Shown here: positions 1-42,736 of the stretch, piece by piece
Numbering within the stretch: the first letter of the stretch is position 1
Layout: each line of letters opens with the position of its first letter
From: a virus
Strand: one strand, 5' to 3'
Length of the DNA: 42,736 nucleotides
Virus record (IMG/VR): IMGVR_UViG_3300009034_000089
Span: 1 to 42,736 of that record
Program-made: the position numbers and the translations under genes
Notes under the pieces: generated by a model
The model's input: the letters and a program-made list of their open reading frames with translations, nothing else
Databases searched by the model: none
Told to the model about the DNA's origin: nothing

Positions 1-30
1 TGTGCTGCTTTTTTTTGGAGGTCTTGTCAT
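1..30 (-). CDS. 5' end of zinc-ribbon microprotein spanning the circular junction
   Basis: The first ten codons (MTRPPKKSST) of a gene that leaves the window at base 1. If the last base of the window is joined to the first, the frame continues without a stop into the zinc-ribbon gene ending at 42572, giving one 64-residue protein. A weak ribosome site (AAAGGATAAT) precedes the ATG. The alternative is that translation starts at the internal ATG at 42697, which has its own GGAGAAG site. The joined frame is the main evidence that the molecule is circular. Confidence 0.6.
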   Translation of the reverse strand, partial: MTRPPKKSST

Positions 31-46
31 ATTATCCTTTGTCTTG

Positions 47-187
47 TCAAAAACTATCTTCATGGTCTATGACAGCAATATCAGACTTACACCTGTCGCA
101 TTTCGGGTATGGTAGAGCCTTTTCCCCGCACTCTGGACATTTTATATACGGGTCTTTATTTGTGGGTTTGTTAGTAATAGTTTGCAT
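47..187 (-). CDS. Zinc-ribbon microprotein (46 aa)
   Basis: ATG at 187, inside the end of the upstream gene (17-base overlap). The N-terminus carries the KPTNKDP motif shared with several other small early genes. Two CxxC pairs follow (CPEC, then CDRC), the layout of a two-knuckle zinc ribbon. The function is unknown; viral zinc ribbons often bind nucleic acid or host proteins. It is too short for automatic gene calling but fits tightly in the overlapping operon. Confidence 0.7.
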   Translation of the reverse strand: MQTITNKPTNKDPYIKCPECGEKALPYPKCDRCKSDIAVIDHEDSF

Positions 188-320
188 CTCTCTTCCTCTC
201 CCTAATCCAATCTTTTGCTTCTTCCTTCGATAAAAAATCAGGACTTACTTGAACATTGCTTGCATCGACAACTTTGTATCCAGCAATACGCCTAATTTTA
301 TATCTGGGTTTGTGTTTCAT
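171..320 (-). CDS. Small basic protein with MKHKP start (49 aa)
   Basis: ATG at 320 overlaps the stop of the upstream gene as ATGA, so translation is probably coupled. It begins MKHKPRYK, a version of the recurrent early N-terminal motif. The rest is basic and charged (SKEEAKDWIRERKR near the C-terminus), with no cysteines. It has the size of a small nucleic-acid-binding or adaptor protein, but no family is recognised. Confidence 0.65.
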   Translation of the reverse strand: MKHKPRYKIRRIAGYKVVDASNVQVSPDFLSKEEAKDWIRERKRDANYY

Positions 321-487
321 AACGGAATACACCACCTGAATATTCTAACGTGAACGAAACCTTTGATTGGCCTATGACAGTGGGGACATCCTTGTTTTTT
401 CATCTTCAGTAATATGGGTTTATCATTTTTTGATATACTCGCCCTCATGGACCGTTTCATTTTTTGAGACGCGGGTTTGTTGGTCAT
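317..487 (-). CDS. Small basic protein with CPHCH knuckle (56 aa)
   Basis: ATG at 487 overlaps the preceding stop (ATGA). It begins MTNKPASQ and is very basic in the first half (KKMKRSMR-like). One CPHCH motif lies near residue 34 and a lone cysteine near residue 53, so a complete zinc site is uncertain. No family is recognised. It belongs to the run of overlapping microgenes between 830 and the window edge. Confidence 0.6.
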   Translation of the reverse strand: MTNKPASQKMKRSMRASISKNDKPILLKMKKQGCPHCHRPIKGFVHVRIFRWCIPL

Positions 488-657
488 TTTACCAATTTTC
501 CCGTTCTCTTTGCCTTTCTAATATTGGCTCTAAACTTCCTAACATTCTTCTTATGTTCCTTCCTATCTCTAACCATCTTTACATAACTCATTTCTTTCAC
601 CCCCCTGTCTTCTAAGACAATAATCGGGCGTATGTTAGTCTTTTTGCTTTTCATCAT
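484..657 (-). CDS. Small highly basic protein (57 aa)
   Basis: Starts at ATG 657 (or the adjacent ATG at 654), overlapping the stop of the zinc-ribbon gene upstream, and ends in an ATGA overlap with the next gene. The product is strongly basic (RDRKEHKKNVRKFRANIRK region) and has no cysteines, suggesting RNA or DNA binding. The family is unknown. Both ends being set by 4-base overlaps is the main support that it is real. Confidence 0.6.
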   Translation of the reverse strand: MMKSKKTNIRPIIVLEDRGVKEMSYVKMVRDRKEHKKNVRKFRANIRKAKRTGKLVK

Positions 658-830
658 ATATCCCCCTTGTTTTTTGCAGGGTATGATTGTTTAGCCTTTT
701 CGTAGCAATTTCTGCATAGGTATATTTCTTTCTTTAGCCAGCATCTTCTTCCTATTAAAGCTCTCCATATCGAGCCTTGGCTTTCTCCCACTTTAGAGCT
801 TGCTTCTTTTCCGCATTCGAAACATTTCAT
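654..830 (-). CDS. Zinc-ribbon microprotein (58 aa)
   Basis: ATG at 830. Cysteine pairs CFEC at residues 3-6 and CRNC at 39-42 form a classic two-knuckle zinc ribbon, joined by a basic linker with two tryptophans. The stop overlaps the next start. The function is unknown; it is one of more than twenty such microproteins in this genome. Confidence 0.75.
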   Translation of the reverse strand: MKCFECGKEASSKVGESQGSIWRALIGRRCWLKKEIYLCRNCYEKAKQSYPAKNKGDI

Positions 831-834
831 TTAA

Positions 835-1155
835 TCACCCAGCATGAAAGGATGCACAAATCACTCCTCTTTTTATTCCCTTTTTGGCTGTTCCAATCAA
901 AACCACTTTTATATTTGGCATGTTGGTTGTCCATGTATTCCCATATTTTTCAAATACATACGGTTCCCCTTTGCTATCTCCGCCTGAATATTTTCTCATC
1001 CATACCTTTTTTTCTTCGTCATACCATATATCAGGGAAAATTTTAAGATATGGGTGGATTCTTTTTGCGTCTTCTTCATCTTTTGCACAAACTACTGCAT
1101 CTGAGAATGTATCACAGCCATCATTTACATCCTGATGTATATGGTATATGTTCAT
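835..1155 (-). CDS. Conserved phage-type hypothetical protein (106 aa)
   Basis: ATG at 1155 follows an AGAGG site. The protein has a mixed alpha/beta look, with a VCAKDEEDAKRIHP stretch and a C-terminal end of the type IGTAKKGIKRGVICASFHAG. That C-terminal pattern (an IGxA block ending in ASFxAG) is common in small uncharacterised proteins of bacteriophages, so this is a widespread viral accessory family of unknown role. Confidence 0.8.
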   Translation of the reverse strand: MNIYHIHQDVNDGCDTFSDAVVCAKDEEDAKRIHPYLKIFPDIWYDEEKKVWMRKYSGGDSKGEPYVFEKYGNTWTTNMPNIKVVLIGTAKKGIKRGVICASFHAG

Positions 1156-1161
1156 TCCAAA

Positions 1162-1371
1162 TTACCTCTTCCACTTCTCCGGCGTGTTCTTCCAGTAGTT
1201 CAGCAATATGCAAAAGTGTTCGAAGTTCACTATCACGAATTTATCACCTTTCCATTTGAATTCTATGTATGGGCATTCGTTGAACTGTGGTTTTAACATT
1301 TCCTTTATTTTAACTGGGAAGCTAATCGTCTTCTTTCCTCTGAATTCCAGGGTCATTTTCTTTAGGTCCAT
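1162..1371 (-). CDS. Hypothetical protein (69 aa)
   Basis: ATG at 1371 is preceded by GGGAGATGATGA, a good ribosome site. It contains aromatic and basic residues and no recognised domain. It ends seven bases before the next gene in the operon. The function is unknown. Confidence 0.7.
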   Translation of the reverse strand: MDLKKMTLEFRGKKTISFPVKIKEMLKPQFNECPYIEFKWKGDKFVIVNFEHFCILLNYWKNTPEKWKR

Positions 1372-1390
1372 TCATCATCTCCCTGATTTG

Positions 1391-1531
1391 TCAGTGGTTG
1401 TTGTCGTTTTGAATTAGTATGTCTATCCGGTTGGATACTTTGAATCCTATTTCTTTCGCGTGGATTTGGAACTCTTCGTAACCTTCTTTGTCCAGATAGA
1501 ATGTCACCGCTTTCTTGTCAACCTTTTCCAT
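1391..1531 (-). CDS. Ribbon-helix-helix-like small protein (46 aa)
   Basis: ATG at 1531 with a GGAAGTGATAAGA site. The sequence pattern is an N-terminal strand (VTFYL), then two helices separated by a GFKVSN turn, which resembles the ribbon-helix-helix fold of CopG/Arc-type regulators. It overlaps the upstream gene by 14 bases. It could be a DNA-binding autoregulator of the early operon and is a candidate partner for the palindromic operators, but this is inference. Confidence 0.6.
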   Translation of the reverse strand: MEKVDKKAVTFYLDKEGYEEFQIHAKEIGFKVSNRIDILIQNDNNH

Positions 1532-1697
1532 TCTTATCACTTCCTATGGTCTTTTTGTTTTTGATTTCTATGATTGCATCTCGCATGACTTTGAGGACTT
1601 CAAGCATTTCTTTTGACAATGCCGCAATGGATTCTTGGGTTCTTTCTGCGCATTCCTTTTCATATTGTTCTTGTAATTTATTTGGGTCTTCGCCCAT
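1518..1697 (-). CDS. Small coiled-coil protein (59 aa)
   Basis: Start chosen at ATG 1697, because AAGGAGTG lies at the right distance, rather than an upstream in-frame ATG at 1724. The product is rich in Glu, Lys and Leu with heptad-like spacing and ends in a basic tail. No family is recognised. Confidence 0.65.
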   Translation of the reverse strand: MGEDPNKLQEQYEKECAERTQESIAALSKEMLEVLKVMRDAIIEIKNKKTIGSDKNGKG

Positions 1698-2019
1698 TCT
1701 TATCACTCCTTGTTTCCATTTCATTTATTGGAAGTATGTATTGTAAGTCTGGTTTGCCGGTGCTTTGGTCTGTGTATCTGCGGCCTCTACGTATGAATTT
1801 GTCTAATTGGGCGTTGTAATCGATTCTGCGCCCAGATTCTTTTGTGTGGTAGATTATACTCACGTTCGATATTTTTAGCTCTGAGAGACGTTTAGCTATC
1901 TTTGCGGAGATTCCGAAGCCCCTGTACCGAACGAAGTAATGCTGGTGGTGTCTGGTGGTGTAGTATGTGTCTCCTTCTACATATCCTCTTATTTTTCCTA
2001 GGTATTTTACTGGTTTCAT
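1678..2019 (-). CDS. Hypothetical protein (113 aa)
   Basis: ATG at 2019 after GAGGATGCA. The product is basic and rich in tyrosine and histidine, with an RYRGFGISAKIAKRLSELK stretch that may form a strand-helix unit. No known domain is recognised. It overlaps the next gene by 20 bases. Confidence 0.7.
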   Translation of the reverse strand: MKPVKYLGKIRGYVEGDTYYTTRHHQHYFVRYRGFGISAKIAKRLSELKISNVSIIYHTKESGRRIDYNAQLDKFIRRGRRYTDQSTGKPDLQYILPINEMETRSDKNGRRPK

Positions 2020-2026
2020 TGCATCC

Positions 2027-2491
2027 TCAAATCAATTTCAGATAATTTTCATAGTCCGGGTTGTCCGAGCTTAACCTTCTCTTTATCTGTGGAACGTCCA
2101 GGTCTATCAGATTCTTGTTATAGTAGAATTTCCTTATCCAGCCGTTGTTTGGGTCAAATTCTAAGCTGAACTTGGTGACTGCTGTTACTATCCTGCCGTT
2201 CCCGTCCCTTTCCAAGACTGTTCTGCATTCGACTATGGAAACGTATCCCACTATCTTCTTGGCGCCGTCTATCACCGTTTTCGCCTTGCTGCCGACGAAG
2301 CCGAACTCGTCCCGCTCAGTGTCATATGGAATTGTCGCTATGAACAGGTCGTTCTCGTCTATGGATACTCCCATGTCCTTGATGAACAACTTGAGCTTCT
2401 CCGCTGAGTCTATCGGCAAATACGGCTCTATGCCCTCTTCGGTCACGCCGAATGTTTCCTTAAACCAGTTCCAGATTTTTCCAAAGCACAT
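2027..2491 (-). CDS. Hypothetical protein (154 aa)
   Basis: ATG at 2491 after AAAAGGAGG. Starts MCFGKIWNWFKETF, an amphipathic aromatic helix that could sit at a membrane surface. The remainder looks like a beta-rich soluble domain with an acidic character. It ends in a DNPDYENYLKLI tail. No family is recognised. Confidence 0.75.
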   Translation of the reverse strand: MCFGKIWNWFKETFGVTEEGIEPYLPIDSAEKLKLFIKDMGVSIDENDLFIATIPYDTERDEFGFVGSKAKTVIDGAKKIVGYVSIVECRTVLERDGNGRIVTAVTKFSLEFDPNNGWIRKFYYNKNLIDLDVPQIKRRLSSDNPDYENYLKLI

Positions 2492-2493
2492 AA

Positions 2494-2799
2494 TTATTCC
2501 TCCTTTTCTAAATCACTTTCCTTGATGTTTCCGTATTCCATTAGGGCTTTTATTCCTCCAAATATTTCACTTGTGCTTAATTGTGTCATTTTCTCTCCTG
2601 AAAATTTCGGGTCTTTAGCAAGTTCCTTGCAAGTCTTTATGATGTCGGCTTTGATGTCCTTTATTTCAACCCATCTACCACCGTCTTGACATATATCTCC
2701 AGATGTAAAGTCTTCTCGTTTGTTCGTTTCCCTTCCACTCTTCATATCTATAGTAAAAGCTCCGACCCAATCCCATTTTCTCAAGTTTTTCAGCGTCAT
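2494..2799 (-). CDS. Hypothetical protein (101 aa)
   Basis: ATG at 2799 with a GGGTGATTC site. The N-terminal third carries WDWVGAF and GGRWVEIKDIKADI patterns; the C-terminal part is helical and charged. It is soluble and its role is unknown. It is close-packed between neighbours. Confidence 0.7.
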   Translation of the reverse strand: MTLKNLRKWDWVGAFTIDMKSGRETNKREDFTSGDICQDGGRWVEIKDIKADIIKTCKELAKDPKFSGEKMTQLSTSEIFGGIKALMEYGNIKESDLEKEE

Positions 2800-2805
2800 T
2801 TTGAA

Positions 2806-2898
2806 TCACCCAAATTTTAAAAATAATAATATTGCTGTTATTCCTGTTGAAACTGCGCCAACTATTAATCCACAAATATATCCCTTCCAAAATGTCAT
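2806..2898 (-). CDS. Single-pass membrane microprotein (30 aa)
   Basis: ATG at 2898 with a very strong GGAGGGAAGTGA site, overlapping the upstream stop as ATGA. The whole protein is one transmembrane helix (GLIVGAVSTGITAILLFL) with a short charged N-terminus. It could be a small holin-like or regulatory membrane peptide; there is no direct evidence of function. Confidence 0.6.
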   Translation of the reverse strand: MTFWKGYICGLIVGAVSTGITAILLFLKFG

Positions 2899-3026
2899 TC
2901 ACTTCCCTCCAGTTCATTTTCTTTGATATAACACGGAAGATGTAATTCGTGGCAATGTGGGCAATTCATCGCACCTCCGACTGGATTTTCAAACAACTTT
3001 CCGCAATGACACCACACTTTCGGCAT
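2895..3026 (-). CDS. Zinc-ribbon microprotein (43 aa)
   Basis: ATG at 3026. Cysteine/histidine knuckles CHC near residue 6 and CPHCH near residue 22 suggest one zinc site; a further Cys lies near the C-terminus. The coding end contains the ribosome site of the next gene. The function is unknown. Confidence 0.65.
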   Translation of the reverse strand: MPKVWCHCGKLFENPVGGAMNCPHCHELHLPCYIKENELEGSE

Positions 3027-3027
3027 A

Positions 3028-3300
3028 CTACTCCAACTCCTTTTCTGTTATTTCGAATCGGTCTATTAGGAAAGTTTCTAAGACATGAATGTCTTTTTTG
3101 AGCCATGTTATCGTCCCTAAGTGTATCATATTATCGTATATATGACCATCTATTTCAACAACTTTTGTTGGGTTTCTGATTTCTTTCACCACGCTAATTG
3201 CCCATTCTTTGAGTTTTGTTTCTAACAAATAATGGGATTCGTAATAATGTCCGTCTTCTCCTAGTAATTCGCTTATCTTTTTCTCATGTAGTTTTTTCAT
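3028..3300 (-). CDS. Hypothetical protein (90 aa)
   Basis: Start set at ATG 3300 because AAGGGAGAT precedes it and it overlaps the upstream stop as ATGA. The product is helical, acidic and rich in Lys/Glu with no cysteine. It has the size and composition of many phage early proteins, but no domain is recognised. Confidence 0.7.
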   Translation of the reverse strand: MKKLHEKKISELLGEDGHYYESHYLLETKLKEWAISVVKEIRNPTKVVEIDGHIYDNMIHLGTITWLKKDIHVLETFLIDRFEITEKELE

Positions 3301-3452
3301 AAATCTCCCTTTATACATTTGTTAACTGTCAGTGTTTTTCCTGTCGCTCTACACTTCAAGATGATTTTACATTCTCCCATCATTTTGTAAACATGTGACT
3401 TGTCGCACTCTTCGCAATCATTGCATTTCCCATAACTCATTGCCTTCGACAT
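3297..3452 (-). CDS. Cys-rich zinc-binding microprotein (51 aa), first gene after promoter
   Basis: ATG at 3452 with a GGGAGGCGA site. A CxxCxxC cluster (residues 10-16) is followed by single cysteines near 28, 34 and 46, enough for one or two metal sites. It is the first gene downstream of the 3.47-kb promoter/operator, so it should be strongly expressed early. The family is unknown. Confidence 0.7.
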   Translation of the reverse strand: MSKAMSYGKCNDCEECDKSHVYKMMGECKIILKCRATGKTLTVNKCIKGDL

Positions 3453-3464
3453 TTCTCGCCTCCC

Positions 3465-3518
3465 TTATTTAATATTAAATAACGTTACTTATAAAGTTAT
3501 CTGTTAAAGTTATCTGTT
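3465..3518 (-). promoter_or_regulatory. Early promoter with palindromic operator
   Basis: Read on the minus strand: a 13-base direct repeat (3493-3518, core AGATAACTTT), a TATA box CTTTATAAG (3488-3496), then an 18-bp perfect palindrome TTATTTAATATTAAATAA (3465-3482) that would cover the start of transcription, and then the GGGAGGCGA site and ATG at 3452. A second copy of the TATA box plus palindrome with the same spacing lies at 7894-7925. A repressor bound to the palindrome would block initiation. Confidence 0.7.
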
Positions 3519-3737
3519 TCTGTGGCCTGGCTCTTTGAAATGATAGCCTTTGTGATGCTGATTGCACACTACCATGCAGTTTCTGGGTATGTACTTTCCG
3601 CCTGCCGAGCCTCGGATTATCCTGTGGATTTCGAGGTTGTTCGGGTTTTTTATTCCCTTTACTGCGCATTCTTCGCAACCGCCTGTTTCTCTTATTGCCA
3701 TTTCTATCAGTGTTTTCTTTTCTTTTTTTGTTATCAT
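3510..3737 (-). CDS. Small HNH-type protein (75 aa)
   Basis: ATG at 3737 overlaps the previous stop (TATGA). Two CxxC-like knuckles (CEEC, and a later Cys near CMVVCNQHH) surround EIHRI and CNQHHKGYH, the layout of an HNH nuclease core with zinc support. It is short, lacking the extra DNA-binding part of free-standing homing enzymes. It may be a nicking or packaging-associated nuclease, but it is not beside terminase; it sits at the end of the second early block. A longer frame from 4073 is only the shadow of the neighbour. Confidence 0.75.
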   Translation of the reverse strand: MITKKEKKTLIEMAIRETGGCEECAVKGIKNPNNLEIHRIIRGSAGGKYIPRNCMVVCNQHHKGYHFKEPGHRNR

Positions 3738-4066
3738 ACTCTTTCGGTCCTGTCTATTCTTCTTAATCTTTCCAGTATTTCTCGTATTGCTGGGTCCCTT
3801 GTGTTTTCCCATTTCTTTCCCTTGTCGACGAACTTCAGTTTCTTGTCGACGAACTTTCCCACCGCAAACCCCGTGAGTATGTACGAGCCTATGGCTATCG
3901 GCGTTAATGTGAGGAAGCTGTCGGCGTATTGTGGAAAATACAATTTTACGAAGTTCAGTATGTTCACTGCTCCTGCTATGTTTGCTATGTTTTTTATGAA
4001 ACCTAATTGACCTTCTCCCAGGCCGTATATCTTCTGGAAATCTATGTATTTTTGGCTCCAGTTCAT
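3734..4066 (-). CDS. Membrane protein with charged tail (110 aa)
   Basis: ATG at 4066 overlaps the upstream stop (ATGA). Two hydrophobic stretches (about residues 26-45 and 50-70) are followed by a basic cytoplasmic tail containing RDPAIREILERLRRI. The layout of short hydrophobic hairpin plus charged helix resembles small phage membrane proteins. A role in superinfection exclusion or lysis is possible but unproven. Confidence 0.7.
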   Translation of the reverse strand: MNWSQKYIDFQKIYGLGEGQLGFIKNIANIAGAVNILNFVKLYFPQYADSFLTLTPIAIGSYILTGFAVGKFVDKKLKFVDKGKKWENTRDPAIREILERLRRIDRTERV

Positions 4067-4182
4067 TTGTCACCTTTTGACGTATACGAAGTCGCTTTCG
4101 TTATTAATCTAACTGGTCGGCAACATGGGCATGGGTCTTTCGGTGTGCAACTGTGATTGCATTTATAGCAGTATCCCATCAT
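4063..4182 (-). CDS. Cys-rich microprotein (39 aa)
   Basis: Tandem ATGs at 4182 and 4179, both overlapping the upstream stop. Cysteines fall in a CYKC motif near the start, a single Cys, and a CPCC cluster around residues 18-21, followed by a basic tail. It is probably a small zinc-binding protein of unknown role. It ends in an ATGA overlap with the next gene. Confidence 0.6.
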   Translation of the reverse strand: MMGYCYKCNHSCTPKDPCPCCRPVRLITKATSYTSKGDK

Positions 4183-4370
4183 TCATCACCTATTTTTATC
4201 TTTCTCAGGTCTTGCATTGTCTCCATAGATACGACTTCCCATTTCGGATTCCAGCCCTCATTTTCCATAGCCTTGAAAGTCTCCTGTATTTCTTGCATCT
4301 GTTCTTCGTTTGTCATTTCTAGCCATGGTGTACAGGGTCTTACGAATTCGCTTATTAATAAATCAATCAT
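4179..4370 (-). CDS. Small acidic protein (63 aa)
   Basis: ATG at 4370 has a GGGGG block six bases upstream; the ATG at 4376 is also in frame. The product is acidic, with an EEQMQEIQETFKAMENEGW helix. No family is recognised. It overlaps both neighbours. Confidence 0.65.
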   Translation of the reverse strand: MIDLLISEFVRPCTPWLEMTNEEQMQEIQETFKAMENEGWNPKWEVVSMETMQDLRKIKIGDE

Positions 4371-4623
4371 TGTCATCCCCCAATAGTCTTTTTAGTTCTT
4401 TTAGTCTACACTCAACATCATGCCCTTGAATTTCCAATTCCCTTGTTTCTTTTCTCATATTTTCATCTTGTTTTATCTGCAAATGAACTTCGATGTATTT
4501 TAGGTGTTGTTTTTCCAGTTCCTTTATTCTTGATTTTATTAATTTCCTGACATCATCTATGATTTCATATTGTGATGTTCCATCACATAATGATTCGATT
4601 TCCTTAAGATTTTTGAATTTCAT
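4363..4623 (-). CDS. Coiled-coil protein (86 aa)
   Basis: Start placed at ATG 4623, directly after AAAGGAGGATGATGA, rather than the ATG at 4668. The sequence is almost entirely charged helix with leucine heptads (for example IKSRIKELEKQHLKYIEVHL), so a coiled coil is likely. It has no known domain. Confidence 0.65.
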   Translation of the reverse strand: MKFKNLKEIESLCDGTSQYEIIDDVRKLIKSRIKELEKQHLKYIEVHLQIKQDENMRKETRELEIQGHDVECRLKELKRLLGDDND

Positions 4624-4627
4624 TTCA

Positions 4628-4753
4628 TCATCCTCCTTTCTTCTTATGCCCATAGAGAACATTATCACATCTTACACACAAACCATTTTCTAATATTAAT
4701 CCACTATTACCACATCTACTACATCTTGTAGTTGCAGTTGTGCTTCCGTTCAT
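4628..4753 (-). CDS. Zinc-ribbon microprotein (41 aa)
   Basis: ATG at 4753 with an AGGAGGATTTGAA site. CSRCGNSG and CVRCDN knuckles form a compact two-pair zinc ribbon with a basic C-terminal tail (GHKKKGG). The function is unknown. Confidence 0.7.
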   Translation of the reverse strand: MNGSTTATTRCSRCGNSGLILENGLCVRCDNVLYGHKKKGG

Positions 4754-4754
4754 T

Positions 4755-4928
4755 TCAAATCCTCCTAGCTCTCTCAATATGCTCGCACGGCTTGTACCAT
4801 CCATCCAGTGCGTATTCATCACAGTCACAGGTCCATGTTCTTTTTCTTTTATTATATCTGGGGTGATGCACTGATTTTGTCTGGTAGGTTACCGTTGTTT
4901 CTGTTTCCAGTATCTTTATGCAGTGCAT
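4755..4928 (-). CDS. SWIM-type zinc-finger microprotein (57 aa)
   Basis: Frame taken from ATG 4928, overlapping the upstream gene by 13 bases; the longer open frame from 5090 is the shadow of that gene. The C-terminal half reads CDCDEYALDGWYKPCEHI, matching the CxC...CxH signature of SWIM zinc fingers, which bind nucleic acids or proteins. No good ribosome site is seen, so coupling to the upstream gene is likely. Confidence 0.65.
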   Translation of the reverse strand: MHCIKILETETTVTYQTKSVHHPRYNKRKRTWTCDCDEYALDGWYKPCEHIERARRI

Positions 4929-5110
4929 AATGATAGTGCAATTACTTCTCCTATGAAAAAACCAATAATGCCACACACCAATCCTATTGCTTTTGGATGG
5001 TAGTTCCTGGCTATTTCGTCTTCGCAGTACTGGCATATGTATGGCGTTCTTCTGTCTGTTGTCCCTCTTTTTTGTTTGCACTTGGTGCATATCCTTTTTA
5101 TGCTTTTCAT
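4916..5110 (-). CDS. Zinc ribbon plus transmembrane helix (64 aa)
   Basis: ATG at 5110 with AGGAGGTATAAC upstream. CTKC and CQYC pairs form an N-terminal zinc ribbon; residues about 42-62 (IGLVCGIIGFFIGEVIAL) form one membrane helix. This ribbon-plus-anchor layout is typical of small archaeal and viral membrane-tethered zinc proteins. The role is unknown. Confidence 0.7.
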   Translation of the reverse strand: MKSIKRICTKCKQKRGTTDRRTPYICQYCEDEIARNYHPKAIGLVCGIIGFFIGEVIALSLCTA

Positions 5111-5120
5111 GTTATACCTC

Positions 5121-5333
5121 CTATCTTACAATTTTGAACAATGTTCCCTTGCTGAAAGTCTTTTTGCAAGCGGTGCAGGTTGGCTTTATCCTTACCATGT
5201 TGTCTATCTTGTTCCCGTATAGGTCTAGGTTGTGGCCCTTTCTTTTCCAATATATTATTGTGTCTTTCTTTCCGCAGTTAGGGCATATTCTTCCCTTATC
5301 TACGATGTGTTGTTCTTGTCTTAGTTCTGTCAT
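5121..5333 (-). CDS. Zinc-ribbon protein (70 aa)
   Basis: ATG at 5333 follows GGATGATTAAA; an ATG at 5342 is the alternative. CPNCGKK near residue 17 and CTACKK near residue 53 are separated by a basic, beta-like linker, the layout of transcription-factor-like zinc ribbons. The target is unknown. Confidence 0.7.
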   Translation of the reverse strand: MTELRQEQHIVDKGRICPNCGKKDTIIYWKRKGHNLDLYGNKIDNMVRIKPTCTACKKTFSKGTLFKIVR

Positions 5334-5351
5334 TTTAATCATCCATTTGTT

Positions 5352-5891
5352 TTATTGCCCCCTTGGTCTCCTTTTGCTCGATAAACCATTCATAAATTCT
5401 ATAAGCTCGTTCTCTGACATCACCCTTTCGTCTGGAGGACATTCATATTTCTCATGAAGTTTTACCCTAAATTCCACTTTATTATCGTTCCATTTGCGTG
5501 TGACATATATCTCACAAAAATTAAATCCATTTTTCAAAAAAGAATCTCTGAAAAATGTTTCTGTTTGTGTTAGACTATCTCTTCCTTCATATTTCAATTC
5601 CAAAACAGTAATAATAGGATTTTGTACACTTGTTCTTTTCAAAAAAAGGTTTGGATGCGCATCCATATCACACAATACAGAATAATCTGAACATTTCGCC
5701 CTATGCCACAATCTAAATTTAAGATTCAAATCTGTTTCTCGTGGTTTTCCTTTTTCTACGCAAATTTTGCCAATCTCTTTCCAATAGGGATTCCTTGACA
5801 TCCAATCCATTGATTTGTAGAGAGGTTCGAGTAAATCTTCCAATGTTTCAAGTTTTTTATGTTTTCCTTCGATGCTGTCAATACTTGTCAT
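5352..5891 (-). CDS. Candidate PD-(D/E)XK nuclease beside methyltransferase (179 aa)
   Basis: ATG at 5891 with a strong GGGAGGTGA site, five bases after the methyltransferase stop. Around residues 73-101 the pattern CDMDAH ... ITVLELKYEG looks like the D...ExK core of the PD-(D/E)XK fold (E98-L99-K100, with D75 or D77 upstream), followed by a helix with TQTETFFRDSFL. Being directly downstream of a DNA methyltransferase, it may be the paired restriction nuclease or another DNA-processing enzyme. No family match is certain; the call rests on this motif and the neighbourhood. Confidence 0.45.
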   Translation of the reverse strand: MTSIDSIEGKHKKLETLEDLLEPLYKSMDWMSRNPYWKEIGKICVEKGKPRETDLNLKFRLWHRAKCSDYSVLCDMDAHPNLFLKRTSVQNPIITVLELKYEGRDSLTQTETFFRDSFLKNGFNFCEIYVTRKWNDNKVEFRVKLHEKYECPPDERVMSENELIEFMNGLSSKRRPRGQ

Positions 5892-5895
5892 TTTT

Positions 5896-7188
5896 TCACC
5901 TCCCAGTTTCCTTCTTAAAAATAATCAAATCTCTGCTTCTCATTAATATTTTCTTCTTCGCTTTTGCCTGTTTGACTTGGAATCCCTTGTATTGCTCTGT
6001 CGATAATGGGCATTGAAATCGCATCTCCACAGTGAACCCGACATCAACGAACCTTTTCACATAATCGTTTATGAAAATCGATTTTGTATAATTATCATAA
6101 TCCAGATAATTGCTCATAAGGAACGCTACACGGCCATCAACTTCCAATATATTAAAACAATCATTGGCAAGTTTGCTGAAGAATTTCATATAACCATTTC
6201 TGTCTTGGCTCGATACAGAATTCTCACCATACTCCTTTTCCTTTTTCTTGTAATATGGTGGGTCGAGGAATATCAAATTGGGTTTTTTCTTCAACTCTGG
6301 GAAACCGTGTTGTATATCGTGCTTTATGATGAAGTCCTTTGCTGGATTGATGTCAAAGCATAGACAATCGATGTTCATTCGCAGGCATGCATCCATTGTT
6401 GTGCCTCCACCTGCCATTGGGTCTATTACCAAATCTCCTTGTTTCGTGAAATAGTATAACACGTTCAAAACAAGTTGACCAGGAATTCTACCTGGATAAT
6501 CAATTCCCATGTCTTCGTCGAGACTTTGGAAATTCCACACGTCATATATTTGTGGTTTGAATTCTGTTGTTTTACCATGAAACTTCATTAAACTCTTATA
6601 TACGTTATGTATAGACAATTTCTCATCTCCAACAATTAAACGAAAAAATTGATTGTTTTTCAAATCGTCTGTGTTTTCAAGAATATACTCTACCTTTATT
6701 AATGTATCTCGTTTAACTTCAGCCAATTTTGCAAGAATGTCGAGAGTTTCACCACTATATCGTAGACCCTCCTTTGAATTCAGAGTAGGGTCTACTGATG
6801 AGTGACAACTACCAGCTTCCATGCGTTCTTGTGCTTCCTCTGCATAATCATCCTTCATCCCCAAAACAGTTATGCATCTTGCAAAGATTGACAGATTTCT
6901 TCGAGCAAGTTGATGTTCACGTATCCATCTTTTGGCAGCCTTTCTGTTTGGAAACCATATTGATTTCGTGACATAAGCTATCCCATGTTTATCGCATATC
7001 GCTTTTCGGTTATGTCCACTGATAAGAGTTACTTCTTTGCCCTCAGTGTTTTTCTCGTCCCATACGACAAGCGGGTCTAAGCATCCATCTCTTTTCAAAC
7101 TTTCCTCTAATTGGGAACGTTGCTTGTCTGTCAATGGGATTAATAAGCTTTGAAATTCTTCATCGATTGTTATTTTTACATTTGTCAT
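5896..7188 (-). CDS. ParB-domain DNA methyltransferase (N4/N6 type, 430 aa)
   Basis: ATG at 7188 with AAAGAGGGTTAGT upstream. Residues about 15-100 form a ParB/sulfiredoxin-like nuclease-fold domain (LVVWDEK ... LISGHNRKAI, with GHNR at 58-61). The C-terminal half is a class I DNA methyltransferase: SAM-binding DPMAGGGT at 256-263 and catalytic DPPY at 309-312. Such fusions are frequent in phages, where the methylase protects viral DNA from host restriction and the ParB part is thought to bind DNA. The order of catalytic motif after SAM motif is of the D12/gamma-like or N4 type; base specificity cannot be read. The downstream gene may be its nuclease. Confidence 0.9.
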   Translation of the reverse strand: MTNVKITIDEEFQSLLIPLTDKQRSQLEESLKRDGCLDPLVVWDEKNTEGKEVTLISGHNRKAICDKHGIAYVTKSIWFPNRKAAKRWIREHQLARRNLSIFARCITVLGMKDDYAEEAQERMEAGSCHSSVDPTLNSKEGLRYSGETLDILAKLAEVKRDTLIKVEYILENTDDLKNNQFFRLIVGDEKLSIHNVYKSLMKFHGKTTEFKPQIYDVWNFQSLDEDMGIDYPGRIPGQLVLNVLYYFTKQGDLVIDPMAGGGTTMDACLRMNIDCLCFDINPAKDFIIKHDIQHGFPELKKKPNLIFLDPPYYKKKEKEYGENSVSSQDRNGYMKFFSKLANDCFNILEVDGRVAFLMSNYLDYDNYTKSIFINDYVKRFVDVGFTVEMRFQCPLSTEQYKGFQVKQAKAKKKILMRSRDLIIFKKETGR

Positions 7189-7199
7189 ACTAACCCTCT

Positions 7200-7352
7200 T
7201 TATCTCCGTGGCAGTCCATTATACATCACAACTCCATATTCAGGCAGGCCCAGCTCGTGCCTCATGCAAAATATGCAGAGTTTTTTCTCACTTAACATGT
7301 ATTTGTTGCCCCACCTACTTCCGCATCCCTTACATTCATAAATCTTCTTCAT
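7200..7352 (-). CDS. Zinc-ribbon microprotein (50 aa)
   Basis: ATG at 7352, overlapping the upstream OB-fold-like gene by 17 bases. CKGC (residues 7-10) and CIFC (26-29) pairs give a zinc ribbon; the tail is neutral with LPEYGVVMYNGLPRR. The function is unknown. It lies between the putative DNA-binding protein and the methyltransferase in one operon. Confidence 0.7.
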   Translation of the reverse strand: MKKIYECKGCGSRWGNKYMLSEKKLCIFCMRHELGLPEYGVVMYNGLPRR

Positions 7353-7881
7353 GTTTCTCTGCATTATCAAATGCTCTATTTAACAGACCGTCTCCCTCTG
7401 ATTTCTTGGTTTCTTCTGGCTTTTCTTTTGGTTCTTTCGCCGCTGGCTCTTGTACCCCTTTTATCTCAGCTTCTACTTCTCCCTTTGCTATCTTTATCAT
7501 TGATTGTATTTTTTCTGGATTCAGTTCTTCTGCCGACATTGTTATGTAACAGCTTACTTTCTTTGGCTCGTATTGGTTCACTTGTATTGTCTTTTCGTAT
7601 CCCACTGATACCTTTGGCATTGTCAATGCTTTCACTATGTCTGCGAAGTTGGACTTGAACTGCTTCTTGCTCTTTATGTTGAAGAACGTTGCTCCGCTGT
7701 CTAGGGTTTGGGTTTCGTATTCGAATTCTATTTCTTCTTCTTCTTTCCAGGGGCATGTCCCGAAGCCACTGAATCTCCTGGTGTCGTCTTTGAGTTTGAC
7801 CCAGAACTTTGCCGTGGCTACTCCTTTTATCTGTGCTGTGTCTGTTCCTGTCTGTTCGACTATTCCCTTTATTTTTTCCAT
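7336..7881 (-). CDS. OB-fold-like putative ssDNA-binding protein (181 aa)
   Basis: ATG at 7881 with AAGGAGGAAATAAC, first gene behind the 7.9-kb promoter. The first 75 residues look like a five-strand barrel (IKGIVEQTG ... AKFWVKLKDD ... FSGFG ... FFNIKS). A second part carries KVSVGYEKTIQVNQYEPKKV, a pattern seen in phage DNA-metabolism proteins. The C-terminus is a flexible Lys/Glu/Pro linker ending in acidic EKHEEDL, as in SSB proteins. A single-strand DNA-binding role in replication or recombination is plausible, but the fold is inferred. Confidence 0.5.
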   Translation of the reverse strand: MEKIKGIVEQTGTDTAQIKGVATAKFWVKLKDDTRRFSGFGTCPWKEEEEIEFEYETQTLDSGATFFNIKSKKQFKSNFADIVKALTMPKVSVGYEKTIQVNQYEPKKVSCYITMSAEELNPEKIQSMIKIAKGEVEAEIKGVQEPAAKEPKEKPEETKKSEGDGLLNRAFDNAEKHEEDL

Positions 7882-7893
7882 GTTATTTCCTCC

Positions 7894-7925
7894 TTATTTA
7901 ATATTAAATAACGTTACTTATAAAG
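7894..7925 (-). promoter_or_regulatory. Early promoter with palindromic operator (second copy)
   Basis: TATA box CTTTATAAG at 7917-7925 and the perfect 18-bp palindrome at 7894-7911, with the same 5-base gap and the same flanks as at 3465-3496. It drives the OB-fold-like gene, methyltransferase and nuclease block. The end of the TIGR-like array lies only about 25 bases upstream, so array read-through and this promoter could affect each other. Confidence 0.7.
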
Positions 7926-7951
7926 TTATCGTTACTACGCAATATCTTATA

Positions 7952-8293
7952 TGGGTTTCAAGCTATTTATGGCTTGCACCTTTTTAATGGATTTCATTTA
8001 TCTAGTGGCTCGCAGTTTGTTAATGGTTTACACATTTATAATGGCTCGCAGGTTGAACATGGTTTTCACAAATCACATGGCTTGCATATGATGGTTGGTT
8101 TTCACATCGCTATTGGCTCGCATTGTTGTGGTGGTTTACACCCTTCTTGTGGCTTGCACATCGTTTATGGTCTTCAGTGTTATATTGGCTCACACATCCA
8201 TTGTGGTTTACAGATATCTGTTGGCTCGCATATGGTAATTGGTTTTCATAGGCCGGGTGGCTTGCACCCTTGTATTGGGTTTCAAAGAGCAAA
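7952..8293 (-). repeat. TIGR-like dual-spacer array (19 repeats of 9 bp, 19 spacers of 9 bp)
   Basis: Seen directly: an exact 18-bp period in which a 9-bp repeat is followed by a 9-bp unique sequence, and the repeats alternate between two types, giving a 36-bp period. On the minus strand type A is TGCRAGCCA (nine copies; one reads TGTGAGCCA) and type B is TGNAANCCA (ten copies, from TGAAAACCA to TGTAAACCA). The outermost B repeats, at 7952 and 8276, are both the variant TGAAACCCA. All 19 spacers differ. A decayed A repeat lies at 8294 and contains the stop codon of the upstream gene, so gene and array probably share a transcript. Known TIGR arrays yield RNAs of about 36 nt with two 9-nt spacers, guiding Tas proteins. 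The UG and CA ends of A and B can pair across an internal loop, as in box C/D-type kinked RNAs (inference). It is not CRISPR: the units are far too short. Confidence 0.88.
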
Positions 8294-8296
8294 TGG

Positions 8297-9154
8297 CTAT
8301 GGCATCTTAGCTTCTTCATTTATTTTTACCGCATCTTTCCATGTTTCGTAGTGGCAGTGCTTTCCCTTGCCGATTATCCAGGGTTTTGTCCGCTCTTGGC
8401 CTGTCAACTCCTTGGCGCAGTCCCAGTAGTGCTGAAGGAACCTCTTGACTGCGTACCTTCTCGCTCTCAGGTCTGCATGCAATTTGTTCTTTGGCTTGTT
8501 GTCGTCTTTCCTGTCCAATTCCTTTGCCTTCTTCTTGTCATACATGTCCCTGTAATATGGCGTTCTTTGCTTTATGAAGCTGTCGCTGATTTTCCAGCAC
8601 AATGTTCTCAGTTGCGGATTCCAGTCCAGCTTTTCGCCCTTTCTTCTCTTTGGAGCTTCGCTGTGGGAATCAACCTCTATCACATGCATTCCGCAATGCT
8701 TCCACAACGATGATACCATCTTGTACCTTTCGCAATATCCGAACCACTTCAATAGGTTGGCGCTAAGCACTGGGCCGATTCCCTTGATTCTGCCAAGGTA
8801 TTTCTTGTATATCTCTTCCTGGTTTATGTATCTCATCATCTGTATCTTGTATCTTTTCTCTGTATCACTTTCCTTGTTGGCTATTTCCACGATGTTGATT
8901 AGGTATTCTAATTCCTTGTCTGTCAGCTTTTTCTCTTTTTCCATCTTCCTCAATAGGTTTATTATCTGTTTGTCATTGTAATTCTTGTCATAGTTTGCCA
9001 TTTCTTTCTTTTCTATCACTTCATCGAACGGGACTCCTTCGTTTTTTCTCCATACTATGTCTCTTATCCTGTTCATGGAGCCTATTCTAACCTGTTGGTG
9101 GTCGTAGTATGCTCCAGCTACTATCCTGCCGATTCTTCTTAATATGTCACTCAT
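8297..9154 (-). CDS. tasA: TasA-like protein: IS110 C-terminal/Nop-like domain, no nuclease (285 aa)
   Basis: ATG at 9154 with AAGGAGGCGATAAC. The N-terminus (residues 1-40, RRIGRIVAGAYYDHQQ ... NRIRDIVW) is a helical region, followed by a charged coiled coil (60-105). Residues about 121-245 match the C-terminal domain of IS110/IS116/IS902 transposases: helix-hairpin-helix GRIKGIGPVLSANLL, a Trp-Lys-His-Cys-Gly segment (151-155), basic KRRKGEKLDWNPQLR, and ARRYAVKRFLQHYW. The DEDD/RuvC-like catalytic half of IS110 is absent and no HNH or RuvC motif is seen. In the TIGR-Tas family this domain is Nop-like and binds the guide RNA; nuclease-less members are called TasA. The array follows the stop by a few bases. 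A transposase remnant is unlikely because there are no IS ends and the frame is intact. Expected role: RNA-guided binding without cleavage. Confidence 0.78.
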   Translation of the reverse strand: MSDILRRIGRIVAGAYYDHQQVRIGSMNRIRDIVWRKNEGVPFDEVIEKKEMANYDKNYNDKQIINLLRKMEKEKKLTDKELEYLINIVEIANKESDTEKRYKIQMMRYINQEEIYKKYLGRIKGIGPVLSANLLKWFGYCERYKMVSSLWKHCGMHVIEVDSHSEAPKRRKGEKLDWNPQLRTLCWKISDSFIKQRTPYYRDMYDKKKAKELDRKDDNKPKNKLHADLRARRYAVKRFLQHYWDCAKELTGQERTKPWIIGKGKHCHYETWKDAVKINEEAKMP

Positions 9155-9226
9155 GTTATCGCCTCCTTACTTTAGGGACAAAACAGACGGGCAGGAGTTA
9201 GTGATGTGATTCACAAACAGTCCCGC
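9155..9226 (-). promoter_or_regulatory. Structured leader upstream of the tas gene
   Basis: A 72-base gap, large for this operon. On the minus strand GGCGGG can pair with a downstream CCTGCC (one G-U pair), enclosing a small TGTG-AAT-CACA hairpin; the ribosome site AAGGAGGCGATAAC follows. No clear TATA box is present, so the tas gene may be read from upstream, with this structure acting as an attenuator, translational control element or RNA-processing site. Parts of it recur at 12445-12485 on the plus strand. Confidence 0.4.
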
Positions 9227-9457
9227 CTATTTTATCTTTCCTATCGATTTCTCAAATCTTTTTTTATCTTTATCTAATGGAAAATTGCCTATGAACTGTT
9301 TATCCTTAATTACATCAAATATTTTCTGTTTTGTGCTTGTTGGTGTATCTTCAAATAATAATAATGCCAATTGCACACCTGTTAACCAATATCTTTCTCC
9401 CATAACCTTACACTCCCGTACTTGTGCTGGGTTTTTCCTAGTTTTATTATTAACCAT
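9227..9457 (-). CDS. Hypothetical protein (76 aa)
   Basis: ATG at 9457; no clear ribosome site. A small basic protein with a central hydrophobic helix-like part (YWLTGVQLALLLFEDT) and a Lys-rich end. No known domain. It lies directly upstream of the tas leader and may be co-transcribed with it. Confidence 0.6.
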   Translation of the reverse strand: MVNNKTRKNPAQVRECKVMGERYWLTGVQLALLLFEDTPTSTKQKIFDVIKDKQFIGNFPLDKDKKRFEKSIGKIK

Positions 9458-9475
9458 CTTAGGATTTTCATTTAA

Positions 9476-9826
9476 TCATTCCCTGAAATCATCATAAATT
9501 TCTATACGCATCAGATTTTCAAATCCCATGTATTCTTCTCTCGGAGGACTCAAAATTATTTCTCCGTTTTTCTTAACAAATTTAACTAAATCCTTTATCT
9601 CTATTATCCAAATAGTTACATGACTTCCATCAATAATTCTATATGGATGTCCGTCTTTTGTATAGCCTGTTTTTGGATTGTCTTTGAAGTCTTTTGGAAA
9701 TCTTTCTTTCCACGCTTCTAACGTCTCAAAGGTTCTAAAATCTTTATACTTCTCCAATCGAACTTGTTTCGCATCCTTATGTGGTTGTTCATTGAATATG
9801 CTGGTTTTGCTTATTATAAACTTCAT
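9476..9826 (-). CDS. Hypothetical protein (116 aa)
   Basis: ATG at 9826, overlapping the upstream stop (ATGA) and preceded by TTGGAGGAGAT. A mixed alpha/beta soluble protein with many aromatic and charged residues (for example DGSHVTIWIIEIKDLVKFVKK). No family is recognised. Confidence 0.7.
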   Translation of the reverse strand: MKFIISKTSIFNEQPHKDAKQVRLEKYKDFRTFETLEAWKERFPKDFKDNPKTGYTKDGHPYRIIDGSHVTIWIIEIKDLVKFVKKNGEIILSPPREEYMGFENLMRIEIYDDFRE

Positions 9827-9909
9827 TTAATCTCCTCCAACAGTTCTGGATTTTCGTGGATGTTTCCGATTACTTCTATTTCATACAATCTTATTCTGGG
9901 TTTGCTCAA
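9823..9909 (-). CDS. Microprotein with TTG start (28 aa)
   Basis: A TTG start overlaps the preceding stop as TTGA, and the stop overlaps the next start as ATGA. It contains SKPRIRLYEIEVIGN and an ENPELLEEIK tail that also encodes the next ribosome site. Tight coupling at both ends suggests a real small gene; the function is unknown. Confidence 0.45.
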   Translation of the reverse strand: MSKPRIRLYEIEVIGNIHENPELLEEIK

Positions 9910-10058
9910 AATTCTACTTTTATTTCAAGAGCATTCATACAACTTCTAAATTCGTCTTTTAATGGACATTCTGATACATCATTTGGACAATTCCATCCTA
10001 AAGCTTCCCACTCATCCATTATTGCCCTTGCTCGATTTATCGCTTCTGTCTTGTTCAT
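9906..10058 (-). CDS. Small hypothetical protein (50 aa)
   Basis: ATG at 10058 with GAGGTGAGATAG upstream. Helical N-terminus (EAINRARAIMDEWEALGW) and three cysteines (near 24, 31 and 40) that could bind a metal. No family is recognised. Confidence 0.6.
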   Translation of the reverse strand: MNKTEAINRARAIMDEWEALGWNCPNDVSECPLKDEFRSCMNALEIKVEF

Positions 10059-10235
10059 CTATCTCACCTCACACCTTTTAATGTCCTTTCTATCATATAA
10101 CCAACCACGATAAACAAATGCAGGACAACCTTCATTTTTAGGACTACCAATATTATTCTTCCATTTTGCACACAGCCAACCTCCCCGTGTTCCATCAATA
10201 CAATACTTACAATACCCACATTCATTTTTCTCCAT
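10059..10235 (-). CDS. Cys-rich microprotein (58 aa)
   Basis: ATG at 10235 with a GAGGTGAAATAG site. A CGYCKYC cluster near the N-terminus, WLCAKW in the middle and a later GCPAFVYRGW suggest a metal-bound fold (zinc or possibly iron-sulfur). It has a small, basic end and its role is unknown. Confidence 0.65.
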   Translation of the reverse strand: MEKNECGYCKYCIDGTRGGWLCAKWKNNIGSPKNEGCPAFVYRGWLYDRKDIKRCEVR

Positions 10236-10245
10236 CTATTTCACC

Positions 10246-10470
10246 TCATAATCCTTTGCTTATAGCATATTCAGCTATGTGTTGCCATTTCTTTCCGTAT
10301 ATTTTCTTTAATCTGTTTATTTCCTCTTCGGTGAACTTCGTTCTGCGAAGCTCGCTGAGACGCCTGATTTGGCCCGCATTCAGCTTTTCTTCTTTCAGCA
10401 GTGTATTTGCCCTGTTCATATTATCGTGGCTCAAATCGACGTTTATGCTCTTCTTTCCACCCGATTTCAT
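10246..10470 (-). CDS. Small HTH/SANT-like DNA-binding candidate (74 aa)
   Basis: ATG at 10470 preceded by GAGGGATGAC; an in-frame upstream start at 10488 is less likely. The C-terminal part, FTEEEINRLKKIYGKKWQHIAEYA, follows the W/F-EEE...L...GKKW..IA pattern of Myb/SANT-like helix-turn-helix domains. It may regulate early transcription. Confidence 0.5.
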   Translation of the reverse strand: MKSGGKKSINVDLSHDNMNRANTLLKEEKLNAGQIRRLSELRRTKFTEEEINRLKKIYGKKWQHIAEYAISKGL

Positions 10471-10726
10471 AGTCATCCCTCTCCTCAAAAAATCTCAGTA
10501 TGTACTCGTACAGGTCCTTGACATCAATTCTCCTGTTATTGCTACCGGAAAATAACAGTTCCAGTGTTCGACTAATACCTCTTGGACCCATTATCCGTAT
10601 CGAGCCGCAGACTGTTTTCTTTATGTAATAGTTGGTTCTGTTGGACGGCCTGCCGACTTTTGATTTCCTTATTATCTCTATCAGGCCGCAAACTCCAGAC
10701 TGCACGCCTCGTTTTCTTTTCTGCAT
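10421..10726 (-). CDS. Hypothetical basic protein (101 aa)
   Basis: ATG at 10726 with a strong AAGGAGGTAAA site. The N-terminus is basic (MQKRKRG), followed by a possible DNA-contact region (SKVGRPSNRTNYYIKK) and a helical C-terminus. It overlaps the next gene by 50 bases. It may bind DNA, but no family is recognised. Confidence 0.6.
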   Translation of the reverse strand: MQKRKRGVQSGVCGLIEIIRKSKVGRPSNRTNYYIKKTVCGSIRIMGPRGISRTLELLFSGSNNRRIDVKDLYEYILRFFEERDDYEIGWKEEHKRRFEPR

Positions 10727-10763
10727 TTTACCTCCTTGATATGTGTGCGGATGTTTTTATTTT

Positions 10764-10934
10764 TCATTTCAATGGAACGAACTTTGTCTTGCTACTACAT
10801 GCTTCTATAAGTTCGTCTTCCTCCCTTTTTGTAAATGTCTCTCCTCCGCACTTCTCACACGGGAAACCCAGCCTTGCTTCCTGTCTATGACCACAAGAAT
10901 TACAAACTGCTATTTCTGTGGGTTTGTGTTTCAT
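10764..10934 (-). CDS. Zinc-ribbon microprotein with MKHKPTEI start (56 aa)
   Basis: ATG at 10934 overlaps the upstream stop. The N-terminus MKHKPTEIAV carries the recurrent ACAAACCCA-encoded motif, followed by CNSC and CEKC pairs of a zinc ribbon and an acidic helix. The function is unknown. A further frame of 28 codons starts at 10767 but mostly overlaps the next gene and is not called. Confidence 0.7.
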   Translation of the reverse strand: MKHKPTEIAVCNSCGHRQEARLGFPCEKCGGETFTKREEDELIEACSSKTKFVPLK

Positions 10935-11065
10935 TCTGGACACCCATTGAACTGTTCAGGATTCTCACATCTTGGGCAAATATCACATCTTCTCGGTATT
11001 AAAGCCACAACCAAGAATGTTTTTCCGCACATTTTACAAATTGCATCTTCGCTAAACGTTCCCAT
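10931..11065 (-). CDS. Zinc-ribbon microprotein (44 aa)
   Basis: ATG at 11065 with GGAGGTAACT. CKMCGK and a CDICPRC cluster form the metal site, with one more Cys near the end. The stop overlaps the next start. The function is unknown. Confidence 0.7.
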   Translation of the reverse strand: MGTFSEDAICKMCGKTFLVVALIPRRCDICPRCENPEQFNGCPE

Positions 11066-11216
11066 AGTTACCTCCAACAATCGGGTCTTTATTTGTGGGT
11101 TTGTCTTTCATAGCTATTGTAATCTCGTTTCCTTGTTCTGTTTCTGTATCTATTATTAATCCTTTCATTATCTTATTCATTTCGTTTTGGGTTAATTTCA
11201 CTACTTCTCTTGACAT
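11052..11216 (-). CDS. Small protein with internal KPTNKDPIV motif (54 aa)
   Basis: ATG at 11216 with GGCGTGAAATAG. N-terminal basic helix (KLTQNEMNKIMKGLII), then MKDKPTNKDPIVGG, the same motif that opens other small proteins here; an internal start at 11111 would give a 19-residue peptide. It contains no cysteines. The last bases hold the next gene's ribosome site. Confidence 0.6.
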   Translation of the reverse strand: MSREVVKLTQNEMNKIMKGLIIDTETEQGNEITIAMKDKPTNKDPIVGGNYGNV

Positions 11217-11453
11217 CTATTTCACGCCTTTTAGTCGGGGGCTTCCTACTCGGTTGAAGCTTGCTCCCCTGATTATTGCAACTTTTTTTGATTTTACAAC
11301 TTCTCCGTTATTTTCCGTGTCTAATGTTACGATTGCTTCGCAGTTGTGTTCAAGAGCAAGTTCTGTTGCCCTTATCACGGCACTGTCTAGATAACTGTAT
11401 GCAATGCCACTATTGAAAGGTGTCCATACCCTCAGTACTTTAATTTCCTTCAT
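11217..11453 (-). CDS. Hypothetical protein, first gene after promoter (78 aa)
   Basis: ATG at 11453 with AAGGAGTGTGATGTGAT. A compact alpha/beta protein: strand (IKVLRVW), helix (AVIRATELALEHN), strand (EAIVTLD), strand and a basic end. No known family is recognised. It is the first gene of the 11.5-kb operon. Confidence 0.7.
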   Translation of the reverse strand: MKEIKVLRVWTPFNSGIAYSYLDSAVIRATELALEHNCEAIVTLDTENNGEVVKSKKVAIIRGASFNRVGSPRLKGVK

Positions 11454-11468
11454 ATCACATCACACTCC

Positions 11469-11510
11469 TTATTTAATCCTAAATAGTATTTAGTGCCTTA
11501 TCCTTATAAA
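11469..11510 (-). promoter_or_regulatory. Early promoter with operator variant
   Basis: TATA box TTTATAAGG at 11502-11510, followed on the minus strand by two overlapping palindromes: CTAAATACTATTTAG-like (11479-11493) and a 2-base variant of the 18-bp operator (11469-11486, half-site TTATTTAAT). The same type of element as at 3.47 and 7.9 kb, probably bound by the same repressor with different affinity. Confidence 0.6.
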
Positions 11511-11540
11511 TGATAATGGTTCTACCAATTTATTGGTAAG

Positions 11541-11846
11541 CTACTCATTATCACTTTCTATTGATTCCTGTTCGAGCTTGTTTTTCTCTTTTCTCATGTT
11601 TTCCGCCATCAGGAAGCTTTCTTTTGGAGCTTTCAGTATCTTGAATATGCCGGTGTATTCCGGTATCAGGGCTATGTATCCCCACGCTCTCAGGCTGTTC
11701 AGCGCCGACCTACCTGCCTCTGCGTTTGAGTACACCTCTTCGGCGTCTTCTGCCCTGATGTACCCGTTCCTTGTTTTTCCTTCCCCCGTTATCGTTCCTC
11801 TGGCTATCCCTTTGGCTAGGAGGAACAGCTTGTTTTCGCTCAACAT
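11541..11846 (-). CDS. Winged-helix-like regulator candidate (101 aa)
   Basis: Start at ATG 11846, sharing one base with the previous stop (TGATG). Helices (LFLLAKGIARGTITGEG ... AEAGRSALNSLRAWGYIALIPE) followed by a strand pair look like a winged helix, as used for DNA binding. The C-terminus is a charged coiled tail. It sits next to another HTH protein at the head of the early block. Confidence 0.5.
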   Translation of the reverse strand: MLSENKLFLLAKGIARGTITGEGKTRNGYIRAEDAEEVYSNAEAGRSALNSLRAWGYIALIPEYTGIFKILKAPKESFLMAENMRKEKNKLEQESIESDNE

Positions 11847-11983
11847 CAGTAATCGTGCGTTTTCCCGCATTCAGGACATTTCCATTTCAGGCCCATCTTA
11901 TTGAAAAGAGCTATGGTTCTTGGCCTTTCCATTGTCTGGTAATCGCAGTCCTTGCTTCTGCATGGCACTGGCTGTTCATCCAT
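11846..11983 (-). CDS. Zinc-ribbon microprotein (45 aa)
   Basis: ATG at 11983 with GAGGTGCC, inside the end of the upstream gene. Cysteines CRSKDC and CPEC form a treble-clef-like or ribbon site with a KTH near the end. It lies between two putative regulators. Confidence 0.7.
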   Translation of the reverse strand: MDEQPVPCRSKDCDYQTMERPRTIALFNKMGLKWKCPECGKTHDY

Positions 11984-12191
11984 TCGGCACCTCGAATATG
12001 TCATGGCTTTCCTTGCTTAGCCTTATCAGTCCCGTTTCCAGTAGGTATTTTATCCTGTTCTCGACGATGTATTCGCTGTATCCCCAGTGTTCCTTTATTT
12101 TAGCTGATAGTTCTCTCCTGCTTATCCTTTTCCTTTTCAGGATTCCTATGAATTCTATCAAGTCTTGCTTTCTTAGAGTCATTTTTATCAT
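11976..12191 (-). CDS. Winged-helix transcription regulator candidate (71 aa)
   Basis: ATG at 12191 (or 12182); no ribosome site is present, and the TATA box 40 bases upstream predicts a very short leader. Sequence order: helix (KQDLIEFIGILKRK), recognition-type helix-turn-helix (SRRELSAKIKEHWGYSEYIVENRIKYLLETG) and a wing (LIRLSKESHDIFEV), typical of small archaeal winged-helix regulators. As the first gene beside the early/late boundary it may control the early promoters. Confidence 0.65.
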   Translation of the reverse strand: MIKMTLRKQDLIEFIGILKRKRISRRELSAKIKEHWGYSEYIVENRIKYLLETGLIRLSKESHDIFEVPNG

Positions 12192-12225
12192 ATTTTTTTT
12201 ATTTTTATTTATTTATTTTCTACAG

Positions 12226-12237
12226 GTTATATAAAGG
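12226..12237 (-). promoter_or_regulatory. TATA box of the first early gene
   Basis: On the minus strand CCTTTATATAACC, a near-consensus archaeal TATA element, 36-46 bases before the start codons at 12191/12182. The intervening sequence is pure A/T, so any leader is short and unstructured. Confidence 0.6.
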
Positions 12238-12465
12238 TTTTTCAAAAAAACGTTAAAAGTTCTTTTTTTAATTACTTAAGTGTAATAACAATAGATTTGA
12301 AACTCTCCATTAGATTATTATTCCATAGGATTAATTAAAAAATTTAAACAAGGTTATACAAACTCCAGAAAAAAGAAAAAAATAAAAAAAATTTAACATT
12401 ATACTTTTACCACTAATCTATTACTCTATTACTATATTGCACCCACATCACAGACCCAGAAACCG
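12238..12465. other. AT-rich intergenic region between early and late blocks
   Basis: About 230 bases with very few G or C and no convincing gene. It holds the late-operon terminator on the minus strand (12366-12393), a plus-strand T-run (12261-12267), an ATTAATTAA segment and, near 12430-12440, a plus-strand TATA-like TACTATATTG. Its position and composition would suit a replication origin, but no iterons are seen. Confidence 0.45.
12366..12393 (-). terminator. Poly-T terminator of the late operon
   Basis: On the minus strand the sequence reads as three T-runs of 6-8 interrupted by single bases (through ATTTTTTTC), about 110-140 bases after the last late gene. Oligo-T tracts without a hairpin are the usual archaeal intrinsic terminator. 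Confidence 0.6.
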
Positions 12466-12481
12466 TCTAGGAGGCGATAAC

Positions 12482-12526
12482 ATGGCGTGTGACGAGGTTT
12501 ATGCTCATCCGAAGAACTTCGTATAG
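12482..12526 (+). CDS. Plus-strand 14-codon mini-ORF with strong ribosome site
   Basis: ATG preceded by CTAGGAGGCGATAAC, identical over GGAGGCGATAACATG to the start of the tas gene. It encodes 14 residues (MACDEVYAHPKNFV) and runs into the 3' end of the opposite-strand gene. A TATA-like TACTATATTG lies 45 bases upstream. It could be a leader peptide, a remnant of a duplicated tas start or chance, and is kept as a low-confidence gene. Confidence 0.35.
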   Translation: MACDEVYAHPKNFV

Positions 12527-12783
12527 ATGCCCTTCACGATATTGGTAATCCATTCAGTAGCTCCGACTGTAGCTAGTCCGGCGGTTATTGTTGTCAATGA
12601 AGCTTCTGTTATTGGCAATCCGTTAGCTCCGACTACTCCGCCTGCTATCGCTGTCACGACTACTGTCGGAATGGCCTTCTTTAAGTCTATTCTTTCTCCG
12701 TTTGGTTTGTTCTTGGCGATTCCTGTAACTGCTGTAGCGAATCCGAAAAGCGCACCTGCACCGATGCTTATGAGAACCTGCAT
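12505..12783 (-). CDS. Small three-helix membrane protein, holin-like (92 aa)
   Basis: ATG at 12783 with GGGGGTGAATTT; the longer frame from 12957 is a shadow. Three hydrophobic segments (about residues 3-20, 35-52 and 62-80) with a short charged loop (KNKPNGERIDLKK). It is the last gene of the late operon, a common place for holins, and its size and topology fit. Archaeal virus holins are poorly known, so lysis is an inference from position. Confidence 0.55.
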   Translation of the reverse strand: MQVLISIGAGALFGFATAVTGIAKNKPNGERIDLKKAIPTVVVTAIAGGVVGANGLPITEASLTTITAGLATVGATEWITNIVKGIYTKFFG

Positions 12784-12821
12784 AAATTCACCCCCATTTT
12801 TAATTGATGTCCATTTATAAA

Positions 12822-14291
12822 TCATTTTATTCCCAGAGATACGCTTTCTACGCTTGGGTTTGGCCGGTCGCTGTCGCTTTTCAGTACTATTTTCAGTCTG
12901 GCTGTGTCGGATTTTGTCGCCAAAGTCAGCAAAGTGGCCGGATATATCCGTTCCCACGAACCAGATGCTCCCGCATTAGACGATGCATAGAACTCGCTAA
13001 GCTCGTAATCGGAGCCGTTTATTATCAGGTAAGCTTGCGTGGCGTTGTAGTCCAGCGACAGGTTTGGTGAAATCCATGTTCCTATCGTTTGGCCACTAGT
13101 CAATACCAGACGGCTGTTGCTGACTTCTACGTTACTGTACGAGCCAAACAAAGCATTTTCGAAGGTTTCCTTTATGCAGTCTAACATACCCTGCTTGTTC
13201 TCTATGTCCGGCTCCTGTTCGTCCTTGGTCTTTATCTGCTCGAATATCGCCATCACACCGGGACTCATCGGCAACGCTTCGGAGAACTTTACAGTCGACG
13301 TGTAGGAACGGCCTATGTCGTGCCTTACGCTGTCTACGCTGAAAAAGCCGTGAACAGGTACGAACGGATGCGAGATGAACACCTGCTCTCCTGCCTTTAT
13401 TCCTATTTCACCGGTTATAACAACTTCCCCACTCTTCCCGCTTATTAGTTTTGTAGCCAGTATCGAGTCGGCCTCGTCTTTGCACTGGTCATATGTGGTG
13501 AGGTTGAAGTTCCTGATTTTTTCTTCCATTACGAAAAGCGTGGTTTGGTCTGTCTTGTTCTGGCTGGTTGCGTAAACGGGGGCTCTTTCTTCAGTAGCTC
13601 CGTAAACTATGACTTTGTTCTTCCTATCCGTTATCCCATCTTGCACTCTGGGCGTTCTCAGTATGTTGTTGCCGTATGTTATCGGATAGCTGTCGTTCTT
13701 TATGACGCCTTTTTTCGTGAAGTGCCAGTCCTTTGAGAAATCGCAGTAGAAATCGAACAGATTCCTTCCGTACTTGACGGCCAAATCCTTGAAGCACTGC
13801 CACAAACTAACGTTCTTCCAGCTGGGTTTTGCCGTGTAGCCCGTGTCTGTGGTTACGTTGGTCGATGTGTGGCCGAGATTCTCCGCTACTAAAATCTGGA
13901 ATATCTCTCCGATGTCGGTGTCGGCTTCTATGATTCTCGTTATCTTTATCTTCTGGGCTTCTATGCCGTAGTCCTGCGCGTAAATCCTGATTTGCGGGTA
14001 TGCGTCTATCCTTGGCTCTATGGTTATGAGAAACCCTTCGAACTTTTGTGTGGTTCCGTCGGTGAAATCGGCGTAGAACTTCACTATTTCTCCCCCAGAC
14101 CATAAGTCAGTATAAGTTCCATCGTTCCTCAGTATTGCATCTATGTAGCTGGTTCCCGAAGTGGCCATGTCCATGTAGGTGATACTCACCACGTTGTTCT
14201 TGACTGAGGTTCCGCCTATCTTCAGGTCGGCCGACAGCTTTCTGGCTTCGTATGGTATCGGCAGTCTGGCTATCTTTGTCTTTTTTGGCAT
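12822..14291 (-). CDS. Baseplate hub / tail-tip protein (489 aa)
   Basis: ATG at 14291 with AAGGTGGTGAC. The first 350 residues show the beta-barrel-rich pattern of phage hub proteins (gp27/gpD type): short strands, a DIGEIFQILVAENLG helix typical of the hub's second barrel, and a late segment with GEIGIKAGEQVFISHPFVPVHGFFSVDSVRH as in phage late-control proteins. The last ~110 residues (GTWISPNLSLDYNATQAYLI ... DRPNPSVESVSLGIK) resemble a beta-sandwich attachment domain. It forms the end of the tail at which the surface protein docks. The assignment relies on pattern and location after tape measure and tail proteins. Confidence 0.7.
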   Translation of the reverse strand: MPKKTKIARLPIPYEARKLSADLKIGGTSVKNNVVSITYMDMATSGTSYIDAILRNDGTYTDLWSGGEIVKFYADFTDGTTQKFEGFLITIEPRIDAYPQIRIYAQDYGIEAQKIKITRIIEADTDIGEIFQILVAENLGHTSTNVTTDTGYTAKPSWKNVSLWQCFKDLAVKYGRNLFDFYCDFSKDWHFTKKGVIKNDSYPITYGNNILRTPRVQDGITDRKNKVIVYGATEERAPVYATSQNKTDQTTLFVMEEKIRNFNLTTYDQCKDEADSILATKLISGKSGEVVITGEIGIKAGEQVFISHPFVPVHGFFSVDSVRHDIGRSYTSTVKFSEALPMSPGVMAIFEQIKTKDEQEPDIENKQGMLDCIKETFENALFGSYSNVEVSNSRLVLTSGQTIGTWISPNLSLDYNATQAYLIINGSDYELSEFYASSNAGASGSWERIYPATLLTLATKSDTARLKIVLKSDSDRPNPSVESVSLGIK

Positions 14292-14292
14292 G

Positions 14293-17200
14293 TCACCACC
14301 TTGCTACGCACAGGTCGCAGTAGACGTCAAATTCGGGGTAGACCGTTGTCAAACCAGGGGCGCAACTGTCCGTATCAAGCCACATCCACACTCCAAAATT
14401 CGTGGTCAGGTTGTTGTAGATTGTTTTCATGGTCGAACTAAGCTGGAATCCATTGTCCTTGGAGCTTGTGTTTGATATTGTGAGGTTCATGCAGCTGTCC
14501 AGGCTGGCGTTCAGTCCCGCGCCGACGTTTATGTTGTGGCTCACGCTGTTGGTTACATTGTAGATTGGTACGGAGCTTGCCTGGCCCCAAGGCGTTAAAT
14601 TTGCAGATGTATTGCTCCTGCTGTAGAATATGATTTCGTCTGTCCAGTCATTAGGGTCAACCACGCTGTAATTGCTCCACTTGACGAACAAGATGTGGCT
14701 GCTTGCGTTTGATGAGGCGTTGTAGGCTATGTCGCCCTTGAAATTCTTGGCTATGTTGGATATCTCAAGCAGACCCCAGATATCAGCACCGATTACGACA
14801 AGGCCGTCTGTATCGGTCACGTTTATTCCCCGGAAGTTCTTCTCGGTAAGATTGTATCTGAAGTCTATCTGGGTTATCACTATAATCCCTTCGGACTCTG
14901 AATTTATGGCTATAATCAGTTCCTGATAATTTCCAACCGTTGCGTTCACATGGGACTGGGTCTCGGTTACGTTTGCGTCTATCGTGAGCGGGGAGTTCGT
15001 TGAGTTGAGTTCCTGGCTCAGCGTGTATTCGATGTTGCTATCGAATCCCACATCCACCGTTATATTTTCAGGGAATGATATGTTCATGTTCACGGTGAGG
15101 TTCGTGTAGTCCGTTCTAAGGTAATAGGTTCCTCCCACAACTATGCTCGTGTCCATGTAGACCGCATATTGCAGCCACTTGCTGCTAACGTACTTGTCGA
15201 AATCGGTGACAGTGCCTGTGAGATTTACCCAGGAGCAGGCTGAATCGCTGTCTAGGGTGTCGTACTCGTTGGCGTCGTAGTCCCAGACGGCCAGCCTTAT
15301 CGTGTCCGTGCATAGTCTCGGCTTGCCATAGCTCTTGGCTTTTATCGTTATGTTGTTCACTCTGCTGGTGTTCTCTGGAATCTGGTACCTGAAGAAATGC
15401 CAATAGCCGTCGCAGTCGCTCTCCCTTGTAGAATCGGTCCTGTCGACCTCGGCATACGAGCCGTCGTTTAGCCAGATGTTCTGGTAATTGGTATTCGAGT
15501 ACTGCGAGAAGTCGTACTGGGGATTACCAGTGCATGGGTATATCCCGGTACCGCGCCTGTATCCGAAAACCCTCGTGTTGGATGATGTGGTGTGGTTGTT
15601 GAAGTCCTTCAATATCTCTAAGTAGTTCCGGTTTCCGTATCCGTGGAGGGTCAGGTTGGCCAGCTCTATCGTCACGTTGGCTGGAATGGTTATACCGAAT
15701 GTCTGGGTTCCCGGCGTGGTGTATGTCAGGTTTATTGTCAGGTTTCCCTCGCTCGACCTGTTCAGATAGAATGTCCTGGCCTGCAATGTGCCTGGATACC
15801 ACAAGTCGAATGTGCCGTTATTGTTCACATCTATCGTTATGTTTCTCGGATAGGTGGTCTGGGTCTGGGAGAACAATTCGGTTTCTGCGTTTATTCCTGG
15901 GGGGTTATAGGCGCTTCCTATTGTGAGCAAAAGCCAGAAGTTGCCATCACGATAAGTGCCAAAACTATTATATCCATAATTTGTCTCGACGCCGCTTATG
16001 CTCTCGTCATATACCGTTTTGCCCGCCCATGTCCCGATTGAGGTCTCATTGACTATGGATATGACATATCTTAAATCCGGGATGCTTCCGCCGGTGGTTC
16101 TGTTGGTGAATATTACAGTCTTTTGGCTTGCGCTCTTGGCGAAGGTTATATAGAACACTATGTTGTCCACCGCACTCGCATTGATGGAACCGTTGTTGAG
16201 CAGAGTGCCCGCTGGCGAAACCTTATCTATCGTTATGTTGGTCCCTTTATGATATGCCAAGAATACCTCTCCGTCAAATACATCTATGTCGCACATATGA
16301 TTCTCCCCTGAGTCTACCCCGCCAGTGGAGACATACTGCCATCCGCTCGAATTGAGGAAGATGTACTGCAAACCTATGGTGTTTTTTCCCAAAGCGCACA
16401 GATGCGGATATCCCTGATAGCCGGTTATTGTGGCGCTTGTTCCCCCGGCCGCGTTATCGCAGTCCGTGACATTTTCATTTGTCCAGCTTCCGCTGCTCCT
16501 GTTCGCAACCTGTATACATTTCTGTCCCGTAGCCCCATGAGCTATCGCCACAAAAGGAGTATGCGAATCATTGACGTGCAAATCTATCGATGTCACTGAT
16601 GTCCCAGTGAATACTGTCTCGACATTTCCCCAAGTATTTGTCGAGCCGTCATATTTCCTGTATGCTATTACACTGGATGATGAACTGTAAACTATGTGGA
16701 TGTCTTCGGTGCTTTTGTTTATGAAGATGTCGCTCAGCGAGGGGGTATTCAGATTGGAAGATGTCAGAAGGGTGGTGATATAGAAAGAACTGTCAATCTT
16801 CAACAATCCAAACTTGCCAATGAAATAAATGTCATTGCCAAGATAGTCCATTGCGCTTAAAGGGTTTTCCACCCCCAGCCTATATTCAAACGCATCATCT
16901 TCGTAGCCATAGATATCAAAGGTCAGATTTGTGTATTCCCTGTCGATTCCGAAATCAATGGTGGAATCATTTGTGATGTTCAGTGTCGTCGAGCCATTCA
17001 CCTTGTCATCCCATGCTATCGTATCGAAGAGATAGTCTACTTGGTCGGTTCCGCAGGCAACGTTCGTGTAGCCCGTTATGTTCAGGCTTATGCAGTTGTT
17101 AACCTCGCCGGTAACACTGAGATTCGCCGTTGAACCAAGCTCAAAATATACATCCTTGTTTGAACCGTTCAGGTATAGCTCTCCAGCAACCGGCACCAAT

Positions 17201-18201
17201 GCACTCCCGAACTGTGTTATGTTGTCTGGCTTGGTGGTGTTGTACAGCAGCATTATCTCATCATCTGAAAGTGTCCTGTTGTAGATTCTCACCTCGTCAA
17301 TGTCACCGTCGAAGAAGTCAGTAATGGTATCAGCGGCGTTTCTCCTTGCGCCGATGACTAGCCTGTCTGGTGTGTCTGTCCATATCTTGGATATGGACCC
17401 GACCTTCACGCTGACTCCGTCGACATACAGGGTATAGTTCTTGGCTGTTTCGCTGGTGTAATTTAATGTCATGGCGACAAGATGCCATGAAGTGTCGTTT
17501 ATTCTGGTAGTTGAGGCAAGGTCGCCGTCGTTAACTGACTGCGCATTGTACCATAGAGACAGGTTTCCCCACAAAGATTGAAGGAAAATCCAGTCTCCTC
17601 CGCCGCTTTTCTGGATGGTTACTATCGTCCCTCTCACATCGGCCCCGCCTCTAACCCATGCCATGATGGTGTTGTTGATGGGAGAAGCCAGATTGAGTGT
17701 ACTGTCAAACATCGCATCGTTGCTGTCGAAGTCGTGGGCGTGGCCTATTTGACCATCTATCTTTGCCGGGTCGCCGTTTATTGACAGCGTGTTTCCGTAA
17801 ATACTGGCATCATCGGTATAGTTCAGATGATACCACGAATACAATGTGGTTTCGGGGGTGCTGTAGTCCGAGGAGTTTCCCTGGTCCACATCCATTCCAA
17901 TCTGGGCATTCTCGAACTCATTGACAAGGGCGTAATCGGTTTCATTGTTCAAGTAAAGATAAGCAACGATTCTATAGCTGGAATTAAGTAGTATGTCACC
18001 AAAGGCCAGTTCCAGAGATGAATCAATGAGAAAGCCTTGTGTGGTTGCGTTGTTGAGCATGAAGAAATCCTGTTCATCAATGCTGCAATGAGGACAATAA
18101 CCAAATATCGGGTACTTTTCAGCGTAGCTTGAGTTCCACCAAGCGTAAGGTAGACAATATCCCCAGAAACACGGTTGCGCATCTATGTTGTTTTCCTTCA
18201 T
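14293..18201 (-). CDS. Giant Asn-rich surface/adsorption protein with LamG domain (1302 aa)
   Basis: ATG at 18201. Residues about 5-120 look like a DUF2341-type beta domain opening with CFWGYCLPYAWWNSSY and a CPHC pair; residues about 120-330 are a LamG/concanavalin-like fold (IMAWVRGGADVRGT ... YTLYVDGVSV ... DIDEVRIYNRTLSDDEIMLLY). The middle region carries propeller-like repeats, and the C-terminal third is rich in Asn-x-Ser/Thr sequons, so heavy N-glycosylation would be expected if exported. It is the largest virion candidate and probably binds the host surface. LamG arrays of this style are common in DPANN and other archaeal surface proteins, hinting at acquisition from such a host. Confidence 0.75.
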   Translation of the reverse strand: MKENNIDAQPCFWGYCLPYAWWNSSYAEKYPIFGYCPHCSIDEQDFFMLNNATTQGFLIDSSLELAFGDILLNSSYRIVAYLYLNNETDYALVNEFENAQIGMDVDQGNSSDYSTPETTLYSWYHLNYTDDASIYGNTLSINGDPAKIDGQIGHAHDFDSNDAMFDSTLNLASPINNTIMAWVRGGADVRGTIVTIQKSGGGDWIFLQSLWGNLSLWYNAQSVNDGDLASTTRINDTSWHLVAMTLNYTSETAKNYTLYVDGVSVKVGSISKIWTDTPDRLVIGARRNAADTITDFFDGDIDEVRIYNRTLSDDEIMLLYNTTKPDNITQFGSALVPVAGELYLNGSNKDVYFELGSTANLSVTGEVNNCISLNITGYTNVACGTDQVDYLFDTIAWDDKVNGSTTLNITNDSTIDFGIDREYTNLTFDIYGYEDDAFEYRLGVENPLSAMDYLGNDIYFIGKFGLLKIDSSFYITTLLTSSNLNTPSLSDIFINKSTEDIHIVYSSSSSVIAYRKYDGSTNTWGNVETVFTGTSVTSIDLHVNDSHTPFVAIAHGATGQKCIQVANRSSGSWTNENVTDCDNAAGGTSATITGYQGYPHLCALGKNTIGLQYIFLNSSGWQYVSTGGVDSGENHMCDIDVFDGEVFLAYHKGTNITIDKVSPAGTLLNNGSINASAVDNIVFYITFAKSASQKTVIFTNRTTGGSIPDLRYVISIVNETSIGTWAGKTVYDESISGVETNYGYNSFGTYRDGNFWLLLTIGSAYNPPGINAETELFSQTQTTYPRNITIDVNNNGTFDLWYPGTLQARTFYLNRSSEGNLTINLTYTTPGTQTFGITIPANVTIELANLTLHGYGNRNYLEILKDFNNHTTSSNTRVFGYRRGTGIYPCTGNPQYDFSQYSNTNYQNIWLNDGSYAEVDRTDSTRESDCDGYWHFFRYQIPENTSRVNNITIKAKSYGKPRLCTDTIRLAVWDYDANEYDTLDSDSACSWVNLTGTVTDFDKYVSSKWLQYAVYMDTSIVVGGTYYLRTDYTNLTVNMNISFPENITVDVGFDSNIEYTLSQELNSTNSPLTIDANVTETQSHVNATVGNYQELIIAINSESEGIIVITQIDFRYNLTEKNFRGINVTDTDGLVVIGADIWGLLEISNIAKNFKGDIAYNASSNASSHILFVKWSNYSVVDPNDWTDEIIFYSRSNTSANLTPWGQASSVPIYNVTNSVSHNINVGAGLNASLDSCMNLTISNTSSKDNGFQLSSTMKTIYNNLTTNFGVWMWLDTDSCAPGLTTVYPEFDVYCDLCVARW

Positions 18202-18227
18202 GGTTATTCGTTTCTTCCCCCATAGTT

Positions 18228-19049
18228 CTATCGTGTACCATTTGTTGGCCTGGATTGTATTTCCGAGAGGTTGAAATCCCTGTAAACTCCTTTTGTTTTT
18301 TCTGTTATTTCATAATATCCACCAGTGCAGTTCAGATAGATTGAGCCGTTTGGCAGTGTTATGTTTTCGCACGATATGTTTGTTATCCATTCGGACTCAT
18401 TGTAGCTGACATTCTTTAGAATCCTGAAGCCGGAACTCTTTAAGTCCAAAGCATTTCTGGCCTTGACGAATTTCCTGAGCCAGTCTGATTCCTTGCTCAC
18501 GACAAGAGACTTGTTTATCCTGAATCTGAACCTGAGATGGCAGTCCTGCAAGCATTTGTCCGTGTTCTCAATCAACTCGTGGTCTATCTGTACGCCCTTC
18601 CAGACAGGGTCTATGTCGCCGAATGACCATTTAATATCACCAAAGGGATGTTGCCTGTAGCCTACGAACCTTATCTGGTAGCTCTGACCCATGCTGAACT
18701 TGACTGCGTATTTGACTCTCTTGGACCAGGGCTTGCTCAGGTTTATTGTGCGCCAGTAGTTTCCCCATCTCCTTTGCAGGACTATCTTTTTAACGCTGGG
18801 ATTCGTGCTGAACATCCACGATTCGTTCGGATATATGTAGACGTCTTTCAATGCCGTGAAATTTATGTAGGCATAACAAGGTTCCGTTTCGCTGCCTGCG
18901 CATTCCATATCTCCGCTATATCCAGTGACTTGGATTGCTCCCATCAAGACAAGATAGTAGAAAATAGACAAACCGACAGCCAGACCTCCGGCTACCTTGG
19001 CAACGTTCTTATAATAAACCCTTTTAAATGGATTGTAAGTTCTTGGCAT
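18228..19049 (-). CDS. Membrane-anchored exported protein (273 aa)
   Basis: ATG at 19049 with GAGGGGATATA, sharing one base with the upstream stop (TAATG). A basic start (MPRTYNPFKRVYYKN) precedes one hydrophobic anchor (about residues 20-42); the rest is an extracellular-type beta domain with about eight Asn-x-Ser/Thr sequons and paired cysteines (CAGSETEPC, CLQDC). It is placed between tail and adsorption genes, so it may be a virion-associated or host-surface protein. No family is recognised. Confidence 0.65.
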   Translation of the reverse strand: MPRTYNPFKRVYYKNVAKVAGGLAVGLSIFYYLVLMGAIQVTGYSGDMECAGSETEPCYAYINFTALKDVYIYPNESWMFSTNPSVKKIVLQRRWGNYWRTINLSKPWSKRVKYAVKFSMGQSYQIRFVGYRQHPFGDIKWSFGDIDPVWKGVQIDHELIENTDKCLQDCHLRFRFRINKSLVVSKESDWLRKFVKARNALDLKSSGFRILKNVSYNESEWITNISCENITLPNGSIYLNCTGGYYEITEKTKGVYRDFNLSEIQSRPTNGTR

Positions 19050-19435
19050 TATATCCCCTCGAACAGTACTAATGTATATCCTATCTTCCCTGGTACTCCT
19101 TTTTCCCATTCCCATGTGAACGAATCGACCTTGACGTTGAAATTGCCTGTTTGTGCCGCTCCCGTATCGTATAAGTCCGAGTGAAATACAACTGTTGAAA
19201 TCTGGTTTCCACTTTGCAAAGCCTCCAATACAAGTACGAGGTTGTCCATTATATTAGCTTCTGTGTCTGAAAATGTTCCCTCGATTGTTATGATTCTCTT
19301 CACGCCGTTATAATCTAGGATTAAGGCGTCTGCCGCTGTTGCCAGAGGGAGGGCTTGCATATCCAAATCCGAAAATTGCCTGTGGCGTTCTTTTGTCACT
19401 TGTCCTAAATCATTATCATCCAGCGTGTATGTCAT
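19049..19435 (-). CDS. Tail protein (128 aa)
   Basis: Start at ATG 19435 (ATGA overlap with the tape-measure stop, GGGATGG upstream); 19441 is the alternative. A beta-rich protein with VKRIITIEGTFSDTEANIMD, a pattern seen in siphovirus tail-tip and connector proteins, and FTWEWEKGVPGKIGYTLVL at the end. Its location directly after the tape measure suits a distal-tail component. Confidence 0.6.
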   Translation of the reverse strand: MTYTLDDNDLGQVTKERHRQFSDLDMQALPLATAADALILDYNGVKRIITIEGTFSDTEANIMDNLVLVLEALQSGNQISTVVFHSDLYDTGAAQTGNFNVKVDSFTWEWEKGVPGKIGYTLVLFEGI

Positions 19436-20277
19436 AGCCATCCCAATGCCTTTATGGTCTGATAGTCTTCGCCGTAAAAAGCCCTTTGAATCTTCTCCAA
19501 CCCCCTTGCCCTAGGAACAATAGTCATGCCCTCATCCAGTGTTTCCTCTAGCGCCCTTCTGAATCTTATTTTCAATCTATCTGCCCATATTTCCATTTTA
19601 TCAAGACTGTCATCATAGAACGATGTTAATGTAGCTGAAAAACTAACTGTCATATCATCTACACCTGTTATCAAACCAGTCATGGCTTTATTGAATGTCG
19701 GTCTTACGAGATTTAGTGGGTCCAGAACTTTTAAGAGAGAATCCCCCAACACTTGGAATCCCATGAGCAACATCTTGATTGGCACTGATATTCCAAATAT
19801 CATGGCATCAGTCAACGGCTTTATGAGGAATGCGAAACCTAGAGTGAACGCTGCGGTTGCTTCGGCTGTCTCTCCGGCTCTCATAAATATCCCGCCAGCT
19901 CTCATGGCTCTCATTGCCTGCATTATATATGGCCTCATCAGCATATTGAAGAACAGGGCTATGGGCCTGATTATGAAGAGTATCGGCATCAATGCCGTTC
20001 CGAGAATATCGCCTATGGGTTTCAGCAACAGCATTATGGATTTCCAGATTCCTGTCAGGACGCCTTTCAATATTCCACTGGTCTGTGTCAATATGTTCAC
20101 TATCTTCTCAAGCAATGAGATACCTATTGTAGCCACACCAGCTAACAATCCCAGAGAACCCGCTATCTTACCAATGCCTCCAGCTATACCTGTGGTTCCT
20201 CCGCCTAGGATTCCTGCCCTTACTCCGCCGAGCAGTCCTCCCGTTGTTACGTTAACCTGTACTCTTCCTTCCAACAT
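19432..20277 (-). CDS. Short tape-measure protein (281 aa)
   Basis: Start taken at ATG 20277 (GAAAGGGGAAAAG upstream); the in-frame start at 20316 is less likely. Gly/Ala/Leu-rich with long hydrophobic helices (residues 30-60, 75-130 and 160-190) and a charged C-terminus, the usual look of tape-measure proteins. It lies after tail tube and chaperone genes, as expected. At roughly 0.15 nm per residue it would set a tail of only about 40 nm. Confidence 0.7.
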   Translation of the reverse strand: MLEGRVQVNVTTGGLLGGVRAGILGGGTTGIAGGIGKIAGSLGLLAGVATIGISLLEKIVNILTQTSGILKGVLTGIWKSIMLLLKPIGDILGTALMPILFIIRPIALFFNMLMRPYIMQAMRAMRAGGIFMRAGETAEATAAFTLGFAFLIKPLTDAMIFGISVPIKMLLMGFQVLGDSLLKVLDPLNLVRPTFNKAMTGLITGVDDMTVSFSATLTSFYDDSLDKMEIWADRLKIRFRRALEETLDEGMTIVPRARGLEKIQRAFYGEDYQTIKALGWL

Positions 20278-20449
20278 CTTTTCCCCTTTCGCTGAGTATG
20301 GTGAGCCATTCGTCAACCATTACGCTGTCCATCCTATCAACTTCCCAAGGCTTCATTCCTGTCTCCATTGCCAGCTGCAGGTACCCGAATGTTTCCTTCA
20401 GGTCTTCCTGTGTCGTGAACCCTGTCCTTACTGCCGTTACCAGTCTCAT
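20252..20449 (-). CDS. Tail assembly chaperone, T-type frame (65 aa or fused)
   Basis: ATG at 20449 has GAGGG upstream but also lies on the A9 run where the G-type frame may shift into this one. Content: helical, with FTTQEDLKETFGYLQLAMETG and DEWLTILSERG, as in the T extension of GT chaperones. Its end overlaps the tape-measure start, exactly where phage T frames sit. It can be made alone, as a fusion with the upstream frame, or both. Confidence 0.65.
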   Translation of the reverse strand: MRLVTAVRTGFTTQEDLKETFGYLQLAMETGMKPWEVDRMDSVMVDEWLTILSERGKDVGRKSTG

Positions 20450-20753
20450 TTTTTTTTCCCTCGTCAAGGCGGTTGAATTTCTCTATCTCGGCCTCCAGCT
20501 TTTCCGCCAATGCGCCGTCGAGCTTCAGTATCACGCTTTCGTTCGTGTGGTCGAACGGTGCGTTGGCTATTCCTATCTTGAAGGACTCTATCGCCAGCCT
20601 TTTTTCATCAATCTCTGCCTGTGTCGTTCCGCCTCTGGTCACTATCTTCCTGCACTTCTTTCTCAGCTCAAGCCTTTCCCCGAATGACAATCTCTTGATT
20701 GTAATGGTTTCTGGCTTGTCTTCCCATTCTATGGGAATTATCTTCGTCTTCAT
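20337..20753 (-). CDS. Tail assembly chaperone, G-type frame (138 aa)
   Basis: ATG at 20753 with GGTGATTTAG. An alpha/beta protein with RLSFGERLELRKKCRK and FKIGIANAPFDHTN, resembling phage tail chaperones that coat the tape measure. After the A9 run its unshifted frame continues for 37 low-complexity residues and stops at 20337. This tail may be biological or a dead end when no shift occurs. Confidence 0.65.
   Translation of the reverse strand: MKTKIIPIEWEDKPETITIKRLSFGERLELRKKCRKIVTRGGTTQAEIDEKRLAIESFKIGIANAPFDHTNESVILKLDGALAEKLEAEIEKFNRLDEGKKNETGNGSKDRVHDTGRPEGNIRVPAAGNGDRNEALGS
20449..20460 (-). other. Slippery A9 run for tail-chaperone frameshift
   Basis: On the minus strand GGG is followed by nine A, then TGAG. 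The T-type frame is +1 (or -2) relative to the G-type frame. Either ribosomal slippage or polymerase slippage on the homopolymer would fuse the two. Most phage chaperones use -1; +1 or -2 variants exist. Confidence 0.55.
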
Positions 20754-20783
20754 CTAAATCACCTCTTGGTGTTAATATGAAAT

Positions 20784-21749
20784 TTAATCGAATATCGTGG
20801 ATGTGTCATCGTCTTGCCCGATTCCAGTACCTGCCGACGCTATTCCCGATACGGTTTCCACTATCTGCTCGCCTGCGGTTTGCGGCAGGCTTTGCGTGTC
20901 GAGTTTCACGTCACCTAACTGGATTTGCAGGTGCCTTTCGTTGTCGTTCGCCAGACCGTTAGTTATGTTGATATCTACGGATTTTGTCGCCACTGTTGCC
21001 GCTGGCGCTGTCGAGCTGCCATAGAACACTTCAAGCAGGTCTGATGCGGCCTCGAATGTCGTGTCCATAGTGAACTTGTAGCTCCTGTTGCCCGGTATCA
21101 GCTTGGACAAGAACCTGCTACCCAAACCGAAACTCCTTATGAGATTGTTTGTTAAAGTCAGTTCCAATCTTTGCACTCTCTCTAAAGTTGTCCCGTCTGG
21201 TAGTTCGACCGATGCCTGCGCGAAGTTGAACGGCTCGTCTGCGTCTGTCGCTGGTGTCGAATCCAGGCTGGTTCCTTCTGTTTCGGTCTTGTAGAAGAAC
21301 GTCGCCCTGAAACGTATCGGCTCGTTGATTGCACATGTCAAAGCCACTTCATTCAGTTTGCATCCTAGCAGTTTTGTCACCGAATCGGTTGTTCCCAAAT
21401 CCACGCCGTTCTCTATTGTTATGCTAGGCAACGTGTCTGACTCCGCATATGTGTGCGTGTCCGGTGTTCCTGTTACTGTTGATGATGCGCCCCAGAACGT
21501 CGCGAGCCAGTGCGTGGTTCCCATGATACCTTCAACTGTTGCCATGCCCTCGAACTGGCCAGCTATAAGTGCCTGCACGTTCCTGTCTCCCAATCCTCTT
21601 GACTCTATCATGTTGTTTCTCCGGTCTATGGTTATTGATATGTCGTGGCCGAATGCTGAGTCTCTCGTTCCTGCCTCAGTTCCGTATGCCGAATCCTCGA
21701 TTCCATACTGGATGTATGAAAAAGCTCCTATACGTGGGATATCTGCCAT
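20784..21749 (-). CDS. Major tail tube protein (321 aa)
   Basis: ATG at 21749 with AGGAGGGTTAAA. The protein is beta-rich with SYIQYGIEDSAYGTEAGTRDSAFG at the start and paired strands (for example DISITIDRRNNMIESRGLGDRN) typical of the tail tube/sheath-less tube family with an extended insertion loop. Its place between head-tail connectors and tail chaperones is canonical. There is no sheath gene near it, so the tail is non-contractile (siphovirus type). Confidence 0.8.
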   Translation of the reverse strand: MADIPRIGAFSYIQYGIEDSAYGTEAGTRDSAFGHDISITIDRRNNMIESRGLGDRNVQALIAGQFEGMATVEGIMGTTHWLATFWGASSTVTGTPDTHTYAESDTLPSITIENGVDLGTTDSVTKLLGCKLNEVALTCAINEPIRFRATFFYKTETEGTSLDSTPATDADEPFNFAQASVELPDGTTLERVQRLELTLTNNLIRSFGLGSRFLSKLIPGNRSYKFTMDTTFEAASDLLEVFYGSSTAPAATVATKSVDINITNGLANDNERHLQIQLGDVKLDTQSLPQTAGEQIVETVSGIASAGTGIGQDDDTSTIFD

Positions 21750-21750
21750 T

Positions 21751-22017
21751 TTAACCCTCCTTCTTTTCAGTTTCTTCTAATTTTTTTAACATTTCTATTA
21801 TCCTTGGTCTCAGTTCGTATGTCTGTACGAAATCCCTTTCCGTTCTTTCCAGGTCAGCTATTAGTTTCTCTGTTTCTGTCGATTCTTTTGGCCTTGGCTG
21901 TTTCACCAGTATTTCATCTATCAGTTCAGCCTTGCTCGTGTCGTACGCTTCCATTTCTTTTCCTATCTCTCTCAGTTCCTTCATTTTCAGGGATTCCAGA
22001 TAAGCTCTTGAATACAT
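21751..22017 (-). CDS. Small coiled-coil/SAP-like protein (88 aa)
   Basis: ATG at 22017 with GAGGTGATTAG. The N-terminal MYSRAYLESLKMKELREIGKEM resembles a SAP/Rho-N-like two-helix DNA-binding motif; the rest is a charged coiled coil. In a structural cluster it may be a small accessory head or tail protein. Confidence 0.6.
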   Translation of the reverse strand: MYSRAYLESLKMKELREIGKEMEAYDTSKAELIDEILVKQPRPKESTETEKLIADLERTERDFVQTYELRPRIIEMLKKLEETEKKEG

Positions 22018-22026
22018 CTAATCACC

Positions 22027-22683
22027 TCAGTTTTCGAATATGAACGGGATTTCCAAATCCATGGTTTGCTGCACGATTTCAGTCTTTCCTTCTGTATATG
22101 GAATCAATGCGCTGAGTCCCACCGGCTTGACCAAATTGAAATAATAGAATGTTTTTGCGTCATCCATGATGTTATCTTTGGCTTGTCTTAATAAATCTCT
22201 TACCGTGTCGTCGTCGGCTGCGTAGGCCGTGACTCCGAGCAGCAATGATGTCATGAAGCCGTCTGCGTTGAGTCCTATCAGGTCAGTTGTCCCGGTTACT
22301 ACGGTCAAAGCCATCCTTGGGAATGATGATAATCTTAAATCTGCTCTGGGTGTATCTGGGAAAATCCAGGTCTGGCCGTAATGGTATGTCACGTCTACGT
22401 TGTTCGTGCCGGAACCTGGCGCCGTGACGAATGTTATCGTTCCTACACGGGTTGTCAGGTTTATGCTTACAGAGTAATGTGTTCCATATGTCTGGGAACC
22501 TCCATCGACCGTGACTGTCGTGACATTTTGTACAGGGGTTTTCGTGAGGGTGAAAACTTTCGTGCTTCCGTTTCCGTTGAACTCGTCTGTCTGTGTCGAG
22601 CCTCTTGAGCTTGGGTCAGTGACCTTGTTCCTCAAGTACCAAAGCATCTCGTCCATTATGTTGTTTATGTCGACCTTGCTCAT
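22027..22683 (-). CDS. Head-tail or tail-terminator structural protein (218 aa)
   Basis: ATG at 22683 with GAGGAAGAG. Two-part: a helical N-terminus, a beta module (VFTLTKTPVQNVTTVTVDG ... YGTHYSVS ... GTITFVTAPGSGTNNVDVTYHYG) of the type used in phage structural proteins, and a helical C-terminus with SSFPRMALTVV. Its position between connectors and the tail tube points to a tail terminator. Confidence 0.6.
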   Translation of the reverse strand: MSKVDINNIMDEMLWYLRNKVTDPSSRGSTQTDEFNGNGSTKVFTLTKTPVQNVTTVTVDGGSQTYGTHYSVSINLTTRVGTITFVTAPGSGTNNVDVTYHYGQTWIFPDTPRADLRLSSFPRMALTVVTGTTDLIGLNADGFMTSLLLGVTAYAADDDTVRDLLRQAKDNIMDDAKTFYYFNLVKPVGLSALIPYTEGKTEIVQQTMDLEIPFIFEN

Positions 22684-23153
22684 AGCTCTTCCTCACCTCT
22701 TGCGTTCGTGTGGTCTGGGAACGTGCAGATGACTTTCGAGTATCCCCAGCCTGGCACTATCTTCTTGGCTGGTTTGACCTCGTTCATCTTGACCGTGTCT
22801 ATGCTGTTTTTCGATGCTTTGCATTTGTAGCCTTTTCTTCTCCGGTATTTTAACCCGTTAAAGAATCGCAGTATTTTCGAGAATACCGTGATAATCCCAG
22901 TTGTGAAATTCAACAACCCCTGCAACGGTCTCCAGCCGGTGCTTATTTCCATGGTGTTTCCCTTGACGAATTTCAGGAATTCGGGCATGGCTTGCAACTT
23001 GGTCTTGTAAATCCACGGCTCGACTTTGTAAGGAAATACGTAAGCGTGGCCCTTTCTGTATTTTCCATCGAATGGTATCTTCAGCTCCGATACGATTTTG
23101 TTGAACTTCTCAATCCTTTTTGGGGTTGACGCATGGAGTATCAGCACTTCCAT
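22680..23153 (-). CDS. Hypothetical structural-cluster protein (157 aa)
   Basis: ATG at 23153 after GAGGAACTCT. A basic protein (KYRRRKGYKCKASKN) with aromatic pairs and a helix containing ITTVFSKILRFF-like residues. Its end overlaps the next gene by 4. No family is recognised; it lies in the connector-tail region. Confidence 0.6.
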   Translation of the reverse strand: MEVLILHASTPKRIEKFNKIVSELKIPFDGKYRKGHAYVFPYKVEPWIYKTKLQAMPEFLKFVKGNTMEISTGWRPLQGLLNFTTGIITVFSKILRFFNGLKYRRRKGYKCKASKNSIDTVKMNEVKPAKKIVPGWGYSKVICTFPDHTNARGEEEL

Positions 23154-23418
23154 AGAGTTCCTCCTTCATTTTTTTCACGATTTTGTTGTGGAACAGTATT
23201 GCCCTCTTCTTGCTGGTGTGTTTTTCCACAACCTCCCCGTCTTTCAAGTCCCAGATTGACTTTGTGGGCATGGTCGTAATCATGGTGTCGCCTTTCTTTT
23301 TCTTGTTGCTCCAGACCGTGTCGACAATCTTGTATTCTTCACCGAGAGTTTTCGGGATAAGGAAATCCGCTTTCTGGTAATCTTCGACATCGTGACCTAT
23401 GCTCCTTTCCTTTATCAT
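23110..23418 (-). CDS. Hypothetical structural-cluster protein (102 aa)
   Basis: ATG at 23418 overlaps the upstream stop (ATGA) after GGAGATGTGG. A soluble, basic protein with KTSKKRAILFHNKIVKKMKEEL near the C-terminus. It overlaps the following gene by 44 bases. The function is unknown. Confidence 0.6.
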   Translation of the reverse strand: MIKERSIGHDVEDYQKADFLIPKTLGEEYKIVDTVWSNKKKKGDTMITTMPTKSIWDLKDGEVVEKHTSKKRAILFHNKIVKKMKEELYGSADTPCVNPKKD

Positions 23419-23876
23419 TCCCACATCTCCAATAATATGTCAGACTTGTAAAGCCTCCGCCATCCTATGAATGTCGGGGGGTTCAGGCTAATCAATCTTA
23501 CTTGGTTGAATCCCCACCTGTGCCTGAAATATCCGAGGCTAACCGTGCCGAAAGCGTTTGCTGTGGTGGGGTCTTTCGTGACCATCACGGCAAGATTGTA
23601 CTCATTGTTCAATGACAGTGGGATTGGTAAATTCGTATGGAGCTTTATTGTGCAGGTCTCTTTGTCTATTTCGATGGTGACTGGGAAATTCGGCCTGGCC
23701 TGTGTCCTCATGACGTTTGCCCCATCTATCGTTGTCACTAACATTGTTGTGTAAACATCGTCTTTTGGTATTTCTTTCGGCTTTTCCTTTTTGAGTTTCT
23801 CGACTTCTTCGACTTGTTTCTTTAATCGTTCCTTTCTTGGGATAATGTTGGAAAACTTAGGGAATTTGATTTTCAT
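23415..23876 (-). CDS. Hypothetical structural-cluster protein (153 aa)
   Basis: ATG at 23876 overlaps the upstream stop (ATGA). A basic N-terminal helix (RKERLKKQVEEVEKLKKEK) is followed by a beta-rich domain with aromatic strands (LGYFRHRWGFNQVRLI). It could be a head completion or connector protein; no family is recognised. Confidence 0.6.
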   Translation of the reverse strand: MKIKFPKFSNIIPRKERLKKQVEEVEKLKKEKPKEIPKDDVYTTMLVTTIDGANVMRTQARPNFPVTIEIDKETCTIKLHTNLPIPLSLNNEYNLAVMVTKDPTTANAFGTVSLGYFRHRWGFNQVRLISLNPPTFIGWRRLYKSDILLEMWE

Positions 23877-24181
23877 GCTAGTTTCTTGACCTCCTGCTTT
23901 ATTCTTTGCGGAATGTATTTCTTTACCCCTGCGTGAATGGCCGGCCTGATGTACGGCTGCGCCCTCGTCCTAAAAGTCCCGTATTCCACATGTATGTCGT
24001 ACTCCGTGTTGGCTCCGAGTATTATGGAATTCCCTTCCACTTTTACGCTTATGCTGTTCCTCAACCTGCCAGTGTCGACTGGCACAATCCTTACTGCATG
24101 CGCCTCCATGTCAAAGGCTGCCTTGGCTATGCCTTTCCCCACGGCTTCGACAATCTGCTGCAACATATCCTTTGGCATCAT
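23873..24181 (-). CDS. HK97 gp10-like head-tail protein (102 aa)
   Basis: ATG at 24181 overlaps the upstream stop; a GTG at 24187 is rejected. It carries the hallmark of the HK97 gp10-like family: a helix, then VPVDTGRLRNSISV, then EYDIHVEYGTFRTRAQPYIRPAI. Members act in head-tail joining and tail completion. Confidence 0.88.
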   Translation of the reverse strand: MMPKDMLQQIVEAVGKGIAKAAFDMEAHAVRIVPVDTGRLRNSISVKVEGNSIILGANTEYDIHVEYGTFRTRAQPYIRPAIHAGVKKYIPQRIKQEVKKLA

Positions 24182-24552
24182 TCCCACAAATGTAAATCTG
24201 AAAAATTGTAAATCGGGCTTTCGACTGGCCTACCCAACACATTGATTATCTTCCATTCCGAACCAGTTCCAGAACCGATTACTATCTTGTCCCCTCTTTT
24301 TATTCCTGAGTTTTCCTTATGCATCAGGTAAGCCGGAGCCAGTTGCCTGACGCCTTCTTTGTCCCTGACATAGGTCTTGTCCCTTTTGTGGAATACGGCT
24401 GTTATGCTGGTGGTTCCAGAAAATATAAGAGTCTTGTTTCCCCTGAAATCTACAGTCTCAGTAACAGTTACCCAGTTTACGCCAGTTCCAAAATCAGCTA
24501 ACGGATTGTCTTCGAAGTCTGCCGTTCCAATTCCTATATCAGCTATTCCCAT
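24178..24552 (-). CDS. Head completion/stopper-like protein (124 aa)
   Basis: ATG at 24552 with GAGGATAAGC. A beta-barrel-like protein with ITAVFHKRDKTYVRDKEGVR and GDKIVIGSGTGSEWKIINV, as expected for a head-tail stopper that sits between connector and gp10-like gene. The assignment is by position and look. Confidence 0.6.
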   Translation of the reverse strand: MGIADIGIGTADFEDNPLADFGTGVNWVTVTETVDFRGNKTLIFSGTTSITAVFHKRDKTYVRDKEGVRQLAPAYLMHKENSGIKRGDKIVIGSGTGSEWKIINVLGRPVESPIYNFSDLHLWE

Positions 24553-24582
24553 GCTTATCCTCTTGGATTTTTAAGCTCTTGC

Positions 24583-25416
24583 TCAATAGACCACGCTTTG
24601 CGGCCTCAATCTCATCAGTATGTAATCCCTCTTCTTGACCAGACTGGCTAGCAACCTGTCGAAGTGAGGGTATGGAACTCCCTTTGTGACTGACATCTCT
24701 GGTATCGAGTATGATGTCGCGAAAGTGTATGTCGAGCCTATCATGTTCAGGCATGTCATTATCCCAGATATTATCCTTGTCATTTCCTTTACCATGTTAG
24801 GAACCTGCATCTTGATAACCCTCCCGCCGGAGAAGTGGTCCCACGACAAATCTGCCGTAAACGTTCCCGTACCGACCGAAATTACTTTCGTGGTCTCTTC
24901 GCTTTCGTCTATGTAGCTTTCCAGCTTCACATAGTCATCGGCGCTGAGGCCGCTGCTCGAAGCGACGGTGATGACGGTTGCGGCGCCAGTTCCTGTAGTT
25001 GCCGATAAAGTAGTCTCCGTGGTGCTTTCCTCAAGGTTCCCGTAATAATAATCTATTATGTTACCCTTTATGTCATCGTCGTCGAACAGGGTTTTTTGCG
25101 CACTGTTTGTCAGGAGTAACTGTCCTGTTACTGGCCGGAGGATTGTCTTTGACGGGTCGACCCAAGTTCCGCCGGTTCCGCCGACCATTATGTTAGCTAC
25201 CCTTGTTACCGGGGTTCTCCTGAGCATCAAGAAGCTTGGGGAATTGGGTGTCACATATCTTTCGATTACCCTTTTGGGCGTGCTTGTCGTGTTTAGCAGT
25301 CTGTCTACCTCGTACTCGGCATTGGTGATTATTATGCTCATGTTTGCGTCTGAAACATCGCTACTTCCAATGCCAACCACTAAGCGTACATCAGAAGCCG
25401 TTACTCCGTATGCCAT
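24583..25416 (-). CDS. Head-tail connector/adaptor with insertion domain (277 aa)
   Basis: ATG at 25416. The N-terminal helices (ASDVRLVVGIGSSDVSDANM ... IIITNAEYEVDRLL) match phage gp6-like adaptors. A beta domain of about 110 residues (residues ~70-180) is inserted before the final helices. It forms the ring under the portal. Confidence 0.65.
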   Translation of the reverse strand: MAYGVTASDVRLVVGIGSSDVSDANMSIIITNAEYEVDRLLNTTSTPKRVIERYVTPNSPSFLMLRRTPVTRVANIMVGGTGGTWVDPSKTILRPVTGQLLLTNSAQKTLFDDDDIKGNIIDYYYGNLEESTTETTLSATTGTGAATVITVASSSGLSADDYVKLESYIDESEETTKVISVGTGTFTADLSWDHFSGGRVIKMQVPNMVKEMTRIISGIMTCLNMIGSTYTFATSYSIPEMSVTKGVPYPHFDRLLASLVKKRDYILMRLRPQSVVY

Positions 25417-25420
25417 TTTC

Positions 25421-25639
25421 TCACTTCTTTTTGGACTTTATTTTCTTTGTCTCGACTGTTTTCGTGGCTACCTTGCTCTTTAGTGCCTTTATTTCGGTCA
25501 ATCCGTATGCCTTGCCGATTGATTCCGGGCAGTCTATCGTTGAATCCGGCTCCACGGCCTTCCAGTTAGGGGCGTGTGGCTGCTCCAGATTTGGCAAAGC
25601 CACCATAATGGTGTTGTCCGTGTCGTTCCTGAAATTCAT
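25421..25639 (-). CDS. Small structural-cluster protein (72 aa)
   Basis: ATG at 25639 with GAGATAC. Starts with a short beta part (NTIMVALPN) and ends in a strongly basic Lys tail (KSKVATKTVETKKIKSKKK). It may contact DNA or another head protein. No family is recognised. Confidence 0.6.
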   Translation of the reverse strand: MNFRNDTDNTIMVALPNLEQPHAPNWKAVEPDSTIDCPESIGKAYGLTEIKALKSKVATKTVETKKIKSKKK

Positions 25640-25644
25640 GTATC

Positions 25645-25827
25645 TCAGTCGTTGTCGTGGAGCAGGACCGGGATGAAATACTTTCCTGGCCCGACTTCCT
25701 TCACGTCTATCAGTCTTATAGTTGACCCTGTGTTGACTGTTGCCAGCTGCGTGTCCAGCAGGTTCAGCGCATCCTCTACGCTTGCCTGCGGTGTTCCCGT
25801 GTAAACCGTCAAGTTGTAATCAGCCAT
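25645..25827 (-). CDS. Small paralogous structural protein A (60 aa)
   Basis: ATG at 25827. A compact beta protein (MADYNLTVYTGT ... TIRLIDVKEVGPGKYFIPVLL). The neighbour at 25833-26012 shares the ADYxLTVYTGT start and VGPGKxF segment, so the two are tandem duplicates. They may decorate the capsid. Confidence 0.7.
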   Translation of the reverse strand: MADYNLTVYTGTPQASVEDALNLLDTQLATVNTGSTIRLIDVKEVGPGKYFIPVLLHDND

Positions 25828-25832
25828 ATTTA

Positions 25833-26012
25833 TCAGCTATCATATAAGGCATAGCCTTGGAAGTGTTTCCCCGGCCCGACTTGCGCTATTCCGATTAGCC
25901 TTATGGTTTTCGTGTTGGTGACTGTTTCCAAACAAGCCTCCAAATCCTCGCAGGCCGAGCCGACATTGACCCTAATCGTTCCTGTGTACACTGTCAAAGT
26001 GTAATCGGCCAC
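25833..26012 (-). CDS. Small paralogous structural protein B, GTG start (59 aa)
   Basis: GTG at 26012 immediately after an in-frame stop. Reads ADYTLTVYTGTIRVNVG ... TIRLIGIAQVGPGKHF, aligned along its length with the previous gene. It contains two extra cysteines. The pair looks like a local duplication of a small head protein. Confidence 0.65.
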   Translation of the reverse strand: MADYTLTVYTGTIRVNVGSACEDLEACLETVTNTKTIRLIGIAQVGPGKHFQGYALYDS

Positions 26013-26021
26013 TCACGTCAC

Positions 26022-26366
26022 CTATCCTGCGGCCGTTCCTGTGTACAGCTGTATGAACCTGCTTCCGCCGTCTATCGCTATCTCCAGCCAGCCTCCGCCG
26101 GTTCCAGAACATTGCTGGGTAGCCCCAGTAAATATCTGTCCCGAAGTCGCCGAGCCGACAAATACCATCGTTGGCGAAGTCCTGGTTCCGTCCATCGTTA
26201 GCTCTGTAGCCGTGCCCGTTGATATCGTGACTCCCGAAGCTGTTCCTGCTGATATTACGAACGCTGTCCCTGTACCGTAGTTTATCTGTGGCGCTGTCAG
26301 TGTTATGTCCTCTTCCAGTGTAATTTGCTTTGCCTTTGCGTGTACTTCCTCAAAATGTTTTACCAT
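26022..26366 (-). CDS. Small Thr/Gly-rich structural protein (114 aa)
   Basis: ATG at 26366 with TAGGTGAAC. Rich in Thr, Gly, Ala and Ser with repeating strand-like stretches (INYGTGTAFVISAGTASG ... ELTMDGTRTSPTMVFVGSA), as in capsid decoration or stabilisation proteins. It follows the capsid gene in the operon. Confidence 0.65.
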   Translation of the reverse strand: MVKHFEEVHAKAKQITLEEDITLTAPQINYGTGTAFVISAGTASGVTISTGTATELTMDGTRTSPTMVFVGSATSGQIFTGATQQCSGTGGGWLEIAIDGGSRFIQLYTGTAAG

Positions 26367-26374
26367 TTGTTCAC

Positions 26375-26677
26375 CTACTTACCTAGGATTTCGAACACAC
26401 GCTTTTTGTCGGTTCCTGTACCCAAGGTTATTGTCAAAACGCCGCTTGAAACCGCTGTGGCTGACTTGTTGACGCCAGTCATGTTCTGGACTGCGCTTTC
26501 TGATGTGTCGTGGTAATGCTCCGTCACGCCAAGTAGCCTTGATATGCCGTAGCTTCCCAGTGTGATTACTATCGTATCGGCTGCATCTGCCGTAGCTGGC
26601 GTTTCCACTATGAGCTTGCCGAATCCCAAATGTGGTACCAGTGATACAAACGTGCCTGTTGCCGTTAAATCTGCCAT
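26375..26677 (-). CDS. Capsid decoration-like protein (100 aa)
   Basis: ATG at 26677 with GGTGAGGAAAA. Beta-rich, small and Thr/Gly/Ser-rich (GKLIVETPATADAADTIVI ... SSGVLTITLGTGTDKKR), directly downstream of the capsid. It is likely a small head decoration or cement protein; no motif is diagnostic. Confidence 0.65.
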   Translation of the reverse strand: MADLTATGTFVSLVPHLGFGKLIVETPATADAADTIVITLGSYGISRLLGVTEHYHDTSESAVQNMTGVNKSATAVSSGVLTITLGTGTDKKRVFEILGK

Positions 26678-26724
26678 TTTTCCTCACCTTTTAATCTTTA
26701 ATCCAAAGTCAAGAAATCAAGACT

Positions 26725-27426
26725 TCAGGATATCTCTCCTATAAACGAGTTGAACGCTACATTCTTCTCTACTAGGGCTTCGTATATCTTCAGCATGAAC
26801 TTCTCGCTGTCGTTGGTTTTCGCTAGGTCTTCATATGTCATGTCCTGTAGTACTCTCATCTCTATGAAATTCATGTCTAGGAAGTAAATCTCTTTCGAAC
26901 CGCTTGTGTTGCTCATGTACTGGCTGAACAAGACTGGTATTGGCCCCACTATGGTTTCTAAGACCAGATGGCTCGATACTCCGAAAGGCAGTTGCGTTGT
27001 CATGTCTGACGGCCTGTAGTTGAAAGTGTCTATCATTATCTTTCTCAGGTCTCCCAACACGCTTGTCGCGCAAACTGACAGGTTCGGCCTTCCCGAATCA
27101 TCCACTGCGTATTGTAGTGCTGTCTCGATGTCGTCGTAGGTTACTGCCGCTGTGTTCTTGTCCACCTTGTTATTGGTGCCTTGCTGGGTTGTGAATCCGT
27201 CGAACTGTGTGGCGTCCGATGATAAGCTTCCGCTCACTATCAATGATTCCTCTTTCTCTCTCAAAGCCCTGGCTTTTACTATGACTTCCAGCTGTTTCGC
27301 GTTTGGCGCTGACTGCGGGCTGAAAGCCGTTCCTGCAAGACCTCCGCCTGTTGCCTGGAACCCTTCAAGTATGTAGCTTGGGTATGCCGCTCTTGCCTGA
27401 CCTGTCACTCTTCCTACTGAGTACAT
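26725..27426 (-). CDS. HK97-fold major capsid protein, C-terminal frame (233 aa or more)
   Basis: Encodes the continuation of the major capsid protein (LMYSVGRVTGQARAAYPSY ... IVGPIPVLFSQYM ... FLDMNFIEMRVLQDMTYEDLAK). The apparent ATG at 27426 has no ribosome site; upstream the frame stays open past the overlap with the N-terminal frame. The two frames are -1 apart. Together they give a protein near 385 residues, normal for HK97 capsids. Most likely one protein broken by a sequence error, or joined by frameshifting. Confidence 0.75.
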   Translation of the reverse strand: MYSVGRVTGQARAAYPSYILEGFQATGGGLAGTAFSPQSAPNAKQLEVIVKARALREKEESLIVSGSLSSDATQFDGFTTQQGTNNKVDKNTAAVTYDDIETALQYAVDDSGRPNLSVCATSVLGDLRKIMIDTFNYRPSDMTTQLPFGVSSHLVLETIVGPIPVLFSQYMSNTSGSKEIYFLDMNFIEMRVLQDMTYEDLAKTNDSEKFMLKIYEALVEKNVAFNSFIGEIS

Positions 27427-27878
27427 AAGTTCGATTGAACTACGCTTGTTCTGGCGTAAGTGTCGTCTGATGCTGTAAGCGCTGCGTCTTCTACCGCCGT
27501 GATTGCTCCGCCTTTTGCCGTTATGGTGTTGAAGTCTGCTGTCTTGCCCTGGTTCGTCACTCTCGGAATCATCTCTACAAGCGGTGTGTATTTTCTGGTG
27601 GTGTCTACTATCCTTGGGTCTACATAGACCGGTACCATGCCGTAACCTGCCGTTCCTACCCCGCCTGCTGTGGATGTGAGAGCTTTGAATCCTGCTATGA
27701 ACATCTTCTGTTGTGATTTCATGACTGGCGTAAGGTAACTCTTGGCTTCTGTGGGTTGAAGCATAGGCCCAAGCCTGCCTTCATGGTATCTTGTCTCGTT
27801 ATTGAGGTATCCGAACGTTTGCTGGTATGCTGATGCGCTATTGAACCCTTTCCCTATTGCTCCTGTGCTTGCATCCAT
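27414..27878 (-). CDS. HK97-fold major capsid protein, N-terminal frame (154 aa)
   Basis: ATG at 27878 with AGGAGGAGATAATA. It holds the capsid N-arm and the E-loop region (MVPVYVDPRIVDTTRKYTPL ... GKTADFNTITAKGG ... ASDDTYARTSV) and then stops at 27414 in a short nonsense tail. The next gene continues the capsid fold in another frame. A stand-alone 154-residue capsid is not credible. Confidence 0.8.
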   Translation of the reverse strand: MDASTGAIGKGFNSASAYQQTFGYLNNETRYHEGRLGPMLQPTEAKSYLTPVMKSQQKMFIAGFKALTSTAGGVGTAGYGMVPVYVDPRIVDTTRKYTPLVEMIPRVTNQGKTADFNTITAKGGAITAVEDAALTASDDTYARTSVVQSNLCTQ

Positions 27879-27890
27879 TATTATCTCCTC

Positions 27891-28988
27891 CTAAATCGCA
27901 TCCAACGGAAGAACCTCTTTAATCTCTCCCGCCAACTCCTTTTTCATATCCCCTTGGACAGATTTGTATAATGGTGTTTTTTCAATCTTATCTACTCTTT
28001 CCTTCAGTGACTTCACCTCGGATTCGACAGGGTTTTCCTTTTCAGGTGGTTTCTCTGGTTCTTTCTCTGGTTTTTCCGGTTCCCCGCCTTCCTCACCTTC
28101 CTCTCCTTTTTTCTCAAGGGCGCTTACCCTATCTTCGATTGATTTGAGAGAAACTGTGAGTGTTTTCTTCAGGTCCTCGATGGCCGATTTGACCTCGACT
28201 TTCTCGGACTCTGGTTTCTTTTCGTCTTCTTCTTCCATACTCTTAACCTCCGAGTTTTTAGTATCCTTCTCAGGAACATAAGATTTGAAGCCTGCTCTTC
28301 TAACGGCTCCCCATGCTATCTTGGATGCTCTCTCTTTGCTCATGCCTCTTTTCCTTGCTGAGGCATAAGTTTCTGCCAGTATCTTTTTTCCTTTCTCTGG
28401 CAAGTCTCCTGGTTCTGGTGATTCGAAACCTCCTACTTTTCTGGCCTTGTCCAAGTAATCCAATGACTTTGCCATAACTTCCGTTATCCTAGCCTGTTCG
28501 TTTATGGCGTTTCCAGTGAAAGCCACGTTCAGCAATCTAAGGTCTTCGAGCTTCCTTATTGATTCGCCATTGAAATCTTCCATGTTTGATTTCGTCGGGA
28601 TGTAGGCTATGCTGAACCCGTCCAGGAACCCGTCATCCAGCGAGCCTTTGACCTCGTTGAACCTGGGGTGATGCCTGTTGAGTATGGCTTTTACCATTAG
28701 CCCGTTGGCATCGAGGCCGAACCAGTCTACCTTGGCTATCGGGTTCAGTGTCTTGTTCAGTTCTTTTTCTGTGTCTGTCGCGCCCCTGAAGCTCTCATGC
28801 TCCACATCGAACTTTATTGTCCTGTCCTTCATCTGGTGGAACATTGATTTCAGGCAGTTGTCGGTGACTATGTCGTTGACCAGGTCTTTGTCTTTCGTGG
28901 AAATGTATCCGAAGACATAGGATTCGTTATTTTCATCCTTAATTTCAATCTTGTCTGTGTTGAAAAAGAATATGGAATTTTTTTCCAT
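27891..28988 (-). CDS. Prohead protease-ChaB-scaffold fusion (365 aa)
   Basis: Start chosen at ATG 28988, behind a TATA box; a TTG at 29030 is in frame. Residues 20-180 are an HK97-type prohead serine protease with catalytic-type His in KFDVEHES (about 65) and Ser in DGFSIAYIP (about 126). Residues about 195-245 form a ChaB-like helical domain (LPEKGKKILAETYASARKRG ... AWGAVRRAG). The rest is an acidic coiled-coil, Pro/Glu-rich region that fits a scaffold cleaved after assembly. It sits directly before the capsid gene. Confidence 0.85.
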   Translation of the reverse strand: MEKNSIFFFNTDKIEIKDENNESYVFGYISTKDKDLVNDIVTDNCLKSMFHQMKDRTIKFDVEHESFRGATDTEKELNKTLNPIAKVDWFGLDANGLMVKAILNRHHPRFNEVKGSLDDGFLDGFSIAYIPTKSNMEDFNGESIRKLEDLRLLNVAFTGNAINEQARITEVMAKSLDYLDKARKVGGFESPEPGDLPEKGKKILAETYASARKRGMSKERASKIAWGAVRRAGFKSYVPEKDTKNSEVKSMEEEDEKKPESEKVEVKSAIEDLKKTLTVSLKSIEDRVSALEKKGEEGEEGGEPEKPEKEPEKPPEKENPVESEVKSLKERVDKIEKTPLYKSVQGDMKKELAGEIKEVLPLDAI

Positions 28989-29007
28989 ACTTGATTGTAG
29001 AACTAAC

Positions 29008-29019
29008 CTATATATAAAC
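29008..29019 (-). promoter_or_regulatory. TATA box for the protease-capsid operon
   Basis: On the minus strand AAGTTTATATATAGG, centred 26 bases before the ATG at 28988. That spacing puts the RNA start at the codon itself, implying a leaderless mRNA. It probably gives extra expression of the head genes within the long late operon. Confidence 0.6.
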
Positions 29020-29026
29020 TTGCCTG

Positions 29027-29242
29027 TCAAGACAGATACGAAATTATTGCTATGATTGTTGCGACCGTGGAGAGGATTCCAAGACCGGCAATCCCGCCCC
29101 TCAGCCAGTTCCTGAAGCCGGTGTTCTTGTCAACGTCCGTTACAAGTTTCTCTATTCTCTTGTTCTGGTTTCTTAGATGTTCCTCTATCTTGGCTATCCT
29201 TTCCTTTATTTCCATCAGTATCGGCATGTGTGTATCGTTCAT
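29027..29242 (-). CDS. XhlA-like coiled coil with C-terminal membrane helix (71 aa)
   Basis: ATG at 29242 with GATGAAGAGATA. A heptad-rich helix (IKERIAKIEEHLRNQNKRIEKL ... ) is followed by NTGFRNWLRGG and one membrane span (GLGILSTVATIIAIISYL), the layout of haemolysin XhlA-like phage proteins that help holins. It lies well away from the end of the operon, so its role is not certain. Confidence 0.6.
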   Translation of the reverse strand: MNDTHMPILMEIKERIAKIEEHLRNQNKRIEKLVTDVDKNTGFRNWLRGGIAGLGILSTVATIIAIISYLS

Positions 29243-29406
29243 TGGTATCTCTTCATCCTTTTCCTCAAATCCGGGAATCTCTCGCAGTCCTTGAATATCT
29301 TCATGTAGCAGCGTTGGTATTCACCTCTCTCAGAGCATGTGTATTCCGTGCATAGTATTGGGATTTCTCCCTTGAATTCGTCTGTTATGTGTATCCTTTT
29401 CTTCAT
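29239..29406 (-). CDS. Small Cys-containing protein (55 aa)
   Basis: ATG at 29406 with GGAGAAAAAATAAG. Four cysteines (CTEYTC, C, C) around an YMKIFKDCERF segment could bind a metal or form disulfides. It overlaps the next start (ATGA). The role is unknown. Confidence 0.65.
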   Translation of the reverse strand: MKKRIHITDEFKGEIPILCTEYTCSERGEYQRCYMKIFKDCERFPDLRKRMKRYQ

Positions 29407-29409
29407 TGC

Positions 29410-29622
29410 TTATTTTTTCTCCTTGGATTCGGCTACCTTTTCAACGTTGATTGGCTCTTTCTTGTTCTCGTCTATCAGCTCGTTTATCTGCGCCAGACGG
29501 CCCTGTTGCTGTGCCAGATTCAAAGCCAGCTGGTTCGTCTGGTTCTGCATTGCCTGCAATTGCTGCGTCAATCTTTGTATGGTTTGTTGTAGCTCAATCC
29601 TTTTCTTTTTCAAATTTTCCAT
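29410..29622 (-). CDS. Gln-rich coiled-coil protein (70 aa)
   Basis: ATG at 29622 with GAGGTGAATAG. Almost entirely a Gln/Leu coiled coil (QQTIQRLTQQLQAMQNQTNQ), with a charged tail. Probably oligomeric and structural or regulatory; no family is recognised. Confidence 0.6.
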   Translation of the reverse strand: MENLKKKRIELQQTIQRLTQQLQAMQNQTNQLALNLAQQQGRLAQINELIDENKKEPINVEKVAESKEKK

Positions 29623-29631
29623 CTATTCACC

Positions 29632-29844
29632 TCAACTTATAATGTCTTCAGTATCTATCGTAATCTGCTTTCTGGCTGCCACGAATTCTCTTTCTTCCAC
29701 TACTCTTTTCACATGCCTTATGATGCACTTCTTGAAATGCTCCATGTCTGTGTCTGCTTCGTCTTTTGGGAATTTGTCCACGAATGCATCGCTTATTCTC
29801 TTGGCAACCGTTGCGTTCGGTATCGTGAATGTGACTTCTATCAT
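29632..29844 (-). CDS. Small hypothetical protein (70 aa)
   Basis: ATG at 29844 with TAGGAGGATAAT. Starts with a strand (EVTFTIPN), followed by charged helices. A pattern often seen in small phage proteins near tail genes, with no known function. Confidence 0.6.
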   Translation of the reverse strand: MIEVTFTIPNATVAKRISDAFVDKFPKDEADTDMEHFKKCIIRHVKRVVEEREFVAARKQITIDTEDIIS

Positions 29845-29845
29845 A

Positions 29846-30430
29846 TTATCCTCCTATATAGTTCAAATCCAGTGCGGTTATCTTGCGCATGAACATCGCA
29901 TGGAATCCTTTGCCTTCTATCTGGGTTTTGACGTGGTTGCACTCGCAGGGCTGTCCGCCATTACAAGTATACTCGACTTCCTTGGCTAAATGCGTGAACA
30001 TCATGCTTGCGCCAATCGCTGGGTGGTGGTTGAACGACTGGTATTGAAGAGCCATCAATCCGCATTGTGGATGTTTCCTTATCTCCTCCATTGTCAACCT
30101 CAATGTGAAAGGCGGTATCAGTATGTCGTCATCCAGCCAGAACATCAACTCAGTGTCGACGAGTTCTGCCAGCTTCTTCCTTATCATGGATATATTCTCT
30201 TGCTTGGTATTTCCTGCTCTGCCCATCTTGTATAGCTCGACGTGCATGTCGCCGTACCAGTTGTTCTTTATTGCGGTCTCCAGCATTTCTGGCGTTCCGT
30301 CTGTGCTTCCATTGTCCATTATTATCACCCTTAATTTTATTCCCTGCTTCATCAGCCCTTTCAGCACGTTTTGTATCGTGTCGCTTCCGTTGAATGTCGG
30401 TATGCAGACTGTCAAATCATACATAATCAT
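29846..30430 (-). CDS. GT-A glycosyltransferase, family 2 type (194 aa)
   Basis: ATG at 30430 overlaps the fibre stop (ATGA); 30424 is also possible. It has the family-2 start LTVCIPTFNGSDTIQNVL, the nucleotide-sugar region IIMDNGSTDGTPE and the metal-binding DDD motif in MFWLDDDILIPP. It is about 190 residues long, so a minimal catalytic domain. Next to fibre genes it may glycosylate virion proteins or alter the host surface. Confidence 0.85.
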   Translation of the reverse strand: MIMYDLTVCIPTFNGSDTIQNVLKGLMKQGIKLRVIIMDNGSTDGTPEMLETAIKNNWYGDMHVELYKMGRAGNTKQENISMIRKKLAELVDTELMFWLDDDILIPPFTLRLTMEEIRKHPQCGLMALQYQSFNHHPAIGASMMFTHLAKEVEYTCNGGQPCECNHVKTQIEGKGFHAMFMRKITALDLNYIGG

Positions 30431-32796
30431 CACGGTGGAGCTATGTTTGTTATTATCCCTCCGCTGACTGTTACAGTTTCGCCGTCTCCATTGGTGAATG
30501 TGGCTGATACGCCGTTGTTGCCTCCGCAATCAAAGCATGAATCTGTCCTGATGATGCAACAGGAACAAACTCCATAGGAACCACCGCCGATATAGACGCA
30601 ACAACTGTTTCCCGCATCGTAGAAGCATGCCGCGTATGTCCCGTCGCCGAGGATGGCGCAGTTCGAAGAGCTGTCGCAGAAACATCCTGCGTTGGAACCG
30701 GTAATTAAACAGGCGTAATAAGAGCCATCAGAGGAGTAGAGTGCATTGGAACCATCAATAAGACACACGCACGTTGAAGAACCATCACAGAAAAAACCGG
30801 CTGCATTACCTGATGCTCCCTTCTCGCCACAAACACCATAGTATCCGTTGCAACCAAGAACCCCGCAGTTGTTCACATCCGCTCCGAAAATCCCGCAAGT
30901 TCCACAAATGCAACAATCAATATAAATCCCGTAAGTTCCGTCGAGTATGCAAACGGAATATGTGCTGTCGCATAAATAGCCGGCCTTGGACCCGTCGGCG
31001 AAATACGCACACCTCGCACTGTCGCAGAAGCACGCCGCACAAGAGCCAGTATCTCCGATGCAAGCGCAATAAGTTGTTCCTCCGGCACAAACATAACTGT
31101 TAGTTATAGTCACTGCGCCCGTTGTGTTGATAGGCGAACTCCCGAAATCGGTGGCAGAGCCATCCCATTTAATAGTGACATCCTGCCCAGCGCCGAGAGT
31201 CAGCCCTATTGTGTCAGAAGATATAACTATCCCGTAGTTATTCGACCCTTTCGTCAAATCAGCCATCCATATCCCGGCGAAGTTCGTTATCGCTGCGCCT
31301 CCAGTGCCGTCCATCCTTCCATCATCTATCTTGATGTAATTGACATTGGTGACGGAGCCAGTTCCATCATATATCCCGGCATCTCCCAAGTACAGCGTGT
31401 GTATGGCTGCCAAATCGCCTGAGCCTCTCTTCCAGCCCCCAGCTTTCAAGGCTGTCATATAACCTGTCGAGTCATTACTGGAATTGTATACGATGCTTCC
31501 TGCAATGGCTCTTAAATGTTTTGCCGTATTTCCTGAAGGGGCATAATTTCCCGCAAAATATAAGACAGTGGAATTTGCTGTTGTGCTGGTCGGGTTGTAA
31601 TTCACATAAGCTGCTGAATTCGCCTGTGGTGCGATTCCGACTCCTAGAATTCCAGCTCCTGCTACAGTACTGTCGGCGTGCATAGTTGCGCTTCTGAACA
31701 GATAGCCTCCTATGTCCAGATTCGCTGTCGCCGTCAAGCCAGCCAATGTCACCGTACCTGTGGTGGTGATACCCAATGCACTAAAATTGGCTACTCCTGC
31801 CCCTGCGTTAAACAAGAAATCAGTCCCGTCGTGGGTTATACTTCCCCACTCCGTCGTTGACTGTGCATCCGAGTGGAAGAACACTGTCGGCGTAGACTGG
31901 TTGGCGTGTTCGAAGTCGAACGTCTGGTCAGAGTGGTCGCAGATTATCATGTATCTTCCTTGATTATTGGCTGCAAAATCACTCAGGCTAATCATCAGCG
32001 CGTCGACTGTCTGATGTTCGCTGTACCTGATAGCGGAATGTGATGTCCCGCTAGCCCCGAACTGGAAGTCCTTGTTCCCATAGAATCCGAACTGGGTCGC
32101 GTCAAACCAGCCGACAAGTGTTCCCGCCGGCCTTATGTACAACGCCCCTGAATCGGTTCTGATTGACTTCAAAGCCCCGTCTGTTGAGTCTATTGTTATT
32201 GTGTCGGTTCCGTTTTTTGCTATAAGTTGGTCTGCCGTCACAGTGCCCGTGGTGGTGATGTTCTCATCTCCAAAAGAAATGTCCCCACCAGATGCCGTTA
32301 AAAGTAGGTCTCCGCCAGAGTCAATAGTAAATGATGCATAATTGCTTGCGTCATATTTCAACCGTAGTTGTTCTGTTGTTTCCAGTATGTCTAATTTTGC
32401 AGCAGGGGTAGTTACATTTATACCTACTCTCAAAGTTGAGGCATCTATCCTAAATATGTTGTTGTCGCCACCCACCTCTATGGCAAAGTCGGGATAATCA
32501 GACCCAGATAGTTTCCTTGCTGCAATCATTATGGAATCTGGCGTGTCGCCCGAAATCCACAGATACTCCGCATAGCTTATATTGTCAGGAGTCCTCCACC
32601 TTATGACCCCATCGACATCAAGGGGTCGGGCAGGCGTTGAGGCGTCTGCGCCTATTCCAATGCTGCCTGTGGTTGTTATGGCACCGCTTCCCGCATCCAG
32701 AGAATCAGCTGTTATGGCTCCAACAGTTATGGCTCCCCCAGGCATGTCGGACAAATCATTAAATGCTAAAACTTCTACTAATCCTGTCTTGTCCAC
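30430..32796 (-). CDS. Tail fibre with Cys-rich repeat tip (788 aa)
   Basis: GTG at 32796. Residues 1-560 resemble phage fibre shafts with Gly/Thr/Ala-rich strands (DISFGDENITTTGTVTADQL ... NFSALGITTTGTVTLAGL). Residues about 565-750 form a repeat rich in cysteine, glycine and tyrosine (for example CFCDSARCAYFADGSKAGYLC), giving some 40 cysteines. Such density is rare in viral fibres and may form a disulfide- or metal-cross-linked tip. The role is receptor binding. Confidence 0.75.
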   Translation of the reverse strand: MDKTGLVEVLAFNDLSDMPGGAITVGAITADSLDAGSGAITTTGSIGIGADASTPARPLDVDGVIRWRTPDNISYAEYLWISGDTPDSIMIAARKLSGSDYPDFAIEVGGDNNIFRIDASTLRVGINVTTPAAKLDILETTEQLRLKYDASNYASFTIDSGGDLLLTASGGDISFGDENITTTGTVTADQLIAKNGTDTITIDSTDGALKSIRTDSGALYIRPAGTLVGWFDATQFGFYGNKDFQFGASGTSHSAIRYSEHQTVDALMISLSDFAANNQGRYMIICDHSDQTFDFEHANQSTPTVFFHSDAQSTTEWGSITHDGTDFLFNAGAGVANFSALGITTTGTVTLAGLTATANLDIGGYLFRSATMHADSTVAGAGILGVGIAPQANSAAYVNYNPTSTTANSTVLYFAGNYAPSGNTAKHLRAIAGSIVYNSSNDSTGYMTALKAGGWKRGSGDLAAIHTLYLGDAGIYDGTGSVTNVNYIKIDDGRMDGTGGAAITNFAGIWMADLTKGSNNYGIVISSDTIGLTLGAGQDVTIKWDGSATDFGSSPINTTGAVTITNSYVCAGGTTYCACIGDTGSCAACFCDSARCAYFADGSKAGYLCDSTYSVCILDGTYGIYIDCCICGTCGIFGADVNNCGVLGCNGYYGVCGEKGASGNAAGFFCDGSSTCVCLIDGSNALYSSDGSYYACLITGSNAGCFCDSSSNCAILGDGTYAACFYDAGNSCCVYIGGGSYGVCSCCIIRTDSCFDCGGNNGVSATFTNGDGETVTVSGGIITNIAPP

Positions 32797-32811
32797 GACT
32801 AAATGGCTTGT

Positions 32812-33012
32812 CTATTCGGTCTGAACAGACACTTTGCCTAGTCCTGAACCATCATCAATAACCTTCATTGGAAGTCCAGTCCCGCCTACGGTAACTCCAT
32901 AAAGCTGACTTCTTATCGCAGTCGCACTTGTAGGCACTGACAGACCTGTTCCGGTTCCGACTTCCACGAACTTGTCGTATTCCCTTTGCTGTCTTGCGTC
33001 TGGTATTGCCAA
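32812..33012 (-). CDS. Small fibre-associated protein, TTG start (66 aa)
   Basis: TTG at 33012 behind a strong GGAGGTGTTAAGAA site. Reads MAIPDARQQREYDKFVEVG then a short beta part (TAIRSQLYGVTVGGTGLPMKV). It is probably a fibre base or structural subunit, by location. Confidence 0.6.
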   Translation of the reverse strand: MAIPDARQQREYDKFVEVGTGTGLSVPTSATAIRSQLYGVTVGGTGLPMKVIDDGSGLGKVSVQTE

Positions 33013-33072
33013 TTCTTAACACCTCCTTGATTTTGATTGTTTTATAGTAGACGGTTATCGGAGTACACGCGC

Positions 33073-33378
33073 CTACTTCTTTTCTTCTATCAGTTCCCTT
33101 ATTCTTATGATTTCGGCGTATAGCTGGTCATATGCTGTTCGCCATTGCTCCTCGTTCGGCTTGGTTATGTTCATTACCGGGATGGCGTCTTTCAGGTTTG
33201 TTGATATCCACAGCAGGTCGTTCTCGTCGCCTGTCTTTGGATGAATGAATCTGAAGAGTACGTTATTGAACAGCGAGTATATCTCTATGGTCTGTGTCCT
33301 GTTGATATAGAAGAATCTGTGTGTCGTGTCTACTCTCAAGCTTCTCAATGTGTTAAAATCTACATCGATTATTATCAT
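33073..33378 (-). CDS. Hypothetical protein beside portal (101 aa)
   Basis: ATG at 33378, directly after the portal gene stop. A beta-rich start (IIIDVDFNTLRSLRVDTTHRF) followed by a charged helix. It may be a head or tail-base protein; no family is recognised. Confidence 0.6.
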   Translation of the reverse strand: MIIIDVDFNTLRSLRVDTTHRFFYINRTQTIEIYSLFNNVLFRFIHPKTGDENDLLWISTNLKDAIPVMNITKPNEEQWRTAYDQLYAEIIRIRELIEEKK

Positions 33379-33379
33379 G

Positions 33380-35755
33380 TTAATCGGGCCTGAATACTAA
33401 TCTCGACCGGCAATTAGGATGCGCGGGCGGGCTGAACCCTTCCCAGTCCTTGTAATTGAACTTGTTACCGATTGGCTGTTCCTCGCCGTTCAGATGCCTG
33501 CATATCTCTGATGTCCTTCCATCCAGCTTGGCTACCCATTCCACTTTTCCTTTCATTCCTGACTGCATGTATCCTTCCAGCTTCCCGGCGTTTTCTGCTA
33601 GCGCTATCTCGGTCCTGGCTATGGTGTTTGCCCTGGTCTCAGCCACGTCGAATATCTTGGTTATCCTAGATTTCAGCTTCGGTATGCTCTCTCCCTGTAT
33701 CAGGCCGGTTTCTAGTTCCTTTCTCAGCTTTGATTTTATCTCTTCTCCTAAATCCCTGACATAGTCCAATGCGCGCCTCTCGATGAAGTTCATGGTGTTC
33801 CTGTTGGGTATGAAGTTCATGTCGAAATCCACTTCTATGCTGTCCAGTGATTTGAGGTAGGCTTCCTCAATGGCTTTCCGCACGGGTTCTTCCACTGTTT
33901 CCAGATTGATTATGTTCTTTAACTCCTGTATCGTGTCTTGGTCCAGCGCCTTGATTTCTTTCAGTTTGTCCTCGGCGGCGAACAGTTTCAATCTCTCCTT
34001 TATCTGTTTCTCCTGGAATTTGAACAGCTTCTTTAGTATCTTGTCTATCGCGGGCACTTCGAACTCTCCCATAATCAGCGGGCTTGTTATGTTGAATGCT
34101 TTTTGTCTGGGCCATTTTCCTGTTATCTTCTTATGCAGGGAGGCGCAGTACGCTTTTGGGTTCTTCTTGCCCTTGTTGGCTCTCACGCACGCATCGAAAT
34201 CCGCATACTTTCCGAATGGCTTTGTCTCTATGGCTTTCTTTTCTGTCTCCTTTTCCGTTTCTTCTTGTTCTTCGCCGAACCTTCCGAATCTCCCGAATCC
34301 TCCGAATGGGCTTGGTTGTGTCCCGCCTAGTTTATCTCCGCCCTCGACTGGTTCTAAGCCTTGTTCTTCCCTTATCTCGTTTGGTGTTCTCAGTTTGTTT
34401 CTTATCTGTAGCTGGTACAGCTCGTGCTTTTGAAGGTCCTCGTTGATGTCGTACATGTCGAACTGGAACTTGACATCGTCTATGCCTGAGACAACATCCT
34501 CGTCTTTCATTCCGGCGTTGATTACCACGCCGTTCTCGAACTCAGGGATTATCTCAGTGTTTATGTGGTATTCGAGCAGCTTCAAGATAGGCCGTATGGC
34601 TTTCCGTCTGAAGACTCTGCTCTGAATGACCTCTGTGGCCCTGTTGCTTGACTCGGTAAAACCAAGCTCAGAAGGTGTGACTCCGAAGCAGGCCCACAAC
34701 ACTTTTGAGAACCACTGGGACTGGCTTATGAGTTCCAACTCTGCATTTGAGAAACCAATCCTCTCGAACTTTCCTTCCTGATTTATGACAGGCATGTGGT
34801 AGAATCTCTTCCTGTAATCTCCCACTTCATTTTTTATCCTTGTGGCTTCCCTCCATTTCTCTGAGAACAATCTTATGTCCGGCTCGTTCGCGCCAATCAG
34901 CTGGAATACTCCCTTGGGTATGTTGTTGTCGGTGTAGTATTCTAAATTGTGGTCTATGCCGTAGACGAGCATCTGCACCGTGTCAAGGCAGATTTCAACC
35001 GGGCTTCTGCCGTATATGGAATCCGGTCTGGGGTTCCTTTGGATGTATACTATTTCCCTCCTGCCGAACGGCATCGGTCTAGCGCCGGTTATCCATCCGT
35101 ACTGGAAATAGGCCGCTTGCTCGGCCACCTGGTTCAGCGTCATCATGGCTTGCTGTCTTGGCTGGCCGGTGCTTGTCCAGAAATCCGGGTTGTTCCATGT
35201 GCCGGCGAAGTCGGCCGTGATTATGTCGACCTTGTTCTGGAACGTTCCGAATATATCGACGTTTATGGTGAACGTGCCGCCGTCCCTCACATAGAGTTCC
35301 CTCATCTGACCAGCTATATCAAAGACTTTCACCCACACGCCGGAGTCTATCGTCAGGATATCCCTTATTATTTTTTTCAGCTGGGAACCGAACGACTCCT
35401 TGTTGATGTTTGGGTTGTCGAAGAATTCCTTCACCGATTTGCAGTGTTCCTCGCTTGAGCCGGTGCTTTCGCCTGGCTCGTTATCCTCTTTTGGAACTAT
35501 ATTCCATTCGACTGCCATTATCTCGTCTATGATTGTGGATATGCACATCTCGACGAAAGGGGTTGCAGCCAGTCTTCTTTGTTCTGGTATGTCGATGAAA
35601 CGGGGGTAGCCGAATGGCGGCTTGTATAGAAATTTGGGAATGACAGCCTTGTATATGCTCTTGTTTACATCCACTGTCCTGTCTACTGCGAATCTCGTGT
35701 TTTGCAATCCCAGCGCCGATGTTATCTTGGCCAAGACGTTTTGTGCTACTGGCAT
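33380..35755 (-). CDS. Portal protein fused to MuF-type C-terminal domain (791 aa)
   Basis: Start at ATG 35755; a TTG at 35776 is in frame. Residues about 30-430 are a phage portal (FVEMCISTIIDEIMAVEWNI ... RREIVYIQRNPRPDSIYGRSPVE ... GVTPSELGFTESSNRAT). Residues about 560-620 form a charged linker, and the last ~130 residues are a Phage_Mu_F/MuF domain (IARTEIALAENAGKLEGYM ... LDGRTSEICRHLNGE ... PPAHPNCRSRLVF). MuF proteins help package internal proteins. The fusion means portal and MuF parts are made as one 12-mer ring. Confidence 0.9.
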   Translation of the reverse strand: MPVAQNVLAKITSALGLQNTRFAVDRTVDVNKSIYKAVIPKFLYKPPFGYPRFIDIPEQRRLAATPFVEMCISTIIDEIMAVEWNIVPKEDNEPGESTGSSEEHCKSVKEFFDNPNINKESFGSQLKKIIRDILTIDSGVWVKVFDIAGQMRELYVRDGGTFTINVDIFGTFQNKVDIITADFAGTWNNPDFWTSTGQPRQQAMMTLNQVAEQAAYFQYGWITGARPMPFGRREIVYIQRNPRPDSIYGRSPVEICLDTVQMLVYGIDHNLEYYTDNNIPKGVFQLIGANEPDIRLFSEKWREATRIKNEVGDYRKRFYHMPVINQEGKFERIGFSNAELELISQSQWFSKVLWACFGVTPSELGFTESSNRATEVIQSRVFRRKAIRPILKLLEYHINTEIIPEFENGVVINAGMKDEDVVSGIDDVKFQFDMYDINEDLQKHELYQLQIRNKLRTPNEIREEQGLEPVEGGDKLGGTQPSPFGGFGRFGRFGEEQEETEKETEKKAIETKPFGKYADFDACVRANKGKKNPKAYCASLHKKITGKWPRQKAFNITSPLIMGEFEVPAIDKILKKLFKFQEKQIKERLKLFAAEDKLKEIKALDQDTIQELKNIINLETVEEPVRKAIEEAYLKSLDSIEVDFDMNFIPNRNTMNFIERRALDYVRDLGEEIKSKLRKELETGLIQGESIPKLKSRITKIFDVAETRANTIARTEIALAENAGKLEGYMQSGMKGKVEWVAKLDGRTSEICRHLNGEEQPIGNKFNYKDWEGFSPPAHPNCRSRLVFRPD

Positions 35756-35800
35756 AAGTATGAACGTTTCTTCCAATTCGTGATTGATTGTTGGAATGAC

Positions 35801-35811
35801 TTATATTTAAA
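35801..35811 (-). promoter_or_regulatory. TATA-like element upstream of the portal
   Basis: TTTAAATATAAGTC on the minus strand, about 50 bases before the portal ATG and inside the end of the methyltransferase gene. It fits an internal late promoter, with a leader that includes GGAAGAAACG. Confidence 0.45.
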
Positions 35812-36565
35812 GCTTAGTGAACTTGCCAGCTAACCCGGTTCCCAATCCTAAATAGCCAAATAACTTGTCAATCTTGAGGACTTGTTTCATTATCGGAAGC
35901 ATTTTATTGTATAGGTTTAAACCCCTATCCTCAAAGCATCCCGCGCTTAGTAAATCTGGTTTTGTCTCCCAGTTCCTGAAAAATAGGTTGGTGTAGATTG
36001 TTATCAGTGCCTTGAGCATGGGAAAACCATAGTACTGCATGGACTGTGTCTCGAAGCCGTTGCTCTCGAACAGCTTGCGCAGGGAGTTCTTGGTATATAT
36101 CCTGTAATGGTTGGGGACTTTTAGCTGACTTTTCTCCGATGGAACTGTCACTATCACGGCGCCGTTTCTCTTTAGTTTTTCTCTGAAGAATTGGATGACA
36201 TCATCTTCATGCTCTATGTGCTCCAGGACTTCGGTGCATATTATTGCGTCGTAATCGTTTGGCAGGTTGTTCTTCTTTTCATCTCCCAAGAAGTACTTTG
36301 CGTTGTTTCTGGCGCCTTTTTTGGCAAGCTCTATACAGAACGGGGTCATGTCGAGGCCGTGGCATATAGTTGTATTGTCCTGGGAAATGATATTGAGCAA
36401 TGTACCTACACCAGAACCGAAATCGAGTATCCTTTTGTTTTTGGTTGGGCCGAGCATGTTGAGGACCAAGTCCTGCCTGACCATGAAGACTATGCCCTTT
36501 TGTTGCCATTTGGCTTTCTGGGCTTGCTTGTGTGTGTATACATTGTAATCTGGATATCCCTTCAT
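35807..36565 (-). CDS. Class I SAM methyltransferase (252 aa)
   Basis: ATG at 36565 with AGGACATAAT. SAM motif I RILDFGSGVGTLLNI (residues 45-60), then a motif II region at LGDEKKNNLP and motif post-II YDAIICTEVLEHIEHEDDV, typical of Methyltransf_11/23 enzymes acting on small molecules, sugars or lipids. Near fibre and glycosyltransferase genes it may modify glycans; the substrate is unknown. Confidence 0.85.
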   Translation of the reverse strand: MKGYPDYNVYTHKQAQKAKWQQKGIVFMVRQDLVLNMLGPTKNKRILDFGSGVGTLLNIISQDNTTICHGLDMTPFCIELAKKGARNNAKYFLGDEKKNNLPNDYDAIICTEVLEHIEHEDDVIQFFREKLKRNGAVIVTVPSEKSQLKVPNHYRIYTKNSLRKLFESNGFETQSMQYYGFPMLKALITIYTNLFFRNWETKPDLLSAGCFEDRGLNLYNKMLPIMKQVLKIDKLFGYLGLGTGLAGKFTKL

Positions 36566-36566
36566 A

Positions 36567-36941
36567 TTATGTCCTTTTGAATTTGCCGAAGTCGTGCTTG
36601 TAATCTTTGGTCATCTTCGTTATCCAGCCCTTGCAGTATATTTTAACCAGCCAGCTAGCCAAGCAGACCGGGTTGATTTCCAGGTTGAGTTTCTTGTTTA
36701 ATTTATCAAGTGTTCCGAGAAATGATTTGGCATGGTCTTTGGCTATGCTTATTCCAGTGGTTTTCGATTCTGGCACTTTTGGCAACAATGGAACGGCATT
36801 GGGATACTTGAGCCACATCTTTGCGCCCAGAGCGTACCAAGGCCTTAATGCGGATTCGACTATGTATTGCGGCTTGCCTGGCCGGTATTTGCAGTATTTC
36901 TCCAATAGGCTTACGGCTTCCTCTTCGATATGTATTTGCAT
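36567..36941 (-). CDS. Hypothetical protein (124 aa)
   Basis: ATG at 36941 with GGAGAATCCT. A helical, basic protein with IEEEAVSLLEKYCKYRPGKPQ and LLPKVPESKTTGISIAKDH. Only partly hydrophobic at the end. No family is recognised. Confidence 0.55.
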   Translation of the reverse strand: MQIHIEEEAVSLLEKYCKYRPGKPQYIVESALRPWYALGAKMWLKYPNAVPLLPKVPESKTTGISIAKDHAKSFLGTLDKLNKKLNLEINPVCLASWLVKIYCKGWITKMTKDYKHDFGKFKRT

Positions 36942-37098
36942 AGGATTCTCCAGTACTGGTCGTCCAGCCAACATGACAAAGCCAACATGACAACCTGAAA
37001 TAGCTGTCCCTGACATATAAGAATCTGTCCTCGAACCACCAAGTTATATGGTTCTTTTTCATCACCGACCTGTAATAGAGTATTTTCAGTTCTTTCAT
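36706..37098 (-). pseudogene. Small gene frameshifted by a 14-bp tandem duplication
   Basis: ATG at 37098 with GGTGAATA. The first 35 residues look like a real protein (MKELKILYYRSVMKKNHITW). A perfect 14-bp tandem duplication (36966-36993) then shifts the frame. With one copy removed, the protein is 57 residues, ending at 36911 (SCWLDDQYWRILCKY ... KRKP). As it stands, the frame runs on antisense to sense into the next gene as nonsense. Confidence 0.6.
36966..36993. repeat. 14-bp tandem duplication
   Basis: Two adjacent copies of AGCCAACATGACAA. The length is not a multiple of three, so it changes the frame of the gene across it. It looks recent (no differences). Confidence 0.9.
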
Positions 37099-37129
37099 TA
37101 TTCACCTTTTGATAGTAACATTTAAATAT

Positions 37130-38368
37130 TCATGCGAATGCCATGACGAACTTATGGCGCTTCTCCTCCAAGGCGTATCTTATGGCGTCCATCAGATGGT
37201 CGTGTATCTTCAGGGGAAGCTCTTTCATCGGATGCTCCTCTTTTGTTTCCGGGTACCTGTAGTTCTCGAACTCCATTATCGTGTTGACGCAGCTTTTGTC
37301 CACGAACAGGCGCGGCCTTCCGTCGTCTGCGGACTGCAGGCGTGATGCTATCCTCTTTATGCCCGCCTCTACGAAGCTCTTTTCCTTTTCACCGGACTGC
37401 TTCACGACACCTTTGCAGTTCATGTTCATGTTCTTGAACTCCTGTATCCCGGACGGGTTGGCCGAGTCTGCTATGAACCTTCTCACTTCCTTTAGGTTCT
37501 CCTTTGACCACTTGGCCAGCTCTGTATCCGTGATGTGGGTCTGGTAGAACTCCCTGATTACATATGCTCTCCCGTCATAGTCGAAGCCTATTATGGCTAT
37601 CGCGCTTGGGTTTGTGAAACCGAAATCCACTCCGGCTATTATCTCGCTGAATTTTATCTTGGCTGCATCGATTACATGAGTAAGCCTGTTGAACTCCGGG
37701 TATACTACTCCCTCGTACCCTACGAACTCCCCGTATATCTCCTGCTTGGCGAATACGCCTGTGTATTCGCGCTTCATCGTCTTTACGTAGTCTTCCGGCA
37801 GGTATGGGTTTTCCGTCGTAGCCGCGCGTACTAGGTGGTAATTGGGGTTCTTTTCCTTTTCCCAGCGCTCCCATATCCAGTTGAATCCTTTTGGCGTGGT
37901 AGTTACCCAGCCTTTGAGCGGGCCTGTCTTGTTCCTCAACCTTCCCACGAGAACCTTGAATGCGTACTCCGGGACCAAGGAACCTTCATCAATCCACCAC
38001 CAGCCCAGGTTTATGTTTCGTATACGGTCTATCGTGGTCGGGTCGTCGCACGGGCGGAATATCACCTCTGAGCCGTTTATCAGTATTATCTTCTGCTCCA
38101 TTCGGCCATAGTTCTTTATCAGGGATTGCGGCAGCAATTGGAGGAATGTCCTTATAGTCGAGTCCCTGAGCATGGGGAAAGTCGGGGCCAGTATCGCGCC
38201 GAATGAGCCAGGACATTCAATCATCGTTTTGATGGCTTCCACCGAACCAGCCATAGTCTTGCCTGAACCTAGTCCGGCCACGAACGCCTTGAATTTCTTT
38301 GGGGAGTTGTGGAATTCCAATTGTTTGCTGTATGGCTCGTAGTCCAGTTCCAGTTTCATTTTCGTCAT
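37130..38368 (-). CDS. terL: Terminase large subunit (412 aa)
   Basis: ATG at 38368 (ATG at 38359 also in frame). Walker A GLGSGKT at 32-38, Walker B WWWIDE at 123-128 and the coupling motif TTTP at 156-159 form the ATPase; the RNase H-like nuclease follows with IIAGVDFG (Asp about 248) and a late HDHLMDAIRYAL near the end. It packages viral DNA through the portal. The length of 412 is normal for headful-type archaeal tailed viruses. Confidence 0.97.
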   Translation of the reverse strand: MTKMKLELDYEPYSKQLEFHNSPKKFKAFVAGLGSGKTMAGSVEAIKTMIECPGSFGAILAPTFPMLRDSTIRTFLQLLPQSLIKNYGRMEQKIILINGSEVIFRPCDDPTTIDRIRNINLGWWWIDEGSLVPEYAFKVLVGRLRNKTGPLKGWVTTTPKGFNWIWERWEKEKNPNYHLVRAATTENPYLPEDYVKTMKREYTGVFAKQEIYGEFVGYEGVVYPEFNRLTHVIDAAKIKFSEIIAGVDFGFTNPSAIAIIGFDYDGRAYVIREFYQTHITDTELAKWSKENLKEVRRFIADSANPSGIQEFKNMNMNCKGVVKQSGEKEKSFVEAGIKRIASRLQSADDGRPRLFVDKSCVNTIMEFENYRYPETKEEHPMKELPLKIHDHLMDAIRYALEEKRHKFVMAFA

Positions 38369-38415
38369 CTGTCGTATCCCCTGCCCCGAAAGCTGTCGTA
38401 ATTTTATCTTGGCAT

Positions 38416-38450
38416 AACCAACAGTATCTATTAATAGGGTATAGTTGGTT
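38416..38450. repeat. Hairpin between terS and terL
   Basis: A 7-bp perfect inverted repeat (AACCAAC at 38416-38422, GTTGGTT at 38444-38450) with a 21-base A/T-rich loop containing palindromic TATTAATA. It lies in the 88-base gap between the terminase genes. It may control terL translation or be part of the packaging signal. Confidence 0.45.
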
Positions 38451-38456
38451 CTTTGG

Positions 38457-38900
38457 TTACTTTGAGCCTTTCCATGACACCTCTACCTTCGTCACCAATT
38501 GTTCCGGCGCTTTTGGTGTTACTCCCAACGACTGCAATATAGTCACCTTTTGCTGTAACTGGTCTAAAAGTACCTTCAACGACTTTATGGCCGACTTGTT
38601 ATCTCCTTGGCTCACGGCGTCCTTGTACCTTTCATTTAGCTCCCTGTAGACGTTCTCTGTGCGCAGGGCGAACTCGGTAAGTATGGTCGTGAACGACTTC
38701 TTGTAGTCCTTCATCAGTTCGTCTTTTATCGTCTCTATGTCTCTTCTTATTGTCTTTTCATTTACTTTGAGTACCTTGGCTATCTCCCCGTGTGTTATTC
38801 CCTCTATGAGCAGTCTTTTTACTTTGGCTCTTCTGGAATCCATCCGCGCTTTCTTCGTACTTCCTGTTCCCCGTTTTCTCTTTTGGACTTTAGAGGACAT
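38457..38900 (-). CDS. terS: Terminase small subunit (147 aa)
   Basis: ATG at 38900 with GGGAGGCGAAAA. A basic N-terminus, then a helix-turn-helix (LLIEGITHGEIAKVLKVNEKTIRRD, residues about 31-55), then a coiled-coil oligomerisation region (ENVYRELNERYKDAVSQGDN ... LLDQLQQKVTILQ). It recognises the packaging site and loads terL. First late gene, directly upstream of terL. Confidence 0.88.
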   Translation of the reverse strand: MSSKVQKRKRGTGSTKKARMDSRRAKVKRLLIEGITHGEIAKVLKVNEKTIRRDIETIKDELMKDYKKSFTTILTEFALRTENVYRELNERYKDAVSQGDNKSAIKSLKVLLDQLQQKVTILQSLGVTPKAPEQLVTKVEVSWKGSK

Positions 38901-38932
38901 TTTTCGCCTCCCTAATTCTCTTGTTTAGTGTT

Positions 38933-38945
38933 GGTATTTAAATAG
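38933..38945 (-). promoter_or_regulatory. TATA box of the late operon
   Basis: CTATTTAAATACC on the minus strand, about 40 bases before the terS ATG. It suits an archaeal late promoter with a short leader holding GGGAGGCG. Confidence 0.6.
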
Positions 38946-38962
38946 TTTATGGTTTTGAAATC

Positions 38963-39057
38963 GATAGCGGTTAACTTGGAAAGATTTTCCGTTTGATAGG
39001 GGATTTTGTTTTGGGATTGACTATTTTTAGCGCTTCTGGATAGCGGTTTTTCCGTTT
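38963..39057. repeat. Imperfect direct repeats upstream of the late promoter
   Basis: GATAGCGGTT occurs at 38963 and 39039 and a shortened GATAGC at 39103; TTTTCCGTTT occurs at 38985 and 39048. The 200-base gap between terS and the plus-strand gene otherwise holds no gene. They may be sites for an activator, the packaging signal or an origin element. Confidence 0.45.
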
Positions 39058-39151
39058 TGGGCTTGGCTGGTGGTGGTTTTTGGAATGGCTTTCCATAAAA
39101 GCGATAGCAAGGTAATAAGTTTTAAAGTCAATTATCAATGAGGAGGCGGTT

Positions 39152-39361
39152 ATGGAACTCAAAGTGGGAAGGTTTGTTCAGTTTCATTTGTGTGGCTTTC
39201 GGCTCGGCAAGATAATCAGGATTCGCGGGAAGTGGATTACTGTTGTTTTGTCGCCTTACAAGATTAGGGGGCAGTTCACTGGGCAGAAGAAGCGCATTAA
39301 GAGGGAAGATATTAGGGGAATCATCTATCGCAAGAAGGTGGTTCCCCTTCCTTTCTTTTAA
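39152..39361 (+). CDS. Plus-strand basic SH3/KOW-like protein (69 aa)
   Basis: ATG at 39152 after GAGGAGGCGGTT, a strong site. The sequence is a small basic beta barrel candidate: LKVGRFVQFHLCGFRLGKIIR then GKWITVVLSPYKI and RIKREDIRGIIYR, a pattern like KOW/SH3-like RNA-binding folds. It is divergent from terS and convergent with the early block, so separately controlled. TATA-like sequences lie at 39095 and 39118. The antisense frame (39128-39427) has no such features. Confidence 0.65.
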   Translation: MELKVGRFVQFHLCGFRLGKIIRIRGKWITVVLSPYKIRGQFTGQKKRIKREDIRGIIYRKKVVPLPFF

Positions 39362-39369
39362 TATTTCTT

Positions 39370-39594
39370 TCATCGTAGTCGCCTCAAATCTATGAAACGA
39401 TTCCAACATGAACGAATTGTCAACCAAAACTTATCCCAATCGGTCATTGCGGCACTGTATACTTCTTCCTGAGTTAACTTGTGTTCATCAACAAAATACC
39501 AGAACGCTAACCGTAATATTCTGTTCTTCCTAAACTCTTCCTCTATGAAATTCCTAGGTTTGTCTATATTTTCTTTTTCTTTTTTGGATAGCAT
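39370..39594 (-). CDS. Small helical protein (74 aa)
   Basis: ATG at 39594 with GAGAGTGAGAA. Charged helical start (KKEKENIDKPRNFIEEEFRK) and aromatic middle (LAFWYFVDEHKLTQEEVY). It is the last gene of the long early transcript, convergent with the plus-strand gene. No family is recognised. Confidence 0.65.
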   Translation of the reverse strand: MLSKKEKENIDKPRNFIEEEFRKNRILRLAFWYFVDEHKLTQEEVYSAAMTDWDKFWLTIRSCWNRFIDLRRLR

Positions 39595-39704
39595 TTCTCA
39601 CTCTCTTTTGAAATATCTATTCCGCAGTTCTCGCAATTTAATGTGAAAGCTCCGTCTAATCCTTTTAGATATTTTCTTACGAATATGTGTTTACTTTCTG
39701 TCAT
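39564..39704 (-). CDS. Small zinc-knuckle microprotein (46 aa)
   Basis: ATG at 39704. One CENC pair and a later Cys with a poly-Lys tail (CYPKKKKKI). It overlaps the next gene by 31 bases. Incomplete as a zinc ribbon; it could dimerise around a metal. Confidence 0.55.
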   Translation of the reverse strand: MTESKHIFVRKYLKGLDGAFTLNCENCGIDISKESEKCYPKKKKKI

Positions 39705-39801
39705 TTGACCTCCGACTTTGTAAAACCATCAGGCACGCCGCAAACAACAGGAAAAGCGCCATCAGCGGTGCTATTATATAGTCCAGTGTTTTTTGTAGCA
39801 T
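39691..39801 (-). CDS. Single-pass membrane microprotein (36 aa)
   Basis: ATG at 39801 with GGAGAAAGAA; an ATG at 39831 is also in frame. One hydrophobic helix (IIAPLMALFLLFAACLMVL) and a basic tail (QSRRSNDRK). It overlaps the upstream membrane protein gene only if the longer start is used. Confidence 0.55.
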   Translation of the reverse strand: MLQKTLDYIIAPLMALFLLFAACLMVLQSRRSNDRK

Positions 39802-39824
39802 GTTTCTTTCTCCGTTTATTGGGA

Positions 39825-40076
39825 TTAACATTGTCGTTTGCCATTTTTTATCGGGCAGTCTTTGCATGGTCTGAACCCCCTCATCAGATTTGGTCTCATG
39901 GTATGGAATATCGGTAGCATGCAGAGCCATATCAGTGGTATCATTACCGCTCCCAATAAGATGGCCATGTACATCTCGAACCATTCGGCTAACATCCCGC
40001 ATACGAACAGGACTGCTCCGTACTTGACGTAACCGCGGCTCCAGCACCAGGGCGGTATTCTTTCTTTCCATTTCAT
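39825..40076 (-). CDS. Two-helix membrane protein with Cys tail (83 aa)
   Basis: ATG at 40076 overlaps the upstream stop (ATGA). Two membrane spans (about residues 17-32 and 36-57) then a cytosolic CKDCPIKNGKRQC tail. It could be a host-membrane-modifying protein; the role is unknown. Confidence 0.65.
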   Translation of the reverse strand: MKWKERIPPWCWSRGYVKYGAVLFVCGMLAEWFEMYMAILLGAVMIPLIWLCMLPIFHTMRPNLMRGFRPCKDCPIKNGKRQC

Positions 40077-40243
40077 ATTAAATCGGCTACTGATTCTCCT
40101 TTCTTTTTTGCTTCCAGTATCTTCTCGTGCCTGAGTTTTAGGTCTTTTAAATAACTGTTCACTTGTTTGTCTTGCTTTGTCTTGGCCGCTTCAAGGGCTA
40201 CCGTTCTCTTCTCCAATGAAGTGATTCTATCTTTTAGGTTCAT
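40073..40243 (-). CDS. Coiled-coil microprotein (56 aa)
   Basis: ATG at 40243 overlapping the upstream gene by 17 bases. A heptad-patterned helix (LKDRITSLEKRTVALEAAKT) and basic middle, ending in an ATGA overlap. No family is recognised. Confidence 0.6.
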   Translation of the reverse strand: MNLKDRITSLEKRTVALEAAKTKQDKQVNSYLKDLKLRHEKILEAKKKGESVADLI

Positions 40244-40436
40244 TTTTATCACCGAACATAAACATTACCCCGCAAATGAACATTATCGTGAAAGCTATCA
40301 GTGTCCAGACAACAACGGAATCTGAATATCCTGACTGGAAGAATCCCACTCTGATTGAATCATAAGTAAAACCGACTAAACATGACAATATGACAAATAT
40401 CAATGGCAAGATTAGCAGTATTCCGTATTTATTCAT
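40227..40436 (-). CDS. Two-helix membrane protein (69 aa)
   Basis: ATG at 40436 (GGTGAAGAGG upstream) rather than the GTG at 40445. Membrane spans YGILLILPLIFVILSCLVGF and VWTLIAFTIMFICGVMFMF with a short outer loop. Unknown role; small membrane proteins cluster here. Confidence 0.65.
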   Translation of the reverse strand: MNKYGILLILPLIFVILSCLVGFTYDSIRVGFFQSGYSDSVVVWTLIAFTIMFICGVMFMFGDKNEPKR

Positions 40437-40863
40437 CCTCTTCACCTATCAGTGATTTAATATATTCCTTATGCCTTGTCGTGTTTGAAAGCTCTTTCCA
40501 TGCCACTTCGCATATGACGCCGGAATCTAAAATTTCTGCGTTACACTCCCCACAGTTGAAATCATAAAGGTAATAAAAATAAACCTCATGACTATAACTG
40601 TAATTCGGACGAATAGGGCATGATATGTAATATCCCATATAATTGCCAACACACTTATCAACCAAACTTCTGCCAATGGTTACGCTTTTGTAAAATGCCT
40701 GACCTTCGTAATATTCCAATCCCAATGACTCACAAAATGGGACATACCTTTTCTCTGCCCTCTCAGTTCTTCCAGCTTCTAATGCTCCCCAAGGAATGCT
40801 CAACAATAACATGAGTAATCCGATGGTGATTATACCTAATATCCAATCAAAAATCTTATTCAT
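40429..40863 (-). CDS. Membrane-anchored protein with Cys domain (144 aa)
   Basis: ATG at 40863 overlaps the upstream stop (ATGA). An N-terminal signal-anchor (ILGIITIGLLMLLLSIPWG) is followed by an exported-type domain with cysteines (C44, C71, C82 and a CGEC pair), so disulfides are plausible. Its function is unknown; it may change the host envelope. Confidence 0.65.
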   Translation of the reverse strand: MNKIFDWILGIITIGLLMLLLSIPWGALEAGRTERAEKRYVPFCESLGLEYYEGQAFYKSVTIGRSLVDKCVGNYMGYYISCPIRPNYSYSHEVYFYYLYDFNCGECNAEILDSGVICEVAWKELSNTTRHKEYIKSLIGEEDE

Positions 40864-41315
40864 TCCCTTCTTCTCCCTGTGAAGTTTATTTCCCTTGCTA
40901 GCGAGTCGCTTGGGTTTCCTTTTGCCTCGAAGCCTATGAATTCAAGGGTTTCCTTTACGTAACTGGGCCTCGGATATTGCAGATGTTGCGGGAAATATGA
41001 CGGCAGTTTCTTTCTGAATAAGAATGACAGTCTCTTCAATATGAAGTATGCGTTGGGCATCTTGAGTACCAATATTCCGTCTGGTTTTAGCATCCTGTGG
41101 CATTCGGTGATAAAACTGAACAGCTTCAGTCCGAGATGCTCGAATATGTTGTCGGCGTAAATCTTATCGAAGTATCTATCCTTGAACGGATATGGCCATT
41201 TATTCAGGTCTATGGGCATGATTCCGTTTCCTCCCGTTATGTCGACCTTATGGGTTGCGTCTGGCTTGGGATAACAACTGCATCCGAGGTCAAGAACCTT
41301 GAGTTTGTATTTCAT
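40860..41315 (-). CDS. Class I SAM methyltransferase, short (151 aa)
   Basis: Start taken at ATG 41315; an ATG at 41336 and a GTG at 41351 are alternatives. SAM motif I VLDLGCSCYPKP is followed by a motif with DKIYADNIFEHLG and CHRMLKPDGILVLKMPNAY, as in methyltransferases of the Methyltransf_11 kind. It is short but intact around the SAM fold. Substrate unknown. Confidence 0.8.
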   Translation of the reverse strand: MKYKLKVLDLGCSCYPKPDATHKVDITGGNGIMPIDLNKWPYPFKDRYFDKIYADNIFEHLGLKLFSFITECHRMLKPDGILVLKMPNAYFILKRLSFLFRKKLPSYFPQHLQYPRPSYVKETLEFIGFEAKGNPSDSLAREINFTGRRRE

Positions 41316-41387
41316 ATTATCACAATCTTGCATCTGTTCTTTGTCCACCAATATTTTTCAAATGGGCTTTCAAACATACATAAATTT

Positions 41388-41540
41388 TTATTTTTTGGCA
41401 TTCTTGCACTTCCTTAATTCATCAACAAGAAGGATTATTGCATTTATCAAATCCTTCCTTGGGATTAATCTGACTTTCTCATGTCTTTCTTTCTCTGCAA
41501 CCAGCTCTTCAATTTCCGTGGGTTTGTTTTTATTTTTCAT
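41388..41540 (-). CDS. Small helical protein with KNKPTEI motif (50 aa)
   Basis: ATG at 41540 with AGGAGTGTTTAC. It begins MKNKNKPTEIEELVAEKE, another copy of the recurrent N-terminal motif, and continues as charged helices. No cysteines. Confidence 0.6.
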   Translation of the reverse strand: MKNKNKPTEIEELVAEKERHEKVRLIPRKDLINAIILLVDELRKCKNAKK

Positions 41541-41799
41541 GTAAACACTCCTCATAATAGATACAACCTTCACATCTTTCATCGTAGTGTTCTTTCTGGT
41601 CTATTTTACAGAGAACCCTTTTCCGTCCTCTCGCAACGGTCTTTATCATTTTGAACATAGTTTTTGCTTTGATGCATGAGCACCATTGCATAACTGGGTA
41701 TGCCCTCAACTTGTGACACTTTTCACATACGGCTATTTCCCATTCATCTTCTTTTTCAACAATCGGGTCTTTATTCCTGGAGTTATCAAATCTCTCCAT
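41530..41799 (-). CDS. Cys-rich zinc protein (89 aa)
   Basis: ATG at 41799. A NKDPIVEKE stretch related to the recurrent motif, then CEKC, CSC, C and CEGCIYYEEC clusters: enough for two zinc sites. It overlaps both neighbours. Function unknown. Confidence 0.7.
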   Translation of the reverse strand: MERFDNSRNKDPIVEKEDEWEIAVCEKCHKLRAYPVMQWCSCIKAKTMFKMIKTVARGRKRVLCKIDQKEHYDERCEGCIYYEECLHEK

Positions 41800-41983
41800 A
41801 CAATCTCCACCCTATATACGCTTCATGCTCTCGTTTTGCCCACTGTTCCAATTTCCATTCATACGTGGGGTTGTGTTTACTGAAACACTCAGGACAAATG
41901 GTTTCCTTTCCCTTGTCTATTGCAATGTCTTTCAGCACCTTTCCGCAACTACTACAAAGTTCCGTGGGTTTGTCTTCTACCAT
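41786..41983 (-). CDS. Zinc-ribbon microprotein with EDKPTEL motif (65 aa)
   Basis: ATG at 41983 with GAGGAGTGGTTAG. MVEDKPTELCSSCGK opens with the recurrent motif running straight into the first knuckle; CPEC is the second. A helical WKLEQWAKREHEAYIGW end follows. Confidence 0.7.
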   Translation of the reverse strand: MVEDKPTELCSSCGKVLKDIAIDKGKETICPECFSKHNPTYEWKLEQWAKREHEAYIGWRLYGEI

Positions 41984-42111
41984 CCTAACCACTCCTCAAG
42001 TTCTTCTCTTGAAAGCATTATCCTTTTACGACACCCACAAGTATCGTTGGGTGTCCAGAACGCACCGCATACCATACAACGTTGTCGTTCAAGCGTGGGT
42101 TTGTGTTTCAT
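41977..42111 (-). CDS. Cys-rich microprotein with MKHKPTL start (44 aa)
   Basis: ATG at 42111. MKHKPTLERQRC, then CGAFW and a TCGCRKR cluster: one zinc site probable. It ends with a helix that encodes the next ribosome site. Function unknown. Confidence 0.65.
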   Translation of the reverse strand: MKHKPTLERQRCMVCGAFWTPNDTCGCRKRIMLSREELEEWLGW

Positions 42112-42295
42112 TCAACCACTTCCTTAATTCGCTTTCAAACTCTTTGAAAATGTCCCCGACAATATCAATAGCCTCGTCCTGTGGTTTCCCAAATGCTTTC
42201 AATGCATCTACACACTGTTGAACTGATGCCTGAACTACAGGATTCTCATTAATCATATCTTTCAAATCCTCAACAGTGCGTTTGTTTTCAGTCAT
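42089..42295 (-). CDS. Small helical protein (68 aa)
   Basis: ATG at 42295 overlaps the upstream stop (ATGA). An acidic, all-helical protein (KRTVEDLKDMINENPVVQAS ... ) with no cysteine clusters; could be a protein-binding adaptor. No family is recognised. Confidence 0.65.
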   Translation of the reverse strand: MTENKRTVEDLKDMINENPVVQASVQQCVDALKAFGKPQDEAIDIVGDIFKEFESELRKWLNETQTHA

Positions 42296-42438
42296 GTTTC
42301 ACTCCTATCATGTCCATTAGCCCGACAAGTGCAATCGTTACAATCACATTCATCACACATTCCAGCTTGACAAAAACCACAGGGATTATCATCCCAACTT
42401 GGCTTCTCTTCATTGGTGCGGTTATTTTGATTTCCCAT
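42292..42438 (-). CDS. Very Cys-rich microprotein (48 aa)
   Basis: ATG at 42438 with GGAAGTAGTTT. Cysteines at CGFC, CDECDCNDCTC in a compact cluster: eight within some 20 residues. Likely a metal-binding (metallothionein-like or zinc) protein, unlike the two-pair ribbons of its neighbours. Confidence 0.65.
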   Translation of the reverse strand: MGNQNNRTNEEKPSWDDNPCGFCQAGMCDECDCNDCTCRANGHDRSET

Positions 42439-42556
42439 AAACTACTTCCTTATAATCTTGGGTGCATAAGCCACATTTTTTACAAAAATAATCACAATAT
42501 CTATGACACCTTCCATCCAAATATATCTTCATCTTACATTTTATCACAAACACCAC
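42422..42556 (-). CDS. Cys-rich microprotein, possibly frameshifted start (44 aa)
   Basis: Frame open from GTG 42556 to a stop at 42422, with KCKMKIYLDGRCHRYCDYFC and CGLC clusters. The ATG at 42575 (MKNKPR) lies one base out of frame across a run of four G (42557-42560). Deleting one G would give one 50-residue protein starting with the recurrent motif, so an indel is suspected. Confidence 0.5.
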   Translation of the reverse strand: MVFVIKCKMKIYLDGRCHRYCDYFCKKCGLCTQDYKEVVYGKSK

Positions 42557-42571
42557 CCCTGGGTTTGTTTT

Positions 42572-42736
42572 TCATAATACAGTCAAACTCCCGCAATTTC
42601 TACAACATTTTCCATCTGGAAACATCTCATGCCAAATGTTCTTTTGGCATTTATGACACCATTTCATTCTATCCCTGCGGTTATCCTTTGCAGACATACT
42701 TTCTTCTCCTGTCCTTTTTGATGGTGTTCTGACAAT
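42572..42736 (-). CDS. Zinc-ribbon microprotein, main part across the circular junction
   Basis: Continues in frame from the ten codons at 30-1. An internal ATG at 42697 with a strong GGAGAAG site could instead be the start, giving 41 residues. CHKCQKN and CRNCGS pairs form the ribbon. Its end overlaps the MKNKPR start by ATGA. Confidence 0.65.
   Translation of the reverse strand: MVRTPSKRTGEESMSAKDNRRDRMKWCHKCQKNIWHEMFPDGKCCRNCGSLTVL

What the first reader, a model, noticed from the sequence alone, without database searches (positions are those of the whole stretch)
7952..8293. TIGR-like dual-guide array in an archaeal virus
Seen: strictly alternating 9-bp repeats of two types with exactly 9-bp, all-different spacers, 19 of each, no slippage over 342 bp. 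Known: TIGR arrays give about 36-nt RNAs with two 9-nt spacers that guide Tas proteins. Inference: this is a working guide locus carried by a tailed archaeal virus. The perfect period and unrelated spacers argue against a coding repeat. The repeats are unusual in that the outermost B copies match each other (TGAAACCCA) but differ from the inner ones, and the last A copy has decayed into the tas stop codon.
Basis: partly seen in the sequence, partly recalled or inferred. Interest (0 to 1): 0.96.

Follow-up and report, generated by a model that had tools for sequence, protein, structure and literature searches.

The report
Viral TIGR-TasA dual-guide RNA locus
A tailed virus, probably of an archaeon, carries a real TIGR-Tas system: a small RNA-binding protein gene followed by an array of ten two-part guide RNAs that should steer the protein to matching DNA; the system is a divergent member of a family described in 2025, and what it targets is still unknown.

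Summary
Read on the minus strand, 7938-8298 holds 19 complete 9-nt repeats at an exact 18-nt period (10 loop, 9 edge). A 5'-half edge and a 3'-half edge bound them, giving ten edge-A-loop-B guides. All 19 repeats keep UG (box D) and CCA (box C). The longest such run in 20 shuffles was 2.

The adjacent 285-aa protein passes NCBI's TIGR_Tas model (156.6 bits, cut-off 100). It matches TasR by sequence (1.4e-32), and its predicted fold hits only TasR and TasH at E <= 0.001. It has no detectable nuclease domain, so it is TasA-like. Searching IMG/VR with the window's repeat motif gave 25 contigs, all with such arrays; 22 of the held stretches also carry a tas gene.

Two corrections. The 'decayed' outer copy is the normal 5'-truncated edge repeat, whose overlap with the tas stop codon recurs across the Tas tree. 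The archaeal host is only suggested, by codon usage.

Spacer targets remain unknown. In related marine arrays, A-B pairs are inherited together (76-90%) more than B-A neighbours (27-32%), so the dual-spacer cassette is the evolving unit. New member of a known kind.

The parts
8297..9154 (-). tasA-like gene, 285 aa (P0001), TIGR-associated Nop-domain protein without a detectable nuclease domain
   Evidence: NCBIfam NF052498 TIGR_Tas_endo 156.6 bits vs cut-off 100; phrog_4285 3.3e-38; PDB 9mty TasR 1.4e-32, TasH 2.1e-10; predicted fold matches TasR/TasH; strong SD GGAGG
7938..8298 (-). whole TIGR array: ten edge-A-loop-B units, in the direction of and directly downstream of tas
8294..8298 (-). 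5'-truncated edge repeat AGCCA (box C half); overlaps the tas stop codon TAG at 8297-8299
   Evidence: same placement in other lineages
7952..8284 (-). 19 complete repeats: loop repeats at 7952+36k (k=0-9), edge repeats at 7970+36k (k=0-8), all TG....CCA; edge repeats keep C/U at position 3 and G at position 6
7938..7941 (-). 3'-truncated edge repeat TGCG (box D half), after a 10-nt rather than 9-nt spacing
   Evidence: sequence
7336..7881 (-). 181-aa protein of unknown function downstream of the array, no family match of note; neighbour only
5896..7188 (-). 430-aa ParB-like N-terminus plus N6/N4 DNA methyltransferase; neighbour, role in the system not shown

Best explanation
This is a TIGR-Tas locus of the nuclease-less (TasA-like) kind in a tailed virus. 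One transcript carries tas and then the array. The Tas dimer binds box C (CCA) and box D (UG) motifs, and a host RNase cuts within the edge repeats to release ten ~36-nt tigRNAs. Each RNP unwinds an 18-bp DNA site in which spacer A pairs with one strand and spacer B with the other (site = A followed by the reverse complement of B), bends it and stays bound. In the virus this most likely blocks transcription or replication of rival mobile elements or of host genes. Shown here: anatomy, family membership, predicted fold, and co-inheritance of A and B as a cassette in relatives. Inferred from the published TasR/TasH/TasA work: processing, DNA binding and target geometry. Inferred with less support: the biological role.
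For: Array anatomy and the non-chance run. Curated family match above cut-off; PDB sequence matches to TasR/TasH; AF2 model (pLDDT 80) whose only hits at E<=0.001 are TasR/TasH, with IS110-type recombinases next. The tree puts it in the array-bearing clade (100/100) and with L006 and L012 (97/93). Of 72 viral relatives, over 40 carry period-36 dual-repeat arrays near the match. The window's own repeat motif retrieves 25 contigs, all with arrays, 22 with a tas gene. In marine arrays A-B pairs across the loop are kept in 76-90% of comparisons, B-to-next-A across the edge in 27-32%. Half-edges keep exactly G+CCA at the 5' end and UG+C at the 3' end. Published mechanism: PMC12045711.
Against: No expression data and no natural target: no site in the window or in the G060 chromosome; three window targets scanned in IMG/VR gave one hit, in a phage with quite different codon usage, consistent with chance. 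The Tas sits on a long branch (1.86). No close relative was found, so conservation of this particular array could not be tested.
Confidence: 0.88

Rival explanations
1. A true TIGR array that is no longer active (decaying relic).
For: The last spacer is 10 nt, loop repeats vary in their middle, and Tas is very divergent. A related chromosomal locus in G060 is visibly decayed.
Against: All 19 repeats keep both box motifs and the period is perfect. The tas frame is open with a strong SD. G060 shows what decay looks like: spacers of 7-11 nt and many broken boxes.
Confidence: 0.08
2. Guides that act on the virus's own genome or host genes, for regulation, integration or segregation, rather than on competitors.
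For: TasA systems are sometimes next to parB-like genes and DNA bending was proposed as an aid to integration (PMC12045711). Here a ParB-like/methyltransferase gene lies downstream.
Against: No site in the virus itself with 3 or fewer mismatches under the A+rc(B) rule, and scores equal the swapped-spacer controls. The host genome is unknown, so host targets stay open. ParB-like sequence of this kind was found near tas in only two relatives.
Confidence: 0.25
3. A box C/D sRNA (RNA-methylation guide) array or an IS110-type bridge-RNA transposon rather than TIGR.
For: All share the Nop fold and box C/D logic; Pfam calls the protein Transposase_20.
Against: NCBIfam IS110 model 16 bits vs cut-off 140, TIGR_Tas 156.6 vs 100. 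No DEDD or RuvC-like N-terminal domain found. No Rfam hit in the window. The array RNA is no more structured than shuffles, z=+1.0, as expected for dual-repeat rather than stem-loop guides.
Confidence: 0.02
4. A protein-coding repeat (the 18-nt period keeps the frame).
For: One plus-strand frame is open through the array (125-aa ORF 7974-8351).
Against: An open frame at least this clean occurs in 33% of spacer shuffles; 20 of 45 related arrays have one, mostly as expected. Related arrays contain 10-11 nt spacers and their spacer differences show no codon periodicity.
Confidence: 0.01

Closest known systems
TIGR-TasA systems (Faure et al. 2025, PMC12045711), e.g. Flavonifractor plautii FpTIGR
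   Same: Solo Nop-type protein without a nuclease domain; dual 9-nt repeats and 9-nt spacers; array beside tas; 5'- and 3'-truncated edge repeats
   Different: Divergent sequence on a long branch; tailed virus with archaeal-like codon usage; tas stop codon overlaps the first half-edge, which the main text of the paper does not mention (text search)
Thermoproteota TaTasR (PDB 9mty)
   Same: Closest solved structure by sequence and fold (1.4e-32, Foldseek 4.5e-11); same UG...CCA boxes in edge and loop
   Different: TaTasR has an N-terminal RuvC nuclease; the window protein has only about 40 low-confidence residues before the coiled coil
Salicola phage CGphi29 TasH (PDB 21kl, 9w04)
   Same: Nop/coiled-coil body and array beside the gene (L003)
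   Different: TasH has an HNH domain; none detected in the window protein
IMG/VR contigs L006/L007 with the same array (3300033148_003185, 3300033141_001901)
   Same: Closest Tas found (37-42% identity over aligned parts) with the same edge/loop consensus TGCGAGCCA/TGAAAACCA
   Different: Array lies upstream of tas and has 39 repeats; no other homologous gene was found in the stretch held

Membership tests
TIGR-Tas | Array of two alternating 8-12-nt repeats separated by ~9-nt unique spacers | tested here: met
   19 repeats of 9 nt, spacers of 9 nt, all different
TIGR-Tas | Edge and loop repeats carry box D (UG) and box C (CCA) | tested here: met
   19 of 19 repeats are TG....CCA
TIGR-Tas | Extra pairing position in the edge repeat (G-C, G-U or A-U) | tested here: met
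   Position 3 is C in 8 and T in 1 of 9 edges, position 6 is G in all; both half-edges keep the needed base
TIGR-Tas | 5'-truncated first edge and 3'-truncated last edge, then a terminator | tested here: inconclusive
   AGCCA at 8294-8298 and TGCG at 7938-7941 fit; no rho-independent terminator on that strand was found
TIGR-Tas | Adjacent Tas protein with Nop/IS110-like RNA-binding domain and coiled coil | tested here: met
TIGR-Tas | Tas belongs to the clade associated with dual-repeat arrays | tested here: met
   Tree support 100/100 for the array-bearing group; window with L006 and L012 97/93, long branch noted
TasA subtype | No HNH or RuvC nuclease domain | tested here: met
   285 aa; residues 1-122 match no nuclease in the PDB; no nuclease domain model in Pfam or NCBIfam scans
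TIGR-Tas | Processing into 36-nt tigRNAs bound by Tas | not testable with these tools
   needs small-RNA sequencing
TIGR-Tas | tigRNA-guided binding to an 18-bp site A+rc(B) | not testable with these tools
   no natural site found; needs binding assay
IS110 transposase | DEDD catalytic domain and bridge RNA | tested here: not met
   NF033542 16.3 bits vs cut-off 140; no N-terminal catalytic domain found

The most novel reading that the evidence does not exclude
The tas stop codon and the first half-edge repeat form a built-in feedback switch. Cutting the first tigRNA out of the transcript trims the tas mRNA at its stop codon, so guide maturation limits Tas synthesis. Viruses also trade whole edge-A-loop-B cassettes by recombination in the edge repeats, giving array turnover without any adaptation machinery.
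Probability: 0.2. Interest if true: 0.65.

Novelty: new member of a known kind. Interest (0 to 1): 0.4.

Why it matters
TIGR-Tas systems are compact RNA-guided DNA binders whose targets, spacer origin and array turnover are stated open questions (PMC12045711). This locus adds a divergent virus-borne TasA. The comparison it prompted gives two testable general points: dual-spacer cassettes are the inherited unit, which supports tandem use of A and B in nature, and the tas stop codon is repeatedly built into the first half-edge repeat.

Tried and rejected
Self-targeting of the virus: best matches have 4-5 mismatches, same as swapped-spacer controls. Targets in a chromosome (G060) that holds a decayed relative of the locus: same as controls. 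IMG/VR scans with three window targets and one conserved marine target: one exact hit (unit 1) in phage contig L220, inside a methyltransferase-like gene. L220 has different codon usage and no second target, so I take it as chance, about what an 18-mer should give in a collection of this size (my estimate). Cross-targeting among 339 units of related arrays and 2 Mb of held sequence: no excess over controls. Idea that homologous spacers drift by codons because they track coding targets: no 3-base periodicity. Host by provirus: the Tas search of genome contigs gave one truncated hit in a contig labelled Halovenus that looks like bacterial phage DNA and may be misbinned; portal relatives in that phylum are only distant. 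Search for sister viruses by terminase: best in that scan 34% (L079); L228, found later by repeat motif, 35%.

Full report
Observation. On the minus strand the array runs, 5' to 3', from 8298 to 7938 directly after the tas gene. It has 19 complete 9-nt repeats at an exact 18-nt period, alternating loop (TGAAAACCA-like, 10) and edge (TGCRAGCCA-like, 9). Every one starts TG and ends CCA. The longest such run in 20 shuffles of the window was 2, and at eight other periods between 16 and 24 on both strands it was 2. Half-edges close both ends: AGCCA on the 5' side, sharing two bases with the tas stop codon TAG, and TGCG on the 3' side. This gives ten units with 20 different spacers. The array RNA is not predicted to be structured beyond shuffles (z = +1.0), and Rfam finds nothing in the window.

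The protein. P0001 (285 aa) matches phrog_4285 (3.3e-38, labelled transposase). It matches TasR (PDB 9mty, 1.4e-32) and TasH (2.1e-10) in the PDB, and NCBIfam NF052498 TIGR_Tas_endo at 156.6 bits against a cut-off of 100, while the IS110 model gives 16.3 bits against 140. Pfam only says Transposase_20, as expected from the shared RNA-binding fold. An AF2 model from 23 sequences (pLDDT 80, pTM 0.75) shows two long helices and a helical C-terminal domain. All eleven PDB matches at E<=0.001 are TasR or TasH; IS110-type recombinases follow. The first ~40 residues are low confidence, and residues 1-122 match no nuclease in the PDB. It is therefore TasA-like, despite the word endonuclease in the NCBI model name.

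Relatives. A four-sequence Tas alignment retrieved 72 viral relatives. Array parsing found period-36 dual-repeat arrays in 44 held loci besides the window, two of them phage records. In a tree the window falls in the array-bearing group (100/100) beside L006 and L012 (97/93), on a long branch (1.86) whose exact place is unsure. A blind test used only the window's repeat motif (TGCRAGCCA-N9-TGWAAACCA-N9-TG). It hit 25 IMG/VR contigs; all parsed as dual-repeat arrays and 22 of the held stretches also contain a Tas gene. Two of the 25 (L233, L243) are the L006 and L007 contigs again. The best Tas identity is 37-42%; no close sister virus was found.

Arrangement. In other lineages spread over the tree the tas stop codon also lies within or against the first truncated edge: TGA|GCCA in the L017 group, TAA|CCA in L015/L066, TAA|GCCA in L011, TAG|CCA in L054, TAA|CCA in L037, TAG|TCA in L046. 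A word search of the main text of PMC12045711 found no mention of a stop codon. It implies one transcript for tas and array; any regulatory effect is speculation.

Inheritance of guides. Twelve distinct marine arrays (from 15 contigs; that of L030 parses poorly) hold 123 distinct units in 87 families, many shared in mosaic order. Between arrays, spacer B is the same for a given spacer A in 103 of 135 comparisons (76%) with exact spacers, and 173 of 193 (90%) allowing one mismatch. The next A after a given B is the same in only 43 of 135 (32%) and 48 of 180 (27%). With a two-mismatch threshold both values fall (62% and 18%) but keep the order. The comparisons are not independent, yet the contrast fits edge-A-loop-B as the exchanged cassette and hence paired use of A and B, as published for TasR. 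Differences among homologous units show no codon periodicity.

Targets. The target rule (A followed by rc(B), 18 bp) follows from the 8-nt 3' overhangs reported for TasR. No window unit has a site in its own genome better than swapped-spacer controls, nor in G060. Three window targets and one marine target were scanned exactly in IMG/VR; one hit was found and is judged chance. Targets remain unknown. That a virus array avoids its own genome fits use against other DNA but does not prove it.

Host. The window encodes portal, terminase and tail proteins, so it is a tailed virus. Archaeal host: Ile is ATA in 65% and Arg is AGA/AGG in 80-82% of codons, which is archaeal-like, and terminase matches include haloarchaeal and Methanofastidiosa viruses among bacterial phages. 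This is suggestive only; some bacteria share such codon use. A related Tas with a decayed array lies in a 987-kb contig of G060, next to hydrogenase genes.

Function. By analogy with published TasA, TasR and TasH, Tas should bind ~36-nt tigRNAs and then hold 18-bp DNA sites unwound and bent, without cutting. Blocking rival elements is the leading role; action on host genes is open; action on its own genome lacks support. The ParB-like/methyltransferase gene downstream (5896-7188) recalls the tasParB association reported for TasA, but it is separated by another gene and only two relatives carry similar sequence near tas, so I do not count it as part of the system.

Verdict. Real, well supported as TIGR-Tas, and a divergent new member of a known kind. 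Expression, activity, host and targets are not established.

Noticed in passing
L012:3818-4882: A 354-aa Tas relative grouped with the window and L006 has Cys-rich, zinc-finger-like inserts, and no period-36 array was found in the stretch held.
   Followed up: no
L162 (G060:C1:265000-284999), array at G060:C1:283841-284352: A chromosomal TIGR-Tas locus beside hydrogenase maturation genes, with the window's repeat type but many broken boxes and spacers of 7-11 nt: looks like a decaying array.
   Followed up: partly
L017, L015/L066, L011, L054, L037, L046, L035 and window 8294-8299: The tas stop codon is repeatedly embedded in, or abuts, the first 5'-truncated edge repeat of the array.
   Followed up: partly
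L016-L028, L069: Marine viral arrays share units in mosaic order, with point changes in single spacers: material for studying TIGR array evolution.
   Followed up: partly
window 7974-8351 (+): A 125-aa open frame runs antisense through the array; expected by chance in a third of spacer shuffles.
   Followed up: yes
window 33380-35776 (-): Portal protein with a fused C-terminal MuF-like head morphogenesis domain (798 aa).
   Followed up: no
L078 (PUMG01000254.1): A contig binned as Halovenus carries a truncated Tas gene at its end and looks like bacterial phage DNA: possible mis-binning.
   Followed up: no
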